NCBI GenBank assembly: GCA_001692895.1 | Contig: KV748176.1 | Span: 4,431,092-4,495,091 of the forward strand | From: Cenococcum geophilum 1.58 | Lineage: Eukaryota; Ascomycota; Dothideomycetes; Gloniales; Gloniaceae | Direction of reading: 5' to 3' | Length of the DNA: 64,000 bases | Translations under genes and position numbers: made by a program | Part shown: piece after piece, positions 1 through 64,000 of the stretch | Position numbering within the stretch: position 1 is the stretch's first letter | Layout: each line of letters opens with the position of its first letter | The notes under the pieces: model-generated | The model's input: only the letters and a program-made list of their open reading frames with translations | The model's database searches: none | Told to the model about the DNA's origin: nothing

Positions 1-1251
1 TATAGCGGCTATCTACTCTATACCCCATACGAACGGAACGTTCACTTATAGCAGTCGGAAGATTGGCTCTGCCTTTATTGCGAAGTCTTCCACCTATATT
101 TGGTAATACATAACAACTCCTATAAATGCTTAGGCAGACGTAACGTCTTTATAGTCTCTCTAGTAAATAATCTTTACAACTTTTAACTCTTCCGGATATC
201 GCCCCTTTTTATTATAGCGGTAACTAACTACTATAATCTCGTCCTTATAGAAATGAGACTTTACGCCTAAGATTGTATACCCAGCTCGTTCCAAATCTGT
301 AAGTACTCCGTCTAGCTATACAATATATTCTAGAATATATCTACGCACGCCTAAAAGGCTCTCTTCTCCATCATACACTATCTGTGGTCCTTTTACTATA
401 ATATTATCCAGAAACGGTAAGGCATAGTATGGGATGTGTCGCTCTAGAATCTTAGTAATTGTCCTTATAAACTAGGCTACTGAATTTGTTCCTCCTATAG
501 GTACCGTTATTTGTTATAGAAGTCCCAGAGGTATTATAAAGGCCGTTAGGTTCCTGCTTTCTACATTTAGCTCCAATTAGTTATATCTAGAGAAGAAGTT
601 AACTAGAGATATAACCTTACACCCCGCAAACTCCTTAGAAAACTTATTAGCATATAGCGGCAGATTTATATCCCTAATAGTTACTCGGTTAATATTTATC
701 GCCGCATTAATTAGCTAATACTTCTTGTGTTCCTTTTTACTTATAAGAAACCATAGATTCCTATATAGGCTTTTGCAATATTCTAGAGTCCCTTAAGCTA
801 GTTATTCTCATAACATATTTATTACTTCCCCTCGTAGGGCCCTTAGTATAGGGAAGTTTAGCACTTACTATACTTTATACGGTACAGTCTTAATCTTTAA
901 TAGTGGAGTTATATCTTTACTAACACAACCTATCTTAGAGAACTCCTATACTAGAGCTTCTTCTTGGTTAAACAACATGGCCTTAAAGATTTCTCGTTCT
1001 CTTAGCTAGAGGTCCCCTATAATTACACGCTCTAATTATTCTAGCTTTAGCTATACACCGTAGGCCAGCTTAGTATACCGCGGCTTAAGGAAATGATTAT
1101 ATAGACTAAGGGGCAACCCTTAAATAGACGCCTTTTGGCGACGTAAGGCCACTTCTCGCCACTCTATTATTCCTCCTATAACCATTCTATCTAGTACTAA
1201 TAAATTAACCAGGCGGACTTTCTCTACCTTTTGTTTATACGCAGTTGCTAC
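1..1251 (-). pseudogene. Gypsy A pol: reverse-transcriptase domain, RIP-degraded
   Basis: The minus-strand frame reads VATAYKQKVEKVRLVN near 1250, then an RT core: WFLISKKEHKKY (about 760-725), LINAAININRVTIRD, a stretch ending KFSKEFAGCKV, then RNLTAFIIPLGLL, GGTNSVA and LPFLDNIIVKG (about 410). LPFLDN occupies the place of the catalytic YxDD motif, with the second Asp changed to Asn. RT copies element RNA into cDNA inside the virus-like particle. Stop codons interrupt the frame at former Gln or Trp positions. The domain continues past the left edge of the window. The N-terminal VATAYKQK follows directly on the sequence at 2808 and above once the retroposon is removed, which confirms a single pol frame. 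Confidence 0.85.
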
Positions 1252-1264
1252 ACTTATAGCGTTC
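1252..1264 (+). repeat. Target-site duplication, left copy
   Basis: ACTTATAGCGTTC here is repeated exactly at 2795-2807, right after the A run. These are the two ends of the retroposon insertion in gypsy A. Confidence 0.75.
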
Positions 1265-1481
1265 GTCGTCTCCCCCTTCGCTCCTCCGTCGTCGTCTCCC
1301 CCTTCGCTCCTCCGTCGTCGTCTCCCCCTTCGCTCCTCCGTCGTCGTCTCCCCCTTCGCTCCTCCGTCGTCGTCTCCCCCTTCGGCTCCTCCGTCGTCGT
1401 CTCCCCCTTCGCTCCTCCGTCGTCGTCTCCCCCTTCGCTCCTCCGTCGTCGTCTCCCCCCTTCGCTCCTCCGTCGTCGTCG
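1265..1481 (+). repeat. 26-bp minisatellite, 8 units, lacking any CpA or TpG
   Basis: Eight head-to-tail copies of a 26-bp unit (two copies are 27 bp through one extra base), starting TCGTCGTCTCCCCC and ending CTCCTCCG, followed by a partial unit. The unit holds no CA or TG dinucleotide, so it offers no substrate to RIP on either strand. Because 26 is not a multiple of three, every frame cycles through three short peptides. The open frames here on both strands (TTTEERRGE / RRRRRSEGG / DDDGGAKGE on the minus strand) are by-products of the repeat, not evidence of a gene. Confidence 0.95.
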
Positions 1482-1499
1482 CTATGGCGCCCCGCAGGC

Positions 1500-1507
1500 T
1501 ATATAAG
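1500..1507 (+). promoter_or_regulatory. TATA-box-like site between the two minisatellites
   Basis: TATATAAG sits in the non-repeated 54-bp spacer between the arrays, inside a roughly palindromic GGCTATATAAGCCCC. It could be a core promoter of the retroposon or of the captured transcript. This is inference from one motif in an otherwise GC-rich spacer. Confidence 0.35.
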
Positions 1508-1535
1508 CCCCTAAAGGACACGTCACCGGACGCAA

Positions 1536-2064
1536 CCTCCCACCACAACTAGTCTACAGCCATCACGCTGCAGACGACCTCCACCCACAACTAGTCTACA
1601 GCCATCACGCTGCAGACGACCCCTCTCCAACCTGTCTACGGCCATCACGCTGCAGACGACCTCTCCACAACCTGTCTACGGCCATCACGCTGCAGACCTC
1701 TCCACAACCTGTCTACGGCCATCACGCTGCAGACGACCTCTCCACAACCTGTCTACGGCCATCGCGCTGCAAGACGACCTCTCCACAACCTGTCTACAGC
1801 CATCGCGCTGCAGACGACCTCCACAACCTGTCTACAGCCATCCGCGCTGCAGACGACCTCCACAACCTGTCTACGGCCATCGCGCTGCAGACGACCTCTC
1901 CACAAACCTGTCTACAGCCATCGCGCTGCAGACGACCTCCACAAACCTGTCTACAGCCATCGCGCTGCAGACGACCTTCCACAACCTGTCTACAGCCATC
2001 GCGCTGCAGACGACCTCCACAACCTGTCTACGGCCATCGCGCTGCAGACGACCTCTACCACAAC
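1536..2064 (+). repeat. 36-38-bp minisatellite, 13 units
   Basis: Thirteen copies of a unit containing CAACCTGTCTAC, then GCCATCGCG, then CTGCAGACGACC, differing by 1-3 base indels. The first two units carry CTAGTCTAC in place of CTGTCTAC. Positions toggle between CGGCC and CAGCC, and between TCGCG and TCACG; these are CpG-type changes, not the CpA changes of RIP. CpA and TpG sites are abundant and intact, so the array has largely escaped RIP although it lies inside a mutated element. The minus-strand frames across it are repeat shadows. Confidence 0.95.
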
Positions 2065-2795
2065 CGCCACCACCCGCCACAACATACCATACAATACCGC
2101 ACTATAGGCGTACCGCAGATGCGCAGATAGGGGTGGCTATAGTAGTAAGGGAGGGGAAGGGACCGGCCCGTGTTACTTTAGCACGTTAAATCTAAGGTTG
2201 TATAGGCGAATTGGTGTTTATACCCCTATACAAGACAACTTCGTGAAAATTTTCCTATGGGAGTAGGTTTATGTAACGAGGTTCGCCCTTATAAAATACC
2301 ATTAGTAGGTTATTTTTGGGGAGAGTACCTATTAATTACTAATTCCCTACCCATTTCTTTAGCAAGGAGAAGAGATAGGGTACAGGATAAAAAGTCGCCT
2401 TTAGGGGTAATTGGTAGGCTGCTTCCAAGCTAGCAAGCTATTGTAACGCCTCTTATTCTTAAGTGCAAAACTATTTAATAAAAATCTTTCTTTTAGAGCG
2501 CTTTTTCTACTCTAGGAACGGCAGAATACGGCAGAAATAGATAAAAGAGCCAGGATTTCCTTTTTTGGTGTAAACTGGACCATAGTAAGCAAAATACCAG
2601 AACGAAAAAACACCAGTCGCTAGAGCTCCCCTAGCATTTTAAAAACGGGCCAGAGTGTCCACTTAGCTACTAGTACATGTTAAGCTGCCTAGGAAGGATT
2701 CATGTATATAGAACTATAGCGCCATAGCCTAAAGGCTGCATGCGCAGTATTGTACGTAGTATAATACAACGGATATAAAAAAAAAAAAAAAAAAA
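2065..2795 (+). other. Unique 3' portion and poly(A) tail of the retroposon
   Basis: About 710 bp with no long open frame and no similarity that I recognise to gag, pol or an LTR, ending in 19 A. It keeps more CpA than the gypsy A sequence on either side. A GAGGTTCGCC near 2279 recalls a pol III B box, but no correctly spaced A box was found. This could be the 3' end of a LINE, a SINE body or part of a host transcript; the sequence does not decide. Confidence 0.5.
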
Positions 2796-2807
2796 CTTAT
2801 AGCGTTC
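2795..2807 (+). repeat. Target-site duplication, right copy
   Basis: Exact copy of 1252-1264. The first A may belong to the poly(A) tail, making the duplication 12 or 13 bp. Confidence 0.75.
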
Positions 2808-3700
2808 TATCGGGCCTTTCTCCTATAGCCTTCCATTTACATCGTAAATAAATCTATTATCTTTAATATTCGATATATAAGGGATCCAGCCTTCGCTTTA
2901 AACACTAGCTTCTACCTTCCTTCTAAGTACTTCTTTAGGACTTCCTTTGACGTTTTACTATCGAGCTCTCTCTATCCAGCGTTATGCTCTTCTTCCCGTC
3001 AATTGCCCTGTTTAGCGGATATCCAAAATAGTAGACGCCCTTATTAAAGTCGCACCTTATTTCCCTCCTCTTTGTCCTCCTTATCCTAATACGCCGGGTT
3101 ATAAGTAACCCTAGATATAATCCTAGCGGTTATACCAGTTACACGTTTCCTAAACTACTGCCTATACTAATTCCTTTATCTAGTCTAAGGAACATTACGT
3201 CCTTATAGGATGTTAAGAACCTTATTTTAACTCCGCTATCTTTTAATTAAATAATATAAGATACCTAGCTTATTACTATTCACTGCGTTACCAGTCTAGC
3301 CCTTACTAACTACGGCTTACTAAGTATTACCTTATATAACATTTCTCCCACAGTAATAAAAGGCATAGATATTAAGACGTCCCCTATAACTATAGGGGCT
3401 ATATACACCAATCTAATAAACTTAGACTAAGTCCCATTTGCAGACATTAGATATACGCCCTATAACTATAGGGGCAGACTTAATATCGGTAAGCCATATT
3501 ATAGAGCCACACTTTCCTTAATAAGGTTAAGCTCCGCTCCAGAGTTAATTAAGCACTTAACCCTTTTGTCTCCTATCTATGCTTCCACCTTTAGATATTA
3601 TCATTAAAACTAGGTAAATCCTACTTCCCGTTTAATCTAGTCTACCTCCACAGTTATTAGGCCAGCTTAATCAGTATAAAACGTTAGGTACGCCGACGAT
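2808..3700 (-). pseudogene. Gypsy A pol: protease domain and protease-RT linker
   Basis: Minus strand. Around 3560 the frame reads CLINSGAELNLI, a retropepsin active-site motif with Asp changed to Asn. It is followed by LMSANGT, FIRLVYIAPIVIGDVLI and a YKVIL stretch ending the typical gypsy protease fold (about 3480-3270). The enzyme would cleave Gag-Pol in the particle. The frame then runs toward VATAYKQK at 1251, interrupted only by the retroposon insertion. Several RIP stops are present. Confidence 0.7.
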
Positions 3701-3989
3701 ATAAATGCCTTAACACCCTCTTGCTTTTATTAGTAAGGCTCTGTAAGAGGTAGTAGAAGAGGCTTAAAGAATAACCTTATGACTTTAGGCATATACACGA
3801 GGCAGTCACTAACAGTAACTTTAATAGTTTTTAACAAGATCTTGTCCGCCATTACAGTTAGGCTTAGGACGTTCCCTTTTAGTATATCTATTATCCTAAC
3901 CGGCTTTAGTCGCGGTGCTTTAGCGGTCGCAATTACTTCCGTTCCTTATTCTACTTCTCTTCTTAGCTATTTAGAATAGTCCATTTTAT

Positions 3990-5870
3990 TAGTCTCCTTA
4001 TTGCTTACTAGTGATTAGGGGGCCTGCCGCTATAGTTATAGTGCGATTTAGACATGTCCTCCTGGTTGTATATTTCGAATTATTGCCAGTTACGAACCAG
4101 TCGGTTTTAGAGGTAGTTTCGTTACCCTTACGTCTCCTCTCAGCTTCCTAAGATCGTATAACCATGTCGTAGGCTGCGACTGGGTTGCTGCTCCTACTAG
4201 ATTAATGTATACCGACTCCACTTAATACATATCTTCCTAGGACTCGCTGAGCTCTTCTTTACTTTTAGCGCCATTGCTTTCTACGAGCTCTACTAAGGAC
4301 GCATTTAGTTAAATGCCTATCGCCGTCGTATTGGGATCAATATTTGCATTCTGCCTTAGCCAGTCTTTAATAAACTAAATTCGATGGTTGCTTAGTAAAT
4401 ATAGGAGTGGATTTCCTAGGCGCTAACGTGTTCTAGTACAGATTTGGTTATTCTTATTTATATGCAGGAACCCCCAGCTAACTAGTTCTTAGAGCTCTAG
4501 GTATTAGTTAATAAAATAATAAGGGCCTCCACATCTATAATACGTCTTAGCTTATACCTGGTATGCACCAAAGTTTCCTAGTCCTCTATACCTTCCTAGG
4601 CCTAGCTTATATCGCTCTTATAGCGCCCCCTTATAGGACGGCAGTAGTCTGTTATTATTCGTTACCGGTTATAGACCTGCTTATTCTTAACGCACTAACG
4701 CCTTATTTAGGAGCTGTATATACCATATCGGGTCTTAGCAAATCCTATTAAGGAACGTTATTAAAGATATAACGCTTGCCAATTTAACCGTCCCAAGATT
4801 AAGCTTCTGGAGTTAACTAGTAAGGTTCTCTAGCTTAGGATCCGTCTCTTAGGTCATTTAACGGGCACTTGCCGACTTATTTAGCTAAGAGACTATAGGC
4901 GGCTAAAGAGCAGCATCTCTCTAGTTTAATATAGCCGGCTGCTGCTTACGGAATTATCTAACCAGCTAACGGAGACCTTGCTCTTTAGGGTTTATTATTA
5001 ATAAGCGGTCTACGCCCTTATGCGAATTAAGCCTATCTTCTACAGCCCTCCTTAATAGGTAGAAGTTAAAAGACTCTTATTTATCCGGGTTAGCTCCTGT
5101 CTTAGTTATAGTATGTTTTTAATATTTAAATAAGAGTCCTTTTGCAAACCAGTATCCTCATTTACGGTTTTCTAAATTGCCAGCTTTAGTAACCTTCTAG
5201 GAAATTAGTATAAATTGTCTATAGTACTCGCGTATACTACTAGGTGGGTTATTCCTGCACTACAGTATATACGCTTTTAAGAATTCTACCGTCTTAACTT
5301 ATTAAAAGTAGTTACTTCCTTAGTAGTCTGTCCGAAGCTTTCCTATAAATTCCGTCTATCTGCTAATGATAAACTTAGGTAAACTTCGGATCTAGGTCCC
5401 TATCTAATAGTCGCAATATTCCAGAAGTCCTTAATACTTCTTATTGTTTGTAACACAGTGCTAAATGCATAGTCGCTTATACTGTTTAATAAATTGCAAT
5501 ACGTTTTATCCCGTAAAGTAAAGAGTCCCTAGAGTTCCTAGAGCTAGCATAGGCTAGGCCATAACATATACCTTATCTTATTCTATTAGTGGTTTATCAC
5601 AAGGTAACGGACTAGCAGTTTCTCCTAGGATAGGTAAGTTAACCTCCTAGTTCTTGTCCTCTCTTTACTAAAGGTTATTAGTTCTAGACGTTATAGAAGT
5701 TGGGTCTAGTACCGCATCCTCTAGGTTAGGAAAACTTTATAGGTTAATAGGCTGCCTACTTCCTTCTCTATCGTCATTATAGAATAGGCCTAGTATCCCT
5801 AGTATTCCCTTTATCGGTCCTATCGCCATTACTCTTATAAATTTAAGGGAGGCTTATATAAATGCTAGAA
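3990..5870 (-). pseudogene. Gypsy A gag, RIP-degraded
   Basis: The minus-strand frame fragments match a gypsy capsid: ISDYAFSTVLQTIRSIKDFW (about 5450), ITHLVVYASTIDNLY, then KTVNEDTGLQKDSYLN and a KIGLIRI stretch (about 5150-4950). A degraded nucleocapsid-like PGGHV segment lies near 4050. Gag forms the virus-like particle and binds element RNA. An ATG near 5830 opens a run MAIGPIKGILGIL that may be the start. Some tracts keep over 60 codons without a stop. The short plus-strand frames at 3779-3979 and 4563-4751 are antisense shadows. Confidence 0.6.
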
Positions 5871-6299
5871 GAATTATATAGACCGTTGTAAATATAGTAA
5901 ATGAAAAATTAAAGACTTCTTTCTGCTAGTCCTAATACATTATAACCCTCTCTTTTATCCTCCGTCCTGCCGTACCCTGTGCTCACATTCCCACTCCTAG
6001 TCGTCTATTCCGTCTACTATAGGTCTTGGATAACAATCTCCAAAAGTGTTATTAACTTATCTTAATAATAGTGGTGTCTGCGCGTACATCGCTAGTAGTT
6101 CCGTGCTTAATTTCCGCACCTATTAGTGACTTAACGGCTTCCGGTAATAGTGACTTAATAGTTTTCGGTCCTTCTATAGCTGCAGCATGTTCCTATACGT
6201 CTCCTATGTATATAGCACTAGACTTCTAATCCAAAGAGCTTGCCGTCGTCCCCACGTAGAATGCCATATATAGTGGTATACGCGGTCCCTCTTAGATAG

Positions 6300-6535
6300 T
6301 AAGTCACAGTGCTGTCAGGTCTGCCGGTCGGTCATAGTCAGTTAGTGGAAATCAGTAGGAAAGCAGTCAGTAAGAAGAGAAGAAAAGAGTGTATTTTGTG
6401 TCCCTCGTGCCTGTCCAAGTTGTTAAAGACTCTAAAGGCTCTAGACCGATCTATATAACTTGTGGAAGGCCTAGGCTCTCCCAAAGCTATGCCTAATCTA
6501 GATGTTAAATCTAGGGGCCAAATCACACCACCACA
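6300..6535 (-). repeat. Probable 5' LTR of gypsy A
   Basis: Read on the minus strand it starts TGTGGTGGTGTGATTTGG at 6535, exactly at the junction with a copia LTR fragment. Position and strand fit a 5' LTR ahead of gag. The inner boundary is not determined, since the partner LTR is outside the window. The segment 6240-6535 is much less RIP-mutated than the rest of A; the 62-codon open frame in it has no coding support. Confidence 0.45.
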
Positions 6536-6584
6536 ATACTATCTACGAACCGTAGCTACGTGATATCCCCTTATGTAACCAACA
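6536..6584 (+). repeat. Copia E/J-family LTR, 3' terminal fragment
   Basis: ATACTATCTACGAACCGTAG through to GTAACCAACA is the reverse complement of the LTR ends at 22053, 24735, 32576 and 37030, so this copy lies in the opposite orientation. It ends with the canonical CCAACA at 6584 and is then followed by gypsy D integrase. It marks a copia insertion in D that was later split by gypsy A. The rest of the LTR should lie left of the window. Confidence 0.8.
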
Positions 6585-7637
6585 CCGTTAACTGCTTTAT
6601 TTAATTAGCGAAGTTATATATATTAATTAGTTAAATCCTCTTAATCGTATATTCTGTTATATTAATTTTAGGTTATAGTTTAAATCTAAATTAAGGGTTT
6701 TATCCGTAGGTTATATAGAATAGTATTACGCCTATTAATTTATTTCTTGTATTATTTATAGTAAACTTAGCTAAAGGTAGCCACTTTTCCTAGTTCTCTT
6801 ATAGGTAGGAGTAGTATATTTATAGGTATTATTCTATAATTACGTTCGCAATTTTAGCTTAACTATCTATTTTTAGATAAAATACAGTTAAGAGTTATAT
6901 TTATATATTTAATTGTTTATATAAGGCTTATTAAAAGTCTAAAATAAACTAGCTTCTAGAGTTAGATATTATTAAATTAGGAAGTCTATATAGCTTAAAG
7001 ACGTACTTAATAAAATATTTGGCTACTAATATTATATTAATTAAATCTATAGGAATTATATATCGTATTTTTATAAGACGGTTAATAACTACTATAACAT
7101 TAATAAACCTATTACTATTAAGTAGGTTAACTATAAAGTTAATTAAAATATCCTGCTATTTTTGCATTGGAATTAGTAATAGGCAAAGTACTTCTTACTT
7201 CTTTATATAAGAGGTCTTCCTACACACGTATATTTTGTATACTTAAATATATTTTTATATATAGTTATATATTATAGGCCAGTAATATACTTATTAAATA
7301 ATCTTATAGGTCTTTATATAGCCTAAATACCCTACTATAAGGGAATTATATATAAATTTAAGTATCTTAAATTATAAGGGTTTAGAATTCGGGATTACTA
7401 TTTTCTATTAATAGTATAACCAATTATTACAGATTTCGCATTTAGCGAGTATAATATCCTTATATTACCATTTTCCTATTTAAATTGCTTTTATTATATC
7501 TACTATCTAAAAGTCGTTCTTATATTTATATTCTATTAATTTATTAATTTTTATATCCTACTTATTAATTTCCAATTTATTCCTATTAAGCTCCGCATTA
7601 AAAAATATAGAGTATAGTTTTTTAAAGCGTTTAGGAG
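6585..7637 (-). pseudogene. Gypsy D integrase, 3' truncated
   Basis: The minus-strand frame runs CEICNNW (zinc-binding part, about 7430), LIVGYLGYIKTYKII, then DILINFIVNLLNSNRFINVI (core, first catalytic Asp mutated, about 7170-7110), then LPNLIISNSRS (second Asp region), VFYLKIDS, and a tail KWLPLAKFTINNTRNKLIGV. Integrase would join element cDNA to chromosomal DNA. The frame is cut at 6584 by the copia LTR fragment. Its other end is at the copia B insertion (TSD AGGAG, 7633-7637). The plus-strand frame at 7019-7210 is a shadow. Confidence 0.85.
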
Positions 7638-7807
7638 TGTCGGTATACTCGCTTTATTAATAGGCACAAATATCACTATATAATACGTATACGGTATTAA
7701 AGTTAGTAGTTAATTAATTATCTAGAAGTAAGGGGTTGCTCTAAAGTTAGGTTAGCTAGCCTTACTTTATAGTTTCGTAACCACATTATATAACTAACAT
7801 TCCGACA
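7638..7807 (-). repeat. Copia B 3' LTR (170 bp)
   Basis: Pairs with 13693-13862. On the plus strand it begins TGTCGGTATACTCGC and ends ATTCCGACA. Confidence 0.92.
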
Positions 7808-7980
7808 CTAGAGCAACTCTAAAAAGAAGGCTAATCTACACTCTAAAGTTAAGTTTACTTTTAGACTATTTATAGCATATACGTAATAGTTAGAGATCTA
7901 ATTAATACGTAATAGCTTCCATGCTCCTTTTATAGGTCCGTAATTATAAGAAGAATTATTAGGGGTAGTAGGTTAATATA

Positions 7981-8050
7981 TCGCGAGGGTCGCTAAGGCG
8001 CTAGTGGTAAGCGAGCTAATAGCGATTTTCTATCCCGGGGATGGAAAATC
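7981..8050 (-). repeat. Hairpin plus GC-rich module in the copia B 3' region
   Basis: Bases 8024-8050 form a near-perfect 27-bp palindrome centred on CCCGGGG. Next to it lies a block whose reverse complement reads ATTAGCTCGCTTACC then ACTAGCGCCTTAGCGAC. The same hairpin and block recur in copia C at 20418-20488, and the block alone recurs in both LTRs of gypsy F. It lies between the end of pol and the 3' LTR. The function is unknown; it could be an RNA structure or a shared captured sequence. Confidence 0.8.
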
Positions 8051-8139
8051 CTAATTAGCTAGTTAAATTTAGGGTCCGTACCGTTATAATTAGTTACCTA
8101 ACGCTAAGCTAAATCTAAGTTCGTTTGTTTAACCTATCC

Positions 8140-11100
8140 TATAACTTATAGATTAATTTAGTTTATATTAATAAGCCGTTAAAGAGCCGCGTAGGGTTTT
8201 CCCTTTATTATAGCGTTAGCAGGGTTAGCCTCTCCATTAATCCATTTTATTTTTATAATCTATCTCCGTTTATAGGCTTACTAGAGATATATTACGTTAA
8301 TTATTAGGCGCTTTTTTTAGGTAGTTCTAAGTCGTACTAGACAGTTATATAAGGACTTAAAATTAGTATAAAGCATAAGTAGAAGGTTAATTTATAGAAT
8401 CTTATTTACTATAGACTTAATTATAACGCTAATATTAAAGCTATAGGCCGTATTATAGAGTTTAGAAGCTAGTACACTCTAAATAACTCTTTTACACTTA
8501 ACCGAGCTCTAATAGACGATGTTGGCCTTCTTTATAGCATTAGCTAGTATAATAACGTAGCTAATCTATAAAGAGAGGTCCTTATTATTAATAAATAACG
8601 CGTTTATAAACACTAGGAGCTATAGGGTTTTAATATCTAACTTAACGAACTTAAGGCCTCTATTAGCGTTCTCGATTTACCAGTTTAAACACTTATTTAA
8701 CTATTTTACGTTTTCTTTATTAGGGTTAATTACCTAGGCGGTAAAGGATAAATTAAATAAGACTTTTAGCTGGCAAACTAAAGCAATATATATACCTCTA
8801 GCACGTTAAGCAATATACTAGTCCTTTAGAGTTAAGGTTTTTATAGCTCCTCTTAATCCTATACTTGTGGCAAGCTTAGTGCTAATTATACTAAGGTTTA
8901 TATATTATTGTTCCTAAGTAAGCGTAATGCTCCCGTTAGTTAGTAGCTAAATAACTTTACCGTTAAACTTAATAGGCGTATTAATGGTAAGTTGTTCCCG
9001 TTCTTTAGCTATAAACTTGGCCTTATATAGCTTGTTTTACTCTACGCTTATAAAGGTCTTATCTACTAGGAATAGAGTATTATTAGTTTATAGGCCTATA
9101 ATACTAAAGGGTTTATTACTTTATAGGAGATAGAGGTTGTATATAAACTGGTCCATATATAACTGTTAGATATAATATAAGTAATATATCTTAAACCAGT
9201 GGTTACCGGCTTCCGGTACTCTATAAAGTGGTTTTATAACCTTTAAAATAGAGGCCTTATTAATCCTAAGTTGCTTAATTAGCTCGTGCAGAGGTTATAT
9301 GTAGAACTCTTAATTTAGTATAGTAGTTAATTGTGCGTAGGCCTATAAAATATCTTAGAGGTAAAGTCGTGCCTATAAAAGCTTTATGGCGGCGATATAG
9401 AGAATTAGTTATTAGCTAACTTATTAAATAGTTAGTAATTAGGTAAGAACTAGTTCCTTTTTTAAGTTATTATAAGCTTATATAACTAGTCGGGATTTCT
9501 TAAAGGCTTTATTAGTTCCTTTATTCTTAATCTTATTAACGAATCGCGAGTTAAAGAGTTATACGCCTTATAGTATGTCCGTAAGTCTTATAATCTTAAA
9601 AACTCCCTTCTTAAGTAAACTAGTAAGCTCCTTCTATTAGAAGGCGCTAAATTAAGTACTAAATTAACTGTCATCCTATAGGTAGATAGTAATATTAGTT
9701 ATAGCCATAAGTAGAGGGTATTTGCAAGGGCGTCCTCTGCCTTATTTTAGGGGTTATTACTAAGCTTTAGTAGGTCTCTCTAAGATAGTCTTAGAAAGGG
9801 CTAACCTAAATAAAGGTTTAGGTAGCGATTCTAGTCCGACAATTTACTCCTACAATTTAGTTACTTAAAGGTAGGGTTTTATAACCGTAGATTAAAAGGC
9901 TATAGGTCCGCTAGATAGCTTAACAGTGCATATTTCACCCTTAACAGTAAGTAAGGTAAATAGCCCGTCCTAATAGCCGCTTTAGCTAGTATTTCCTTCT
10001 CTCCAGACTAAAATAGGCAAATTTAGTAGGAGATTATAAATCGCATTAGCATTAGGTCTGTTTCGCATATTTAGCGCATTAGCGATCTATTATTTAGCTC
10101 ATAGCTTCTATATCTCTACTATAGCCTTTTTAATTACGGTAGCGCGTTATATAACTATAGGGGATAGTACATTAGATTTAACTATTTAGGGGTAGGCTCT
10201 AAAGACTAGAAGTATAGAAACTAGTCCTTTAGGGCTAGCTAAATCGTTAATTGCTTTAAGCGCTATTTAGAGTCCTATCTCCTTATTAATTTCAGGGATT
10301 TCAGTTATAATGATCTGGTAGGCTCGCCGTAATAAACTATAGTAGCGCTCTACTATTCTAATGGAGTTATATACTTTAACCAGTACTCCCTTTATACTAA
10401 TTCCCATAATAGTAGCATATTACTTAAATTCCTTACTAACAAAGTTCTTTTTAGCGTCGTAGGTAATTAGGTCTAGTGGCCCTAGGTAAGTATTAATCTA
10501 GCATATCCATAGAACGTCCTATATATATTTAGCGCTAATGTCTTATAGCTATCTACTAGCTTAGAATTGCGTTCCTTCATTAACAATATATAGGAGGGGT
10601 AATCCGCTAATATATATAATATCAACAATAATATTATAGTTAAAATTAACGTTATCTTATAGGGTGAAGCGGAATCTGCCTGGTAATTTGCTAAACTTTT
10701 AATAGTGGTGGTAGAACTTAGTTAGTTGCTTAATAGCCATTCTATTAGTTTTATGGCCAGTATAGTAAAGTAGTTTTTATAATTTCTTAACTAAGGGATG
10801 TCTAAATTAACGGTGTAGGCGCCGTAGCTTTATATCTGTTAAGTAGTAAGGGTTCGCATTAAAGGATTTAGATAAATATAACTGTAGTAATAAGCTTTAT
10901 AAGAGAAATAGGTAGCTAAACCGTCGCACTACTAGCACTTTTTTAGTATAAGTAATAATAACGTTTCTAAGGTTGTTATAGTAGATTTAGAGTCTATCTA
11001 TATCCACTAAATAGAGTAGGAAGGGGGTATCCGTATAAATAATATAAAACTATATCTTACTTATAGGGGTAATAACATCCGTAGTTCTAATAGAGGTAGT

Positions 11101-13250
11101 AATTCTAATGCCGAACTGTACGTTAACTTGTCCTTTAATTAAGGTATTAAGTCTTATAGATTAGTCCGCGTTTTATAATACCTAGAATTATCTATAACCG
11201 GCCGTAGACTTCTTTAACGTACTAGTATTAATTATAATTCCTATAAATACTATGGAAGTATAGCGTAAAGCGGCGGTTGTTATGTTATAGTTAAACGGGT
11301 TAGTTTCCGTAGTAGGTTCCGTAGAGGTTACGGTAAGTAAGTAAGCGTAAGCCTTATTAGCTAGTTCTATGCTTATAGAGGTTGCTTTATCTATAGTAAG
11401 AGTCCTAAATAATATAAGGTAGCAGCCGTTAGGGTCTTCTAGTTCTTCCTCGCTGTTATTATTATTAGTATTTTTATTAGCATCTATATCTAGTATAAGA
11501 GCTTTAAAGGTCTTATTGCACTTATTATTGTCGTCTCCTTTATAGTAGATAGTGTATTATCTAAAGCGTTCTTTAAAGTTACCGTTACGGCCCTTATTAT
11601 TATTAAAACGTCTTTTATACTTATTTCTAGAACGGTTCCGCTCCTCCTCTATATATTTCTATAAGCGGCAGCTCTCCTTTTAGTAGACGTAATACTTGGC
11701 CTTTAGGGATCTAACGGTGTTTTGTCTATAGGAGCGGGTTTAGTTACGGTTGTTATGGATATCACAGCAGTATATACAATCCGTAAAGTAGGCTCCTTAA
11801 GACGGTCTTATTAAAGCCTAGGAGGGGTGTTCCTTTTCCTATACAACTATAGAAGATTGCAACTTACTAATTAACTAGGAGAGATATTTAGAAGGGTTAG
11901 AAATGGCGATACGGCATACTAGTACTCCTTAGTAAGCGGTGACTAGCTTATTTATAAGGAAGAGGTCTATATAAAACTCTAGGTATAATCTATGGCGATA
12001 TTTTAAGAGCTTATTAAGGAGTAGTTAGAAACTCTAATAGATTTGCTTATTAGGGTTCTTATTAATAATTCCTTAGAAGTTAGTAGCGTTCCATTTAGTA
12101 AGGTTTCTCTAATAGTACTCTGGTCCTTTAAAGAAGTAACGCATATAGTTACATGCCTTAGTAAATAATCTAGTTAAAAGGCTGCTATTATAGTAGTGAT
12201 CCTAGGTAAGTCCCTTTAGTATAGTTGGGAATGCAGTTATATAGCTTTTAGGAGGTAGACTAGCTCTCTTACAGATATTATAGAAGATAGTTAACTTAAA
12301 GTTAAAGCTATTACTTACTCCATCGTACTTCTAGTTGTCTATATAGATTTTGGCAATAGTAGCTGCCTCTTTACTATACGTAGGTAGGTGTATAGTAGGG
12401 TCGGTATTAGCAGTACTAGGGTAAAGATGCTAGGTAGGAGGAAGACTAGGTGGAATAGGAGCGGTTGCTAGAGGGAGGGTAAAGGCAGTTGCCGCAGGCG
12501 ATAATTACTAATTCTGCGTCTATAGGAGTTAAGTAAAGAGAGTAAGTAGTTAATCTTGGGTAGAGGTAAGTGCAGCTTACTATTAAGTGGCGGTTAGTGT
12601 AGCTTGCTAGGGTATAAATATAATAGCTAGTTGGGGTATTATAGGGGTAGGTATTTACGTTCTAGGTGTTATAGCTATAGCTATAGGCTAGATTATAGGC
12701 GTCGGAGGTAGTAGAGGTAGTTAATGGTTTGTAGGCGTCGGCACTATATAGGAAGGTAGTGGGCTACGGGGGGAGGTTGTAGGAGCTAAAGAGGCTATAA
12801 CTAACGGGGGTATAGCTTAATTTAATATTAAAGCTGTTTGTGTTAAGTTAAGTTATTCTTATAGTGCCACTATAATTATAGGGCTGACTTCCTTAAGAGC
12901 TCCTGTGATTTCCTTATCTGTCCATTCATGAGGTTCCTCTTCTATAAGAATATTATACAGAACCTTATAAAGTAGGTATCTATTGCTGTATATGGCGATA
13001 TATACTCCTCTTTAGAGTAGGTAAGTACGGAGCTTTACTTTAGTAATAGAGCGTATCTTTTTAAAGTCCTTAATAGTAAAGCCTTTAAATTCTTCTTGGA
13101 ATAGCGACTATAATATATAATCCGTAAAGTTCTTATATGTATACTTATAGATTTTTATTTCTATATATTCTTCTAAGTCTTCCTCTAAGGTAGTTATTAT
13201 ATTAATTCCGTAACCATATCTAGTAATTCTCTCCTTCTATTTAGGATCTA
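8140..13250 (-). pseudogene. Copia B gag-pol, RIP-degraded
   Basis: Minus strand. A nucleocapsid knuckle with KESCRL and EEERNRSRNKYKRRFNNNK lies near 11700-11600. Integrase follows (about 10900-10000). RT reads SRFVNKIKNKGTNKAFKKS (about 9540), then VIKPLYRV and an HWFK.Y stretch. A tract where the LQTDDT motif of copia C is expected reads with stops (about 9090). RNase H follows with a conserved end VLASKL and AYSFNI (about 8450) and NPANAIIKGKPYAAL (about 8200). The single polyprotein is typical of copia. Stops are dense and no part can be functional. Confidence 0.8.
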
Positions 13251-13293
13251 TCTTATTATATAAAGTAGTATACTAGTCCTTATATATATTATA

Positions 13294-13345
13294 GTTTAAG
13301 GTTAAGGTTAAAGTCGAGGTTAAGGTTAAGGTTAAGGTAAAGGTA
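13294..13345 (+). repeat. (AAGGTT)n-like microsatellite
   Basis: An imperfect run of AAGGTT hexamers in the 5' part of copia B. It is not the TTAGGG telomere repeat of fungi. Some of its A/T may be the product of RIP. Confidence 0.7.
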
Positions 13346-13692
13346 TTAAGGTAAGGGTATTTAGGTGTGTACGTCCTTTACAGCCGTCGGGCCTGTAAAG
13401 TATTCTTAGCAAGACTGCAATTCTCTTAGTAATCTATTGTATTGGCTATAAGGCTAGTACAAATTCTCTTAAGCTTAAGGGAGGTTGTAATCTTCTCTAA
13501 GTAAAGATATAATTCTTTAGGCAATCTAACGCGTTAGCAGTTAAGCTAATACGTGGTCTTAAGCTTTAAGGGTAATATAGCTTTCTCCTATAACTAAAAT
13601 AGATAAGGCCAGGCGATCCGTATACTGTTACTAGTACGGTTCTTAAGCTCTAGCTTATTGCGTATTTCCTGATCTGTACGTCTACTAATTAG

Positions 13693-13862
13693 TATCAGTA
13701 TACTCGCTTTATTAATGGGCACGAATATCACTATATAATACGTATGCGGTGTTAAAGTTAGTAGTTAATTAATTGTTTAGAAGTAAGGGGTTGCTCCAAG
13801 GTCAGGTTAGCTAGCCTTGCTTCGTGGTCTTATAACTACGTTATATAACTAATATTCCGACA
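13693..13862 (-). repeat. Copia B 5' LTR (170 bp)
   Basis: Partner of 7638-7807. It begins TATCAGTATACTCGC, in which the terminal TG has become TA, and ends ATTCCGACA, followed by AAGAG. Confidence 0.92.
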
Positions 13863-14537
13863 AAGAGGTAGTATAATTTATAATTAATTTATAATCCGTT
13901 TGTTAGAGGCGTTTATAAGTAAGTTTTATAATTATTATATTAATAAGTTAGGCTTCTAATTAAGTTTACTAGGTTAGTATATAATTTTAAAGTTAAATTA
14001 TAAAAGGTATTCGGCCTAACGAATTTAGCATTATATTAATTACTTTATAGTTATAAAGTACTATAGGTTTTTATAGTCCGTTAATACGCGTATTAGGAAT
14101 AATAATCCTTTAAATTCTAGACGCTATTATTTAAAGTATTTAATAATTATAAGTAGTTCCTTATTATATATTTTATAGTTTAATTTAGTAAGGGTAAGTT
14201 TCTAAAAAAGAAAGGCTACTAGGTATAGCTCGCCATTTTTATTATATTGCGGTAATACTTTTTCTAGTATATAATTAGATAAGTCTGTTTTAATAATATA
14301 TTTAAGGTCTAGATTAAAGTAGTTATAAAACGACATTATAGGTTATTAAAAGCTTATTTATATTTAGTAGTCGATTTAAATCTTATATTCTTATTAAGTT
14401 TACTAATAGCTAAATAATTTTTAAGAAGTAATTAATAAATTAATAATAGAAATTTGTAAATTCTAGAAATCCTTAAATATTTTATATACTACTAGGACTT
14501 TCCTAGTTTATAATCGCAGTAATTTTCTTAAAGTCTA
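13863..14537 (-). pseudogene. Gypsy D RNase H segment
   Basis: The minus-strand frame reads IIKTDLSNYILEKVLPQYN, then GELYLVAFLF, LNYKIYNKELLIIIKYF, and a DYKNL stretch. These are the standard landmarks of a gypsy RNase H, including the first catalytic Asp (TDLS) and the Glu of NKELL. It lies directly between copia B (ends 13862) and copia C (starts 14538), and continues into the RT at 20948 across copia C. Confidence 0.85.
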
Positions 14538-14808
14538 TGTATAATTACAGCACCTATCGTACCAACCGCGTGCCTACGCGTTCGGTACGCCAGGTACGCG
14601 TTTACGCGTTCGGTGCACCAACCACTCGCTTACGCGTCTGGTGCACTTATGAAGCACTAACTAATTAGGGGGAGGACGCATCAGTATATAGACCACGTAG
14701 TCTGCTTCATACAATCGACAGTCACCACCATCCCAAAGAGCATACGATACTAAACGTATTTCGTGCCCCGGGATACGACTTACTTATACTATTAAGTTAG
14801 TACGAACA
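14538..14808 (+). repeat. Copia C 5' LTR (271 bp)
   Basis: Pairs with 20705-20947 but holds about 28 extra bases around 14585-14615, where TACGCGTTCGGT is repeated. Otherwise the two LTRs differ mainly by RIP-type transitions. Confidence 0.93.
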
Positions 14809-15257
14809 CTGATCAGTAAGCGCGTATAGATCAGCAATCACTCGATACCTCCCCCCAAGCGATACTTGATAGCGACCACCCGTTTAGACTCCTAGTACGA
14901 CCTACTAGAAGGTCGGAAGTTGGGGATTACGGACTATCACTAACTCTGTATACTTATTTAAGTCTTAGTACGGTTTACTAGAAGTTATAGACGCGAATAT
15001 AGACCTTTACGGAACCCCCTATCCTTAACCCCCTTAAACCCCAAAACCTCTTTGGACCTTACGGAAACCCCCTACCCTTCTACGAACCGTTACGGACCCG
15101 TTAATTGCCTTTACGGACCCGTTAATTGCCTTTACGGACCACTATAAGACCCCTCGAACTGTTACGGACCCGCTGATCGATTTTACGGACCGTTATAAGA
15201 CCTCCCCCACCCGTTATAAGCTGCTACCACCCGCTACGCACCACACTACACTATAGT
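14809..15257 (+). other. Copia C leader between the 5' LTR and gag
   Basis: 450 bp with no open frame. It holds several diverged copies of TTTACGGACC/TTACGGAACC-type phrases (about 15000-15210). A primer-binding site is expected just after 14808 (CTGATCAGTAAGCGCG), but I cannot match it to a named tRNA. Confidence 0.55.
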
Positions 15258-18200
15258 ATGGCAGATATTAGCAAGCAAGTCAGCGAAGGTCAAAAGAAGT
15301 GGAGATAAGGAGTCGACGTTACGTCTACAAACGACGTTAACGACTACATTAGTTTCAAAATCCTTGAATATAAACACTTTAAGCTTATAAATGATGACCT
15401 GTGGGAGTAATACCAGGAAGACTTTACGGACTTTACGGAAGCTATTCTTAAGGCCTACAACCCTATTACTATTCGTAAACTATAAACCCTTTTACGTAAC
15501 TAAGGTGTATAGGTTAAAAGGAATAAATAAGTCACTGTTATATAGTTCTTATACAACATAATATATAAGAAGGACCAAACGGAATAGACTAAAGAGGAAA
15601 TCCTAGACCAGTTCTAAGAAACTAAGGAACTCTTTACTTCTTCCAAACTTAATGTAATCGCTGGCCTTATACCTGACCCACTTAACCAAATTTGTCCTAT
15701 AAACCTAAGCGGCTTTAGACTTAACCTTATTGGCCAAAATACACCCTACTCTTAAGTTACGGATTATAACACCCCTGTAAACCAAAATACGGACTAAATT
15801 ACCCCCGCTATTTAAGTTACAGATCCGCAAGCTATATATCTGCAAGCCACAGATCCGCAAGTTATAGATTTGCAACCCACCTAAGTAAAGACCTACGGTA
15901 AGGAGCTAGCTAACCTAGCCAAGCTCTATACCGACGAATCTAAGTATAGCGGTAAAAACGACAATTTTGACTTTAAACTAACCATCTTTACGGACCTTTG
16001 CCAAAAGGCTGACATTCCTAAACAAGAGTTTAGCCAAGCCTACTCTACTATGCTGCGCGGCCTAGCACTTAACCACTACTACACTAACCTTAAGAGTAAC
16101 CCCCTTGGTGTTTCCTTTAATAAGCTATGCGAAGCTACCCGTAACTACTTTAAAGGACCGGAATATAAGCGTAATATCCTTACCTAATGGAATGCGACTA
16201 AGCTACGGACCGTAATCAACAAGAACACTAAAAAATCGACTATAGAGTGCCTGCAAATTCTCATTAAAGACCTCCAGCACCTATAGTATGGCCTTAACGC
16301 TAAGCTTTGAACAGACGACTTCCTGCATAATAAACTTATTACGGCCTGCTAGGAAGTAGAGCCCTGCAAGTACGCCTACTATAAGCCTATAAATACCTTA
16401 GCTGGCCTTATTAATGATCTACGCTCCTCTATTATAACGTATAAAGTCTTAAACCCACCAGGCAGCACTTAAGCCTTCGTTGCGGATATTTAATATCCGC
16501 AAATAGACTTAGACGTCTACTTTACGGACCGCCGCTACCGCTAGCAGTACCTGTACCGACCAAGTCTTACCCGTAACCCCCGTAGTAACCCCTATATAAA
16601 AATATACCCCCACAGACAAACCAGCTAGAAGTGCTTTGTGTGCGGTAAGGAAGGATATTAGTCTATAAGGTATACCCAGGAAGAACGTAATAAGTTTAGG
16701 AAGAGACTTAATAGCCGTATTAGCCAGTTCATTTTAGAATATAAAGGAGAGGAAGCAGAAGAGCCCCCTAATAAGTTAATAAAAGCCCTTATAATTAACT
16801 TTAACTTAGACGCTTAGGAATAAGAGACCTTAGAGATATTCCTAACTACTTTCGGACCTTTTACGGACAGCTAAGCCTTTAATATCACGACTGTATTAGC
16901 CGACCGTTCCTTTATATACTTAGTTACGCCCAAAAACTATTTTATAAGCACCCCTGTTATAGACGTTATAGATTATAAGTAGGACCTATTTGTATATATT
17001 ACCACAGAACGCTATACCCCTAAGGAATTTTACGGTGTTATGATTAACATAGGTGCCTCTAAGAAGTCTACTATAGGCTATGGACAATACCTTGTATATA
17101 GGACCACTATAAATAACAATACGGACATTGATATTACGTAAACTAGGGCCGTAACCGTCTAATTCGGCATTGGCTTAACTATATTAATTGGATTAGTAGT
17201 AGTTAAGACTCTAATTGGCCTAGTTAACTTCCACGTAGTAAAGGTAAATACCCCTTTCTTACTCTGCCTTGCGGATATAGATAGGTTATAGGTGTACTAT
17301 AATAACGTTACGGATACCCTAATTGGCCCCATAACTACCCTAGGAAGTAAGTATATTACCCTACTAATTATATAACGATTTGGACACCCGTTCCTTATAT
17401 AGGGAGAGACTTTACGGACCTATATTTAGGAATCTTTTGACTATAACCTATGCTACCTTAGTAGTACGGAAATCTACCGCCTGTACTGCCGTTTCGGCTA
17501 CCCGTCAGCCGAAAAGCTATATAGAGTCCTTAAATGTTCTGGACATAACGACGTTAATAAGAAGGCAATTAACTACCTAACTAAATACTGCTCCTACTGC
17601 TAGAAATACGGACGTTCCCTAGGCCGATTTAAGTTCACCCTTTATAAGGATCTTAACTTTAACCATTTAGTGTACGTAGACATTATGTACATTAACGGCA
17701 GCCTAGTATTATATATAATTGACAAGGTAACCCGCTATTAAGCCGCCCGTTAGTTGTAAAATATATCCGCAAAGTATACTTGGGATATTTTACGGACCTA
17801 CTAGATTGATATATACGTTGGACCTCCTAAGTATATTACCCATAACGCCGGTAGGAACTTTATTAGTAAGGAATTCTAGCAGTATGCTACGGCCATGGCT
17901 ATATTAACAAAAGCCGTTCTAGTTAAGGCGTATTGGTCCGTTAGGCTTATTAAGTGAGCTTACCTAGCCCTACGGAGAGCTTACTAGATTATTATGGACG
18001 AGTATAAGGACATCTAAAAGGAACTGGCTCTATAGATGGCCGTAAAAGCCGTTAATAATACTGCTAGCCCGGATAGACTAGTACCTACCCTCTTAGTCTA
18101 CGGAGCCTACCTAAGGATAAGTAACCTAGATCCTCCTGCCCTATCTATTACGGAACGAGCAGCTGCAATACGGAAGGCGATGGCTGAGATAGTTAAGCTA

Positions 18201-20300
18201 CGGGCCAAATAAGCTATTAATAACGCCCTATACCACCGTAACGGACCTAATACGACCCTAGTACACGACCTCCCGCTTAACTCTGAAGTCCTTATATAGT
18301 GTAAAAGCGGCAAGTAAACCGGACCCTATTGTTTACTGGCTGTAGAAACGAGACGTGCTATATATAACTTCCTAGCAGCCTAACTAACTTTAGGAGCACG
18401 TTTATAAAACCCTACTTTCGGCCCGAAGACACCTATGATGTTAAGCTAGACGAACTAGAAGCAACTGCTAAGCTAGATAAACTAGAGGTAACCGCCGAAC
18501 TAGATAAACTAGAAGCGACCGCCAAATTAAATAAGCTAGAAGTACCCTTACCTACCCTAGAAGTCCTCTAAAAACCCACTAAACCTACTATACCTACCGT
18601 AAAGCGCGGTTAAGGACGCCCCTAAAAGTACCCTATAACTAAGAATACTATAATAAAGACTTACCTAACCTCCGTAGGAATATCCGCAAGGCAATCTCCG
18701 CCTATAGATATATTAGTTCTAGTATAGGAAACCCCCTTTATAGACTTACGACGTAAAGAGATTAACGGACTACTTAAAAAGGGCGTCTTTGCGGTTATAA
18801 CGGAGAAAGACGTTCCGTAAGGCGTCTGTATATTTAACTTATGCTTTATTAACGAAATTAAGCACCCAGGTACTGATAAAGCTTTTAAAAAATTAAGGCT
18901 TGTCGTACAAGCCTATAATGACTAAGGGAAGGGCTTAGTCCTTACGCAATCGCCTATAATTTAATAAGTCAGCCAACGGATTATACTTGTACTTACGCCC
19001 GGACTACAGTAAAGTAAACCCGTAGCTCTTTACCTACGGGATATCTTGTAAGCCTATGTGTAGTCTAATATCTACCTAAGTAGGGATATCTTTATATGGC
19101 CACCCCCTAAGCTTAACCTATAACTAGGAATAATCCTATAGGTCGTAAAACCTTTATACGGAGTACTAGAAGCTAGAAACTATTGGTTTAAGATATACTA
19201 CTAGCACTATATTAGTAAACTTAAAATGGAATAGTTGACCTACGACCCCTACCTCCTATACAGCCTATTAAACGGCCTTGGTATTATTGGACTCTAAACA
19301 GATAATACCCTATTCCTAGCAGACTAGACCTTTGTGGACGCTAAAGAAACTAAACTATAAAAGTCTAAGTTCTTGGCAAAGCCGTAAGAGTAGTTAACTA
19401 AGTAGAATCTGATTAAGTTTAATAGAGGCCTAATTATATAAAAGGGCAACCTAATTAAGCTGACTTAGGAACGCCAAGCCTAAAACCTAAAGCCTGTTAT
19501 AGTAAAGCCTACGGACCTTACTAGTTCCCGCAAAGAGACCCGTAAGACCGTAAATATAAAGGACTAATACGCTATATAGCGTGCAAGAGGCGCCTATATA
19601 GCTACAGTCTGCCAACCCAAATCTGCCTATGACTTATCCTTTGCGGCCCAGGTAGTAAATCCGTAAGAAGAAAATGTTAAACAGCTTAATAAGCGTATTT
19701 AATAGCAAATTGACAACGTAATAAGAGGACTTACTTTTGTACCACTGGACCTAAATTCCCTTAGTATAATGGTATTTACGGATACCTCCTTTGCTAATAA
19801 CAAAGACCTATTATTATAAATTGGCTTTGTGATTGTACTTATGGACCGTAATTAGGACGCAAATATACTATATTAGTCTTTAATTAAGTACAAATGAGTA
19901 ACCCGTAGTGTACTAGCTTCTAAGCTATATACACTAGCCTATAGCTTTAATATAGCAGCCGCAATTAAATTAACGGTCCAGAAGATTCTATAACTAGAGT
20001 AGTTACCCCTAGTTCTATACACCGATTTAAAGTCCCTTTATAACTACCTAGTTAAACTAGGTATAACATAAAAGAAGAGGCTTATGGTCGACCTTATATG
20101 CTTACATTAGGCCTATAAACGGCGCGAGATTATGGAGGTTAAATAGATTAGCAGTGGAGACAACCTAGTAAACGCTATAACTAAGGCAAAGCCGTATTAA
20201 GCTCTTAAAACCCTAATTAACACAAATAAGCTTAACCTAAAAGTTATAGAATGGGTAGAACGGGACTAATGGAGCACCTACGGTACGTCTACGGCCCGTT
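15258..20300 (+). pseudogene. Copia C gag-pol polyprotein, RIP stops and one frameshift
   Basis: Starts ATG at 15258 (MADISKQVSEGQKKWR). Landmarks: nucleocapsid knuckle KCFVCGKEGY (16629), protease VMINIGASKKST with Asp changed to Asn (17040), FGYPSAEKLYRVLKCSGH and CSYC zinc ligands (17490-17600), integrase core VDIMYINGS (17680) and HNAGRNFISKEF (17841). RT carries EINGLLKKGVF (18758), PLYGVLEARNYWFK and GL.TDNTLFLAD (19280-19320), where the catalytic second Asp is Asn. RNase H reads MVFTDTSFANN (19770). Gag through integrase are in one frame; RT onward is in another, so a net frameshift lies near 18380. The last pol codons are near 20300. Confidence 0.9.
18443..18544 (+). repeat. 27-bp coding repeat in the copia C integrase-RT linker
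   Basis: Three full units and one partial unit encode KLDELEATA, KLDKLEVTA, ELDKLEATA and KLNKLEV. The repeat is an acidic, probably helical linker ahead of RT. It is in the RT frame. Confidence 0.85.
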
Positions 20301-20417
20301 AAAAGGCCGTATGGCTCGTTATACGGTACAGGTGGAAAATAGTGAAAAGCTACGGTGGAACTTGGTGGACTTATATAACCCGCCAAATTTTATAGGGTAG
20401 TTGAATTAACCAATTAC

Positions 20418-20488
20418 GATTTTCTATCCCCGGGATAGAAAATCGCCATTAGCTCGCTTAGCACTAGCGCCTTAGCGGCCCTTACGAT
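20418..20488 (+). repeat. Hairpin plus GC-rich module in the copia C 3' region
   Basis: Bases 20418-20444 (GATTTTCTATCCCC then GGGATAGAAAATC) form a near-perfect palindrome, followed by CCATTAGCTCGCTTAGC and ACTAGCGCCTTAGCGGC. It matches 7981-8050 of copia B on the opposite strand. It lies between pol and the 3' LTR. Confidence 0.8.
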
Positions 20489-20704
20489 CCGACTTATGGC
20501 TTGTCTACTGCCCGTTAAAAGGCCGTATAGTTTATTCTACGGACCATAAGTAGAACTTACGGCTAGCTTAGGGCACCGTTTAGAAGGCAGCCTAGACGGC
20601 ACCTTAGGGGAGATTTCCTATGTATTTTCTTTTGTGTTTTATGGTTCTATTAAAGCAATTACGGAGGCTGTATATAAGTGGTTTTATTTTTTAAGTACCG
20701 CTAG

Positions 20705-20947
20705 TGTATAATTACAGCACCTATCGTACCAACCGCGTGCCTACGCGTTCGGTGCACCAACCACTTGCTTACGCGTCTGGTGCACTTATAAAGCACTAAC
20801 TAATTAGGGGGAGGACGCATTAGTATATAGACCACGTAGTCTGCTTTATATAATCGACAGTTACTACTATCCCAAAGAGCATACGATACTAAACGTATTT
20901 CGTGCCCCGGGATACGACTCACTCGTGCTATTAAGTTAGTACGAACA
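20705..20947 (+). repeat. Copia C 3' LTR (243 bp)
   Basis: Shorter partner of 14538-14808, ending TACGAACA and followed by the TSD GTCTA. Confidence 0.93.
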
Positions 20948-21676
20948 GTCTATTTTAATTCTATTGCGGGATATAATTAGGCCTAAGTATATAACTTTAG
21001 ATGCGTAGAACTTGTATTTCTTAATATTATATTATAAGCCCACGTCTTATAGGCGTTTAAAGACTATTTAGACGTGCTTTTAATACTTAAAAAGCAAAGA
21101 TAAATAGATTAAGATATTATTAATATACGCGGTAATAAATATATTAAGAAATTCGCGAAGCGTATTATTAATATATTACTAAAACGTACTAAGACTATTC
21201 TTTATACTAAATTGTATTACTAGGTATTTAAAAGATCCCTATTGTATATAAAAAGCTATATACTTTTTATCTCCTTTATAAACACGGATTTAATTAAAGG
21301 TAGCAACTACGTTAAGCTTTATAAAGTATTATACTTTTACTAAGTAGTTAAGCGTTTCTTAAAGTAGAGGAATTAGATATTAGTTTTAAATTATAATTAT
21401 ATTTAGGGCTTAATAATTAATATAGAACTTTAGGCCTTCTCTAGGTTTCTTAATAAATAGTATAGGCAAGGTAAATAGTAATTAACTAGGGCGAATAAAT
21501 CCTTTCTCTAGGTGCTTTTTAAGGTATTATTACATTATAAGTAGCTCTTTTTATAGCATACCGTATAACGGGCTAAACTTTAGCATTATACTAGGTTTAA
21601 GTTCTATTTTAAAATCGTACTTATCTTAATATAGGGGTAATTAGTTTATAAATTATTTCTTAAACGTATTAATTAG
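20948..21676 (-). pseudogene. Gypsy D reverse-transcriptase core
   Basis: The minus-strand frame reads FSPLYGML, KKHLEKGFIRPS, PILFIKKPREGLKFYINY, then IKLNVVATFN, FKYLVIQFSIKNSLSTF and AYINNILIYLS (about 21115). YINN stands where YIDD is expected, both Asp changed to Asn as RIP produces on this strand. It ends IKKYKFYASKVIYLGLIIS. Copia C sits downstream and a solo LTR (21677) upstream. Confidence 0.88.
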
Positions 21677-21890
21677 TGTCGGTATTACCTAGGGGGTACT
21701 GCAATTGCAATAAGTAGTTCTGGTTCTTAGTTTATTCGTGTTCTATCTATCTACCAAAAGAGAAAGAAAGGGGTAGTAAAGGTCGGGCTATCTATCGGGC
21801 CGTAGGTAGTTAGGTGACCTACGCTACACCATACGGCCCCTGCTGCATACGCTCCACGTTAAATATTTACAACCTCTACTTATGCAGACA
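21677..21890 (+). mobile_element. Solo LTR, 214 bp, TSD ATTAG
   Basis: TGTCGGTATTACC..CAGACA flanked by ATTAG (21672-21676 and 21891-21895). It interrupts the gypsy D RT frame, which resumes on the other side. It keeps several CpA sites (CTGCAATTGCAA, CACCATACGG), so it has seen less RIP than D. No internal region or partner LTR of this family occurs in the window. The strand is arbitrary, since both ends are TG..CA. Confidence 0.85.
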
Positions 21891-22052
21891 ATTAGATTAT
21901 AATATTCTTTAGGTATAAGAGGTTAGGGGTTAATATATTGCTTTAGTTCTAACGCCTTCTTAATATCTTTTAGTATTATAGTAAAGATCTTATAGTCTTA
22001 TTTTCTTATTAATAAATAAAAGGGTGCGGCTTATATTATACGAATTTTAAAG
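21891..22052 (-). pseudogene. Gypsy D segment just before the RT core
   Basis: The minus-strand frame reads FTIILKDIKKALELKQYI, then IPKEYYNLI, a conserved spacer that precedes the RT core in many fungal gypsy elements. It is bounded by the solo LTR TSD and by the copia E TSD (TAAAG, 22048-22052). Confidence 0.75.
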
Positions 22053-22243
22053 TATTGGTTACACAAGGTGATATCACGTAGCTACGGTTTGTAGATAGTA
22101 TGATAATTGTTCTTCTTTTTGATTATTGTTCTTTTGATGATTCTAAGAAAGGGTGAGGAAGGGCGAGGAGCTTAAGGCTCCTCGCTACGCTAGTGCCGCG
22201 GCAACACGTAACTATATAACCATACGTAATATTATTCCCAACA
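22053..22243 (-). repeat. Copia E 3' LTR (191 bp)
   Basis: Pairs with 24735-24925. Its interior has GAGGAGCTTAAGGCTCCTC (22169-22187), a strong hairpin, possibly linked to transcript 3'-end formation. Confidence 0.93.
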
Positions 22244-22329
22244 CTAGCAACTCTTCTTTTATAGTTGCCATCTATATATAAATACCGCTTGACTAGCGTA
22301 ACGGATATTAATCCTCCTTACTTACTATT

Positions 22330-22510
22330 ACTGTTGTAATATAAGTCTCGCTATTCCAAAATTTGCTAAAGAAATGGTGGTTAACTAAGTGGTAAATCTT
22401 AAACAAAAAAACGAGTAATATAGGTGTAAGCCTATCTAGGCTAGCGGAATCGTTAATAGCCTTAACAGTTATCTTCTGGCAGTTCTTCTTTTATGCTTAT
22501 AGCGCTATAG
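22330..22510 (-). pseudogene. Integrase C-terminal remnant in copia E
   Basis: The minus-strand frame reads LTIPLA then, one frame over, DRLTPILLVFLFK. This resembles the motif AVNNTASPDRLVPTLLVYGA of copia C (about 18040-18110) and the matching tract of copia J near 33970. It is the only pol remnant of this element, fused directly to the repeat-rich end of gag. Confidence 0.7.
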
Positions 22511-22539
22511 AAAGGCAGTAAGGTGTTAGTTTAGCTGCA

Positions 22540-23090
22540 GGTAGAAGTAGTAGAAGTTAGTTGGCTACAGGCAAAGCAGTAAGGGTCGGTCAGCTGCTAA
22601 TAAAGCAGTAAAGGTTAGTTAACTGCAGGTAGGGCAGCAAGGGTTTATTATAATAGCAATACAGTACCAGCAATAGGTTTAGGCTCGCAGGTATATTAGC
22701 GCAAGGTCTTATTAATAGGTCATAGTTCTATAGGCATATTAGTGCGGAGCTTATTAATTTGGGTAGCAGTACAGTGCTAGCGACGGGTTGTTTAGGCGGT
22801 AGTATAATGCCGGCAATAGGGTCGTATTCTAGGGAGCAAAGCTCTACCTAGTCCTATTTGGGTTGTTCTTATTAGCACAACGGTAATTAGGATCGTAGGC
22901 GTATCGGCACAATTATTTAGTTGGTAGATCGTAGGTATATAGGCATAATTAGTTGCTTAGGCTGTAGGCGTAACGGTATAGTCGTTATTAGGTTTATTCC
23001 GCAGGCGTATTAGCATAGTGTCTTATCTATTTGGGTCGCAGGGTATATTAGTTATAATAGTTATTGGGTTTATAGCTGCCGTAGATACTA
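22540..23090 (-). repeat. Degenerate ~36-bp tandem repeats in copia E
   Basis: Plus-strand phrases of the form GTAGGCGTATCGGCACAATT recur at roughly 36-37-bp spacing (for example at about 22897, 22930, 22970, 23007 and 23040), with more diverged copies to the left. A length near 36 bp keeps frame, so a 12-residue protein repeat is possible. RIP has blurred unit borders. Confidence 0.6.
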
Positions 23091-23283
23091 GCAGTTCTTT
23101 CTTTTATAGATTACCTACGTAACTATGCCGTTCCAACCGCTCCCCCCCCCTATATTACTCTCTCTTTACGGTACCCTCCATAAGAACTTCCTATCTAGAT
23201 TACGCTAGTAACCACCTTTATAGCTACCTTAGGAACTACAGAAGTCTTAGAATTCCCCTCTACACTAAATCTTCTAAAGCTTA

Positions 23284-24347
23284 TTAAATGTTTATGGAGA
23301 AGTAGAGGCTTATTACGGAGATTACTGCGAAGATTACTGCGGAGATTGCTGGTAGGACGGAGCTTAAGGCACGGGTTAAGATACGGCAGCTTAAGGCACT
23401 TAAGGTATTTAATAGCCTAAGGTTATCTATAGTAGTTACTACAGAGGTTCTTGCGGAGGTTACTGCGGAGGTTCTTACAGAGGTTCTTGCGGAGGTTCTT
23501 ACGGAGGTTCTTGCGGTGGTTCTTGCGGAGATTGTTATATTAGCGGTGCAGGTGGTGTATGGACGTGTAGCTGCTGCAGTTGCTGCGGCTGCTGTGGGGT
23601 AGCGGGGGCAGCAATTGGAGTAGCTGGCGGTGCAGCGATCGGGACAACTTGTGGTGCAGCAGTTGGAATAGCTGGTGGAATTAGCGGAGGTTTTTGCGGA
23701 GATTGCTGCGGAGATTGTGGTTGCTGCGGAGGCTGCTGCGGACATTGCTGCGGAGGTTCTTGCGGAGCTTAATGCGGAGCTTGTTGCGGAGCTTGGGGCA
23801 CGGGTTAAGATACGGCAGCCTGAAGAACTTAAGGCTGAGGAACTTGAGATATTTAATAGCCTAAGGTTGTCTGTGGTATTGCTTATGGCTGTCCGTTATT
23901 AGGATTCCCTTAAGAGTTAGACTTCTTTATAGCGCGTATTTAGTGCTTAATCTTAATCTCTTGTAAAGTTTATTCGTGCTCTTCTTCTGCGTTAAGGACT
24001 TGCTTCTAAATGTTGTCTCTAATAGCACCCCTATCTATAGGGACAAATACTCCTTTCTCCCAAAGGAAGTCTCAAAAATCCTAAATAATATTAATATTGC
24101 TAAGTGCCTAGGTGTTAGCGGTCCATCCTGCGAAATCCTCCCTAAAATATTCCCACAGCTATACGTCGGTGTAGTGTCTACTTTGGTAGAATATAATACG
24201 GTGTAGGAGAAAGCCGTTAACTTGTTTTACGGTATAAGTTATTATATTAATGGTAAATTCGTCCTAATTTTTATTAATGAGTTTCGCGTATAAAGCTACC
24301 CCTAATAGTAAGGAGTCTTCCCAGTCGTTTAAAGTAGGCGTAGCCAT
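23284..24347 (-). pseudogene. Copia E gag with Pro/Gln-rich low-complexity region
   Basis: The minus-strand ATG at 24347 opens MATPTLNDWEDSLLLGVALY, matching the gag start of copia J at 36674. The frame continues FREDFAGWTANT near 24130. From about 23770 down it becomes low complexity; the best frame gives PQEPPQQCPQQPPQQPQ and PPAIPTAAPQVV. The long open frames seen here on either strand (Ala/Thr-rich on minus, Ala/Glu-rich on plus) are shadows of this GC-rich repeat. Two similar segments (about 23368-23440 and 23799-23885) show an internal duplication. Gag would supply the particle protein. Confidence 0.65.
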
Positions 24348-24454
24348 GTTTTTAGAAGGAGGGAAGTGTTATTGGCGTAGGGATTGTCGTTTAGTACGCG
24401 TTCGTAATGTATATTTATTATTTAGTACGCGTTTATAACGTGTATTTGCGATTA

Positions 24455-24640
24455 TAGGGCTTAGGACCAGTTCTGGCCTTAAATCGCGAAGACTTGTAAA
24501 GCGTGTTGTTCTGCGTAATGGACGCAAGAATCCGTAATCTTAGAAAGGCTTAGGACCAGTTCTGGCCTTTAGATCCTTAGATTTATAGAAGAGTTCTATT
24601 TAAGGTTTAGGACCAGTTCTAACCTTAAAAGACAGCTTCC
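24455..24640 (-). repeat. Three near-palindromic leader repeats in copia E
   Basis: TTAGGACCAGTTCTGGCCTT-like phrases near 24464, 24549 and 24605. The core CCAGTTCTGG pairs as CCAG/CTGG. They lie between the 5' LTR and the gag start and recur at the same places in copia J (36756, 36845, 36900). Role unknown; packaging or dimerisation signals are possible. Confidence 0.7.
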
Positions 24641-24734
24641 TTTAGCACAAGTAGCACTAGTACAGTGGCTTATCTCTTCTTGGTGGAATACCTAGCTGTT
24701 CTATAGTATAACAGTAAAGTTAACTACTAATTAG

Positions 24735-24925
24735 TGTTGGTTAAACAAGGTAATATCACGTAGCTACGGTTCGTAGATAGTATGATGATTGTTCTTCTTT
24801 TTAATTGTTGTTCTTTTAATGATTCTAAGAAAGGGTGAGGAAGGGCGAGGAGCTTAAGGCTCCTCGCTACGCTAGTGCCGCGGCAATACGTGACTATATA
24901 ACCATACGTGATATTATTCCTAACA
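24735..24925 (-). repeat. Copia E 5' LTR (191 bp)
   Basis: TGTTGGTTAAAC..CCTAACA on the plus strand, followed by the TSD TAAAG. It holds the same GGAGCTTAAGGCTCC hairpin as its partner. Confidence 0.93.
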
Positions 24926-24930
24926 TAAAG

Positions 24931-25900
24931 AGTTTTAATATATTATCTTCGCATTCTTTACCACGATTAGTAGTTATAACTTTATTATATTAGTTTAAGA
25001 TTTATAGTAAGGGTAATTTATATTATATTAAATTTAAATAGTTTTGTATATATTTATAGGGCAAGTAGTATTTTAAGTAATAACTTTAGCATTAGGTTAT
25101 ATAGAGTTTTAGTATTTTTTTAAACCTAGCTAATTAAAGGGTTATATTATTTTAGCTATCCGTATCTAAGTATTACCTTATAATGCTTTAAGGGTATTAT
25201 AAATAGGGAAACATATTTAAGGTATTCGCCTATTTATATCTTTATAAGAGTATAGTATATTAATTCGCTATATATTAAAGGCTTACTATTAAAGCCTTAT
25301 AGGCCTTAGGGCTTATTAAGTTTCTTTAAATTTAAGCGTTAAGTTTTTGCGTAGTTTATATTAAAGCCTATACTAGTAACTCCACTATTTATAAGGATTT
25401 ATACTCCCTTCTATTTTCTAAGTATTTAAATTTTACTAAGCATATTAAGGGAGTTATGCTATATATTAGCGCTAAAAGAGCCTAGATACTTATACTCTTC
25501 TACTTTTTATCTTAAGGCGCGACTTAGCCCTAAAATAATTTGTTTTCCAAATTAACTAAAGATAAAATACTTTATAGCAACTAAGTATAATTTAAGGACT
25601 AAGAGAAACTATATTAGACCTTTTTAAAAGGGTAAGTTTAGCAATTTCTTTAAATATGTCCCTTTTACTACATCTAAAGCATTCTCTATTTGCGGCTTAT
25701 ATTCTTTATTTATTAGTTCCTAAGGGTATATAGGATTAAGTAGTATTAAGGTTTATAGGGTTATATATAAAGCTTTTTAGTTTTAGAGATAAATTACGGT
25801 TTAGGATATATACTAGGTTTATAAAGTTTTAAATATAAGGTATAGTTAGCTTTATAGAATAAGTTTATTTATTATATTAAAGGTCCTTATTAACCCGCTA
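24931..25900 (-). pseudogene. Gypsy D protease and protease-RT linker, heavily degraded
   Basis: Lies between recognisable gag (25900-26750) and the pre-RT spacer at 21891-22052, so by position it is protease plus linker. Very AT-rich, with frequent stops. I could not point to a clear Asp-Ser/Thr-Gly active site, so the domain call rests on order alone. Confidence 0.5.
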
Positions 25901-26750
25901 ATATACTATAGCAACCCTAGGTAAGTCCTTTAGCAGTTCTCTACTTACTAACTATACTCTAATTTTATCTAAAATAGCTTAATAGAGAGCAGTAACTTTA
26001 GCGGCTTTATTCTAATCTAGTTTACTAATAAGGCCTAAAAATTCCAAAAAGAAGCTAGTAAAGTCTCGGTTCCGTTATTATAGGTTTTTAAGTTTAGTAA
26101 CAGCTGTATATTTACGGCTAGCGTTATTATATATTTGTTCTAATAGAGAGATAAAGATTTTAAAATTAATAAAGGTGCTATTACAAAAGAGTAGGTCTAT
26201 AGTTTATATAGCGTTTTTACTTAAATAAGATATTCTATAGCTAATCCTGCTAGCTTTAGTAGGGTATTAGTTATAGTTTATTAAAGGTTTAAGACGGAGC
26301 TTAGTTATAAAGGGATGTAGGTTAGTTTAATTTTTATTAAATATTAGAGGGTTAGTGAGCTTTTTAATTTTTATAGTAGGTATTAAGTTTATTATAGGTA
26401 CGGGTTAAGCTACTATTATTGGTTTAGGGTTTATATTTAACAGGTTAGGTTTATATATAGTTATTTTAATTTTATTTATAAGTATTACTATTAGGGTTTC
26501 TAATATAAGTGCTTTAAGGTTATAGAGTTTTTCGCGGATTACTCCTATTAATTACTAGTGCTAAGTTTTTAATATCGCTCGCTGTTGGGCCAAAGCATCT
26601 ATAAAGAACTATTGCATTATAGTTAACTATTCCTTAACTAGGGCTATAATTCTTATAGTTAACATAGAGGATTTAAGTTCGTTTGCTATTTTAATAGTAG
26701 TTATATTAACGTAATGTAATATAAGGGCGTAAAGAGACTTTAGGGAAGAT
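25900..26750 (-). pseudogene. Gypsy D gag
   Basis: The minus-strand frame reads FINFKIFISLLEQIYNNASR then KYTAVTKLKNL and NRDFTSFFLEFLGLI (about 26200-26030), a capsid pattern common in fungal gypsy Gag. Upstream on the minus strand (about 26640) is a Gln/Ala tract ending DALAQQRAI. Stops abound. Confidence 0.7.
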
Positions 26751-26759
26751 TTAAAGGAA

Positions 26760-27003
26760 TAATATAAATTCTATTTAAATCTAAGGGTATGTAACTCTTG
26801 CTAAGAATAAGACGTTGCGTAAAGAAGAGAAAGGAATAATAAAGAATTATATAATTAAATAGTTAGGGGCTTAATGGTTAATACGTGTATATATATACAC
26901 GCAGTCTTTAACAGACTTTAGTGAAATTTAATTAATCTAGTAGAATTTGGCAGAAGTCGATTAAGCTAGCAGAATTCGGCAGAATTTAGTTAAAGCGTTA
27001 GAA
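26760..27003 (-). repeat. Possible 5' LTR of gypsy D
   Basis: By position ahead of gag. Read on the minus strand it opens with repeated ATTCTGCC/ATTCTGCT phrases like those in the gypsy F LTR, followed by a TATA-rich stretch at about 26890-26905. Exact ends are not defined because the partner LTR is missing. Confidence 0.35.
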
Positions 27004-27008
27004 TTTAT

Positions 27009-27675
27009 CTGTTGAGTGTTTTACTAAGACATTCCTACTATAACTGGGCTAGTCCCGTTATAACTATTGTCTATTAGTAAGGGTATATACATTACTCCTT
27101 TACTAATTATATAATAGATAGTCCTTCCTATCGTTTCTATTATAGTAGGTATTAATAGAGTTATATAGTTAATAAAGTCGCTTTAATTATTACTTATTAG
27201 AATAGGAGTTAAGGAATTAATTATCTTAATTACTATTATTTAAGACATTAACTATAGCCATACTGCTAATAAATAGGCCTTCTACTAAGCCTCTACCTAT
27301 TGCCCTAACTTAAGAACTTAAATTAATAAAGTCGCTTTTAGTTTCTAAGGTAGATCTATATATAATATATCCTTATTGGAAGGCTTCTACGTTAGAGTTT
27401 AAAGGTTTAGTTAAAGGTAGAAATTCTTCTCTTTACTACTAGGATATTTATTTTTATAATATACGCGGAACTTAGTCTTTTTTAATAATCTTAAGCCTTC
27501 TATATTAGGTTTTAGTTAATTGTTTTTAGGTAACTTTTTACTAACTAAGAATATCGCGGTAAAAGTAGCTAGTTAAGTATAACTCTTATCTATAAGATCG
27601 TTTACTAGCTCCTTAATAATAATAAAGTCGTTCTCCCTTATAACTCTCCTAGCTACTTTTTAATAATTAGCTATC
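27009..27675. other. Unassigned AT-rich segment with a possible protein remnant on the minus strand
   Basis: Lies between gypsy D and the 5' LTR of gypsy F. On the minus strand a frame free of stops for about 50 codons reads SDFINYITLLIPTIIETIGR, then YIPLLIDNSYNGTSP, and ends VIVGMS followed by two stops near 27030. A second SDFIN copy lies upstream near 27330 in another frame. The plus strand starts TGTTGAGTG at 27009, which could be an element end. I do not recognise the family. Confidence 0.35.
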
Positions 27676-27890
27676 TGTAACGGCGCTATCGTATATTACC
27701 TGCTAAATTCTACCATATTCTACCGACCTACGATTAGCTTGCCCGAAGCTAGCGCCTTAGCGGCTTACCCTATATATTTATTTATTTATATTGGTCCTAG
27801 CGACCCCCTTTTCCTTCTTCTTAGCTTAGTATCTTTATAATATAGTATTCTATAAGCTTTAGTTTGGAGACATTTATATAAGCCGTAATA
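27676..27890 (+). repeat. Gypsy F 5' LTR (215 bp)
   Basis: Pairs with 46236-46448. It holds ATTCTACC repeats, the CTAGCGCCTTAGCGGC module (27749-27764) and a TATATATTTA stretch after it that could be the promoter. The terminal CA has become TA. Confidence 0.9.
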
Positions 27891-28080
27891 TTATATTAAG
27901 CTTACCCTATACTACCTGGGAAGGCCTTAATAATATTCTACCCTAAAAGAAACTTTGTTTATAACGACGCGTTAATATATTATGTTTAGATACTAAAATA
28001 ACTCTATACTGCCTAGGAAGGCCTAGATAATATCCTACCTTATAAGCTAGATAGGACTAGACCTATACCCCTAGAATTAA
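27891..28080 (+). other. Gypsy F leader
   Basis: About 190 bp between the LTR and gag, with two copies of a phrase near TACTACCTGGGAAGGCCT (about 27910 and 28005). The primer-binding site was not identified. Confidence 0.5.
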
Positions 28081-29270
28081 AACTAAAGCATATAATATCA
28101 ATAAACCCTAAAAAGCTAATAATAGCACTTAAAGTAAGCTTATTTAAGAGAGCTGCCTTTACTTAAGAGGAACCCGAGATCTAATTAGGATCAGAAATTA
28201 AAGATAATAATAATATTATAGATATACGCGAGTAGATTCGCGCCCTCGCGGCTAGCTAAAAAGCCAATTATCTTAAAGTAAGAAATATATAAGAGACCCT
28301 ATAAAATAGCCTTGCTTTCCCTTCCTAAAGCCCTAGCTAACCTATTTACTCTACTAAATATAATATATTAGGGAGTACGGATATAATAATAAAGTAATTA
28401 AAGTTTATTAAGCTCTTTAACCCCTAACCCCTATCTAACGGGATAGACCCTACCTTTAAGAATTAGAGGGTTTAAGTATAAGGAAAACTCCGCGTTAACT
28501 ATAACTACTTCCCCTTTAAAGAAGCTAAGATACTTTACCTCTTTAGTTAAACTATAGGAGATGCCTAATATTACCTTTAAGCTAAATTTAAGGACAACTC
28601 CCCTGCCCGCTTTATATCTATTAGTAAAATACTATAGCATTTAGCCGCTACATATATAAACCTAAATTAAGTATAGGACGCGCGTTATAACTATAATAGC
28701 TTAATAATAAAGTTAAACTAATCCTTTACTAAGTTTTAGACTTAATTCTTATACCTAGCGGGCGAAGGCTAGGTTCCCCTTAAGAACTACTATTTGGACC
28801 TATATAATAAGCTAATGGTTTGGCTATAAGAGAAGATTGTAGTAGCCTTAGATAACCTACTAACCTACTAAAAATTTACAGCCTAATATCTATTGCTTAA
28901 CTTAGAACTAAAGCGAATTAATGCTCGTTCTAATTAACAAAAAAGGGCTTATAGTAATTAAAACTTATTAACTATACCTATAGGAGCTATAGTAGGAAGA
29001 TAAGCTATAATAGCTCTTATACTAAAAGCGGTTATATTTATATACTAGTAAGCCTTACCTAACTAACTACGTACCACACTATTAACTAGTACTTATTGCA
29101 ATACCCCAATTAACCCTGCCTTAGCTACGTGCTATAACTATAATAAGGAGGACTACTTTGCCTTATCTTACTTAGAGCTAAAGGATATAGGCAATATTAA
29201 AGAAATAGAGGAAGGAGAAACGTCTAACGAGTTGGGAAAAGAAGAACCCTAGGGTACCCTATTAATCTTA
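28081..29270 (+). pseudogene. Gypsy F gag
   Basis: The plus-strand frame near 28410-28900 reads LIKLFNP, SNGIDPTFKN, KLRVNYNYFPFKEAKILYLF, ARFISISKILWHLAATYINL and LYNKLMVWL. This is a gypsy capsid of the same type as gag of element G (48350-49000), the two sharing the (S/T)(N/D)G(I/T)DP motif. A degraded nucleocapsid knuckle (about 29120-29165) reads CYNYNKEDYFALSYLE, ending near 29170. Interrupted by many TAA/TAG codons. Confidence 0.75.
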
Positions 29271-29339
29271 AAGAGATTAATCTTAGTTAGTTAATAGGTG
29301 GAAAGCATTTTACCGTTCTATATATAGTATCTTAAAATA

Positions 29340-30150
29340 GATATATAGTAAATATAACCGCCCTTATTAACACTAGAGTAAAGAGCTTCGCCTTTATAAA
29401 TACTGCATATATATATAATATTGCTAAATTTCTAAATATAAAAGCCACCCGATTAGAGAAGCCTATTTAGGTAAAAGGCTATAATAGCTAAGCCGGTTAG
29501 CCGGTTACCTATATCTTAAAGTTATATATCGCTTTTAATAGATAACGCTAATATGGTATCCCTTTCTATATCCTAAACCTAAGGTCCTATAATATAATCC
29601 TTAGCCGAAAATAGATATCCTACTTTAATATTTAGCTAAATATATAATAAAGAAAATTTATCTAGCTAGAGGATAGACCAAAGCCACCCTTATTTATTAG
29701 GGAAATCTAAACTAATTATAAGACACTAGCTATAAAGGCTAATCCTACCTACTAGTAAGATGTCCGGGCCGATAACCTAGCCTTTACTTAAGAAGACGCC
29801 CGCTATAAAGCTAGAAAGAACTCTATACTAATAAAGATACTCTTCTAAAGCGCTATATTTAAAGAAAACTCTATATATAAAAGTAGGATAGAAAGTAATA
29901 TAGACGACGTCTAAATCGTGTAGATTTAACTAGTATAGAGAAAATATATTAATAGGATATAAGGGATAACCTCTAAAAGATATAATAGGAGCTAAAAGGA
30001 GTAATAATGACGCTAGTACCCTAGAAGCCCCTAAAGTTATATATACCCCCATTATTATATACCCCCCCTATAGTAGATATTACTATAATTAGTACTATAG
30101 CGTTCCACTTTAATATATACTAAAAGGATAATAAGGTTTTTACAACGAGC
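29340..30150 (+). pseudogene. Gypsy F protease and linker
   Basis: The frame reads ALINTRVKSFAFINTAYIYN (about 29360) where a retropepsin ALxDTGA motif is expected: Asp is Asn, Gly is Arg and Ala is Val, so the active site is lost. It is followed by GIPFYILNLRSYNIILSRK (about 29545), a typical end of the protease fold. The linker runs to RT at about 30210. Confidence 0.7.
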
Positions 30151-30209
30151 CTATATAAGACTAACCAAATTATTAATAATAGGGAGGAAAAGCCAGCTAA
30201 GGAAACTAA

Positions 30210-31560
30210 TAAGGAACTAGTTAAACGCTTTTTTTTTACTATTTATATAGATTATAAGGATATATTTTTAAAAGCGGTCTTAGATAAGTTACCCCCTTAT
30301 TAGATGTATAATTATAAGATTTAATTAGAAGCTAATAACTCGCTAAGCTATAGCCCCCTCTACTAATAATTAATAGATAAGCTAAAAGCAATAAAGTAGT
30401 ACTTAATTAATAACCTAGATAAAGGATTTATTAAGCCAAGTTAAGCCCCTTTTACTTCCCTTATTCTATTTATAAAAAAGCCTAATAGAGGCCTTAATTT
30501 TTATATTAACTACTAAAAACTAAACACTATTACTTAAAAGAACCGGTATCTTATTTCTTTAATTAATAAGACCCTTATACGTCTAAGCTAGGTAAAGATC
30601 TTTACTAAACTTAATATCTGCTAAGCTTTTTACTAAATTAGGATAGACCTTATATCTAAAGATTTAACAACGTTCTGTACCTATTATAGTTCCTATAAAT
30701 ATAAAGTTCTTCCTTTTAAACTAATAAATAGACCGGCTACGTACTAAAGGTATATAAATAACGTTCTTTTTAATTACCTTAATGAATTCTATACGGTATA
30801 TCTAGATAACATTCTTATATACTTAAACGACGAACTTAAGCATTAGGTTTATATTAAAAAGGTCCTAGAGAGACTACAGAACGCGGGTTTATAAGTTAAT
30901 ATTAAGAAATACAAGTTTAGGGTAAAATGTATAAAATACCTTAGGTTTATTAGAACTGTAAAAGGAATTAAGGTTAACCCTAAAAAGGTAAAGATAATCT
31001 ATAACTAGAAGCCCCTTTATATAGTAAAAAGAATCTAGTTCTTCCTTAGTTTTTATAACTTCTATTACTAGTTTATCCGTAACTATAGAATTATAGCAAA
31101 ACCTCTTATATAACTAACCAGGAAGGATACGCCTTTTATCTATAATAATAACTCTATAGAAGCCTTTTAAGAGATAAAATATCAGCTTATCTCTTTTCTA
31201 ATTCTTTATTACTATAACCCGGACCTTAAATTAATTCTAAAAACAGACGCTTCTAATAGGATTATAGTGGGAATTTTATTACAGTTATATCTAAATAGTA
31301 AATAGTACTCTATTACCTTTTTCTTAAAAATAATAGACCTGGCTAAGTGTAACTATAAAGTATATAATAAAGAAATGCTAGCTATTATTTAATTACTTTC
31401 CTAATAGTATATAGAGCTTAAAGGTATAAACTTCTAAATTAAGATATATATAAACTATAAAGCCCTAAAGTACTTTATAATTATATATCGTTTTAGTAAG
31501 TAAAACTTTAAGGCTAATGCCCTAACCTAAAGAGAATAAGATATAGGACCCTAGGATAAG
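30210..31560 (+). pseudogene. Gypsy F reverse transcriptase and RNase H
   Basis: RT frame: INNLDKGFIKPS, LILFIKKPNRGLNFYINY, VKIFTKLNIC, YKVLPFKLINRPATY, then VYLDNILIYLND (30795-30830). YLDN replaces YLDD. Next is IKKYKFRVKCIKYLGFI (about 30905). RNase H: LILKTDASNRIIVGILLQL (31220-31275), KCNYKVYNKEMLAII (31345-31390) and INYKALKYF. Catalytic TDAS and NKEM residues are visible. RIP stops are fewer than in gypsy D. Confidence 0.87.
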
Positions 31561-32575
31561 CTAAAGACCTAATATTAAACGCGCGCCCTCTTTTATCCTA
31601 AATAGCTTAACCCACAGATCCTTAAGGAGCTAGACTCCTAGCTAAACGAGCTAGCATTAATAAAGGAGACCTTAGACGAACTAATAGGGCTAATTAACCG
31701 CCTCTTAACTATAAACCGCACGGCTAACGCCCTAAAGGCCCTCCGCGATTAAGCTGTAAAAGGAGACCCCAATTTTAAAGCGGAGGAAGGGTTACTCCTA
31801 TATTAAGAGCGGCTTATAGTCCCTAACGTTAATAATTTACAGACTAAACTAATCCGTAAAGCTTATTGCTAAGTTTCTACGGTATACCCTAGCAAGAATA
31901 AGACCTATAAAATTATTAACTGCCGCTATTACTAGCTAAGAATAGTTATAGATATTAATTAATATATATAGAACTGCGAAGACTATAGGAGAGCTATAAT
32001 CCCACGGGATAAGACCCTAGGACTACTTAAGCTACTCCTAATACTAGAGCGCCCTTAGTAGTATATTTTTATAGACTTTTATAAACTACCTAAGGATCAT
32101 AACGGATATAATATAGTTATAGTTATAGTTAACCGCTTTAGTAAACGCCTATTTTTAATTCCCTATTATAAGAACATTAATGCTAAAGAGGCGGCCTAGC
32201 TATATATCTATTATGTTTACCAAATCTACGGACCACTAAATACTATTATATTTAATTATGGGCTATAGTTTATATCGGCCTTTTAGAATAAGTTTACCTA
32301 GATTCTAGGCATTAAGCTAAAGCTTTTTATAGCTTACTACCCCCAAATAAACGGCTAGATAAAAATTATAAATTAGTACCTAGACTAGAGGCTTAGGCCC
32401 TTTATTAACTATTTCTAGGATAACTAGTCTAAACTACTACCCTTAATAGACTATGCTTAAGCAACCCTACCTCATAACTCTACAGGGTTTGCCCTAATTT
32501 AGCTAGAAATAGAATACTTACCCTGTACAAGCTTTAACTAAAAAGGTTAAAAAAAAAACCCCTAGACTATATAAG
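31560..32575 (+). pseudogene. Gypsy F integrase, split by copia J
   Basis: The core reads YIFIDFYKLPKDHNGYNIVI (32063-32120), keeping the first Asp. IIFNYGL (about 32245) is the second catalytic region with Asp changed to Asn. AYYPQINGQIKIINQYLDQ (32335-32390) has Lys where the catalytic Glu is expected. The frame then goes LIDYAQATLPHNSTGFA and is cut at 32575 by copia J, resuming at 37137. Confidence 0.85.
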
Positions 32576-32677
32576 TGTTGGTTACACAAGGGGATATCAC
32601 GTAGCTACGGTTCGTAGATAGTATGATGATTATTAAATCAAGCTTTTCCTTTGGCTTTGCCATAAGATTTGCCTTCA
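32576..32677 (-). repeat. Copia J 3' LTR, chimeric (102 bp)
   Basis: Bases 32576-32634 equal the end of the copia E LTR; 32635-32677 encode KANLMAKPKEKLD on the minus strand, the same codons as the adjoining RT frame. On the minus strand the junction reads GAAGAAGATGAACTAG then TGAAGG, with a purine-rich run just before the new LTR start. Confidence 0.87.
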
Positions 32678-33420
32678 CTAGTTCATCTTCTTCAAGAGCT
32701 GAGAATCGGTCGTCTCCTAAAATAATTGTATCATCAGTTTGCATGCCGACGATTCCGAATGGAGTTCCCGTGGTTGTGATGAGGAAGCATGGGTCGAATG
32801 TAGAAGTAGTCATCAAAAGCTTCTCTTTGTGGTGCTTGCTGTAGGTAGCCCACCAATGAGTTCCTGCCTCTGCGATTCCATATAATGGCTTAAGCACAAC
32901 CATGATTGTATCTTCGGGATATTGGTGGCGAATTTGCTCTGGAAGGTGTGCCAATATTAAGCGCTGAAGGTGTGTCTCTGATTGGGTGTAGGCCTAGGTA
33001 ATATCTCGCAAATAGACCGCCATTCCATTCTTTATTAAGGAGGGAGCTAATGCAACAATAACTCGTTGACTAGCTCGTTAAATCGTAGGAAATTGCATAA
33101 GAATTATCTCCTTACCATTGTTGTTATAACCTTAGATAATAAGCCTTAATTTCTCGAATGGGGCATCAGTAGCTTTACCTTTAATCTTATTAACCATTCT
33201 TAAATTAAAGATGCGAACTTTATTAAACTTAGTAGGGTTATACTTCTTAAATTTAAAAACTCCTCTTGTAATAAGACCATCGATCTCCTACTTATTAGAT
33301 GCTTAGAAAGGAGCTCCTAGAGTTATAATACAACCTTCCTTTTAGAGCTATTTTGCGAGTTCAAAGTCAGCCTTCTCCTTAGCTGTCATAAAGGCCATTA
33401 ATAACTTAACTCCATTCTTA
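32678..33420 (-). pseudogene. Copia J reverse transcriptase, truncated, lightly mutated in part
   Basis: From high to low coordinates: GVFKFKKYNPTKFNKVRIFN, LRMVNKIKGKATDAPFEK, YNNNGKEIILMQFPTI, RASQRVIVALAPSLI (about 33290-33050), then an unbroken tract with LAHLPEQIRHQYPEDTIMV, LKPLYGIAEAGTHWWATYS and GMQTDDTIILGDDRFSALEE. The catalytic motif is QTDD, both Asp intact. The tract 32990-32678 has no stop and many CpA sites, unlike the rest of the element. The C-terminal RT part and RNase H are absent; the frame enters the LTR. Confidence 0.88.
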
Positions 33421-34720
33421 ATGGCAGCAATAAATTGTTCTTTAAAATTAATAAGATGTTGGCGATTTCGTGATCCCTTCGGGCGACCTCTACCGCGTTA
33501 TAGTTATGGCGCATCTACTACAATTATATTGGGATTGTAGTCGCCTTCTAAAGTATATTAATCGTAGTTCTCTTCTAAAGTATCTTCTAGAGCATCCTAT
33601 AAAGGCTTAGAATTGTTATCTTTATAGTAAGGCTTAATAACAGTTAAACGGAATTAAGTAGGTCCGTAAGGCATCTAAATAGTATAAGTTTAACCATTAA
33701 TTGCAATAAGTTGGTGTAGGCCTAACTATCCTCCCTTTTTACGCTATACGCGTACCTTAGACTAGAGTAGTAGATTAAGCGTAGTTAAGGTATTTAGGCC
33801 ATTTCTTATTCCTAATACGTCGTTAACCTAGCGTATAGCGTAGAGATATCGCACCTCCTTTATTACCTTATAAATAGCCTTAGCTCGTTATATAATAGAG
33901 GGAGATAGTAAAGAATCGTTAGTTATTTAAGGGTAGGCGCTAAAGACTAGCAATATAGGTATAAGTCTATCCGGGCCAGCGGAATTGTTAATAGCTTTAA
34001 CAGCTATTTACAAGGTAAGTTCTTCGCTAGCATCCTTTAGTTCTAAAGAGATAATCTTATATACGCGGCGTAATAGCGTGTAATATCGTTCTACTTTTCT
34101 AATACTATTATATGCCTTAATAGGGACTTCCTTAACCTCAATTGCTATTACCTTTATTTATTATCGGAACTCTATAGATAAGAAGTTCTTTCCTACGTTA
34201 TAGACAATTTAATTAGGGGGTCCTAGGTAGACATTAATCTAGTATAACTAAAGGGTATCCTATACGTTCCTAGCTAATATATCCTTTAAAAATCGTGCGG
34301 CTTAGAAGGAGGTTAAGAAGTTAATAACTTAGAGTACTAGCTTGCCGCTAAGGTATATAACGTCGACAATAATACAGAAGTTAAAGTTGTAGTTATCTTT
34401 AAGGGTAAACTTAAATCGGCCAGGGGACCTCTGGTTTATTTAGCAGTGGTAGCAGTATTTTATAAGATGCTTAATTACCTTAACCTCGACTTTATAGCCT
34501 GCTTACTAAAGAACCCTAAGTAATTAGTAAACTAATAGGTAACTAAAATGACGGTATAGTTGGCGTAACTCTAACTTAGTTAAATGGCTCTAAGCAACAC
34601 TCTTTTCTAGTTATTAAAGGAGTAGCTAAGGGTAACCCCACTTACGTATAATAGGCACCCGATTATCTCCCTACACGAGCATATTCTTAAGGTTATTAAG
34701 CTTAACACCTAGTTTATCTA
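33421..34720 (-). pseudogene. Copia J integrase and integrase-RT linker
   Basis: Minus strand. Around 34200 the frame reads NVGKNFLSIEFR, the second catalytic region of copia integrase (compare HNAGRNFISKEF in copia C). Near 33970 is a tract matching DRLVPTLLV of copia C. The linker has a basic RGRGRPKGSRNRQHL (about 33500-33455). Moderately RIP-mutated. Confidence 0.75.
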
Positions 34721-34974
34721 TATCTCTAATACAAAATAAAAACGGGGTATTTATAGAAATAACGTAAAAAGTAATATACCCTAAGGGGGTTTAAACCCTA
34801 ATTATGCCGAGAGAAATTATAGTACCTTTGCTAAAATAAATCGTATATTGGCCTACCGTTAAATAGTTAATCTAAACAGAGCTATTAAGCTGCTAAAGGG
34901 CTTAAACTTAAGGTTCTCCTGCTATAGATACTCCTACAGCTTTAGTATCCGGCATAATACTATAGAAGACGTTN

Positions 34975-36674
34975 GCNNAGTATCTNTTNTTAAAGGANAA
35001 CGNNGANCTCTCCTTTAGCTTATTAAAGATATCTAACTTCGTAATAAAATAGAGCGTAGATTGGTCATTAAGAACAGCGACGGTTTATATACTATTTACC
35101 TTACTATACTTAGTAAAGTATTGGTTAGATAAGTAGTCCTTAATTTCTATATCCATAAGGAGCTGTTTAGTCTCATTAACCTTACCCTTAAGGTTTTCTA
35201 CGCCTTCGTATTAAACCAGGAAGCTTTAAAAGTAGGCCGCAGTAACCTTATAATTTTTAACATTTCTTATACTTTAACGGAACTTATTATATACCTCTTT
35301 TCGCTTATTAAGGGAGTGTCTAGTTAACTAGCAATTTGGCTTCTTACAAACGTAGCACTTCTTTTAGTAATTACTTTAAAATAAACCTCCACCGGGACCT
35401 CTATGGTTGCCTTATAGTTAATATTAATCGTACCCTCTTCCGTATTCCCTACCGCGGCCACTATATATTTAATCAGTCCAGTTATAATCGTATTAGTCAG
35501 GAATACTTAGTTAGGTAGGGTTTTCGGTATAAAACTATTAAGATTCTTATATTCGCATTATAGTACCTATAGCGGAGCGTAGCTTAGCATATACTCCTTT
35601 AAACGTATCTATAGGTTTATATAGCGCCAAGTTACACTTAAGAACGCTATGGTATGCTAAGATAACCTAGTCCCTTAGGCTGTTCTTATTTTAGTAAGTT
35701 TTAGTAAGGCCACGTTAGATTTTCTAGAGTTTATTAAAGAGTAGTTAAAGGCACTCTAAATAAGTCTTTATTAGGTTAGAAGCAATAACTCTCTAAAACA
35801 TAGTCTCCCGCCATTTAGATATATAAAGTTGGCGATTCTTATTAGTCTTAAAGTGGGCTCTAGTAAGCTAAAGCATTGTATTAAAGTTATAGTTTTTACC
35901 CGCAATATAGTTGTAATAGAATGTTACCGCCCGTCCCTTTAATATAATAGAGAAAGCGTAATAGTACTAGTGGCGTTAAATTTTAACCTTATTATAACAG
36001 TTATAAAAGACCTATAGTTTTGCTCCGAGTATNTTATANAGTTNTCCTNTAAACTTCTTCTNTTNGTCCNAATATACCTTTATTAGATTNGTAACTTNTT
36101 ATAGTAAAGGCTTACCGGTTAGCTAGAGTGGAGGAGGTAAAGGCGGAGTAACTCTAAGTGGGAGAGCACCTCTAGGTAGGAGAGCAGCTTTAGGTGGGGG
36201 GTTAGTGTTCTGGGGGTTTTAATATAAATTAAAGTTGCCTTCCAAAGAATATGGGTTGTTTTTAGGTTTCTATAGTTAACGTATAATTTTAGCTTCCGTC
36301 CATATTAGTTCTTCTATACTAGTAATAACGGCCTAAATATTGCTAGCAATTAGGTTACCATTCTTAGCAATGTATACCCTATTCCTATAGAGAAAGTCTT
36401 AAAAGTCCTAAATAATATTAACGTTGCCAAGTACCTAGGTATTAGCAGTCCATCCTATAAAATCCTCCCTAAAATACTCCCATAGTTGTAAATCGGCGTA
36501 GCATCTATTTCGGTAGAATATAATATAGTATAGGAGAAAGCCGTTAACTTATTTTACGGTATAAGTTGTTATATTAAAGGCGAATTCGTCCCAATCTTCA
36601 TTAATAAGTTTCGCGTACTTAGCTACCCCTAGTGGTAAGGAGTCTTTCTAGTTATTTAAAGTAGGCGTAGCCAT
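34975..36674 (-). pseudogene. Copia J gag
   Basis: The minus-strand ATG at 36674 opens MATPTLNN then KDSLPLGVAKYAKLINEDWD, the same start as copia E. Further on a knuckle KKCYVCKKPNC and TRHSLNKRKEVYNKFR lies at 35360-35290. Scattered N (34974-35008 and 36033-36090) mark unresolved consensus. Gag would form the particle; the cysteine knuckle would bind RNA. Confidence 0.77.
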
Positions 36675-37029
36675 GTTTTTAGAGGGAGGGAAGTGTTATT
36701 AGTGTAGGGATTGTCGTTTGGTACGCGTTTAGACGTATATTTGCGATTATAGGGCTTAGGACCAGTTCTGGCCTTAAATCGCGAAGACTTATAAAGCGTG
36801 TTATTCTGCGTAATAGACGCAAGAATCCATAATCTTAGAAAGGCTCAGGACCAGTTCTAGCCTTTAGATCCTTAGATTTATAGAAGAGTTCTATTTAAGG
36901 TTTAGGACCAGTTCTAACCTTAAAAAACAGCTTCCTTTAGCATAAGTAGCACTGGTACAGTGGCTCGTCTCTTCTTAGTGGAATACCTTACTGTTTTGTG
37001 GTATAACAGTGAAGTTAACCACTGATTAG
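36675..37029 (-). other. Copia J leader with three near-palindromic repeats
   Basis: Leader between the 5' LTR and gag; phrases around GGACCAGTTCTGGCC recur at about 36756, 36845 and 36900, colinear with copia E. No open frame of note. Confidence 0.7.
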
Positions 37030-37131
37030 TGTTGGTTACACAAGGGGATATCACGTAGCTACGGTTCGTAGATAGTATGATAATTGTTAAATCAAGCTTT
37101 TCCTTTGGCTTTGCCATAAGATTTGCCTTCA
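37030..37131 (-). repeat. Copia J 5' LTR, chimeric (102 bp)
   Basis: Matches 32576-32677 across the fused junction except for two RIP-type transitions. Followed by the TSD ATAAG. Confidence 0.87.
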
Positions 37132-37136
37132 ATAAG

Positions 37137-37809
37137 AGAAGCTATTCTATACCAAGGCCTAACAGTACGCTAAATACTTAGAGGAAGCTTAGATGGTAGC
37201 CCGTAAGAACCTAGAAAAAGCCTAAAGGTTAATAAAACAGCAGGCAAATAAACACCGTCAAGAGCCTAATTTTGCCCCTAGCGATATAGTCTAGGTTATA
37301 ATAAGGAATTAGAAAACTAAATGACCTAGCCGTAAGCTAGACTACTAGATAGTAGGACTATATAAGGTTCTTAAGAAAATAGATAACTTGTATAAGGTAC
37401 AGCTCTTAGATTTAATTAGGGTTTACTCTATCTTCTCGCCAAATAAGTTATAGAAAGCTGTAAATAACCTATTACCTGGACAAAAGAATGAGCTTCCTCT
37501 ACTAGTTTAAGTAAACGGTAATAACAAATAGGAAGTTAATAAAATACTGGCCTATAAGATAGTATAGGGAACGCTAAAATACCGTATCTAATAGAAGGGC
37601 TATAATCTAGACCCAACTTAGTACCCTATATAGAACTTTATCGGCTACCCCTAAAAGCTTAAAGAGTTTTATAACTAATACCCTAATACGCCTAAACCCC
37701 TAAAGTACCTAGATAAATAGATGGAATACTAGTATAATAAAGATAATAAGTTACCGGAAGAATATAGGGACAAAAACGCCCTAAAGCCCTAATATAGCTA
37801 TCTGCTAAA
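37137..37809 (+). pseudogene. Gypsy F integrase end and chromodomain
   Basis: Continues the frame cut at 32575. It resumes with an Ala-Lys-rich helix, then a segment DRVWVI-like at about 37290 and a chromodomain tract with KGYNLDPT and YPNTPKPLKYLDK (37590-37720), ending near NALKP. A C-terminal chromodomain places F among chromoviruses and would guide insertion to marked chromatin. It is cut at 37809 by H1 (TSD CTAAA). Confidence 0.75.
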
Positions 37810-38234
37810 TGTTACGGACGCTTTAAGTACAATGTTACGACTATTTGGAGAGGAGTTAAAAGAAGCTAGTTGGTTAATATAGGCACGGTCTAGAATGGAA
37901 CCCATAAAACCATATAACGAGGAATGGTAAGTAAGGTCACGTAATATAATCTATATAATCTATATAATCTGCGAGATCTATAACAGAGCGAATAGAGTAG
38001 ATAGAGTAGATAAAGCAACGACTTTTATAGGAGTACGGTTATATATTTAAGGACCCTTAGTCCCTACCTAGATAGTTCCTTTCTCGTAGTAATTCTCAGA
38101 ATATAATTAGAGTTAATCTATTAGGCAACCACTCTACTAGTTATTATTATATTATTAACTTTTATACTTATATTTCCTATACACCTAGCCTAATAATAAG
38201 CCTACTGTAGTTCTTGCTACAAGGTTCTATTATA
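37810..38234 (+). repeat. Gypsy H1 5' LTR (425 bp)
   Basis: Pairs with 45521-45945. About 100 bp in the middle (37936-38036) differ from the H2 and H3 LTRs. TATTTAAGG near 38046 may be the promoter TATA element. Confidence 0.93.
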
Positions 38235-38278
38235 TAATTACTACCTAGTTATAGTATTAATATAAGAAGTTAAACAAC

Positions 38279-39420
38279 ATACCACCAAAAGCAGCTACTA
38301 TAACGCTATTAACGGCGGCAACTACTTTAAGATTAGGTAACGACACTAGTATAGTAAATACTAACTCGCAATAGCCTATAACAGTAGTGTAATTATAGGA
38401 AATAGTTAACTAACTAATAGAAAATAATATGGTACTTAAATAAAAGATTAACGGGATAGGAGTAGTAAAGGTTAAGTTATTATTAATCGAAAGATTCTTA
38501 GGAGAGAGATTAAAGCTTAAAGGATTCCTTACGCAAATATACTTTAAGGTTACGTAAGAGGGAGTAAAGCTGGTAATACTTATGGATTAAATAGCGTATG
38601 TAGGATTGTTCTTATTAGGAAGAGCACTTAAATGGTTTAAGCCTTACCTTATAGAGATATAAGTAAACGGAATAATAATAACGAACTAGGAAGTACGGTT
38701 TATATTTTTAAGCTAGAATAGATTTATAGAGTAACTTATATAGATGTTTGGAGATTTAGAGGTAATAACTATAGCGGAAAAAAAACTTTAAGATATTATA
38801 TAACGAACCTTAGCTATTAAATATATAATGTAGTTCTAAACGTTAGCGATATAAGTTAAGTAGAATAATAGGGCGCTTATGGTATAGTATAAGTAGAGAC
38901 TTAAGGCTAAAGTCTAAGATATAATTATTTTAATAAAAGATGCGGATACCCTAAGGGAATTAATAGATTAAGCGATTAAGATTAATAATAGGATCTTTTA
39001 AAGGGAACAGGCTAAGAAGGGTTAAGATAGAGTTCTATAGTTATATAAGACGTAGAGCACGCAATAACTAAAGCTAAGTTAGAAACTATAGTATAGCGTA
39101 GAGCTAATAAACCTAAGCGGTACTAAAGAAGCCTATAAGAGATGGAGTAAAAAACTATAAAAACTTAAAGGTTAAGGATCTAGTAATCATAGGACTAAGG
39201 AGTAGAGGCTAAACTAGGGATCTTAGTAGTAGAAGACGTTTAGGCGGACTCTATAGTAAAGTTAGTGGTTTAAAGATAGAGCTTATATAAATTGCGGGAA
39301 ATAAGGTTATTTTGTAAGGGATTATAAAGATAGTTAGAGTTACTATGTAATAAAGGGAACTAGACTAATAGCAGAAGATATATATATATAAAGGAATAAT
39401 AGTATACTATAAGGAATAAA
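38279..39420 (+). pseudogene. Gypsy H1 gag
   Basis: The start codon has become ATA (38279), followed by PPKAATITLLTAATTLRLGN, the counterpart of ATG starts in H2 (53815) and H3 (63264). Capsid landmarks: KLKGFLTQIYFKVT, LFLLGRALKWFKPYL (38610-38660). Nucleocapsid knuckle NCGK then GYFVRDYKDS (39285-39335), its first Cys lost. Many RIP stops. Confidence 0.85.
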
Positions 39421-41320
39421 AGAATGTTTAATCTAAAGTTTTGCGTTTTGTTATAATAATATATACTAAATTTATAAAGACGCTAAGTATGGCGTAAGCT
39501 ATTAGCTATAAAAGCTAAAATCTATAAAGTATAGAGAAACTAATGAATTATTACGTAGATTGGATATTAAAGATAATAAGTTTAATATAGGTAAAATATT
39601 TATAGATAATAAGGAAATAAAGGTAGTTTACTAGGAATATATAAACCTTAGAAAAGTTATAATAGAAGTAGAGACTAAGACCGCTATAGAGTAAGGTTTA
39701 GTAATGGGTATTATAATACCGTTAGATACGGCATCTATTACTTTATAAGACGGTAGGAGTAGTATTTAAAAGAGATTAAGTAAGTAGATAACTGCTAGTG
39801 CTAGCTTACCACTTAATAAAGGTAAAAGGCTAAAGGCTTAAGATTCTTAAGATAAGATAAGAGAGATTTAAGATTCTGTAGATAGGATAAGGATAGCTTA
39901 AGGACTTATAACGGATAAAAACTAATAGAGTAGAGCAGCAGCTTAGTTTAGAAATATATAAATAAGCTTGGGATAAGAGTTTCCTATAGTATTAGATTCT
40001 TAAGATAAGATAGATAAGATTTAAGACTCTTAAAATAAGATAAGAATATTATAGATGCCTAGTTAGACTAAGGCGGGAGCTAAGCTTAAGTTAGAAGTAA
40101 GCTTAGGATTAAAGAATCTAAGGGACTAAGAATTTAGAGAATAAATAAGGACACCTATAGGTAAGAGGTAAGGAGCTTCTTTATAGATTAGAGAATCTGT
40201 AATATAGGTAGCAGTTAAACTAGGAGATAGATATATAAACCTAGAGGACTTACTAGTTAAATATAGTGTTTAGCCTAAAGATTGAAAAATTAATACTAAG
40301 ATTAAGAAGTATAAAGACTTTAAGGATCTACTTATAAGATGTAAAAAAAAAAAAGAAGCTATAGAGGAATTTAGAGTAAGAATTACCTTATAGTAAGAGT
40401 AGAAACTAAATAAGAGATCTAGTCTACTAGGTTATATAAGGGACAGAGCACTTATATAAAGAATTACTAATAGGCTGAGAGTAGGCATATTAAGAGCTAA
40501 GTGGCTTATTAAACTAGAATAAGAAGAGGATTTAGGGATTCCAACTAGGTTTAAGGAACGATATACTAAAGGTTATTATAACGCAGTAATAAAGAGATAC
40601 TTCTTTATGGACTAACTATATATACTTAAGCAGCTATACTAAAAGTGGTATAGGCAAAGGCATAATGACGAGTAGGAAGATTTCTATATATAGTTGGATA
40701 AAAAAGTTATCTAAGACTACCTAATTACAGAGAAGGCTATAACTTATATTAAGGGAGCCTTAATTATAATATTAAAGGATCTAGAGGAGTAATTAGAGGA
40801 CTAGAAAAGCGAAAGATAAATCTTAGTACCTGTAAACGAAGTTATGACGCTTAGATTAATACGAAAAAGGTTTAAACTTAAGGATAAAGATAAGCTAAGA
40901 GTTAACCTAAGACACTAAGTATATTATATACTATCGTAGATAGTATGTGTGGATAATATATATAATATATATAAAGTACCTAAGGATAAAAATTGAAAGT
41001 ATCTAATAAGAATATATTGGATGACGGATAAGGCAAAATATTAAAACGCTAAGTATATATATAGTTAGTACCCTATAGAAGTTTAAGAATAAAGGGACTT
41101 AATACTTTAACTAGGAAAATTCCTTATAAAAGAATACCTAGATAGACGATAATGGTAGGAATATTTAGAGAATACCTATCTATAGCACATTAAGGATAAA
41201 AAGCGAACTAAGTATTGGCCTAAGTTAGACTAAGTATAAATAGAATTAAGTAGCTAATAGTTGGGAAAAGTAGAGCCTTAGACCCTTAAAGGAATTTAAG
41301 GATAATACCTAAATTTATAA
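39420..41320 (+). pseudogene. Gypsy H1 gag-protease spacer region
   Basis: A 1.9-kb tract of the polyprotein before protease. It contains Asp-Ser/Ile-Arg-rich repeats from DS.DKIR phrases (39840-40060), present also in H2 on both sides of the H3 insertion. No enzyme motif recognised. RIP stops are dense. Confidence 0.5.
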
Positions 41321-41329
41321 ATAAAGTAG

Positions 41330-41650
41330 TAAGATTAATAGTTTAAGGTACTAATAGATAGTGGAGTAATAAGGAACTATATCTTGCTAATAGCAGTTAA
41401 AAGAATGGGGTTACCACACAGATAGAAGGAATGTCCTTACCTATTAGTAATAATTTTAGGAGATCTAATAGCCTACAGAGGAGGTATTATTAACCTTAAA
41501 ATAGGACCTATTTAGTTAACCATTAAAGGAAGACTAGTTAAGATGTCTTTTAATATATTACTATTAGGGAATAATAAGGCAGTATTAGGAATGCCTTAGT
41601 TATAGAAATATAATCTAAAGATTAATTAGATTATAGGTTAGGTCGATATT
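41330..41650 (+). pseudogene. Gypsy H1 protease
   Basis: The frame reads LIDSGVIRNYILLIAVKRMG (41351-41410), keeping the catalytic Asp-Ser-Gly. Then ECPYLLVIILGDLIAYRGG, MSFNILLLGNNKAVLGMP (41545-41595), the typical gypsy protease end. Confidence 0.82.
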
Positions 41651-41869
41651 AGAGATACTTAACGCCGTAAAATGTAATAATAAGCTAAGTTGGTATAGTA
41701 CTAAGTAAGAGCGACCTATAAAGAAATAGAAAAAGGACTAAGTTATGTACTAAAGAGATACTATAAGTATAGCAAGAAACTATAGTTACTAAAGAGTAAA
41801 AAGCTGTTAGAGTATGTAGTATAGGACTATAAGATAGAATTAGAACTAGGAATAAGTTTAAGGTTCTTT

Positions 41870-42538
41870 CTAATCTATAAGCTTACTAAAGAGGAAGGTA
41901 AAGCACTTAAAGAGTTTATCTAGGAGAACTTACAAAAGGGATATATTGGACTATTGTAATTATTAGCAGGTTATCTAGTACTATTTATACTAAAGAAAAA
42001 TGGTAAGCTAAGGCTGTATATTGACTATAGATAGTTAAATAGTATCACTAGGAAGGATAGGTATCCTTTACCCTTAATTAGCGAAATCTAAGATAGGATT
42101 GGTAATGCGTAAATCTTTATAAAGATAGATCTAAGATAGGCGTACTATTAGATTAGAATTAAGGAAGGCAATAAATAGAAGGCAGCCTTTAGATTAAAGA
42201 AAGGACTATATAAACCATTAGTTATATAATTTGGGCTTATAAACGCACTAGTAACGTTTTAGAAGCGAATTAATAATATATTAGGAGAGCACTTAGATAA
42301 ATTTGTTATAGTATACCTTAACGATATTATTATCTACTTAATAACGGAGAAAGAATATGGAGAATATATTGAATAGGTCTTAAAAAGGCTATAAGAGGAG
42401 TAGATGCTAGTAGCAATTGAGAAATGCGAGTTCTTTACTAGAAAGACTAATTTCGTCGGATTTATTATTAAACTAGGCTAACTTAGTATAGATCTAAAGA
42501 AGATTAAGACTATAATAAATTAGTAAGAACTAGAGAAC
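41870..42538 (+). pseudogene. Gypsy H1 reverse transcriptase
   Basis: FLIYKLTKEEGKALKEFI, LFILKKNGKLRLYIDYR, DRYPLPLISEI, IFIKIDLR, then VIVYLNDIIIYLITEKE (42306-42355) with YLND for YLDD, and EKCEFFTRKTNFVGFIIKLG (about 42420-42475). It is interrupted near the end by a solo LTR at 42539. Confidence 0.88.
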
Positions 42539-42708
42539 TGTTGGTATATATTAATAACGTGCAGAATATATATATCGTAATAATATGTACTATACGGTGT
42601 TGTTAGTGAATTCTTGTTGTTCTATCTATACGTCTTAATGATACATATACGCGTCTCGCGTAGATTACGTGCTGTGCACGTAATACGTAAGACGAATATA
42701 TACCGACA
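42539..42708 (+). mobile_element. Solo LTR, 170 bp, TSD AGAAC/AGAAT
   Basis: TGTTGGTATATATT..ATATACCGACA between AGAAC (42534-42538) and AGAAT (42709-42713). The H3 element lacks it at the same place. It contains ATTACGTGCTGTGCACGTAAT (42664-42684), a hairpin. Its ends resemble copia B (TGTCGG..CCGACA) but the interior differs. Confidence 0.85.
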
Positions 42709-42713
42709 AGAAT

Positions 42714-44780
42714 ATTATATAGTTAAAATCGTTTCTAGGGTTTTATAACTACTATAGAAGGTTTATAGCGCAATAGTTAAAGAATATTAAGCCATTTACG
42801 CGGTTAATAAAGAAAGAAGAACTATAGGTATAGGGAAAAGAATAATAAGAACTATTTAAGGAAGTTAAAAGATTGTTTACCTAAGAGCTAGTTCTTAAAA
42901 TCTATTAACTAGGTCTAAAGACGGTTATAAAAATAGATGTATTAGACTTTATACTAGGAGTATACTTTATATAAAAGCATCTAGACGGATAGCATCTAGT
43001 GGCATACTATAGTTAAAAGATAACACTACTAGAACTAAACTATAACATCTATAATAAAGAGTTGTTAGGTATAGTTATAGTACTAAAGAAATAGAGAGTA
43101 TTCTTATAAGGTATAGAAAAACTATTTATAGTTAAAATGGATTATAAAAACCTAATAGGATTCCTAATAACGAAGGAACTTAACTAAAGATAGGTTAGAT
43201 GGGCGGAGATGCTTACAGAATACTATTTTAAGATTTAGTATACTAAGGGTACAGATAATATAAGAGCAGATGCTTTAAGTTAAAAAGCTAAACTGCAAAA
43301 TGATAAGAAGCTATTAGGGGCTTTATTGCGAAAAGATATAGATGGATTAATTAGGTATAATTATCTAAAAATTATAGCAATATAAGAAGAATAGATCCAC
43401 GAATTACTAAAGAGTAATTGGATATAAAGGATCTAAAAAGCACAGGCAGAGGATTTGGAGTTAAAGCAGTACAAAAATTAAAAAGCGATATACGTGCTAA
43501 GATCTATTGCAAAAGAGTTTATTAAGTTATTTTATAAAGGACTAACTTAAGGATACAATGGAGCTATAGGCTTAGTGTTAAGACTCTAAGAGGAGTATAT
43601 TATTAACGGAATCTAGGGACTAGTAAAATAGGTTATAAAGGAATATCTAGATTGCTAAAGGAATAAACTAACGAGGCATAAGCCGTATAGAGGGCTATAA
43701 CCTATTAAAATACTAGAGAGACTATAGGAGGTTATATTATGGGACTTTATTATTAAGTTGCTAAAATTAAGAGACCCTATTACCGAATAAGATTATAACG
43801 CGATTTTAGTAATAGTAGATAAGCTTATAAAGTGGGGATACTTTATAGCGTGTACAGAAGAGATATTAGCAGAAGATATCGCTAAAATCTATATTAAGGA
43901 AGTGTTTATAAGATATAGAGCACTAAGTAAGATTATATTAGATAGAGATCTAAGATTTATAGCAGCATTCTAGGAGGTATTCTTAGCGGAGTAAGGAGTT
44001 TAAGCAGTAACTTCTACCGTATATTATCTGTAGATAGACGGTTAAATAGAAAGATTAAATTAGACACTAGAGTAGTATCTAAGACACTATATTAATTATG
44101 CACAGAATAATTAGGTATTATTGTTACTAGTTATATAGTTTGTATATAATATAACACTATAAGAAGGAATGGGTATATTACTATTTAAGGCGAATTATAG
44201 ATATAAGCTAAGAATATTGTTATTGCTATGTTAAGTAAAGAAAATAAGTAGTATAGCTAAGTAGAGAATGGAGACTTTAATAAATCTTTATAAGAACCTT
44301 ATAGAAACAGCTAAGGTAGTATAGTAAAGAATAAAGAAATATTACGACGCTAAGAGATTTAAGGGACTAGATCTTAAGGAGGAAGATAAAGTATGGCTAC
44401 TATACAAAAATTTTAAAAGTTAACAACTAAGCAAGAAGTTAAACTATGTTAGACTAAGACCTTTTGAAATTATATAAAGAATTTTACTAGTTATATTTAA
44501 GTTAAACCTACCAGCTAAGATAAAAATCTACCCTATATAATATATCGCAATACTAGAACCAGTATATGGGAATATTAAGCTACTAGCCTATAAAGCAGAT
44601 ATGTATAGAGGACAAGAAGAAAATAAATAGCAAGTTTTAAAGATTATTAGTTATAAGGACGTTAATAATAAAATATAGTATAAGGTTAAGTAGATAAGCT
44701 ATAATAAGACTACCTAGGAACTACTAAAGAATTTAAAGAATACTATAGGAAAGGTATAGGAGTATTAGAAGAAAATAGGT
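42714..44780 (+). pseudogene. Gypsy H1 RNase H, integrase and chromodomain
   Basis: RNase H: TVIKIDVLDFILGVYF, then NIYNKELLGIVIVLK (43050-43090). Integrase: DFIIKLLKLRDPITE (43740-43785), AILVIVDKLIKWGYFIACTE (43803-43860), LIRYRAL and LDRDLRFIAAF (43930-43970), YLQIDG. Chromodomain: DVNNKI, YKVK and a GYNKTT-like tract (44665-44720), ending NLKNTIGKV. Same layout as in H3. Confidence 0.82.
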
Positions 44781-44799
44781 TAAGTAATATTAATAAGGA

Positions 44800-45235
44800 G
44801 GAATCGCCAAAGAATAAGTTACCTAAGGGGGACCTAGAAAGAGCGACTGCTAAACTATTTAGAGTTATTTCCTTTATAGGGAGAGAGTCGGTTTTCTTAT
44901 TACTAAGTTTTTATAGACCTTATTTTATAAGTTTCTATTTCTTAAAATAAACCTTTTTATATACCTTTTTGAGACGGATTAACTAAGCGGACGCAGTAAG
45001 ACGGGAATTAAAAGCACGTTGTTAAGCATTAGCAGCCTCCTTTTTAGCGTTATAAGAATAATAAAGTTCCGCCAGAGCGATAGATAGTTTATTATTAAGC
45101 TTTATAGCAGCTAATTAAACACAAAACCCTATAATAAATTACTTAGGGAAATTAACAACTACTAAGAGTAATAAAATGTGTATATTTAGCGTTAGAAATA
45201 AAACAAATATTATAGAGCAATTAAATGTTTACTTT
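44800..45235 (-). pseudogene. H1 antisense ORF (counterpart of 56171-56520)
   Basis: Minus-strand frame between the chromodomain and the 3' LTR. It starts at an ATA where H3 has ATG, then HILLLLVVVNFPK, AAIKLNNKLSIALAELYY, LIRLKKVYKKVYFKK and SNKKTDSLPIKEIT. It follows the H3 frame codon by codon over the second half, with TAA or TAG only at former Gln/Trp codons. Probably a small basic, helical protein. Function unknown; RIP has destroyed it here. Confidence 0.55.
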
Positions 45236-45520
45236 AGTGCACTCTAAATAAGAAGAGGGTTGCTAAGATAAAGGACTCGCTAACGTAATATAAACTAACC
45301 CCTCTTTTACATAGCGAGAATATAGAGATGGTATTATCTTACTAAGCGATAGTATAGATAAGACCGTACGCGTATAATAAAGAGTTAAAGAAAAAGAAGA
45401 CGCTTTAGGTATAATAAGTAATAATATTAACTAAATTAATTAGACGGATATTATACCTCTAGTAAANAACTTANAGATATTTNNAANCTTTAAGNANNAA
45501 GNTAAAGAGGAGGGAGATAG

Positions 45521-45945
45521 TATTACGGACGCTTTAAGTATAATATTATAACTACTTAAAGAGGAGTTAGAAGAAGCTAGTTAGTTAATATAGGCACAGT
45601 TTAGGATAGAACCCGTAGAACTATATAACGAGGAATAGTAAGTAAGATTATGTGATATAATTTATATAATTTATATAATCTGTGAGATCTATAATAGAGT
45701 GAATAGAGTAGATAAAGTAAATAAAGTAACGACTTTTATAGGAGTATGGTTGTGTATTTAAGGACCCTTAGTCCCTATTTAGATAGTTTCTTCCTTATAG
45801 TGATTCTTAGAATATAATTAGAGTTAATCTATTAGGCAACTACTCCACTAGTTATTATTACGTTGTCGACTTTTGTACTTGCATTTCCTATACACCTAGC
45901 CCAATAACGAGCCTACCGTAGTTCTTGCTACAAGGTTCCGTTACA
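45521..45945 (+). repeat. Gypsy H1 3' LTR (425 bp)
   Basis: Starts TATTACGGACGC (terminal TG now TA), after a purine run, and ends CCGTTACA before CTAAA. A cluster of N at 45467-45502 lies just upstream. Confidence 0.93.
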
Positions 45946-45950
45946 CTAAA

Positions 45951-46235
45951 TTCTACCGTTTTCTAACAGTGCCGTAAAATTTTCAGATATTTAGGAACTT
46001 TAACCGCCGGTTAAAGTTGTCTAATTAGTTAGATCCGTGCTAAGACTTTTAGCGGTTACTTTTTCTAGCCTAGTGCTTCTACTTAGCCTATAATTACCTT
46101 TTGTACTTAGTCCGGATATACTTATATCCCCTTTATCTCCTTATCTTATATTTTATAATCCTATATTTATAAGCCTAATACTACCCTATTTCTAACTAAG
46201 CCTAAAGATAGGCTTTCTTTTAAAAAGGGGGGTAA
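45951..46235 (+). other. Gypsy F 3' region and polypurine tract
   Basis: Continues F after the H1 TSD. Non-coding, C/T-rich. Ends in AAAAAGGGGGG (46222-46232), a polypurine tract for plus-strand priming. Bases 45955-45977 (ACCGTTTTCTAACAGTGCC..) recur almost exactly at 46449-46471 beyond the LTR. Confidence 0.6.
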
Positions 46236-46448
46236 TGTAACGGCGCTATTGCACGTTACCTGCTAAATTCTGCTATATTCTGCCGACCTATAATTAGCTT
46301 GCCTGGAGCTAGCGCCTTGGCGGCTTACCCTATATATTTGTTTACATCGGTTCTAGCGACCCCTTTTTTCCCTTCTCCTTAGCTTAGTATCTTTGTAATA
46401 TAGTATTCTATAAGCTTTAGTTTAGAGGCATTTATATAAGCCATAACA
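46236..46448 (+). repeat. Gypsy F 3' LTR (213 bp)
   Basis: Less mutated partner of 27676-27890; carries CTAGCGCCTTGGCGGC at 46309-46324 and ends CCATAACA. Confidence 0.9.
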
Positions 46449-46471
46449 ACCGTTTTCTATCAGTGCCGTAA

Positions 46472-47712
46472 CAGCCTTAGTAGATAAGAATAATTAAGGA
46501 ACTACCTCTGGAGCTACGGAACTGGAAGAAAGCTATAAATTTAATATTTAAGAAGAAGTAAAAGGCTGCGGTAGATAAGAAATAAGAGTCTTAAATAGTT
46601 AATATCTTATTTAAAATTGTTAAACTTCTACCTGGAGCCAAGGCTTTACCTATTAAGTGGGTCTTTATATATAAATTTAACAAGAATAATGTCCTATTTA
46701 AATAGAAAGTAAGACTAGTATTATGCGGTAATAAGCAGCGCCTAGGAATTAACTATAGCAATATATTTATAGGCATTATTTAACCTAGTATATTTAAGCT
46801 ACTAATAGCCCTAGTTGCTGTATATAATCTAAAGTATAAGTACTTAAATATAATTACGGCCTTCCTTAATAGGAAGCTTAACTATAAGAATATCTATATT
46901 TAACTACCAGAAGGATACCGCTAGTATTAAAAGGACGGCGTTGCTCTTATAGGCCTACTGCTTAAGGCTCTCTACGGTCTTAAGTAGGCGCTATATCTTT
47001 AGTATAAGGAGCTTAAGAGCTTCCTTATTACCTTTAAATATACGCCAATTCTAGCGGACCTATGCGTTTTTATTAGCCAGAAAAGCGGCCAAATTATTAT
47101 TATCTATGTTGATAATCTTATCTTAATTAGACGGGATATTTAGATAATTAAACTGCCTAAAGAAGCACTTAGGAATAAGTATAAAGTAAGAGACTTAGGC
47201 CTAATTATATACTACTTAGGTATTTAAATTATAAGGAACCGCTAGGCGCGATTAATTCGACTAGTATAAGACGCCTATATTAGGAAGATCCTATATATAT
47301 TTTATATAGAAGACTATATACTGGCTTCTATACTAATTTACCTATCTATAATAGACTTTAAGCTATATAAACCTGAGGATTAAGCTCTATTAGAGCTAGT
47401 AAAAACGGTATTAATTACTAATAGGCTCTCTACTTTATCTATATAATTAGACTCGGCCTAATATAGCCTAGGCTATAGAAAAGCTTTATTAGTTCCTATA
47501 TAACCCTACCAAACTATATATAGACGCCGTAATGTAGATGCTCGCCTACTATATAGGGACAATTAACTTAGGTATAAAATTCGGCTTACCTTAAGGGCAG
47601 CAGCTACCTCTAAAGGCCTTTACTAAAGCGTTAGCTATAAACTATACTACGCCTAATTACAATAGGGAGTATAGTGGAAGCGCACTAGGTAATATACCTA
47701 ACCTATAATTAC
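46472..47712 (+). pseudogene. Copia I reverse transcriptase and RNase H fragment (YVDD lineage)
   Basis: Plus-strand frame with classical Ty1/copia RT: LPGAKALP-like start near 46630, KVRLVLCGNKQRLGIN (46705-46755), YKYLNIITAFLNRKLNYKNI (46830-46890), GLLLKALYGLK (46955), then IIIYVDNLILIRRDI (47098-47140) with YVDN for YVDD. Further KYKVRDLGLIIYYLGI (47170-47225). It is cut by gypsy G at 47713 (ATTAC before its LTR). This RT is of a different lineage from copia B, C and J, which use QTDD. Ends of the element are missing. Confidence 0.82.
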
Positions 47713-48021
47713 TGTTACGGCACTAGCAGAACTTGGCAGAACTTGGTAGAACTTTACACCAGTAAGTTGCTATAGATTGCTACAGATTGCCGCATATTGC
47801 GATTATATAACGTAAAGATCTTATAAAACACTAAACGGCGTTACTCTTCTTCTCTTTTCCTTTCCCTAGCTTTAGATTCTTGTTTATAGACAATCCAATT
47901 ATATAGGCTTGCGCGACCCTTTTGCCGTACTTATATCTTAATTGACTAAGTCGCTAATATTATCTAAAGCTTACTCTACTCTTTCTTCTTGAGAAGGAAC
48001 TTAAATATATCTATAAGAACA
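47713..48021 (+). repeat. Gypsy G 5' LTR (approximate end)
   Basis: Starts TGTTACGGCACT with three AGAACTTGG-like repeats. The inner end is inferred from AACA near 48021; no second copy is in the window to fix it. Confidence 0.55.
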
Positions 48022-48167
48022 CAGAATAGAACCCTAAGGACATTAATAGGACTATAAGGACAGGACCTAAAAGAAAAGAATAGAACCCTAAGGAAAGGAC
48101 CTATAAGATACGCATAGACTAGAACCCTTAAAGAAATTACCTAGAATTACCTAACACCCCTACTACT

Positions 48168-49320
48168 ATGCCACGAACTACAGCAGTAGGTAAAGCAGCT
48201 GTAGGACCCTTAAATACTTTAGATAAAGAAATAATTAACGTTTTAACCCCCTAGGCGGAGCTTACGGCTGCTAATGCCGAAATTAAACGACTGCGAGAGC
48301 TGCTTAAAGCTAGAGATACCCCTATATATAATAATGAGTTATTATTAGATAACTAAAGACTTAATATAGTCCTTTAGGCCCTATTTTAGCGCCTTAGTGG
48401 ATTTACTAAGGCCTATATAGCACCGAAGCAGTTAGTAAAGGTTATGGATCCCCCGCTACTTACAGACGGAACCGACCCTATATTTAATAATTAGAAGCTT
48501 TAATTATGGGATAAGCTTAAAGTTAATATAGACTACTTCCCTAACGCCTAAGCTAGAATGGCCTATGTTTTTGGCCGTACTGGTAGAGACACTTAGACGC
48601 ATTTACGCCCGTAATATACTAAAGACTTAGTAAACCCATTTATCTTTAAAGAAGAAATAATTAAATACTTATCTTTTATTTATAAAGACCCTTTTAAAGT
48701 ATAAAACGCCCGCCTTAGCTATAAAAGCCTAAATATGAAAATAATAGAGACTTTTTCGGCCTTTTAAACCCGCTTTCTATACTTAGCCAGATAGGCCTAG
48801 ATCTAATAGGAAGACCTATTACTAGACCTCTTTAATAAGCTTACCCTAGACCTATAGCGGGCCGTATTACTAGCTTATACTATAGTATAGACGTTAAAGG
48901 AACTTATGGATTATTGCCTAGCTATTAACCAAGGCCTCTGTTAAATTAAGGTACGCGCTAACTGGCTAAAAACTAGAAACCTTATAAACTAGGCCGTAAG
49001 TACTGTAAATATAGCCTATAGTGCCCTAGTATAATTAGCAACTTCTATAGTTAACCTAGTAGCTAGCCGTATAACTACCCCTACTGCGGGCCTAGTGTAC
49101 ACCCGGCCTATATATAGCGACCCCTATATATAGGCCCTTAGCGATTAAGGAGCTTGCTTTTTATGTGGTTAAATAGGCTACCCTATAAGGAACTACCTAA
49201 TAAAGGTAAAGATAAACGAGGTCCTGTTAATTTAGGAGGATAATATAGAGCCGGAAAAAGAGGAACCCTAGAGGAAGACTTCTCTTTAGGGTTAAAAGGG
49301 ATTAATATGTTATATATTAA
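48168..49320 (+). pseudogene. Gypsy G gag
   Basis: ATG at 48168 opens MPRTTAVGKAAVGPLNTLDK. Then AELTAANAEIKRLRELLKAR, a coiled-coil tract (48255-48310), RLSGFTKAYIAPKQLVKVMD (48390-48450) and LTDGTDPIFNN (48460). Nucleocapsid knuckle CFLCG then GYPIRNY (49150-49190). Stops are at RIP positions, otherwise colinear. Compare F gag at 28081-29270. Confidence 0.85.
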
Positions 49321-49369
49321 TCTAGGTTGGCTAGTTAGTAGAAGAAGCTACACTATCCCTTATACTTTA

Positions 49370-50280
49370 TTTTGTAATAGATATTAAGTTTTAACCTCTG
49401 CTTTAGCTAACTTAGGAGTAAATGCCTTTACCTTAATTAATATAAAGTGCGCTATAAAACTGGCTGACTTTTTAAATATACCCCTTAAAGAACTGCCTAA
49501 ACTAGTTCCTATTTGTGGTTATAACGGATAGATAAAACTACCTATTATAACTATCTTACAGATCTACCTCCGCGTTAACGGATAAAGGTAGTATAATATC
49601 CCCTTCCTTATTACAGACCTTAAAAGATATAATATAATCTTAAGGAGAAAATAGCTAGCTTATTTAGGCTTATAGCTTAACATACGGAATAGGTAGCTTA
49701 TCTGGCCTAAAACTATACCCCTAACGCCTTCCTTTATAAAAGAGATTAGTATTATAATAGAAAACCTTATACGGCCGTAGATAAACACCGTTTACTAAGC
49801 TAATGCAACGCGTAGGGACTAGGCTTTTAAGAAGGATATATAGCTTAATCCATAACGGATCTGTATACTACGCCGCCCCTAAACTACCTATGTTATACCA
49901 CCCGCACTAGAGACTTAGGAAGTTAGTAGTGGCCTAGCTAAGTCCCTAATGGAGAACTTAGGCCCTACGCAGCTATAAAAAAAGGCTAAGGATATTGGAT
50001 AATATACCAAACTAATAAACTAGAAGGATAACTTATGGAAAATAGAATATAAGCTAAGGAAGACTATAAACCCTATACCGCAAAATACGGCCCAATAAAT
50101 ATCTGTAAAGAAACCTATAGACCTCCCGCTAGTTAATATCTGCTATATTAGCGCTATAGGATTCTACTAAAACCTAGTTTAGCCTAATACCGTTACCTTT
50201 ATAACTAGCTTATATAAAATTAATTAAATAATTAAAGAGAAAGAAACCCTAGCCTAAGAGAAAGGCAAGCTTATAGATAA
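49370..50280 (+). pseudogene. Gypsy G protease and linker
   Basis: LGVNAFTLINIKCAIKLADF (49410-49470) lies where the retropepsin motif should be; the preceding Asp-Ser-Gly is lost. PFLITDLKRYNIILRRK (49605-49655) closes the fold. The linker leads to RT at about 50300. Confidence 0.72.
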
Positions 50281-50289
50281 GGAGCTAGT

Positions 50290-51640
50290 AGAATAAAAAC
50301 TGCCTTATTAATACTAGAAATTTAAAAATACTTTCTCCAAAGCAGCGTCTAATATACTCCTGCCTTACTAACCGTACAACTATAAGATTAAAATTAAGCC
50401 GGATAAGGTGGTTACCCTTAGCTATAGCCCCCTCTAATAGTAATCTACTGCTAAATTATAGGCCATAAAGTAGTATCTTATTAATAACCTGGATAAGGGC
50501 TTTATTAAGCCTAGTTAAGCCCCTTTTAACTTACTTATTCTTTTTACTAAAAAACCAAATAAAGAACTTTGTTTCTGTATTAACTACTATAAGCTTAATA
50601 ATTTAACCCTTAAAGACCGCTACCTACTGCTTTTACTTAATAAGATTTTGGCCTAAATAAGTAGAGCTAAGATCTTTACGAAGCTTAATATCCGCTAGGC
50701 TTTTTACTAAATTAGAATAGACCCTAAATTAAAAGACTTTATTATATTTTAGACCTATTGCAGAACGTATAAATATAAAGTACTGCCTTTTAGACTAACT
50801 AACGGATTGGCTATATACTAACAATATATAAATAACGTACTATTTAACGATCTTAATAACTTCTATATAGTATACCTGGATAATATTATAATCTACTCTA
50901 AAAACGAACTAGAATATGAAGAGTATGTCTATAAAATCCTATAACGGCTTTAGGAAGCTGGCCTCTAAGCTAATATTAAAAAGTTAGAATTTAGTATTAA
51001 GCGTATAAAGTACTTAGGGTTTATTATTAGTATAAATGGGATTAAGGCAGACCTAAAAAAGACAGCTATAATTAACTAATAGGTACCCCTAAGGACCGTA
51101 AAGGGGGTATAGTTATTCCTAGGGTTCTATAACTTCTACTAATGCTTTATTAAGAACTATAGTAGGATTACCCGGCTACTAAGCCTACTTACCTATAAGG
51201 ACCGGCCCTTTTACTTTAATACCGTATATAGGCAGGTCTTTAATAAGCTTAAGAAACGACTGGTCTCTACTCCCTTACTCACCTACTTTAACCTAGAATG
51301 GCCCTTAATGCTAGAAACCGATGCCTTAGATAGTGTTATAGCTGGCGTTTACTTCTAAAAGTAGATAAACGGAGAATAGTACCCTATTGCTTACTATTTA
51401 AAGACTATAGTAAATGCTAAGCTAAACTACCTAATTTACGATAAAGAAATGCTAGCTATTATCTCTAGCATTTAGCACTGGCGAGCCTAACTAAAAGGCA
51501 CCCCCAAGTCTATTTAGGTAGTTTTTAATTATAAGGCCTTAGAATATTTTATAATAATAAAGGCCCTTATAGCCCGATAGGCGCGCTAGGCAGATACCCT
51601 ATCTTAGTTTGACTTTTTAATTATATATAGGCTAAGCGCC
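50290..51640 (+). pseudogene. Gypsy G reverse transcriptase and RNase H
   Basis: RT: INNLDKGFIKPS (50480), FTKKPNKELCFCINYYKLN (50535-50590), AKIFTKLNIR, YKVLPFRLTNGLAIY and VYLDNIIIYSKNELEYEEY (50873-50920), YLDN for YLDD. RNase H: LMLETDALDSVIAGVYF (51308-51358), LNYLIYDKEMLAIIS (51420-51465), NYKALEYF. Close to F RT throughout, with fewer stops. Confidence 0.87.
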
Positions 51641-53345
51641 ACCAACCGTGTAGACGCTCTTATAAGGTGTAAATAGGATATAAATAACTAAATAGCTGTA
51701 AAGATCTCATTATAGACTTAAGCGCTACTATAACTAGAGTACCTTAACTCTTAAATATAGGCAGAACTAAATATAGACTCTTTATATGCTAAAATATGCC
51801 CTATTAACTTTATAGAACTAAACCTTATTAATAAACTGCTGTAGGTAAACCGTACGGCCCCTTCTCTATAAAAGTACTGTAAAAAGGTAAAGAACGTTTC
51901 TAGCCTATAATCCCTTAAAAGTGGACTACTTAAGCACTATAAATGGTTAGTGGTAGTAGAGGAATAGAACTTATGGACTTAGCTTATTGCCAAAGTATAT
52001 AACTAGGTCTCTATAGCCTACCCCAGAAAAAAATAAGACCTATAGGATTATTAGCAACCGCTACTACTAGCCCGGAATGATTATAAATATTAACCGCTAT
52101 ATACGGAACTATAATAACTGCTATAGATCTATAATTCTACAAGATAAGACCCTAGGACTATTAAAACCCCTCTTAATACCCGACTGCCCCTAGTAATATA
52201 TCTTTATAGACTTTTATAAGCTACCTCTAGACCGTGACGGATATAATATGGTTATGATTTTGGTTGACCGCTTTAGCAAGCGCCCGTTTTTAATTCCCTG
52301 TTATAAGAATATTAATACTAAAGAGGCAGCCTAACTGTATATCTACTACGTCTACCAAATTTATAGACTACTAGACACTATTATATCCGACTGCGGGCCG
52401 TAGTTTATATTAGCCTTTTAGAATAAGTTTACCTAGATCTTAGGTATTAAGTTAAAGCTTTCTATAGTATATTACCCCCAGATAGACGGTTAAACGGAGA
52501 TTATAAATTAATACTTGGACTAGAGACTTTAGCCTTTTATTAACTACTTCTAGGATAACTGGGCCGAACTATTACCCTTAATAGACTACGCCTAAGCGAC
52601 CCTACCCTATAACTCTACCGGATTTGCCCCTATTTAACTAGAAATGGGTTACTTACCCCATATAAGCTTTAACTGGGAAAGACTAAAAGGGCCTTAGACT
52701 ATACGCGAAAAACTATCTTATAAGGAAGCCTAGTAGTACGCTAAGCGCTTAGAAGAAGTCTAAAAAGTAGCCTATATAAACCTAGAAAAGGCCTAGAAAT
52801 TAATAAAATAGTAGGTAAATAAGTATAGGCGTAAGCCTAACTTTACTATAGGTAATATAGTCTAGGTTATAATAAAGAACTAGAAAATAGAATGGCCTAG
52901 TTATAAGCTAGACTATGAGATAGTAGGACTATATAAGATTCTTAATAAAGTAGGCAACTCGTATAAGGTTAAGCTCCTAGACTTAATTAAAGTTTACCCT
53001 ATTTTCTTACCGGATAAGCTATAGAAAGCTATAAATAACCTANTNCCNAGATAAAAGAATAAACCTCCCCTGCTAATTTAAGTTAATGGCGATAATAAAT
53101 AGGAAATTAAAGAAATGCTAGCCTATAAACTTATAAAGGGAATATTAAAGTATTATATTAGTTGGAAAGGATATACCCTAGACCCTACTTAGTACCCTAT
53201 ATAGAACTTTATAGGTAGTCCCTATAAGCTCTAAAAGTTCTATAGCTATTACCCTAATAAACCTAGACCGCTAAAGTACCTAAACAAGTAGATAAAATGC
53301 TAGTATAATAAAGATAATAAGCTACCAGAAAAATATAAGGATAAG
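51640..53345 (+). pseudogene. Gypsy G integrase and chromodomain
   Basis: Integrase core YIFIDFYKLPLDRDGYNMVM (52199-52258), DTIISDCGP (52375-52400), VYYPQIDG and TEIINQYLD (52470-52515): Asp, Asp and Glu are all intact by eye. End: LIDYAQATLPYNSTGFAP. A chromodomain tract WKGYTLDPT (53163-53190) and NKPRPLKYLNK (53255-53290) follow. Cut at 53345 by H2. N bases at 53043-53048. Confidence 0.83.
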
Positions 53346-53769
53346 TATTACAGACGCTTTAAGTACGATATTATAACTACTTAGGAAAGAGTTAGAAGAA
53401 GCTAGTTAGTTAATTTAGGCACGGTCTAAAATGGAGCCGATAGAGCTATATGACGAAGAATGGTAACTAAGGTTATATAACGTTGTATATAATATACGCA
53501 GTATATAAAGGGAACGTACGTATAATATGTATAATACGTATCTTATATATAAAGGGGATTTCTTAGGAGTATGCTTGTGTATTTAAAGGACCATAGTCCC
53601 TACCTAGATAGTTTTCTCCTTTGTAGTAATTCTTAGAATATAATTAGAGTTAATTTATTAAGTAACTACTCTACCAGTTATTATTATGTTATTAACTTTA
53701 ATTTGTATTACCTATATACCTAGCCTATTAACAAGCCCATTATAGTACTTACTATAAGGTTCCGTTACA
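53346..53769 (+). repeat. Gypsy H2 5' LTR (424 bp)
   Basis: TATTACAGACGC..CCGTTACA. The ends match the H1 LTR but about 100 bp in the middle (53480-53575) are a different AT-rich sequence. Confidence 0.9.
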
Positions 53770-53814
53770 TAATTACTACCTAGTTATAGTATTAAATATA
53801 AAAAGTTAAATAAT

Positions 53815-55413
53815 ATGCCACTAAAAGCATCAGCCATAACGCTATTAACGGCGGTAACTACTTTAAGGTTAGGTAATAATACTAGTATAGTAGACACTAA
53901 CTTATAGTAACCTATAACAGTTAGATAACTATAAGAGATAGTTAACTAGCTAATAGAAAATAATATAATATTAGAAAATAGGATTAATGGGATTGGAGTA
54001 GTAAAGATTAAGTTACTATTAATTAAAAGGTACTTAGGAGAAAAATTAAAGCTTAAGGGGTTTCTTACCTAAATGCACTTTAAGGTTACGTAAGAAGGGG
54101 TAAAGCTGCTAATATTTATAGATTAAATAGCGTATACGGGACTATTCCTATTAGGAAGAGTACTTAAGTAGTTTAAGCTTTACCTTATAAAGATATAAGC
54201 GAATAGAATAATAACCACTAATTAAAAAGTATGGTTTATATTTATAAGCTAGAAAGGGTTTATAGAGTAACTTATATAAATGTTTAGAGACCTAGAGGCA
54301 GTAACTATAGCGGAAAGAAAACTCTAGGATATTATATAACGGACCTTAGCAATTAAATATATAACGCAGTTCTAGACGTTAGTAACGTAAGTAGAGTGGA
54401 ATAATAAGGCGCTTATGGTATAGTATAAGTAAGGACTTAAGGCTAAAGTTTAGGATATAATTATCCTAATAGAAGATATAGATACCCTAAGGGAACTAAT
54501 AGATTAAGTAATTAAGATTAATAATTGGATCTGCTAAAGGGAATAGGCTAAGAAAGGTTAGAATAGAGTTCTATAGTTATATAAGGCGTAGAGTACGTAA
54601 TAACTAAAGCTAAGTTAAAAACTATAGTATGGCGCAGAGTTAATGGACCTAAGTAGTACTAAAGAAAAGAAATAGTTTAAAGAACGACTATAGAAACCTA
54701 GAGGATAAGGATTAAGTAATTAAAGGTCTAAGGAGTAAAGGCTGAATTAGGGATTTTAGTAGCAGAAGATATTTAGGCGGACTCTATAATAAGAAAAATA
54801 GTTTAAAAAAGGAGCTTACATAAATTGCGGAAAATAAGGTTACTATATTAAAGACTATAGAAGTAGTTAGAGTTACTATATAGTAAAAGGAATAAGACTA
54901 GTAGATAATATATATGTATAGAGGGATAATAATATACTACGAGGAACAAAAGAATGTTTAATTAAAAGTTTTGCGTTTTGTTATAATAACGTATACTAAA
55001 TTTATAAGGACGCTAAGTATAGCGTAAGCTATTAGCTATAAGAGCTATATTTAGCGGAATATAAAGGAACTAATAAACTAGTTCGTAGATTAGATATTAA
55101 GGATAATAAATTTAATATAGGCGAAATATTTTATAATAATAAGGCGATAAAGGCGGCTTACTAGGAGTACGTAAACCTTAAAGATGTTATACTAGAGGTA
55201 GAGGATAATTCTACTATAAAATAGGGAATATTAGTAGGGATTAAGACCCCACTAGATATAATGTCTATTGCTTCGCAAGATATAAGAGAAGTAGGACAGT
55301 AAGCTACTTCGGCACTTAATAAAGGTAAAAGGCTAAAGGCTTAAGATTCTTAAGACGAAATAAGAGATAACTAAGATTTTTAGGATAAGATAAGGTAAGC
55401 TTAAGGACCTATA
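53815..55413 (+). pseudogene. Gypsy H2 gag and following spacer, 5' segment
   Basis: Intact ATG then PLKASAITLLTAVTTLRLGN. FLT.MHFKVT and LFLLGRVLK follow (54055-54175), then a knuckle INCGK with GYYIKDYRSS (54825-54870). Colinear with H1 38279-39910. Cut by H3. Confidence 0.85.
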
Positions 55414-55833
55414 TGTAACGGAACCTTGTAGTAAGTACTACGATGGGCTCGTTATTGGGCTAGGTGTGTAGGTAATGCGTAAAGTCAACAACGTAATAAT
55501 AACTGGTGGAGTGGTTGCCTAATAGATTAACTCTAATTATATTCTGAGAATTACTATAAGGAAAGAACTATCTAGGTAGGGACTGAGGTTCTTTAAATAC
55601 ACGACCGTACTCCTATAAAATCCTTCTTATACGTAATGTACGTAAGGTATATAAGGTACGTACGTTCTGTCCGTTCTCTACGTTCCTTACGTAGCATATT
55701 ATATAACTTATACTACTATTCCTCGTTATATAGTTCTACCGGTTTTATCCTAGACTATACTTATATTAACTAACTAGCTTCTTCTAACTCCTCTCTAAGT
55801 AGTTATAATATTATACTTAAAGCGTCCGTAATA
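55414..55833 (-). repeat. Gypsy H3 3' LTR (420 bp)
   Basis: Pairs with 63303-63722. TGTAACGGAACC..GTCCGTAATA on the plus strand, with a CTCCCTCCTTTC tract just inside (minus-strand polypurine tract). Confidence 0.93.
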
Positions 55834-56170
55834 CTATCTCCCTCCTTTCTATTTTTATCCTTAAAGATTCTAAGCATCTTTAAGTTATTTACTAAAGGTA
55901 TAATATCTATCTAATTAATTTGGTTAATATCGTTACTTATAATACCTAAAGCCTTTTCTTCTTTATACGCGCAACGACGCGCCCGTACTGTTGCTGTAAT
56001 ACTATTACTAGGTAAAATTATGCTATCTTTATGTTCCCGTTATTTAAAAGAGGGGTTAGTTTATATTATATTAGCGAGTCCTTTATCTCGGTAACCTTTC
56101 TCTTACTTAGAGTGCACTAAAGCGAATATTTATTTGTCCTATAACGTTCGCTCTTCCTTTAACGCTAAGT

Positions 56171-56520
56171 ATGCGCGTCCTATAACTCTTAATAGTCGTT
56201 AAGTTCCCTAAGTAATTTGTTATAAGGTCTTATATTTAATCTGCCGCTGCTTATCTTAATAGTGAGCTGACTTAAGCCCTTACTAAGTTAAAACGTTTTT
56301 GGGATGTGGAGCAGAAGGCTCTAAAGGCCCGTATTGTTGTGTCTACTCGTCTCCTTTATCTTAAGAAAGTTCGTAAAAAGGTTTGTTCTAAGGAGTGGAA
56401 ACTTATAGAATAAGGTCTATTGGAACTTGGCAATAAAAGAACGGATTTTCTTCTAATAGCGAAGGAAACAATTCTAAGTAGCTCGGCAATCGCTCTTCCT
56501 GGGTCCCCCTTAGGTGACTT
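56171..56520 (+). pseudogene. H3 antisense ORF: small basic helical protein, RIP-damaged
   Basis: Plus strand, opposite to H3 coding. ATG at 56171 (MRVL), then LLIVVKFPK, SAAAYLNSELT, ALTKLKRFWDVEQKALKARI, VSTRLLYLKKVRKKVCSKEW, KLIE, GLLELGNKRTDFLLIAKETI. In-frame stops are TAA codons at places consistent with former Gln. The tract is Lys/Arg/Leu-rich, likely a helix or coiled coil. H1 keeps a colinear frame at 45235-44800. It lies between the chromodomain and the 3' LTR. No known function. Confidence 0.6.
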
Positions 56521-56559
56521 GTTTTTTGGTAATCCTTCTTTAATATTACCTAACCTGTT

Positions 56560-59500
56560 CTCTTCTAATACTCCTATACCTTTCCTATAGCGTTTTTTAA
56601 ATTCTCTAATAGTTCTTAGGTAGTCTTATTATAGCCTATCTACTTAACCTTATACTATGTTTTATTGTTAACGTCCTTATAACTAATAATCCTTAAAACT
56701 TGCTATTTGTCTTCTTCTTATCCTCTATATGTGTCTGCTTTATAAACTAGTGGCTTAACTTTTCTATATACTGGCTCTAGCATTATAATATGCTATATAG
56801 GGTAGATCTTTATTTTAGCTGGTAGGTTTAACTTAAATATAACTGGTAAAATCCTCTAACTAATTTTAAAAGGTCCTAGCCTAACGTGGTCTAACTTCTT
56901 GCTTAGTTATTAACTTTTAAAAATTTTGTATAGTAGCCATACTTTATCTCCCTCCTTAAGATCTGGTCCCTTAGATCTCTTAGCATTATAGTATTTCTTT
57001 ATTCTTTACTATACTACCTTAGCTATTTCCGTAAGGTTCTTATAAAGATTTATTAATATCTCTATCCTTTACTTAGCTATACTACTTGTCTTCTTTACTT
57101 AACGTAGCGATAGCAATATTTTTGGCTTATATCTATAATTCGCCTTAAATAGTAACGTACCCATTCCTTCTTATAGTGTTGTATTATATATAAACTATAT
57201 AACTAGTAATAATAATACCCAATTATTCTGTGCGTAATTAATATAATGTTTTAGATACTGCTCTAGTGTCTAATTTAATCTTTCCGTTTAACCGTCTGTC
57301 TGCGGATAATATGCGGTAGAAGTTGCTGCTTAAACTCCTTACTCTGCTAAGAATACCTCCTAGAATGCTGCTATAAATCTTAGATCCCTATCCGATATAA
57401 TCTTACTTAGTACTCCATACCTTGCGAATACTTCTTTAATATAGATTCTAGTAACATCTTCTACTAATATTTCTTTTGTATATACTATAAAGTATCCCTA
57501 CTTTATAAGCTTATCTACTATTACTAAGATCGCATTGTAATCTTATCCGGTAATAGGATCTCTTAACTTTAGCAACTTAATAATAAAGTCCTATAATATG
57601 ACCTCCTATAGTCTTTCTGGTATTTTAACAGGTTATAGCCCTCCGTATGGCTTATGCCTTATTAGTTTATTTCTCTAGCAATTTAGATACTCCTTAGTGA
57701 TCTTTCTAGCTATTCTTTAGATTCCGTTAATAATATACTCCTTTTAGAGTCTTAACACTAAGCCCGTATGTAAGCTTTGCAGTGTAAAGAATTGAATAAG
57801 CAACTTGATTCTAAATCTATGGAAATCAGGAAGGCTATATACACGAAATAGGTGGCTAAGGTTGTCGGTAATACCGACGATGATTTGTAACTGTTACCTA
57901 ATTGGCCACCAGGTCGCCATTGCCACTCAGTTAGTAATAGGTAATGAATAGGTAATAGAAACAATCGATAGGTAGACATTAAAGACAGGGGTAATACAAT
58001 AATAAGATATATGATGACAAGAGACATATAAGTCAAGAGACGGGTGGTGAGTTATAAGGTAATGCGAGCCTCAGTAGTCGGTTACACCGTAGCTCCGTTA
58101 TGTCCTTAAGTTAGTCCTTTATAGAAATCTTCTATAAATTGCTCTACTATACTTCTTGGGATGTACTTTACTTCTTAGTTTTTGTATATATCCGTCTATA
58201 GATCTTTTAGCTATACTTCTAGAATTCTTTATACCTAAAAGCTTTCTAGTGACTTATAAACCTTCTCTAGTTCTTCCTAAGTTGCTATAATTTTTAGATA
58301 ATTATACCTAATTAATCTATCTATGTCTTTTCGCAATAAAGCCCCTAATAGCTTTTTATTATTTTATAGTTTAGCCTTTTAACTTAGAGCGTCTGCTCTT
58401 ATATTGTCTATGCCCTTAATATACTAAATCTTAAAATAGTATTCTGTAAGCATCTTTGCCTATCTAACCTATTTTTAGTTAAGTTCCTTTATTATTAGGA
58501 ATCCTATTAGGTTCTTATAATCTATCTTAACTATAAATAGTTTTTCTATGCCTTATAAAAATGCTCTCTATTTTTTTAGTGCTGTAACTATACCTAATAA
58601 CTCCTTGTTATAGATGTTATAGTTTAACTCTGGTAGTGTTATCTTTTAACTATAGTATACCACTAGGTGCTATCTATCTGGATACTTTTATATAAAGTAT
58701 GCCCCTAGTATAAAGTCTAATATATCTGTCTTAACAACCGTCTCTAGTTCTGGTTAATAGATCTTAAGAACTAGCTCCTGGGTAAACAACCTCTTAACTT
58801 CTTTAAACAGTTCTTATTATTCCTCTCCCTATACCTATAGTTCTTCTTTCTTTATTAACCGCGTAAATGGCTTAATATCCTTTAACTATTGCGCTATAAA
58901 CCTTTTATAATAATTATAAAACCCTAAAAACAATCTTAACTACGTAACGTTCTCTAGTTCTTGCTAATTTACTATAGCCTTAATCTTCTTTAGATCTATA
59001 CTAAGTTAGCCTAGTTTAATAATAAATCTGACGAAATCTGTCTTCCTAGTGAAGAACTTGTATTTCTTAATTGCTACTAGCATCTGTTCTTCTTATAGTC
59101 TTTTTAAAACCCATTTAACGTATTCCCCGTGTTCTTCCTTAGTTATTAAATAGATAATAATATTGTTAAGGTATACTATAACAAATTCATTTAAGTATTT
59201 TCTTAATATATTATTAATTTACTTCTAGAACGTTGCTAGTGCGTTTATAAGCCTAAATTATATAACTAATAGTTTATATAGTTCTTCCTTTAACCTAAAG
59301 GCTGCCTTCTATTTATTACCTTCCTTAATTCTAATCTAATGGTACGCCTATCTTAAATCTATCTTTATAAAGATTTGTGTGTTACTTATCCTATCTTAGA
59401 TCTCGCTAATTAAGGGTAAAGGATACCTATCCTTCCTAGTAATGCTATTTAACTATCTATAGTTAATATATAGCCTTAGCTTGCCATTTTTCTTTAGGAT

Positions 59501-59560
59501 AAATAGTACTGGATAACCCGCTAATAATTATAATAGTCTAATATATCCCTTTTGTAAGTT
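56560..59560 (-). pseudogene. Gypsy H3 RT, RNase H, integrase and chromodomain
   Basis: Minus strand. RT with VYLNNIIIYLIT (about 59175-59140), both Asp positions altered by RIP. RNase H with NIYNKELLGIVTALK (about 58615-58570). Integrase from about 57760 to 57000, with AILVIVDKLIKWGYF (about 57545-57500) and LSKIISDRDLRFIAAF (about 57410-57360). Chromodomain tail near 56680-56600. Split by the solo LTR at 57769-58086. Colinear with H1 41870-44780. Confidence 0.83.
57769..58086 (-). mobile_element. RIP-free solo LTR, 318 bp, TSD CCGTA
   Basis: On the plus strand TGTAAGCTTTGCAG..GGTTACA between CCGTA (57764-57768) and CCGTA (58087-58091). H1 lacks it at the same site, so the empty site is known. 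It holds dense CpA and TpG (CAACTTGATT, CACCAGG, CATTGCCACTCAG), with no sign of RIP, unlike H3 around it. It includes GTCGGTAATACCGAC, a perfect palindrome, at 57866-57880. The open minus-strand frame across it (57758-58036) spans the LTR boundary and is not a gene. Confidence 0.9.
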
Positions 59561-59899
59561 TTCTTAAATAAACTCTTTTAATACTTTACCTTCTTTTTTA
59601 GTAAGCTTATAGATTAGAAAGAACCTTAGACTTATTTCTAGTTCTAATTCTATCTTATAATCCTATACTACATACTCTAATAGCTTTTTACTCTTTAGTA
59701 ACCATAGTTTCTTACTATACTTATGGTATCTCTTTAGTACATAGCTTAGTCCCTTTTCTGTTTCCTTGTAGGTTGCTCCTACTTAGTACTATACTAACTT
59801 AGCTTATTATCGTATCTTGCGGCGTTAAGTATCTCTAATATTAACCTAACCTATAACCTAATTAATCTTTAGATTGTACTCCTGTAACTAAGGCATCCC

Positions 59900-60250
59900 T
59901 AGTATTAACTTATCCTTTCCTAATAGTAGGATATTAAAAGACATCCGAATCTGTCTTTTTTTAATAGTTAACTAAATAGGTCCTATTTTAAGATTAATAA
60001 TGCCGTCCCTATAGGCTATCGGATCTCCTAAAATTGTTACTAATAAATATAGGTGCTCCTTTTTCCTATATGGTAGTCCCATTCTTTTAACTACTACTAG
60101 TAAGATATAGTTCCTTATTGCTCCACTATCTATTAGTGCTTTAAACTGTTGATTTTACTATTTAACTTATAAATTTAGGTATTTTTCTTAAATTCCTTTA
60201 AGGGTCTAAAGCTCTATTACTAGTTCCCTCTAATCCCGTAGGCCTCTACT
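59900..60250 (-). pseudogene. Gypsy H3 protease
   Basis: Minus strand: KALIDSGAIRNYILL near 60145-60100, catalytic Asp-Ser-Gly intact, then a tract matching AYRDGIINLKIGPI (about 60020) and SFNILLLGKDKLILGMP (about 59940-59890). Equivalent to H1 41330-41650. Confidence 0.8.
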
Positions 60251-62200
60251 TTTCCTAACTATTAGCTACTAGATCCTATTTATACTTAGTCTAACTTAGG
60301 CTAATACTTAGTTCGCTTCTTATCTTTAATATACTATAGATAGGTATTCTCTAGATATTCCCACTATTGTTATCTATTTAGGCATTCTTCTATAAGGAAT
60401 CTCCCTGGTTAAAGTATTAAGTCCCCTTATTTTTAAACTTCTACTAGGTGCTAACTATACATATACTTAGCGTTTTGGTATTTTGCCTTATCCGTTATCT
60501 AATATATTCTTATTAAATATTTCTAATTCTTATCTTTTAGTGTCCTATATATACTATACGTATTATCCATATATGCTATTTATAATAGTATATAATATAC
60601 TTAGTATCTTAGGTTAACTCTTAGCTTATCTTTATCCTTAAGTTTAAACCTTTCTTATGTTAATCTAAGCATCGCGACTTTATTCGCAGGTACTAAGATT
60701 CGTCTCTTACTTCTTTAGTCCTTTAATTGCTCCTTTAGATCTTTTAACGTTATAATTAAGGCTCCTTTAATATAAGTTATAGCCTTTTCCGTAATTAGGT
60801 GGTCTTGGACAACTTTTTCATCTAACTATATATAGAAATCTTCCCACTTATCGTTATATCATTGCCTATACTATCTTTAGTATAGCTACTTAAGTATATA
60901 TGCTCTGTCCATAAGGAAGTATTTTTTTATTACTGCGTTATAATAGCCTTTTATATATTATTCCTTAAATCTGGTTAGGATTCCTAAATCCTCTTTTTAT
61001 TTTAGTTTAGTAAGCCACTTAGCTCTTAATATACCTATTCTCGGCCTATTAGTAATTCTTTATACTAGCGCTCTGTCCCTTATACAACCTAGTAGACTAA
61101 ATCTCTTATCTAGTTTCTACTCTTACTATAAGGTAATTTTTGCTCTAAATTCCTCTATAGTTTCTTTTCTTTCGCATCTTATAAGTAGATCCTTAAAGTC
61201 TTTGTACTTCTTAATCTTGGTATTAACTTTTTAATCTTTAGGCTAAACACTATGTTTAACTAGTAAGTCCTCTAGGTCTATATATCTGTCGCTTAGTCTA
61301 ACTACTACCTAGATTATAGATTCTCTAATTTATAAAGAAGCTCCTTGCCTCTTGCCTATAGGTGTCCTTATTTATACTCTAAATTTTTAGTCCCTTAGAT
61401 TCTTTAATCCTAAGCTTGCTTCTAGCTTAAGCTTAGCTCCCGCCTTAGTCTAACTAGGCGTTTATAGTGTTCTTATCTCGTTTTAAAAGTCTTAAATCTT
61501 ATTTATTTTGTCTTAAGAATTTAATGCCTATGGGAAACTCTATCCTAAGCTTATTTATATATTCCTAAACTAAGCTACTGCCCTACTCTATTGGTTTTTA
61601 TCTGTTATAGGTCCTTAGGTATACCTTATCTCGTCTTAAGAATCTTAGTTGTCTCTTATCTCGTTTTAAGAATCTTAAGCCTTTAGCCTTTTACCTTTAT
61701 TAAGTGGTAAACTAGTACTAGCAGTCGTCTACTTACTTAATCTCTTTTAGATACTACTCCTACCGTCTTATAAAGCGATAGATGCCGTATCTAATAGTAT
61801 TATAATGCCCGTTACTAAACCTTACTCTATAGTAGTCTTAGTCTCTACTTCTAATACTAATATCTTAAGATCTTCTTTCTTAACATTATTGAATGGATTT
61901 TTCCTAAAGTCCCTTTTTAAATACTGCCTTATTAATACTATACTAAAAGTTGCTGTTAGATCTTCGTCGCATTTATAGAGCCTATCTTACTCTTTATAGT
62001 CTTAGGTAGCTCTTAGTTTCTCTAAACTAGGTTTCTGTGGCCAATAGCTTACGCTATACTTAGCGTCTTTATAAATTCAGCACGCGTTGTTATAGCAAAA
62101 CGTAAAGTAGTTAATTAAATAATCCTTTATTCCTTGTAGTATATTATTATCCCTCTATACGTATATGCCGTCTACTAGTCCAGTTCCCTTTATTATATAG
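60250..62200 (-). pseudogene. Gypsy H3 gag-protease spacer
   Basis: Polyprotein tract colinear with H1 39420-41320, including the Asp-Ser/Ile-Arg-rich repeats (about 61690-61440). No domain recognised. Confidence 0.5.
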
Positions 62201-63264
62201 TAACTCTAACTATCTTTATAATCTCTGGCGAAATAACCCTATTTTCCGCAATTTATATAAGCTCTTTTTTTAAACCATCTTTCTTGTTATAGAGTCCGCC
62301 TAAATATCTTTTGCTGCTGAGATCCCTAATTCGGCCTTTACTCCCTAGACCTTTAATTACTTAATCCTTATCCTTTTAGTTTCTATAATATCTTACTCTA
62401 TCTCTTATAGGCTTCTTTAGTACTGCTTAGGTCTATTAGCTCTGCGCCATACTATAGTTTCTAACTTAGCTTTAGTTAATACGTACTCTACGCCTTATAT
62501 AACTATAGAACTCTGTCCTAACCTCTCTTAGTCTATTCCCTTTAGTAGATCCTATTATTAATCTTTATCGCTTAATTTATTAATTCCCTTAAGGTGTCCG
62601 TATCTTCTATTAGAATAATTATATCCTAGACTTTAGCCTTAAGTCCCTATTTATACTATACCATAAGCGCCCTATTATTCTACTTAACTTATATTACTAG
62701 CGTTTAGAACTGCATTGTATATTTAATAGCTAAGGTTTATTATATAATATCTTAAAGCTTTCTTTCCGCTATAGTCGTCGCCTTTAGGTCTTTAAATATC
62801 TATATAAGTTGCTCTATAAATCTATTCTAGCTTAAAAATATAAACCGTACTCCTTAGTTTATTGTTATTATTCTATTTGCTTATATCTCTATAAGGTAAG
62901 GCTTAAACCATTTAAGTACTCTTCCTAATAAGAACAATTCTATATACGCTATTTAATCTATAAGTATTACCAGCTTTACTCCCTCTTGCGTAACCTTAAA
63001 GTGCATTTACGTAAGAAATCCTTTAAGCTTTAATCTCTCTCCTAAGAATCTTTTAATTAATAGTAACTTAACCTTTACTGCTCCTATCTTATTAATCCTT
63101 TATTTAAGTGCCGTATTATTTTCTATTAACTAGTTAACTATTTTCTGTAGTTGTTTAACCGTTATAGGTTGTTATAAGTTAGTATTTACTATACTGGTAT
63201 TACCTCCTAACCTTAAAGTAGTTGCCGCCGTTAATGGCGTCGTGGTGGCTGCTTTTAGTGGCAT
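62200..63264 (-). pseudogene. Gypsy H3 gag
   Basis: Minus-strand ATG at 63264: MPLKAATTTPLTAATTLRLG, better preserved than H1 or H2. Continues GFLTMHFKVT-like (about 63000) and LFLLGRVLKWFKPYL (62940-62895); knuckle INCGK, GYFARDYKDS (62260-62215). Confidence 0.85.
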
Positions 63265-63302
63265 GTTGTTCGACTTTTAATACCGTAACTAGGTAGTAAT
63301 TA

Positions 63303-63722
63303 TATAACGGAACCTTGTAGCAAGTACTACAATAGGCTCGTTATTGGGCTAGGTATATAGGTAATGCGTAAAGTTAACAACGTAATAATAACTAGTGGAG
63401 TGGTTGCCTAACAGATTAACTCTAATTATATTCTAAGAATTACTACAAGGAAAGAACTATCTAGGTAGGGACTAAGGTCCTTTAAATACACGACCGTACT
63501 CCTATAAAATCCTTCTTATACGTAATGTACGTGAGGTACATAAGGTACGTACGTTCCGTCCGTTCTCCACGTTCCTTACGTAGCATATTATATAACTTAT
63601 ACTACCATTCCTCGTCACATAGTTCTACCGGTTCCATCCTGGACCGTGCTTGTATTAACCAACTAGCTTCTTCCAACTCCTCTCCAAGTAGTCGTAACAT
63701 CGTACTTAAAGCGTCCGTAACA
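63303..63722 (-). repeat. Gypsy H3 5' LTR (420 bp)
   Basis: Less mutated partner of 55414-55833; its middle (63504-63604) holds repeated GTACGTA motifs not present in the H1 or H2 LTRs. Confidence 0.93.
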
Positions 63723-63727
63723 CTATA

Positions 63728-64000
63728 ACGGACAATAACCGATAAAGTAGAGTAATGGCTTAGTTTAGTAATATATAAATAAGCTTAGGACGAAGTTTCC
63801 TAAAGGTATAAGACTCTTAAGATAAGATAAGTAAGATTTAAGACTTTTAAGATAAGACGAGAATACTAAGTAAGCCTAGTTAGACTAAGGCTGGAGTAAA
63901 GCTTAAGTTAAAAGCGAGCTTAGGACTAAAAATCTTATAGGACTAAGATTTTAGCAACAGAATAAGGACTATTAAAGAAATTGCGAGTAAGGCTTAGTAA
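63728..64000 (+). pseudogene. Gypsy H2 gag-protease spacer, resuming after H3
   Basis: Colinear with H1 39913-40185 (CTTAGTTTAGNAATATATAA, then the DS.DKIR-type phrases and the AKLKLE-like tract). The window ends within it. Confidence 0.85.

What the first reader, a model, noticed from the sequence alone, without database searches (positions are those of the whole stretch)
32576..37131. Copia J moved with new LTRs made partly from its own RT gene
Seen: both LTRs (102 bp) carry the same fusion of 59 bp of old LTR end with 43 bp of RT codons, and the element has TG..CA ends and a perfect ATAAG TSD in the gypsy F frame. On the coding strand GAAGAAGATGAACTAG precedes the new TGAAGG end; copia E has AAAAGAAGAG..CTAG before its normal TGTTGG end. 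Inferred: a deletion fused RT to the LTR, then a cryptic polypurine tract in RT primed plus-strand synthesis and defined a new LTR start, replacing the usual start of U3.
Basis: partly seen in the sequence, partly recalled or inferred. Interest (0 to 1): 0.88.

Follow-up and report, generated by a model that had tools for sequence, protein, structure and literature searches.

The report
Retrotransposon with ends from its RT gene
A fungal jumping element was copied with new terminal repeats stitched from the tail of its old repeat and a piece of its own reverse-transcriptase gene, and a second element elsewhere in the genome shows nearly the same accident, which exposes normally hidden signals of its replication.

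Summary
Confirmed. J (32576-37131, minus strand) is a clean 4.56-kb insertion with 102-bp LTRs differing at 2 sites, TG..CA ends and an ATAAG duplication. Each LTR is 59 bp of an ordinary LTR tail plus 43 bp of reverse-transcriptase (RT) codons; 1.34-1.38 kb of ordinary copies is missing. Pattern searches found four fused junctions in the 177-Mb genome: J's two and two in one C5 element with its own 5-bp duplication; no one-ended copy among them. The new start follows a polypurine-like site (AAGAAGA-N4-CTAG|TG) spaced like the true one; it is the best or joint best internal match to the true site in 6 of 6 unfused copies scanned, most held only in part. The family fits fungal GalEa Copia, probably in Cenococcum geophilum (inferred). 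RIP-filtered comparisons place J with unfused copies, not with C5 (p-AU 0.016-0.054; rows mostly chosen for likeness to J), so two events are likelier than one. Best reading: a reverse-transcriptase jump from the LTR tail to an AAC site in RT, rescued by the cryptic polypurine site. A prior genomic deletion remains possible. New variant of a known kind.

The parts
32571..32575 (.). Target-site duplication ATAAG, left copy
   Evidence: empty site in 40 of 40 scored host-repeat places
32576..32677 (-). Left LTR (3' LTR of the element, which reads on the minus strand), 102 bp
   Evidence: 98% to the right LTR
32576..32634 (-). 59-bp tail of the ordinary family LTR (probably R-U5, inferred)
   Evidence: 100% to L005 LTR over J 1-60; a 31-base pattern from the tail occurs 1068 times in the genome
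32629..32635 (-). Junction zone shared by LTR and RT (AAC-type repeat; microhomology)
   Evidence: LTR match ends at J 60 and RT match begins at J 54
32635..32677 (-). 43 bp of RT codons now forming the start of the LTR (in the place of U3)
   Evidence: open frame through QTDD..KPKEKLDL into the LTR
32678..32692 (-). Cryptic polypurine-like site AAGAAGATGAACTAG directly before the new LTR start
32678..33458 (-). Remaining RT region (span of the 330-aa L057 frame, mapped by alignment), cut about 32 residues after the QTDD motif
   Evidence: RVT_2 above cut-off in L057 (36.1 bits), below it in J's open piece (15.3 bits)
37021..37029 (-). CHSeq1-like 9-mer (CTAATCAGT on the coding strand) directly after the 5' LTR, where a primer-binding site would be expected
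   Evidence: compared with PMC5445492 section 10
37030..37131 (-). Right LTR (5' LTR of the element), 102 bp, same fusion
37132..37136 (.). Target-site duplication ATAAG, right copy
22053..24925 (-). Copia E, used as reference: ordinary 191-bp LTRs, TAAAG duplications, ordinary polypurine site

Best explanation
J is a non-autonomous, trans-mobilised copy of a fungal GalEa-type Copia element. During its reverse transcription the minus-strand cDNA that had copied the LTR tail (R-U5) ended in an AAC-type repeat and, instead of continuing through the normal 3' LTR, annealed to the like repeat in the RT coding region. This skipped the rest of RT, RNase H, the true polypurine tract and U3. With the true tract gone, plus-strand synthesis began at the best polypurine-like site left, in RT 43 nt upstream of the jump, so the cDNA received two LTRs of 43 bp RT plus 59 bp old LTR and integrated normally. 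The C5 element most likely arose by a second, separate jump at the same place. Shown: fused LTR pair, target duplications, no one-ended copy among the junctions found, position of the new start relative to the polypurine-like site. Inferred: that the jump happened in reverse transcription, that the junction lies at or near the 5' end of R, mobilisation in trans, independence of the two events.
For: Both LTRs of both elements carry the fusion, with different 5-bp duplications: ATAAG for J, GTATT/ATATT for C5, whose empty site is J 2867-2871. Four junctions found in the genome, in these two elements. Of 84 genome matches to the end of the RT piece not followed by C, 81 continue TTAG/TTAA (4 of them read) and one GTAG, as ordinary RT; two are the 5' LTRs of J and C5. 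True site AAAAGAAGAGTTGCTAG|TG and cryptic site GAAGAAGATGAACTAG|TG share AAGAAGA-N4-CTAG|TG. In a 19-mer scan the cryptic site is the sole best internal match besides the true site in 5 of 6 unfused copies and joint best in the sixth (C92 held whole, the others in part). The junction lies in an AAC-type repeat present on both sides, of different length in J and C5. RIP-filtered trees put J with unfused copies: J+C5 as one clade in 0% of 200 bootstrap trees, p-AU 0.046, 0.054 and 0.016. In J 60-480 unfused L058 differs from J by 6 non-RIP changes, C5 by 22 (tied 30th-34th of 34 rows).
Against: The transcription start is unknown, so the place of R is a guess. The AAC-type motif is not unique inside the element, so microhomology alone does not explain the choice of site. 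The 19-mer similarity is modest: in Markov resamples a best match as good appears in 1% for the C101 copy but in 10-69% for four others, and the copies are related; the zero-mismatch core pattern was chosen after seeing the site. The AU tests are marginal, most rows were chosen for likeness to J, and the family recombines, so one origin followed by exchange of flanking RT is not excluded. Mobilisation in trans is inferred only from the missing domains.
Confidence: 0.62

Rival explanations
1. A deletion in a genomic copy, between the AAC-type repeats, first fused RT to the 3' LTR tail. This parent kept an ordinary 5' LTR and promoter; its RNA was then reverse transcribed with the cryptic polypurine site.
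For: Gives the same final product; short repeats at the junction also favour deletion in DNA; the same cryptic-site evidence applies.
Against: No one-ended parent among the four junctions found. A parent with a working promoter could make many daughters, yet each fusion was found once. Two separate deletions at the same place would be needed if J and C5 are independent.
Confidence: 0.25
2. One fusion, later copies: J and C5 descend from one fused element; the AAC-repeat length changed by slippage and the flanking RT was exchanged by template switching.
For: Same junction within an AAC-type repeat and exactly the same new LTR start; the family looks recombining, and J itself looks mosaic.
Against: Junction-adjacent RT of J is closest to unfused L058, with C5 tied 30th-34th of 34 rows; J+C5 rejected or nearly so in three alignments; no further fused copies found; a U3 made of RT codons is unlikely to hold a promoter (not tested).
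Confidence: 0.22
3. The 102-bp repeats are a tandem duplication, later gene conversion or assembly error.
For: J contains two clusters of N bases.
Against: Perfect target duplication and empty site, second locus on another contig with the same anatomy nested in a different target, and the N clusters lie far from the junctions.
Confidence: 0.01

Closest known systems
Fungal GalEa clade of Ty1/Copia (PMC5445492; section 10 and passages of other sections seen)
   Same: QTDD and KSRLVI RT motifs, CHSeq1-type 9-mer directly after the LTR, 5-bp duplication, TG..CA ends, very high abundance reported there in a 177-Mb genome
   Different: J's LTRs are 102 bp (range given there 138-311 bp apart from one outlier), start TGA, contain RT codons, and J lacks the rest of RT and RNase H
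HIV-1 proviruses with asymmetric LTRs (PMC9278108; passages seen)
   Same: Explained there by reverse transcriptase skipping part of the template during minus-strand synthesis
   Different: There one LTR is intact and the other deleted; here plus-strand synthesis starts at a new site, so both LTRs carry the change
Nonhomologous minus-strand DNA transfer in retroviruses (Yin et al. 1997; seen only as a line in the reference list of PMC12115494; content recalled)
   Same: Strong-stop cDNA lands outside R, helped by short matches
   Different: Laboratory vectors; no natural LTR rebuilt from RT with a cryptic polypurine site, as far as recalled

Membership tests
Fungal GalEa Copia | QTDD motif in RT | tested here: met
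   J frame reads GMQTDDTIILGDD; family copy L057 the same; 84 of the 120 listed relatives have QTDD
Fungal GalEa Copia | KSRLVI motif in RT | tested here: met
   Met in family copy L057 and in 60 of 120 listed relatives; J itself reads KLRLII
Fungal GalEa Copia | CHSeq1 (CTGATCAGT/CTAATTAGT) directly after the 5' LTR | tested here: met
   CTAATTAGT in 5 of 7 elements checked; one-base variants CTAATCAGT in J and CTGATTAGT in C5
Fungal GalEa Copia | CHSeq2, inverse complement 12-41 bp downstream | tested here: inconclusive
   A simple pattern found none in 7 of 7 elements; a fold of the J 5' end shows other stems
Fungal GalEa Copia | 5-bp target-site duplication and TG..CA ends | tested here: met
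   ATAAG for J, GTATT/ATATT for C5
Fungal GalEa Copia | LTR of 138-311 bp starting TGT | tested here: not met
   J: 102 bp, starts TGA; ordinary member E: 191 bp, starts TGT. The departure is the finding itself, so the claim is that J derives from the family
Fungal GalEa Copia | No tRNA-type primer-binding site | not tested
   No comparison with the tRNAs of this genome was made
Fungal GalEa Copia | Single large ORF | not tested
Autonomous LTR retrotransposon | Complete RT and RNase H | tested here: not met
   RT ends about 32 residues after QTDD; the stretch that holds the rest of RT, the RNase H region, the true polypurine site and U3 in L005 is absent. RNase H itself gave no Pfam match even in L057; its place is inferred from the gene order of Copia

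The most novel reading that the evidence does not exclude
Fungal GalEa elements carry a latent second plus-strand start inside RT, built into a conserved acidic motif after QTDD whose codons are purine-rich; it is silent until the true polypurine tract is lost. Together with an AAC repeat at the 5' end of R it makes a recurrent route by which first-strand transfer goes astray and yields elements with U3-less, RT-derived LTRs. The two natural accidents would then mark the plus-strand start and the start of R in a clade whose priming is unexplained.
Probability: 0.3. Interest if true: 0.7.

Novelty: new variant of a known kind. Interest (0 to 1): 0.55.

Why it matters
Abnormal strand transfer is known from retroviruses, but an integrated element whose two LTRs were rebuilt from its own RT gene, apparently twice in one genome, is an unusually clean natural record of where plus-strand synthesis can start and how far the first-strand template reaches. 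Fungal GalEa elements have no recognised primer-binding site and a very variable polypurine signal (PMC5445492), so such accidents give mapped points that can be tested in RNA and cDNA. They also show a route to non-autonomous elements that LTR-based annotation could misread.

Tried and rejected
Considered and rejected: tandem duplication or assembly error. C111:149514, a 3-mismatch hit, is ordinary RT. The idea that AACAACA is unique to the RT site failed: it and its C/T variants occur at several places. The zero-mismatch core pattern (none in 60 Markov resamples) was built after seeing the site and is not counted as a test. In one search the J row was cut 2 bases short of the site, so J's rank is taken (joint best, 3 sites at 6 mismatches). 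L057 and L092 are the same genomic copy (C101) and are counted once. In L017 (C19) two other hits, one of them better than the cryptic site, lie outside the element and were set aside; C19 was not resampled.

Rows and limits of the trees: of the 34 rows compared with J, most are best matches to J and eight are best matches to C5; one copy (C72) is in twice, as L067 and L087. L018 was left out whole, although its second piece was usable (4 transversions and 18 non-RIP transitions from J). L009 and L015 (host copy of C5) were left out as too short. The four full copies were also picked as near J. LTR conservation is partly built in by the search pattern. No promoter or transcript start could be mapped.

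Papers: no paper describing LTRs rebuilt from RT was found in the listings of searches; the library lacks most subscription journals. PMC2041998 (passages) concerns tRNA mispriming and was not used.
Full report
What is there. J occupies 32576-37131 and reads on the minus strand. Its two 102-bp ends match at 98%, differing at 2 sites, both A/G after T, as repeat-induced point mutation (RIP) would leave them. ATAAG flanks it on both sides. The flanks joined with one ATAAG are spanned by 40 of 40 scored places, of 993 candidates, so J is a clean insertion. Sub-threshold Pfam matches fit a Ty3/gypsy integrase as host.

The fusion. In the two ordinary copies measured the LTR is 191 bp (E) and about 194 bp (L005, counted by eye). 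J keeps the last 59 bp and continues with 43 bp of RT codons. J 1-60 matches the LTR and J 54 onward matches RT, so about 7 bases are shared. Between the two matches ordinary copies hold about 1.34 kb (L005) to 1.38 kb (L088): the rest of RT, the RNase H region (placed by Copia gene order; no Pfam match), the true polypurine site and U3. The J frame runs through QTDD and KPKEKLDL straight into the LTR. In family copy L057 the corresponding frame is 330 residues with an RVT_2 match at residues 86-257; J's own open piece matches RVT_2 only below the cut-off (15.3 bits).

How common. A 125-bp query gave matches across the junction only in J and in one element on contig C5, and ranked them first (40 of 2191 candidates scored). 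The exact junction pattern matched 4 places, two in J and two on C5, against 0 for the reversed control. Two patterns allowing 3 mismatches added one place, which is ordinary RT. A 31-base pattern of the LTR tail occurs 1068 times with at most 1 mismatch, so two fused elements are rare. These counts miss copies whose junction lies elsewhere or is strongly mutated; the broader search did not complete.

The C5 element. It spans C5:4051043-4061578 on the minus strand; its two pieces are 86-87% identical to J. Both its LTRs are fused. It sits inside another copy of the family, with GTATT on one side and ATATT on the other; J 2867-2871 (GTATT) is the matching empty site. An insertion of about 5.9 kb with an 8-bp duplication GTTTATAA splits it.

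The new start. Ordinary copies end their internal part with AAAAGAAGAGTTGCTAG or close variants before TG. J has CTTGAAGAAGATGAACTAG before TGAAGG, C5 has CTTGAAGAAGATGAGCTAG before TAAAGG. The purine run and the CTAG|TG step have the same spacing. Scanning with the 19-mer AAAAGAAGAGTTGCYAGTG and setting the true site aside, the RT site is the sole best internal match in 5 of 6 unfused copies (C35, C13, C14, C101, C19) and joint best in C92; only C92 was held whole, C101 in two overlapping pieces, and C35, C13 and C14 without the part downstream of RT. In J it is joint best with two other sites. Markov resamples reach the observed best in 1% (C101), 10%, 13%, 16% and 69% (C19 not resampled), so single copies are mostly not significant, and the copies are related. 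Of 84 genome matches to the end of the RT piece not followed by C, 82 continue as ordinary RT and 2 are the 5' LTRs of J and C5. In the 30 relatives printed (of 91 with such a motif, of 120) the residues after QTDD are mostly acidic (LEEDEL and the like), which would keep the codons purine-rich; that is an inference.

One event or two. RIP blurs distances, so RIP-capable columns were masked or RIP-type changes left out. In the RT tree (35 rows, 486 of 666 columns) J groups with unfused L058 (92/88) and then L070 (80/91); J+C5 as one clade appears in 0% of 200 bootstrap trees, p-AU 0.046. For two larger blocks (6 rows each) p-AU is 0.054 and 0.016; in the same call J+L088 alone is also rejected as a pair (0.016, 0.025), because L088 and L090 pair with each other. 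In J 60-480 L058 has 6 non-RIP differences and C5 22, tied 30th-34th of 34. Most rows were taken because they resemble J, which worsens C5's rank; that an unfused copy lies closer to J than C5 does is not affected. The AAC-type repeat at the junction has one unit in J and three in C5, counting C/T as variants. Ordinary LTRs vary in just this repeat, so slippage is possible. Two events are likelier than one, but recombination in the family keeps one event possible.

Mechanism. All three routes (misplaced first strand transfer, a later skip in minus-strand synthesis, or a genomic deletion followed by ordinary reverse transcription) give the same product, and all need the new polypurine start. 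The two routes inside reverse transcription need no one-ended parent, and none was found among the junctions. They also explain why each fusion was found once, since 43 bp of RT codons are unlikely to hold a promoter (not tested). A jump elsewhere might leave no good polypurine site close by; the AAC site 43 nt downstream of the best cryptic site is therefore a likely place for survivors. This is inference. Upstream of the junction ordinary LTRs carry a pyrimidine-rich stretch and then an A-rich one, compatible with a transcription start near the junction, but no start was mapped.

Mosaic J. At RIP-type variable sites J is in the mutated state at 0.08 and 0.15 in J 60-560, and 0.25-0.67 beyond, while the other rows show 0.25-1.0 throughout. 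Its closeness to L058 also fades after about J 480. J may join a fresh RT-LTR end to an older, RIP-marked body, or RIP may simply have stopped there.

Family and organism. The motifs and the 9-mer after the LTR fit fungal GalEa elements; CHSeq2 was not recognised. PMC5445492 gives 177.57 Mb and 10.4% GalEa for Cenococcum geophilum (passages); the genome here has 177.19 Mb. The organism is thus inferred, not shown. The relatives named in the protein search are fungal (Talaromyces, Elaphomyces, Podosphaera and others; best 120 of 455 listed, most without a name).

Verdict. The cryptic polypurine start is supported. The order of events and the number of origins remain open, with a jump in reverse transcription, twice, as the best reading.

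Noticed in passing
32635-33135 against 33136-37020: J has an almost RIP-free RT end (0.08-0.15 mutated at RIP-type sites) and a RIP-marked body; the nearest relative also changes near J 480-560, as if two templates were joined.
   Followed up: partly
22053-24925: Copia E is a 2.87-kb relative, probably non-autonomous: ordinary LTRs and TAAAG duplications, about 0.7 kb at the 5' end shared with J, and a middle with GCGGAGGTT-like repeats that matches J only in one 66-bp stretch.
   Followed up: partly
L009/L010 (C5:4054011-4059958): The C5 fused element carries an inner insertion of about 5.9 kb with 8-bp duplication GTTTATAA, as DNA transposons of the hAT type make (family recalled).
   Followed up: no
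22053-22243 and other LTRs (L021-L050): Many ordinary LTRs share a palindrome GAGGAACCTTAAGTTCCTC or GAGGAGCCTTAAGCTCCTC, whose arms change together, just before a pyrimidine-rich stretch.
   Followed up: no
34974-35007 and 36033-36099: Two clusters of scattered N bases inside J, far from the junctions.
   Followed up: no
6536-6584: A further piece of the same LTR tail on the minus strand, without the J fusion.
   Followed up: no
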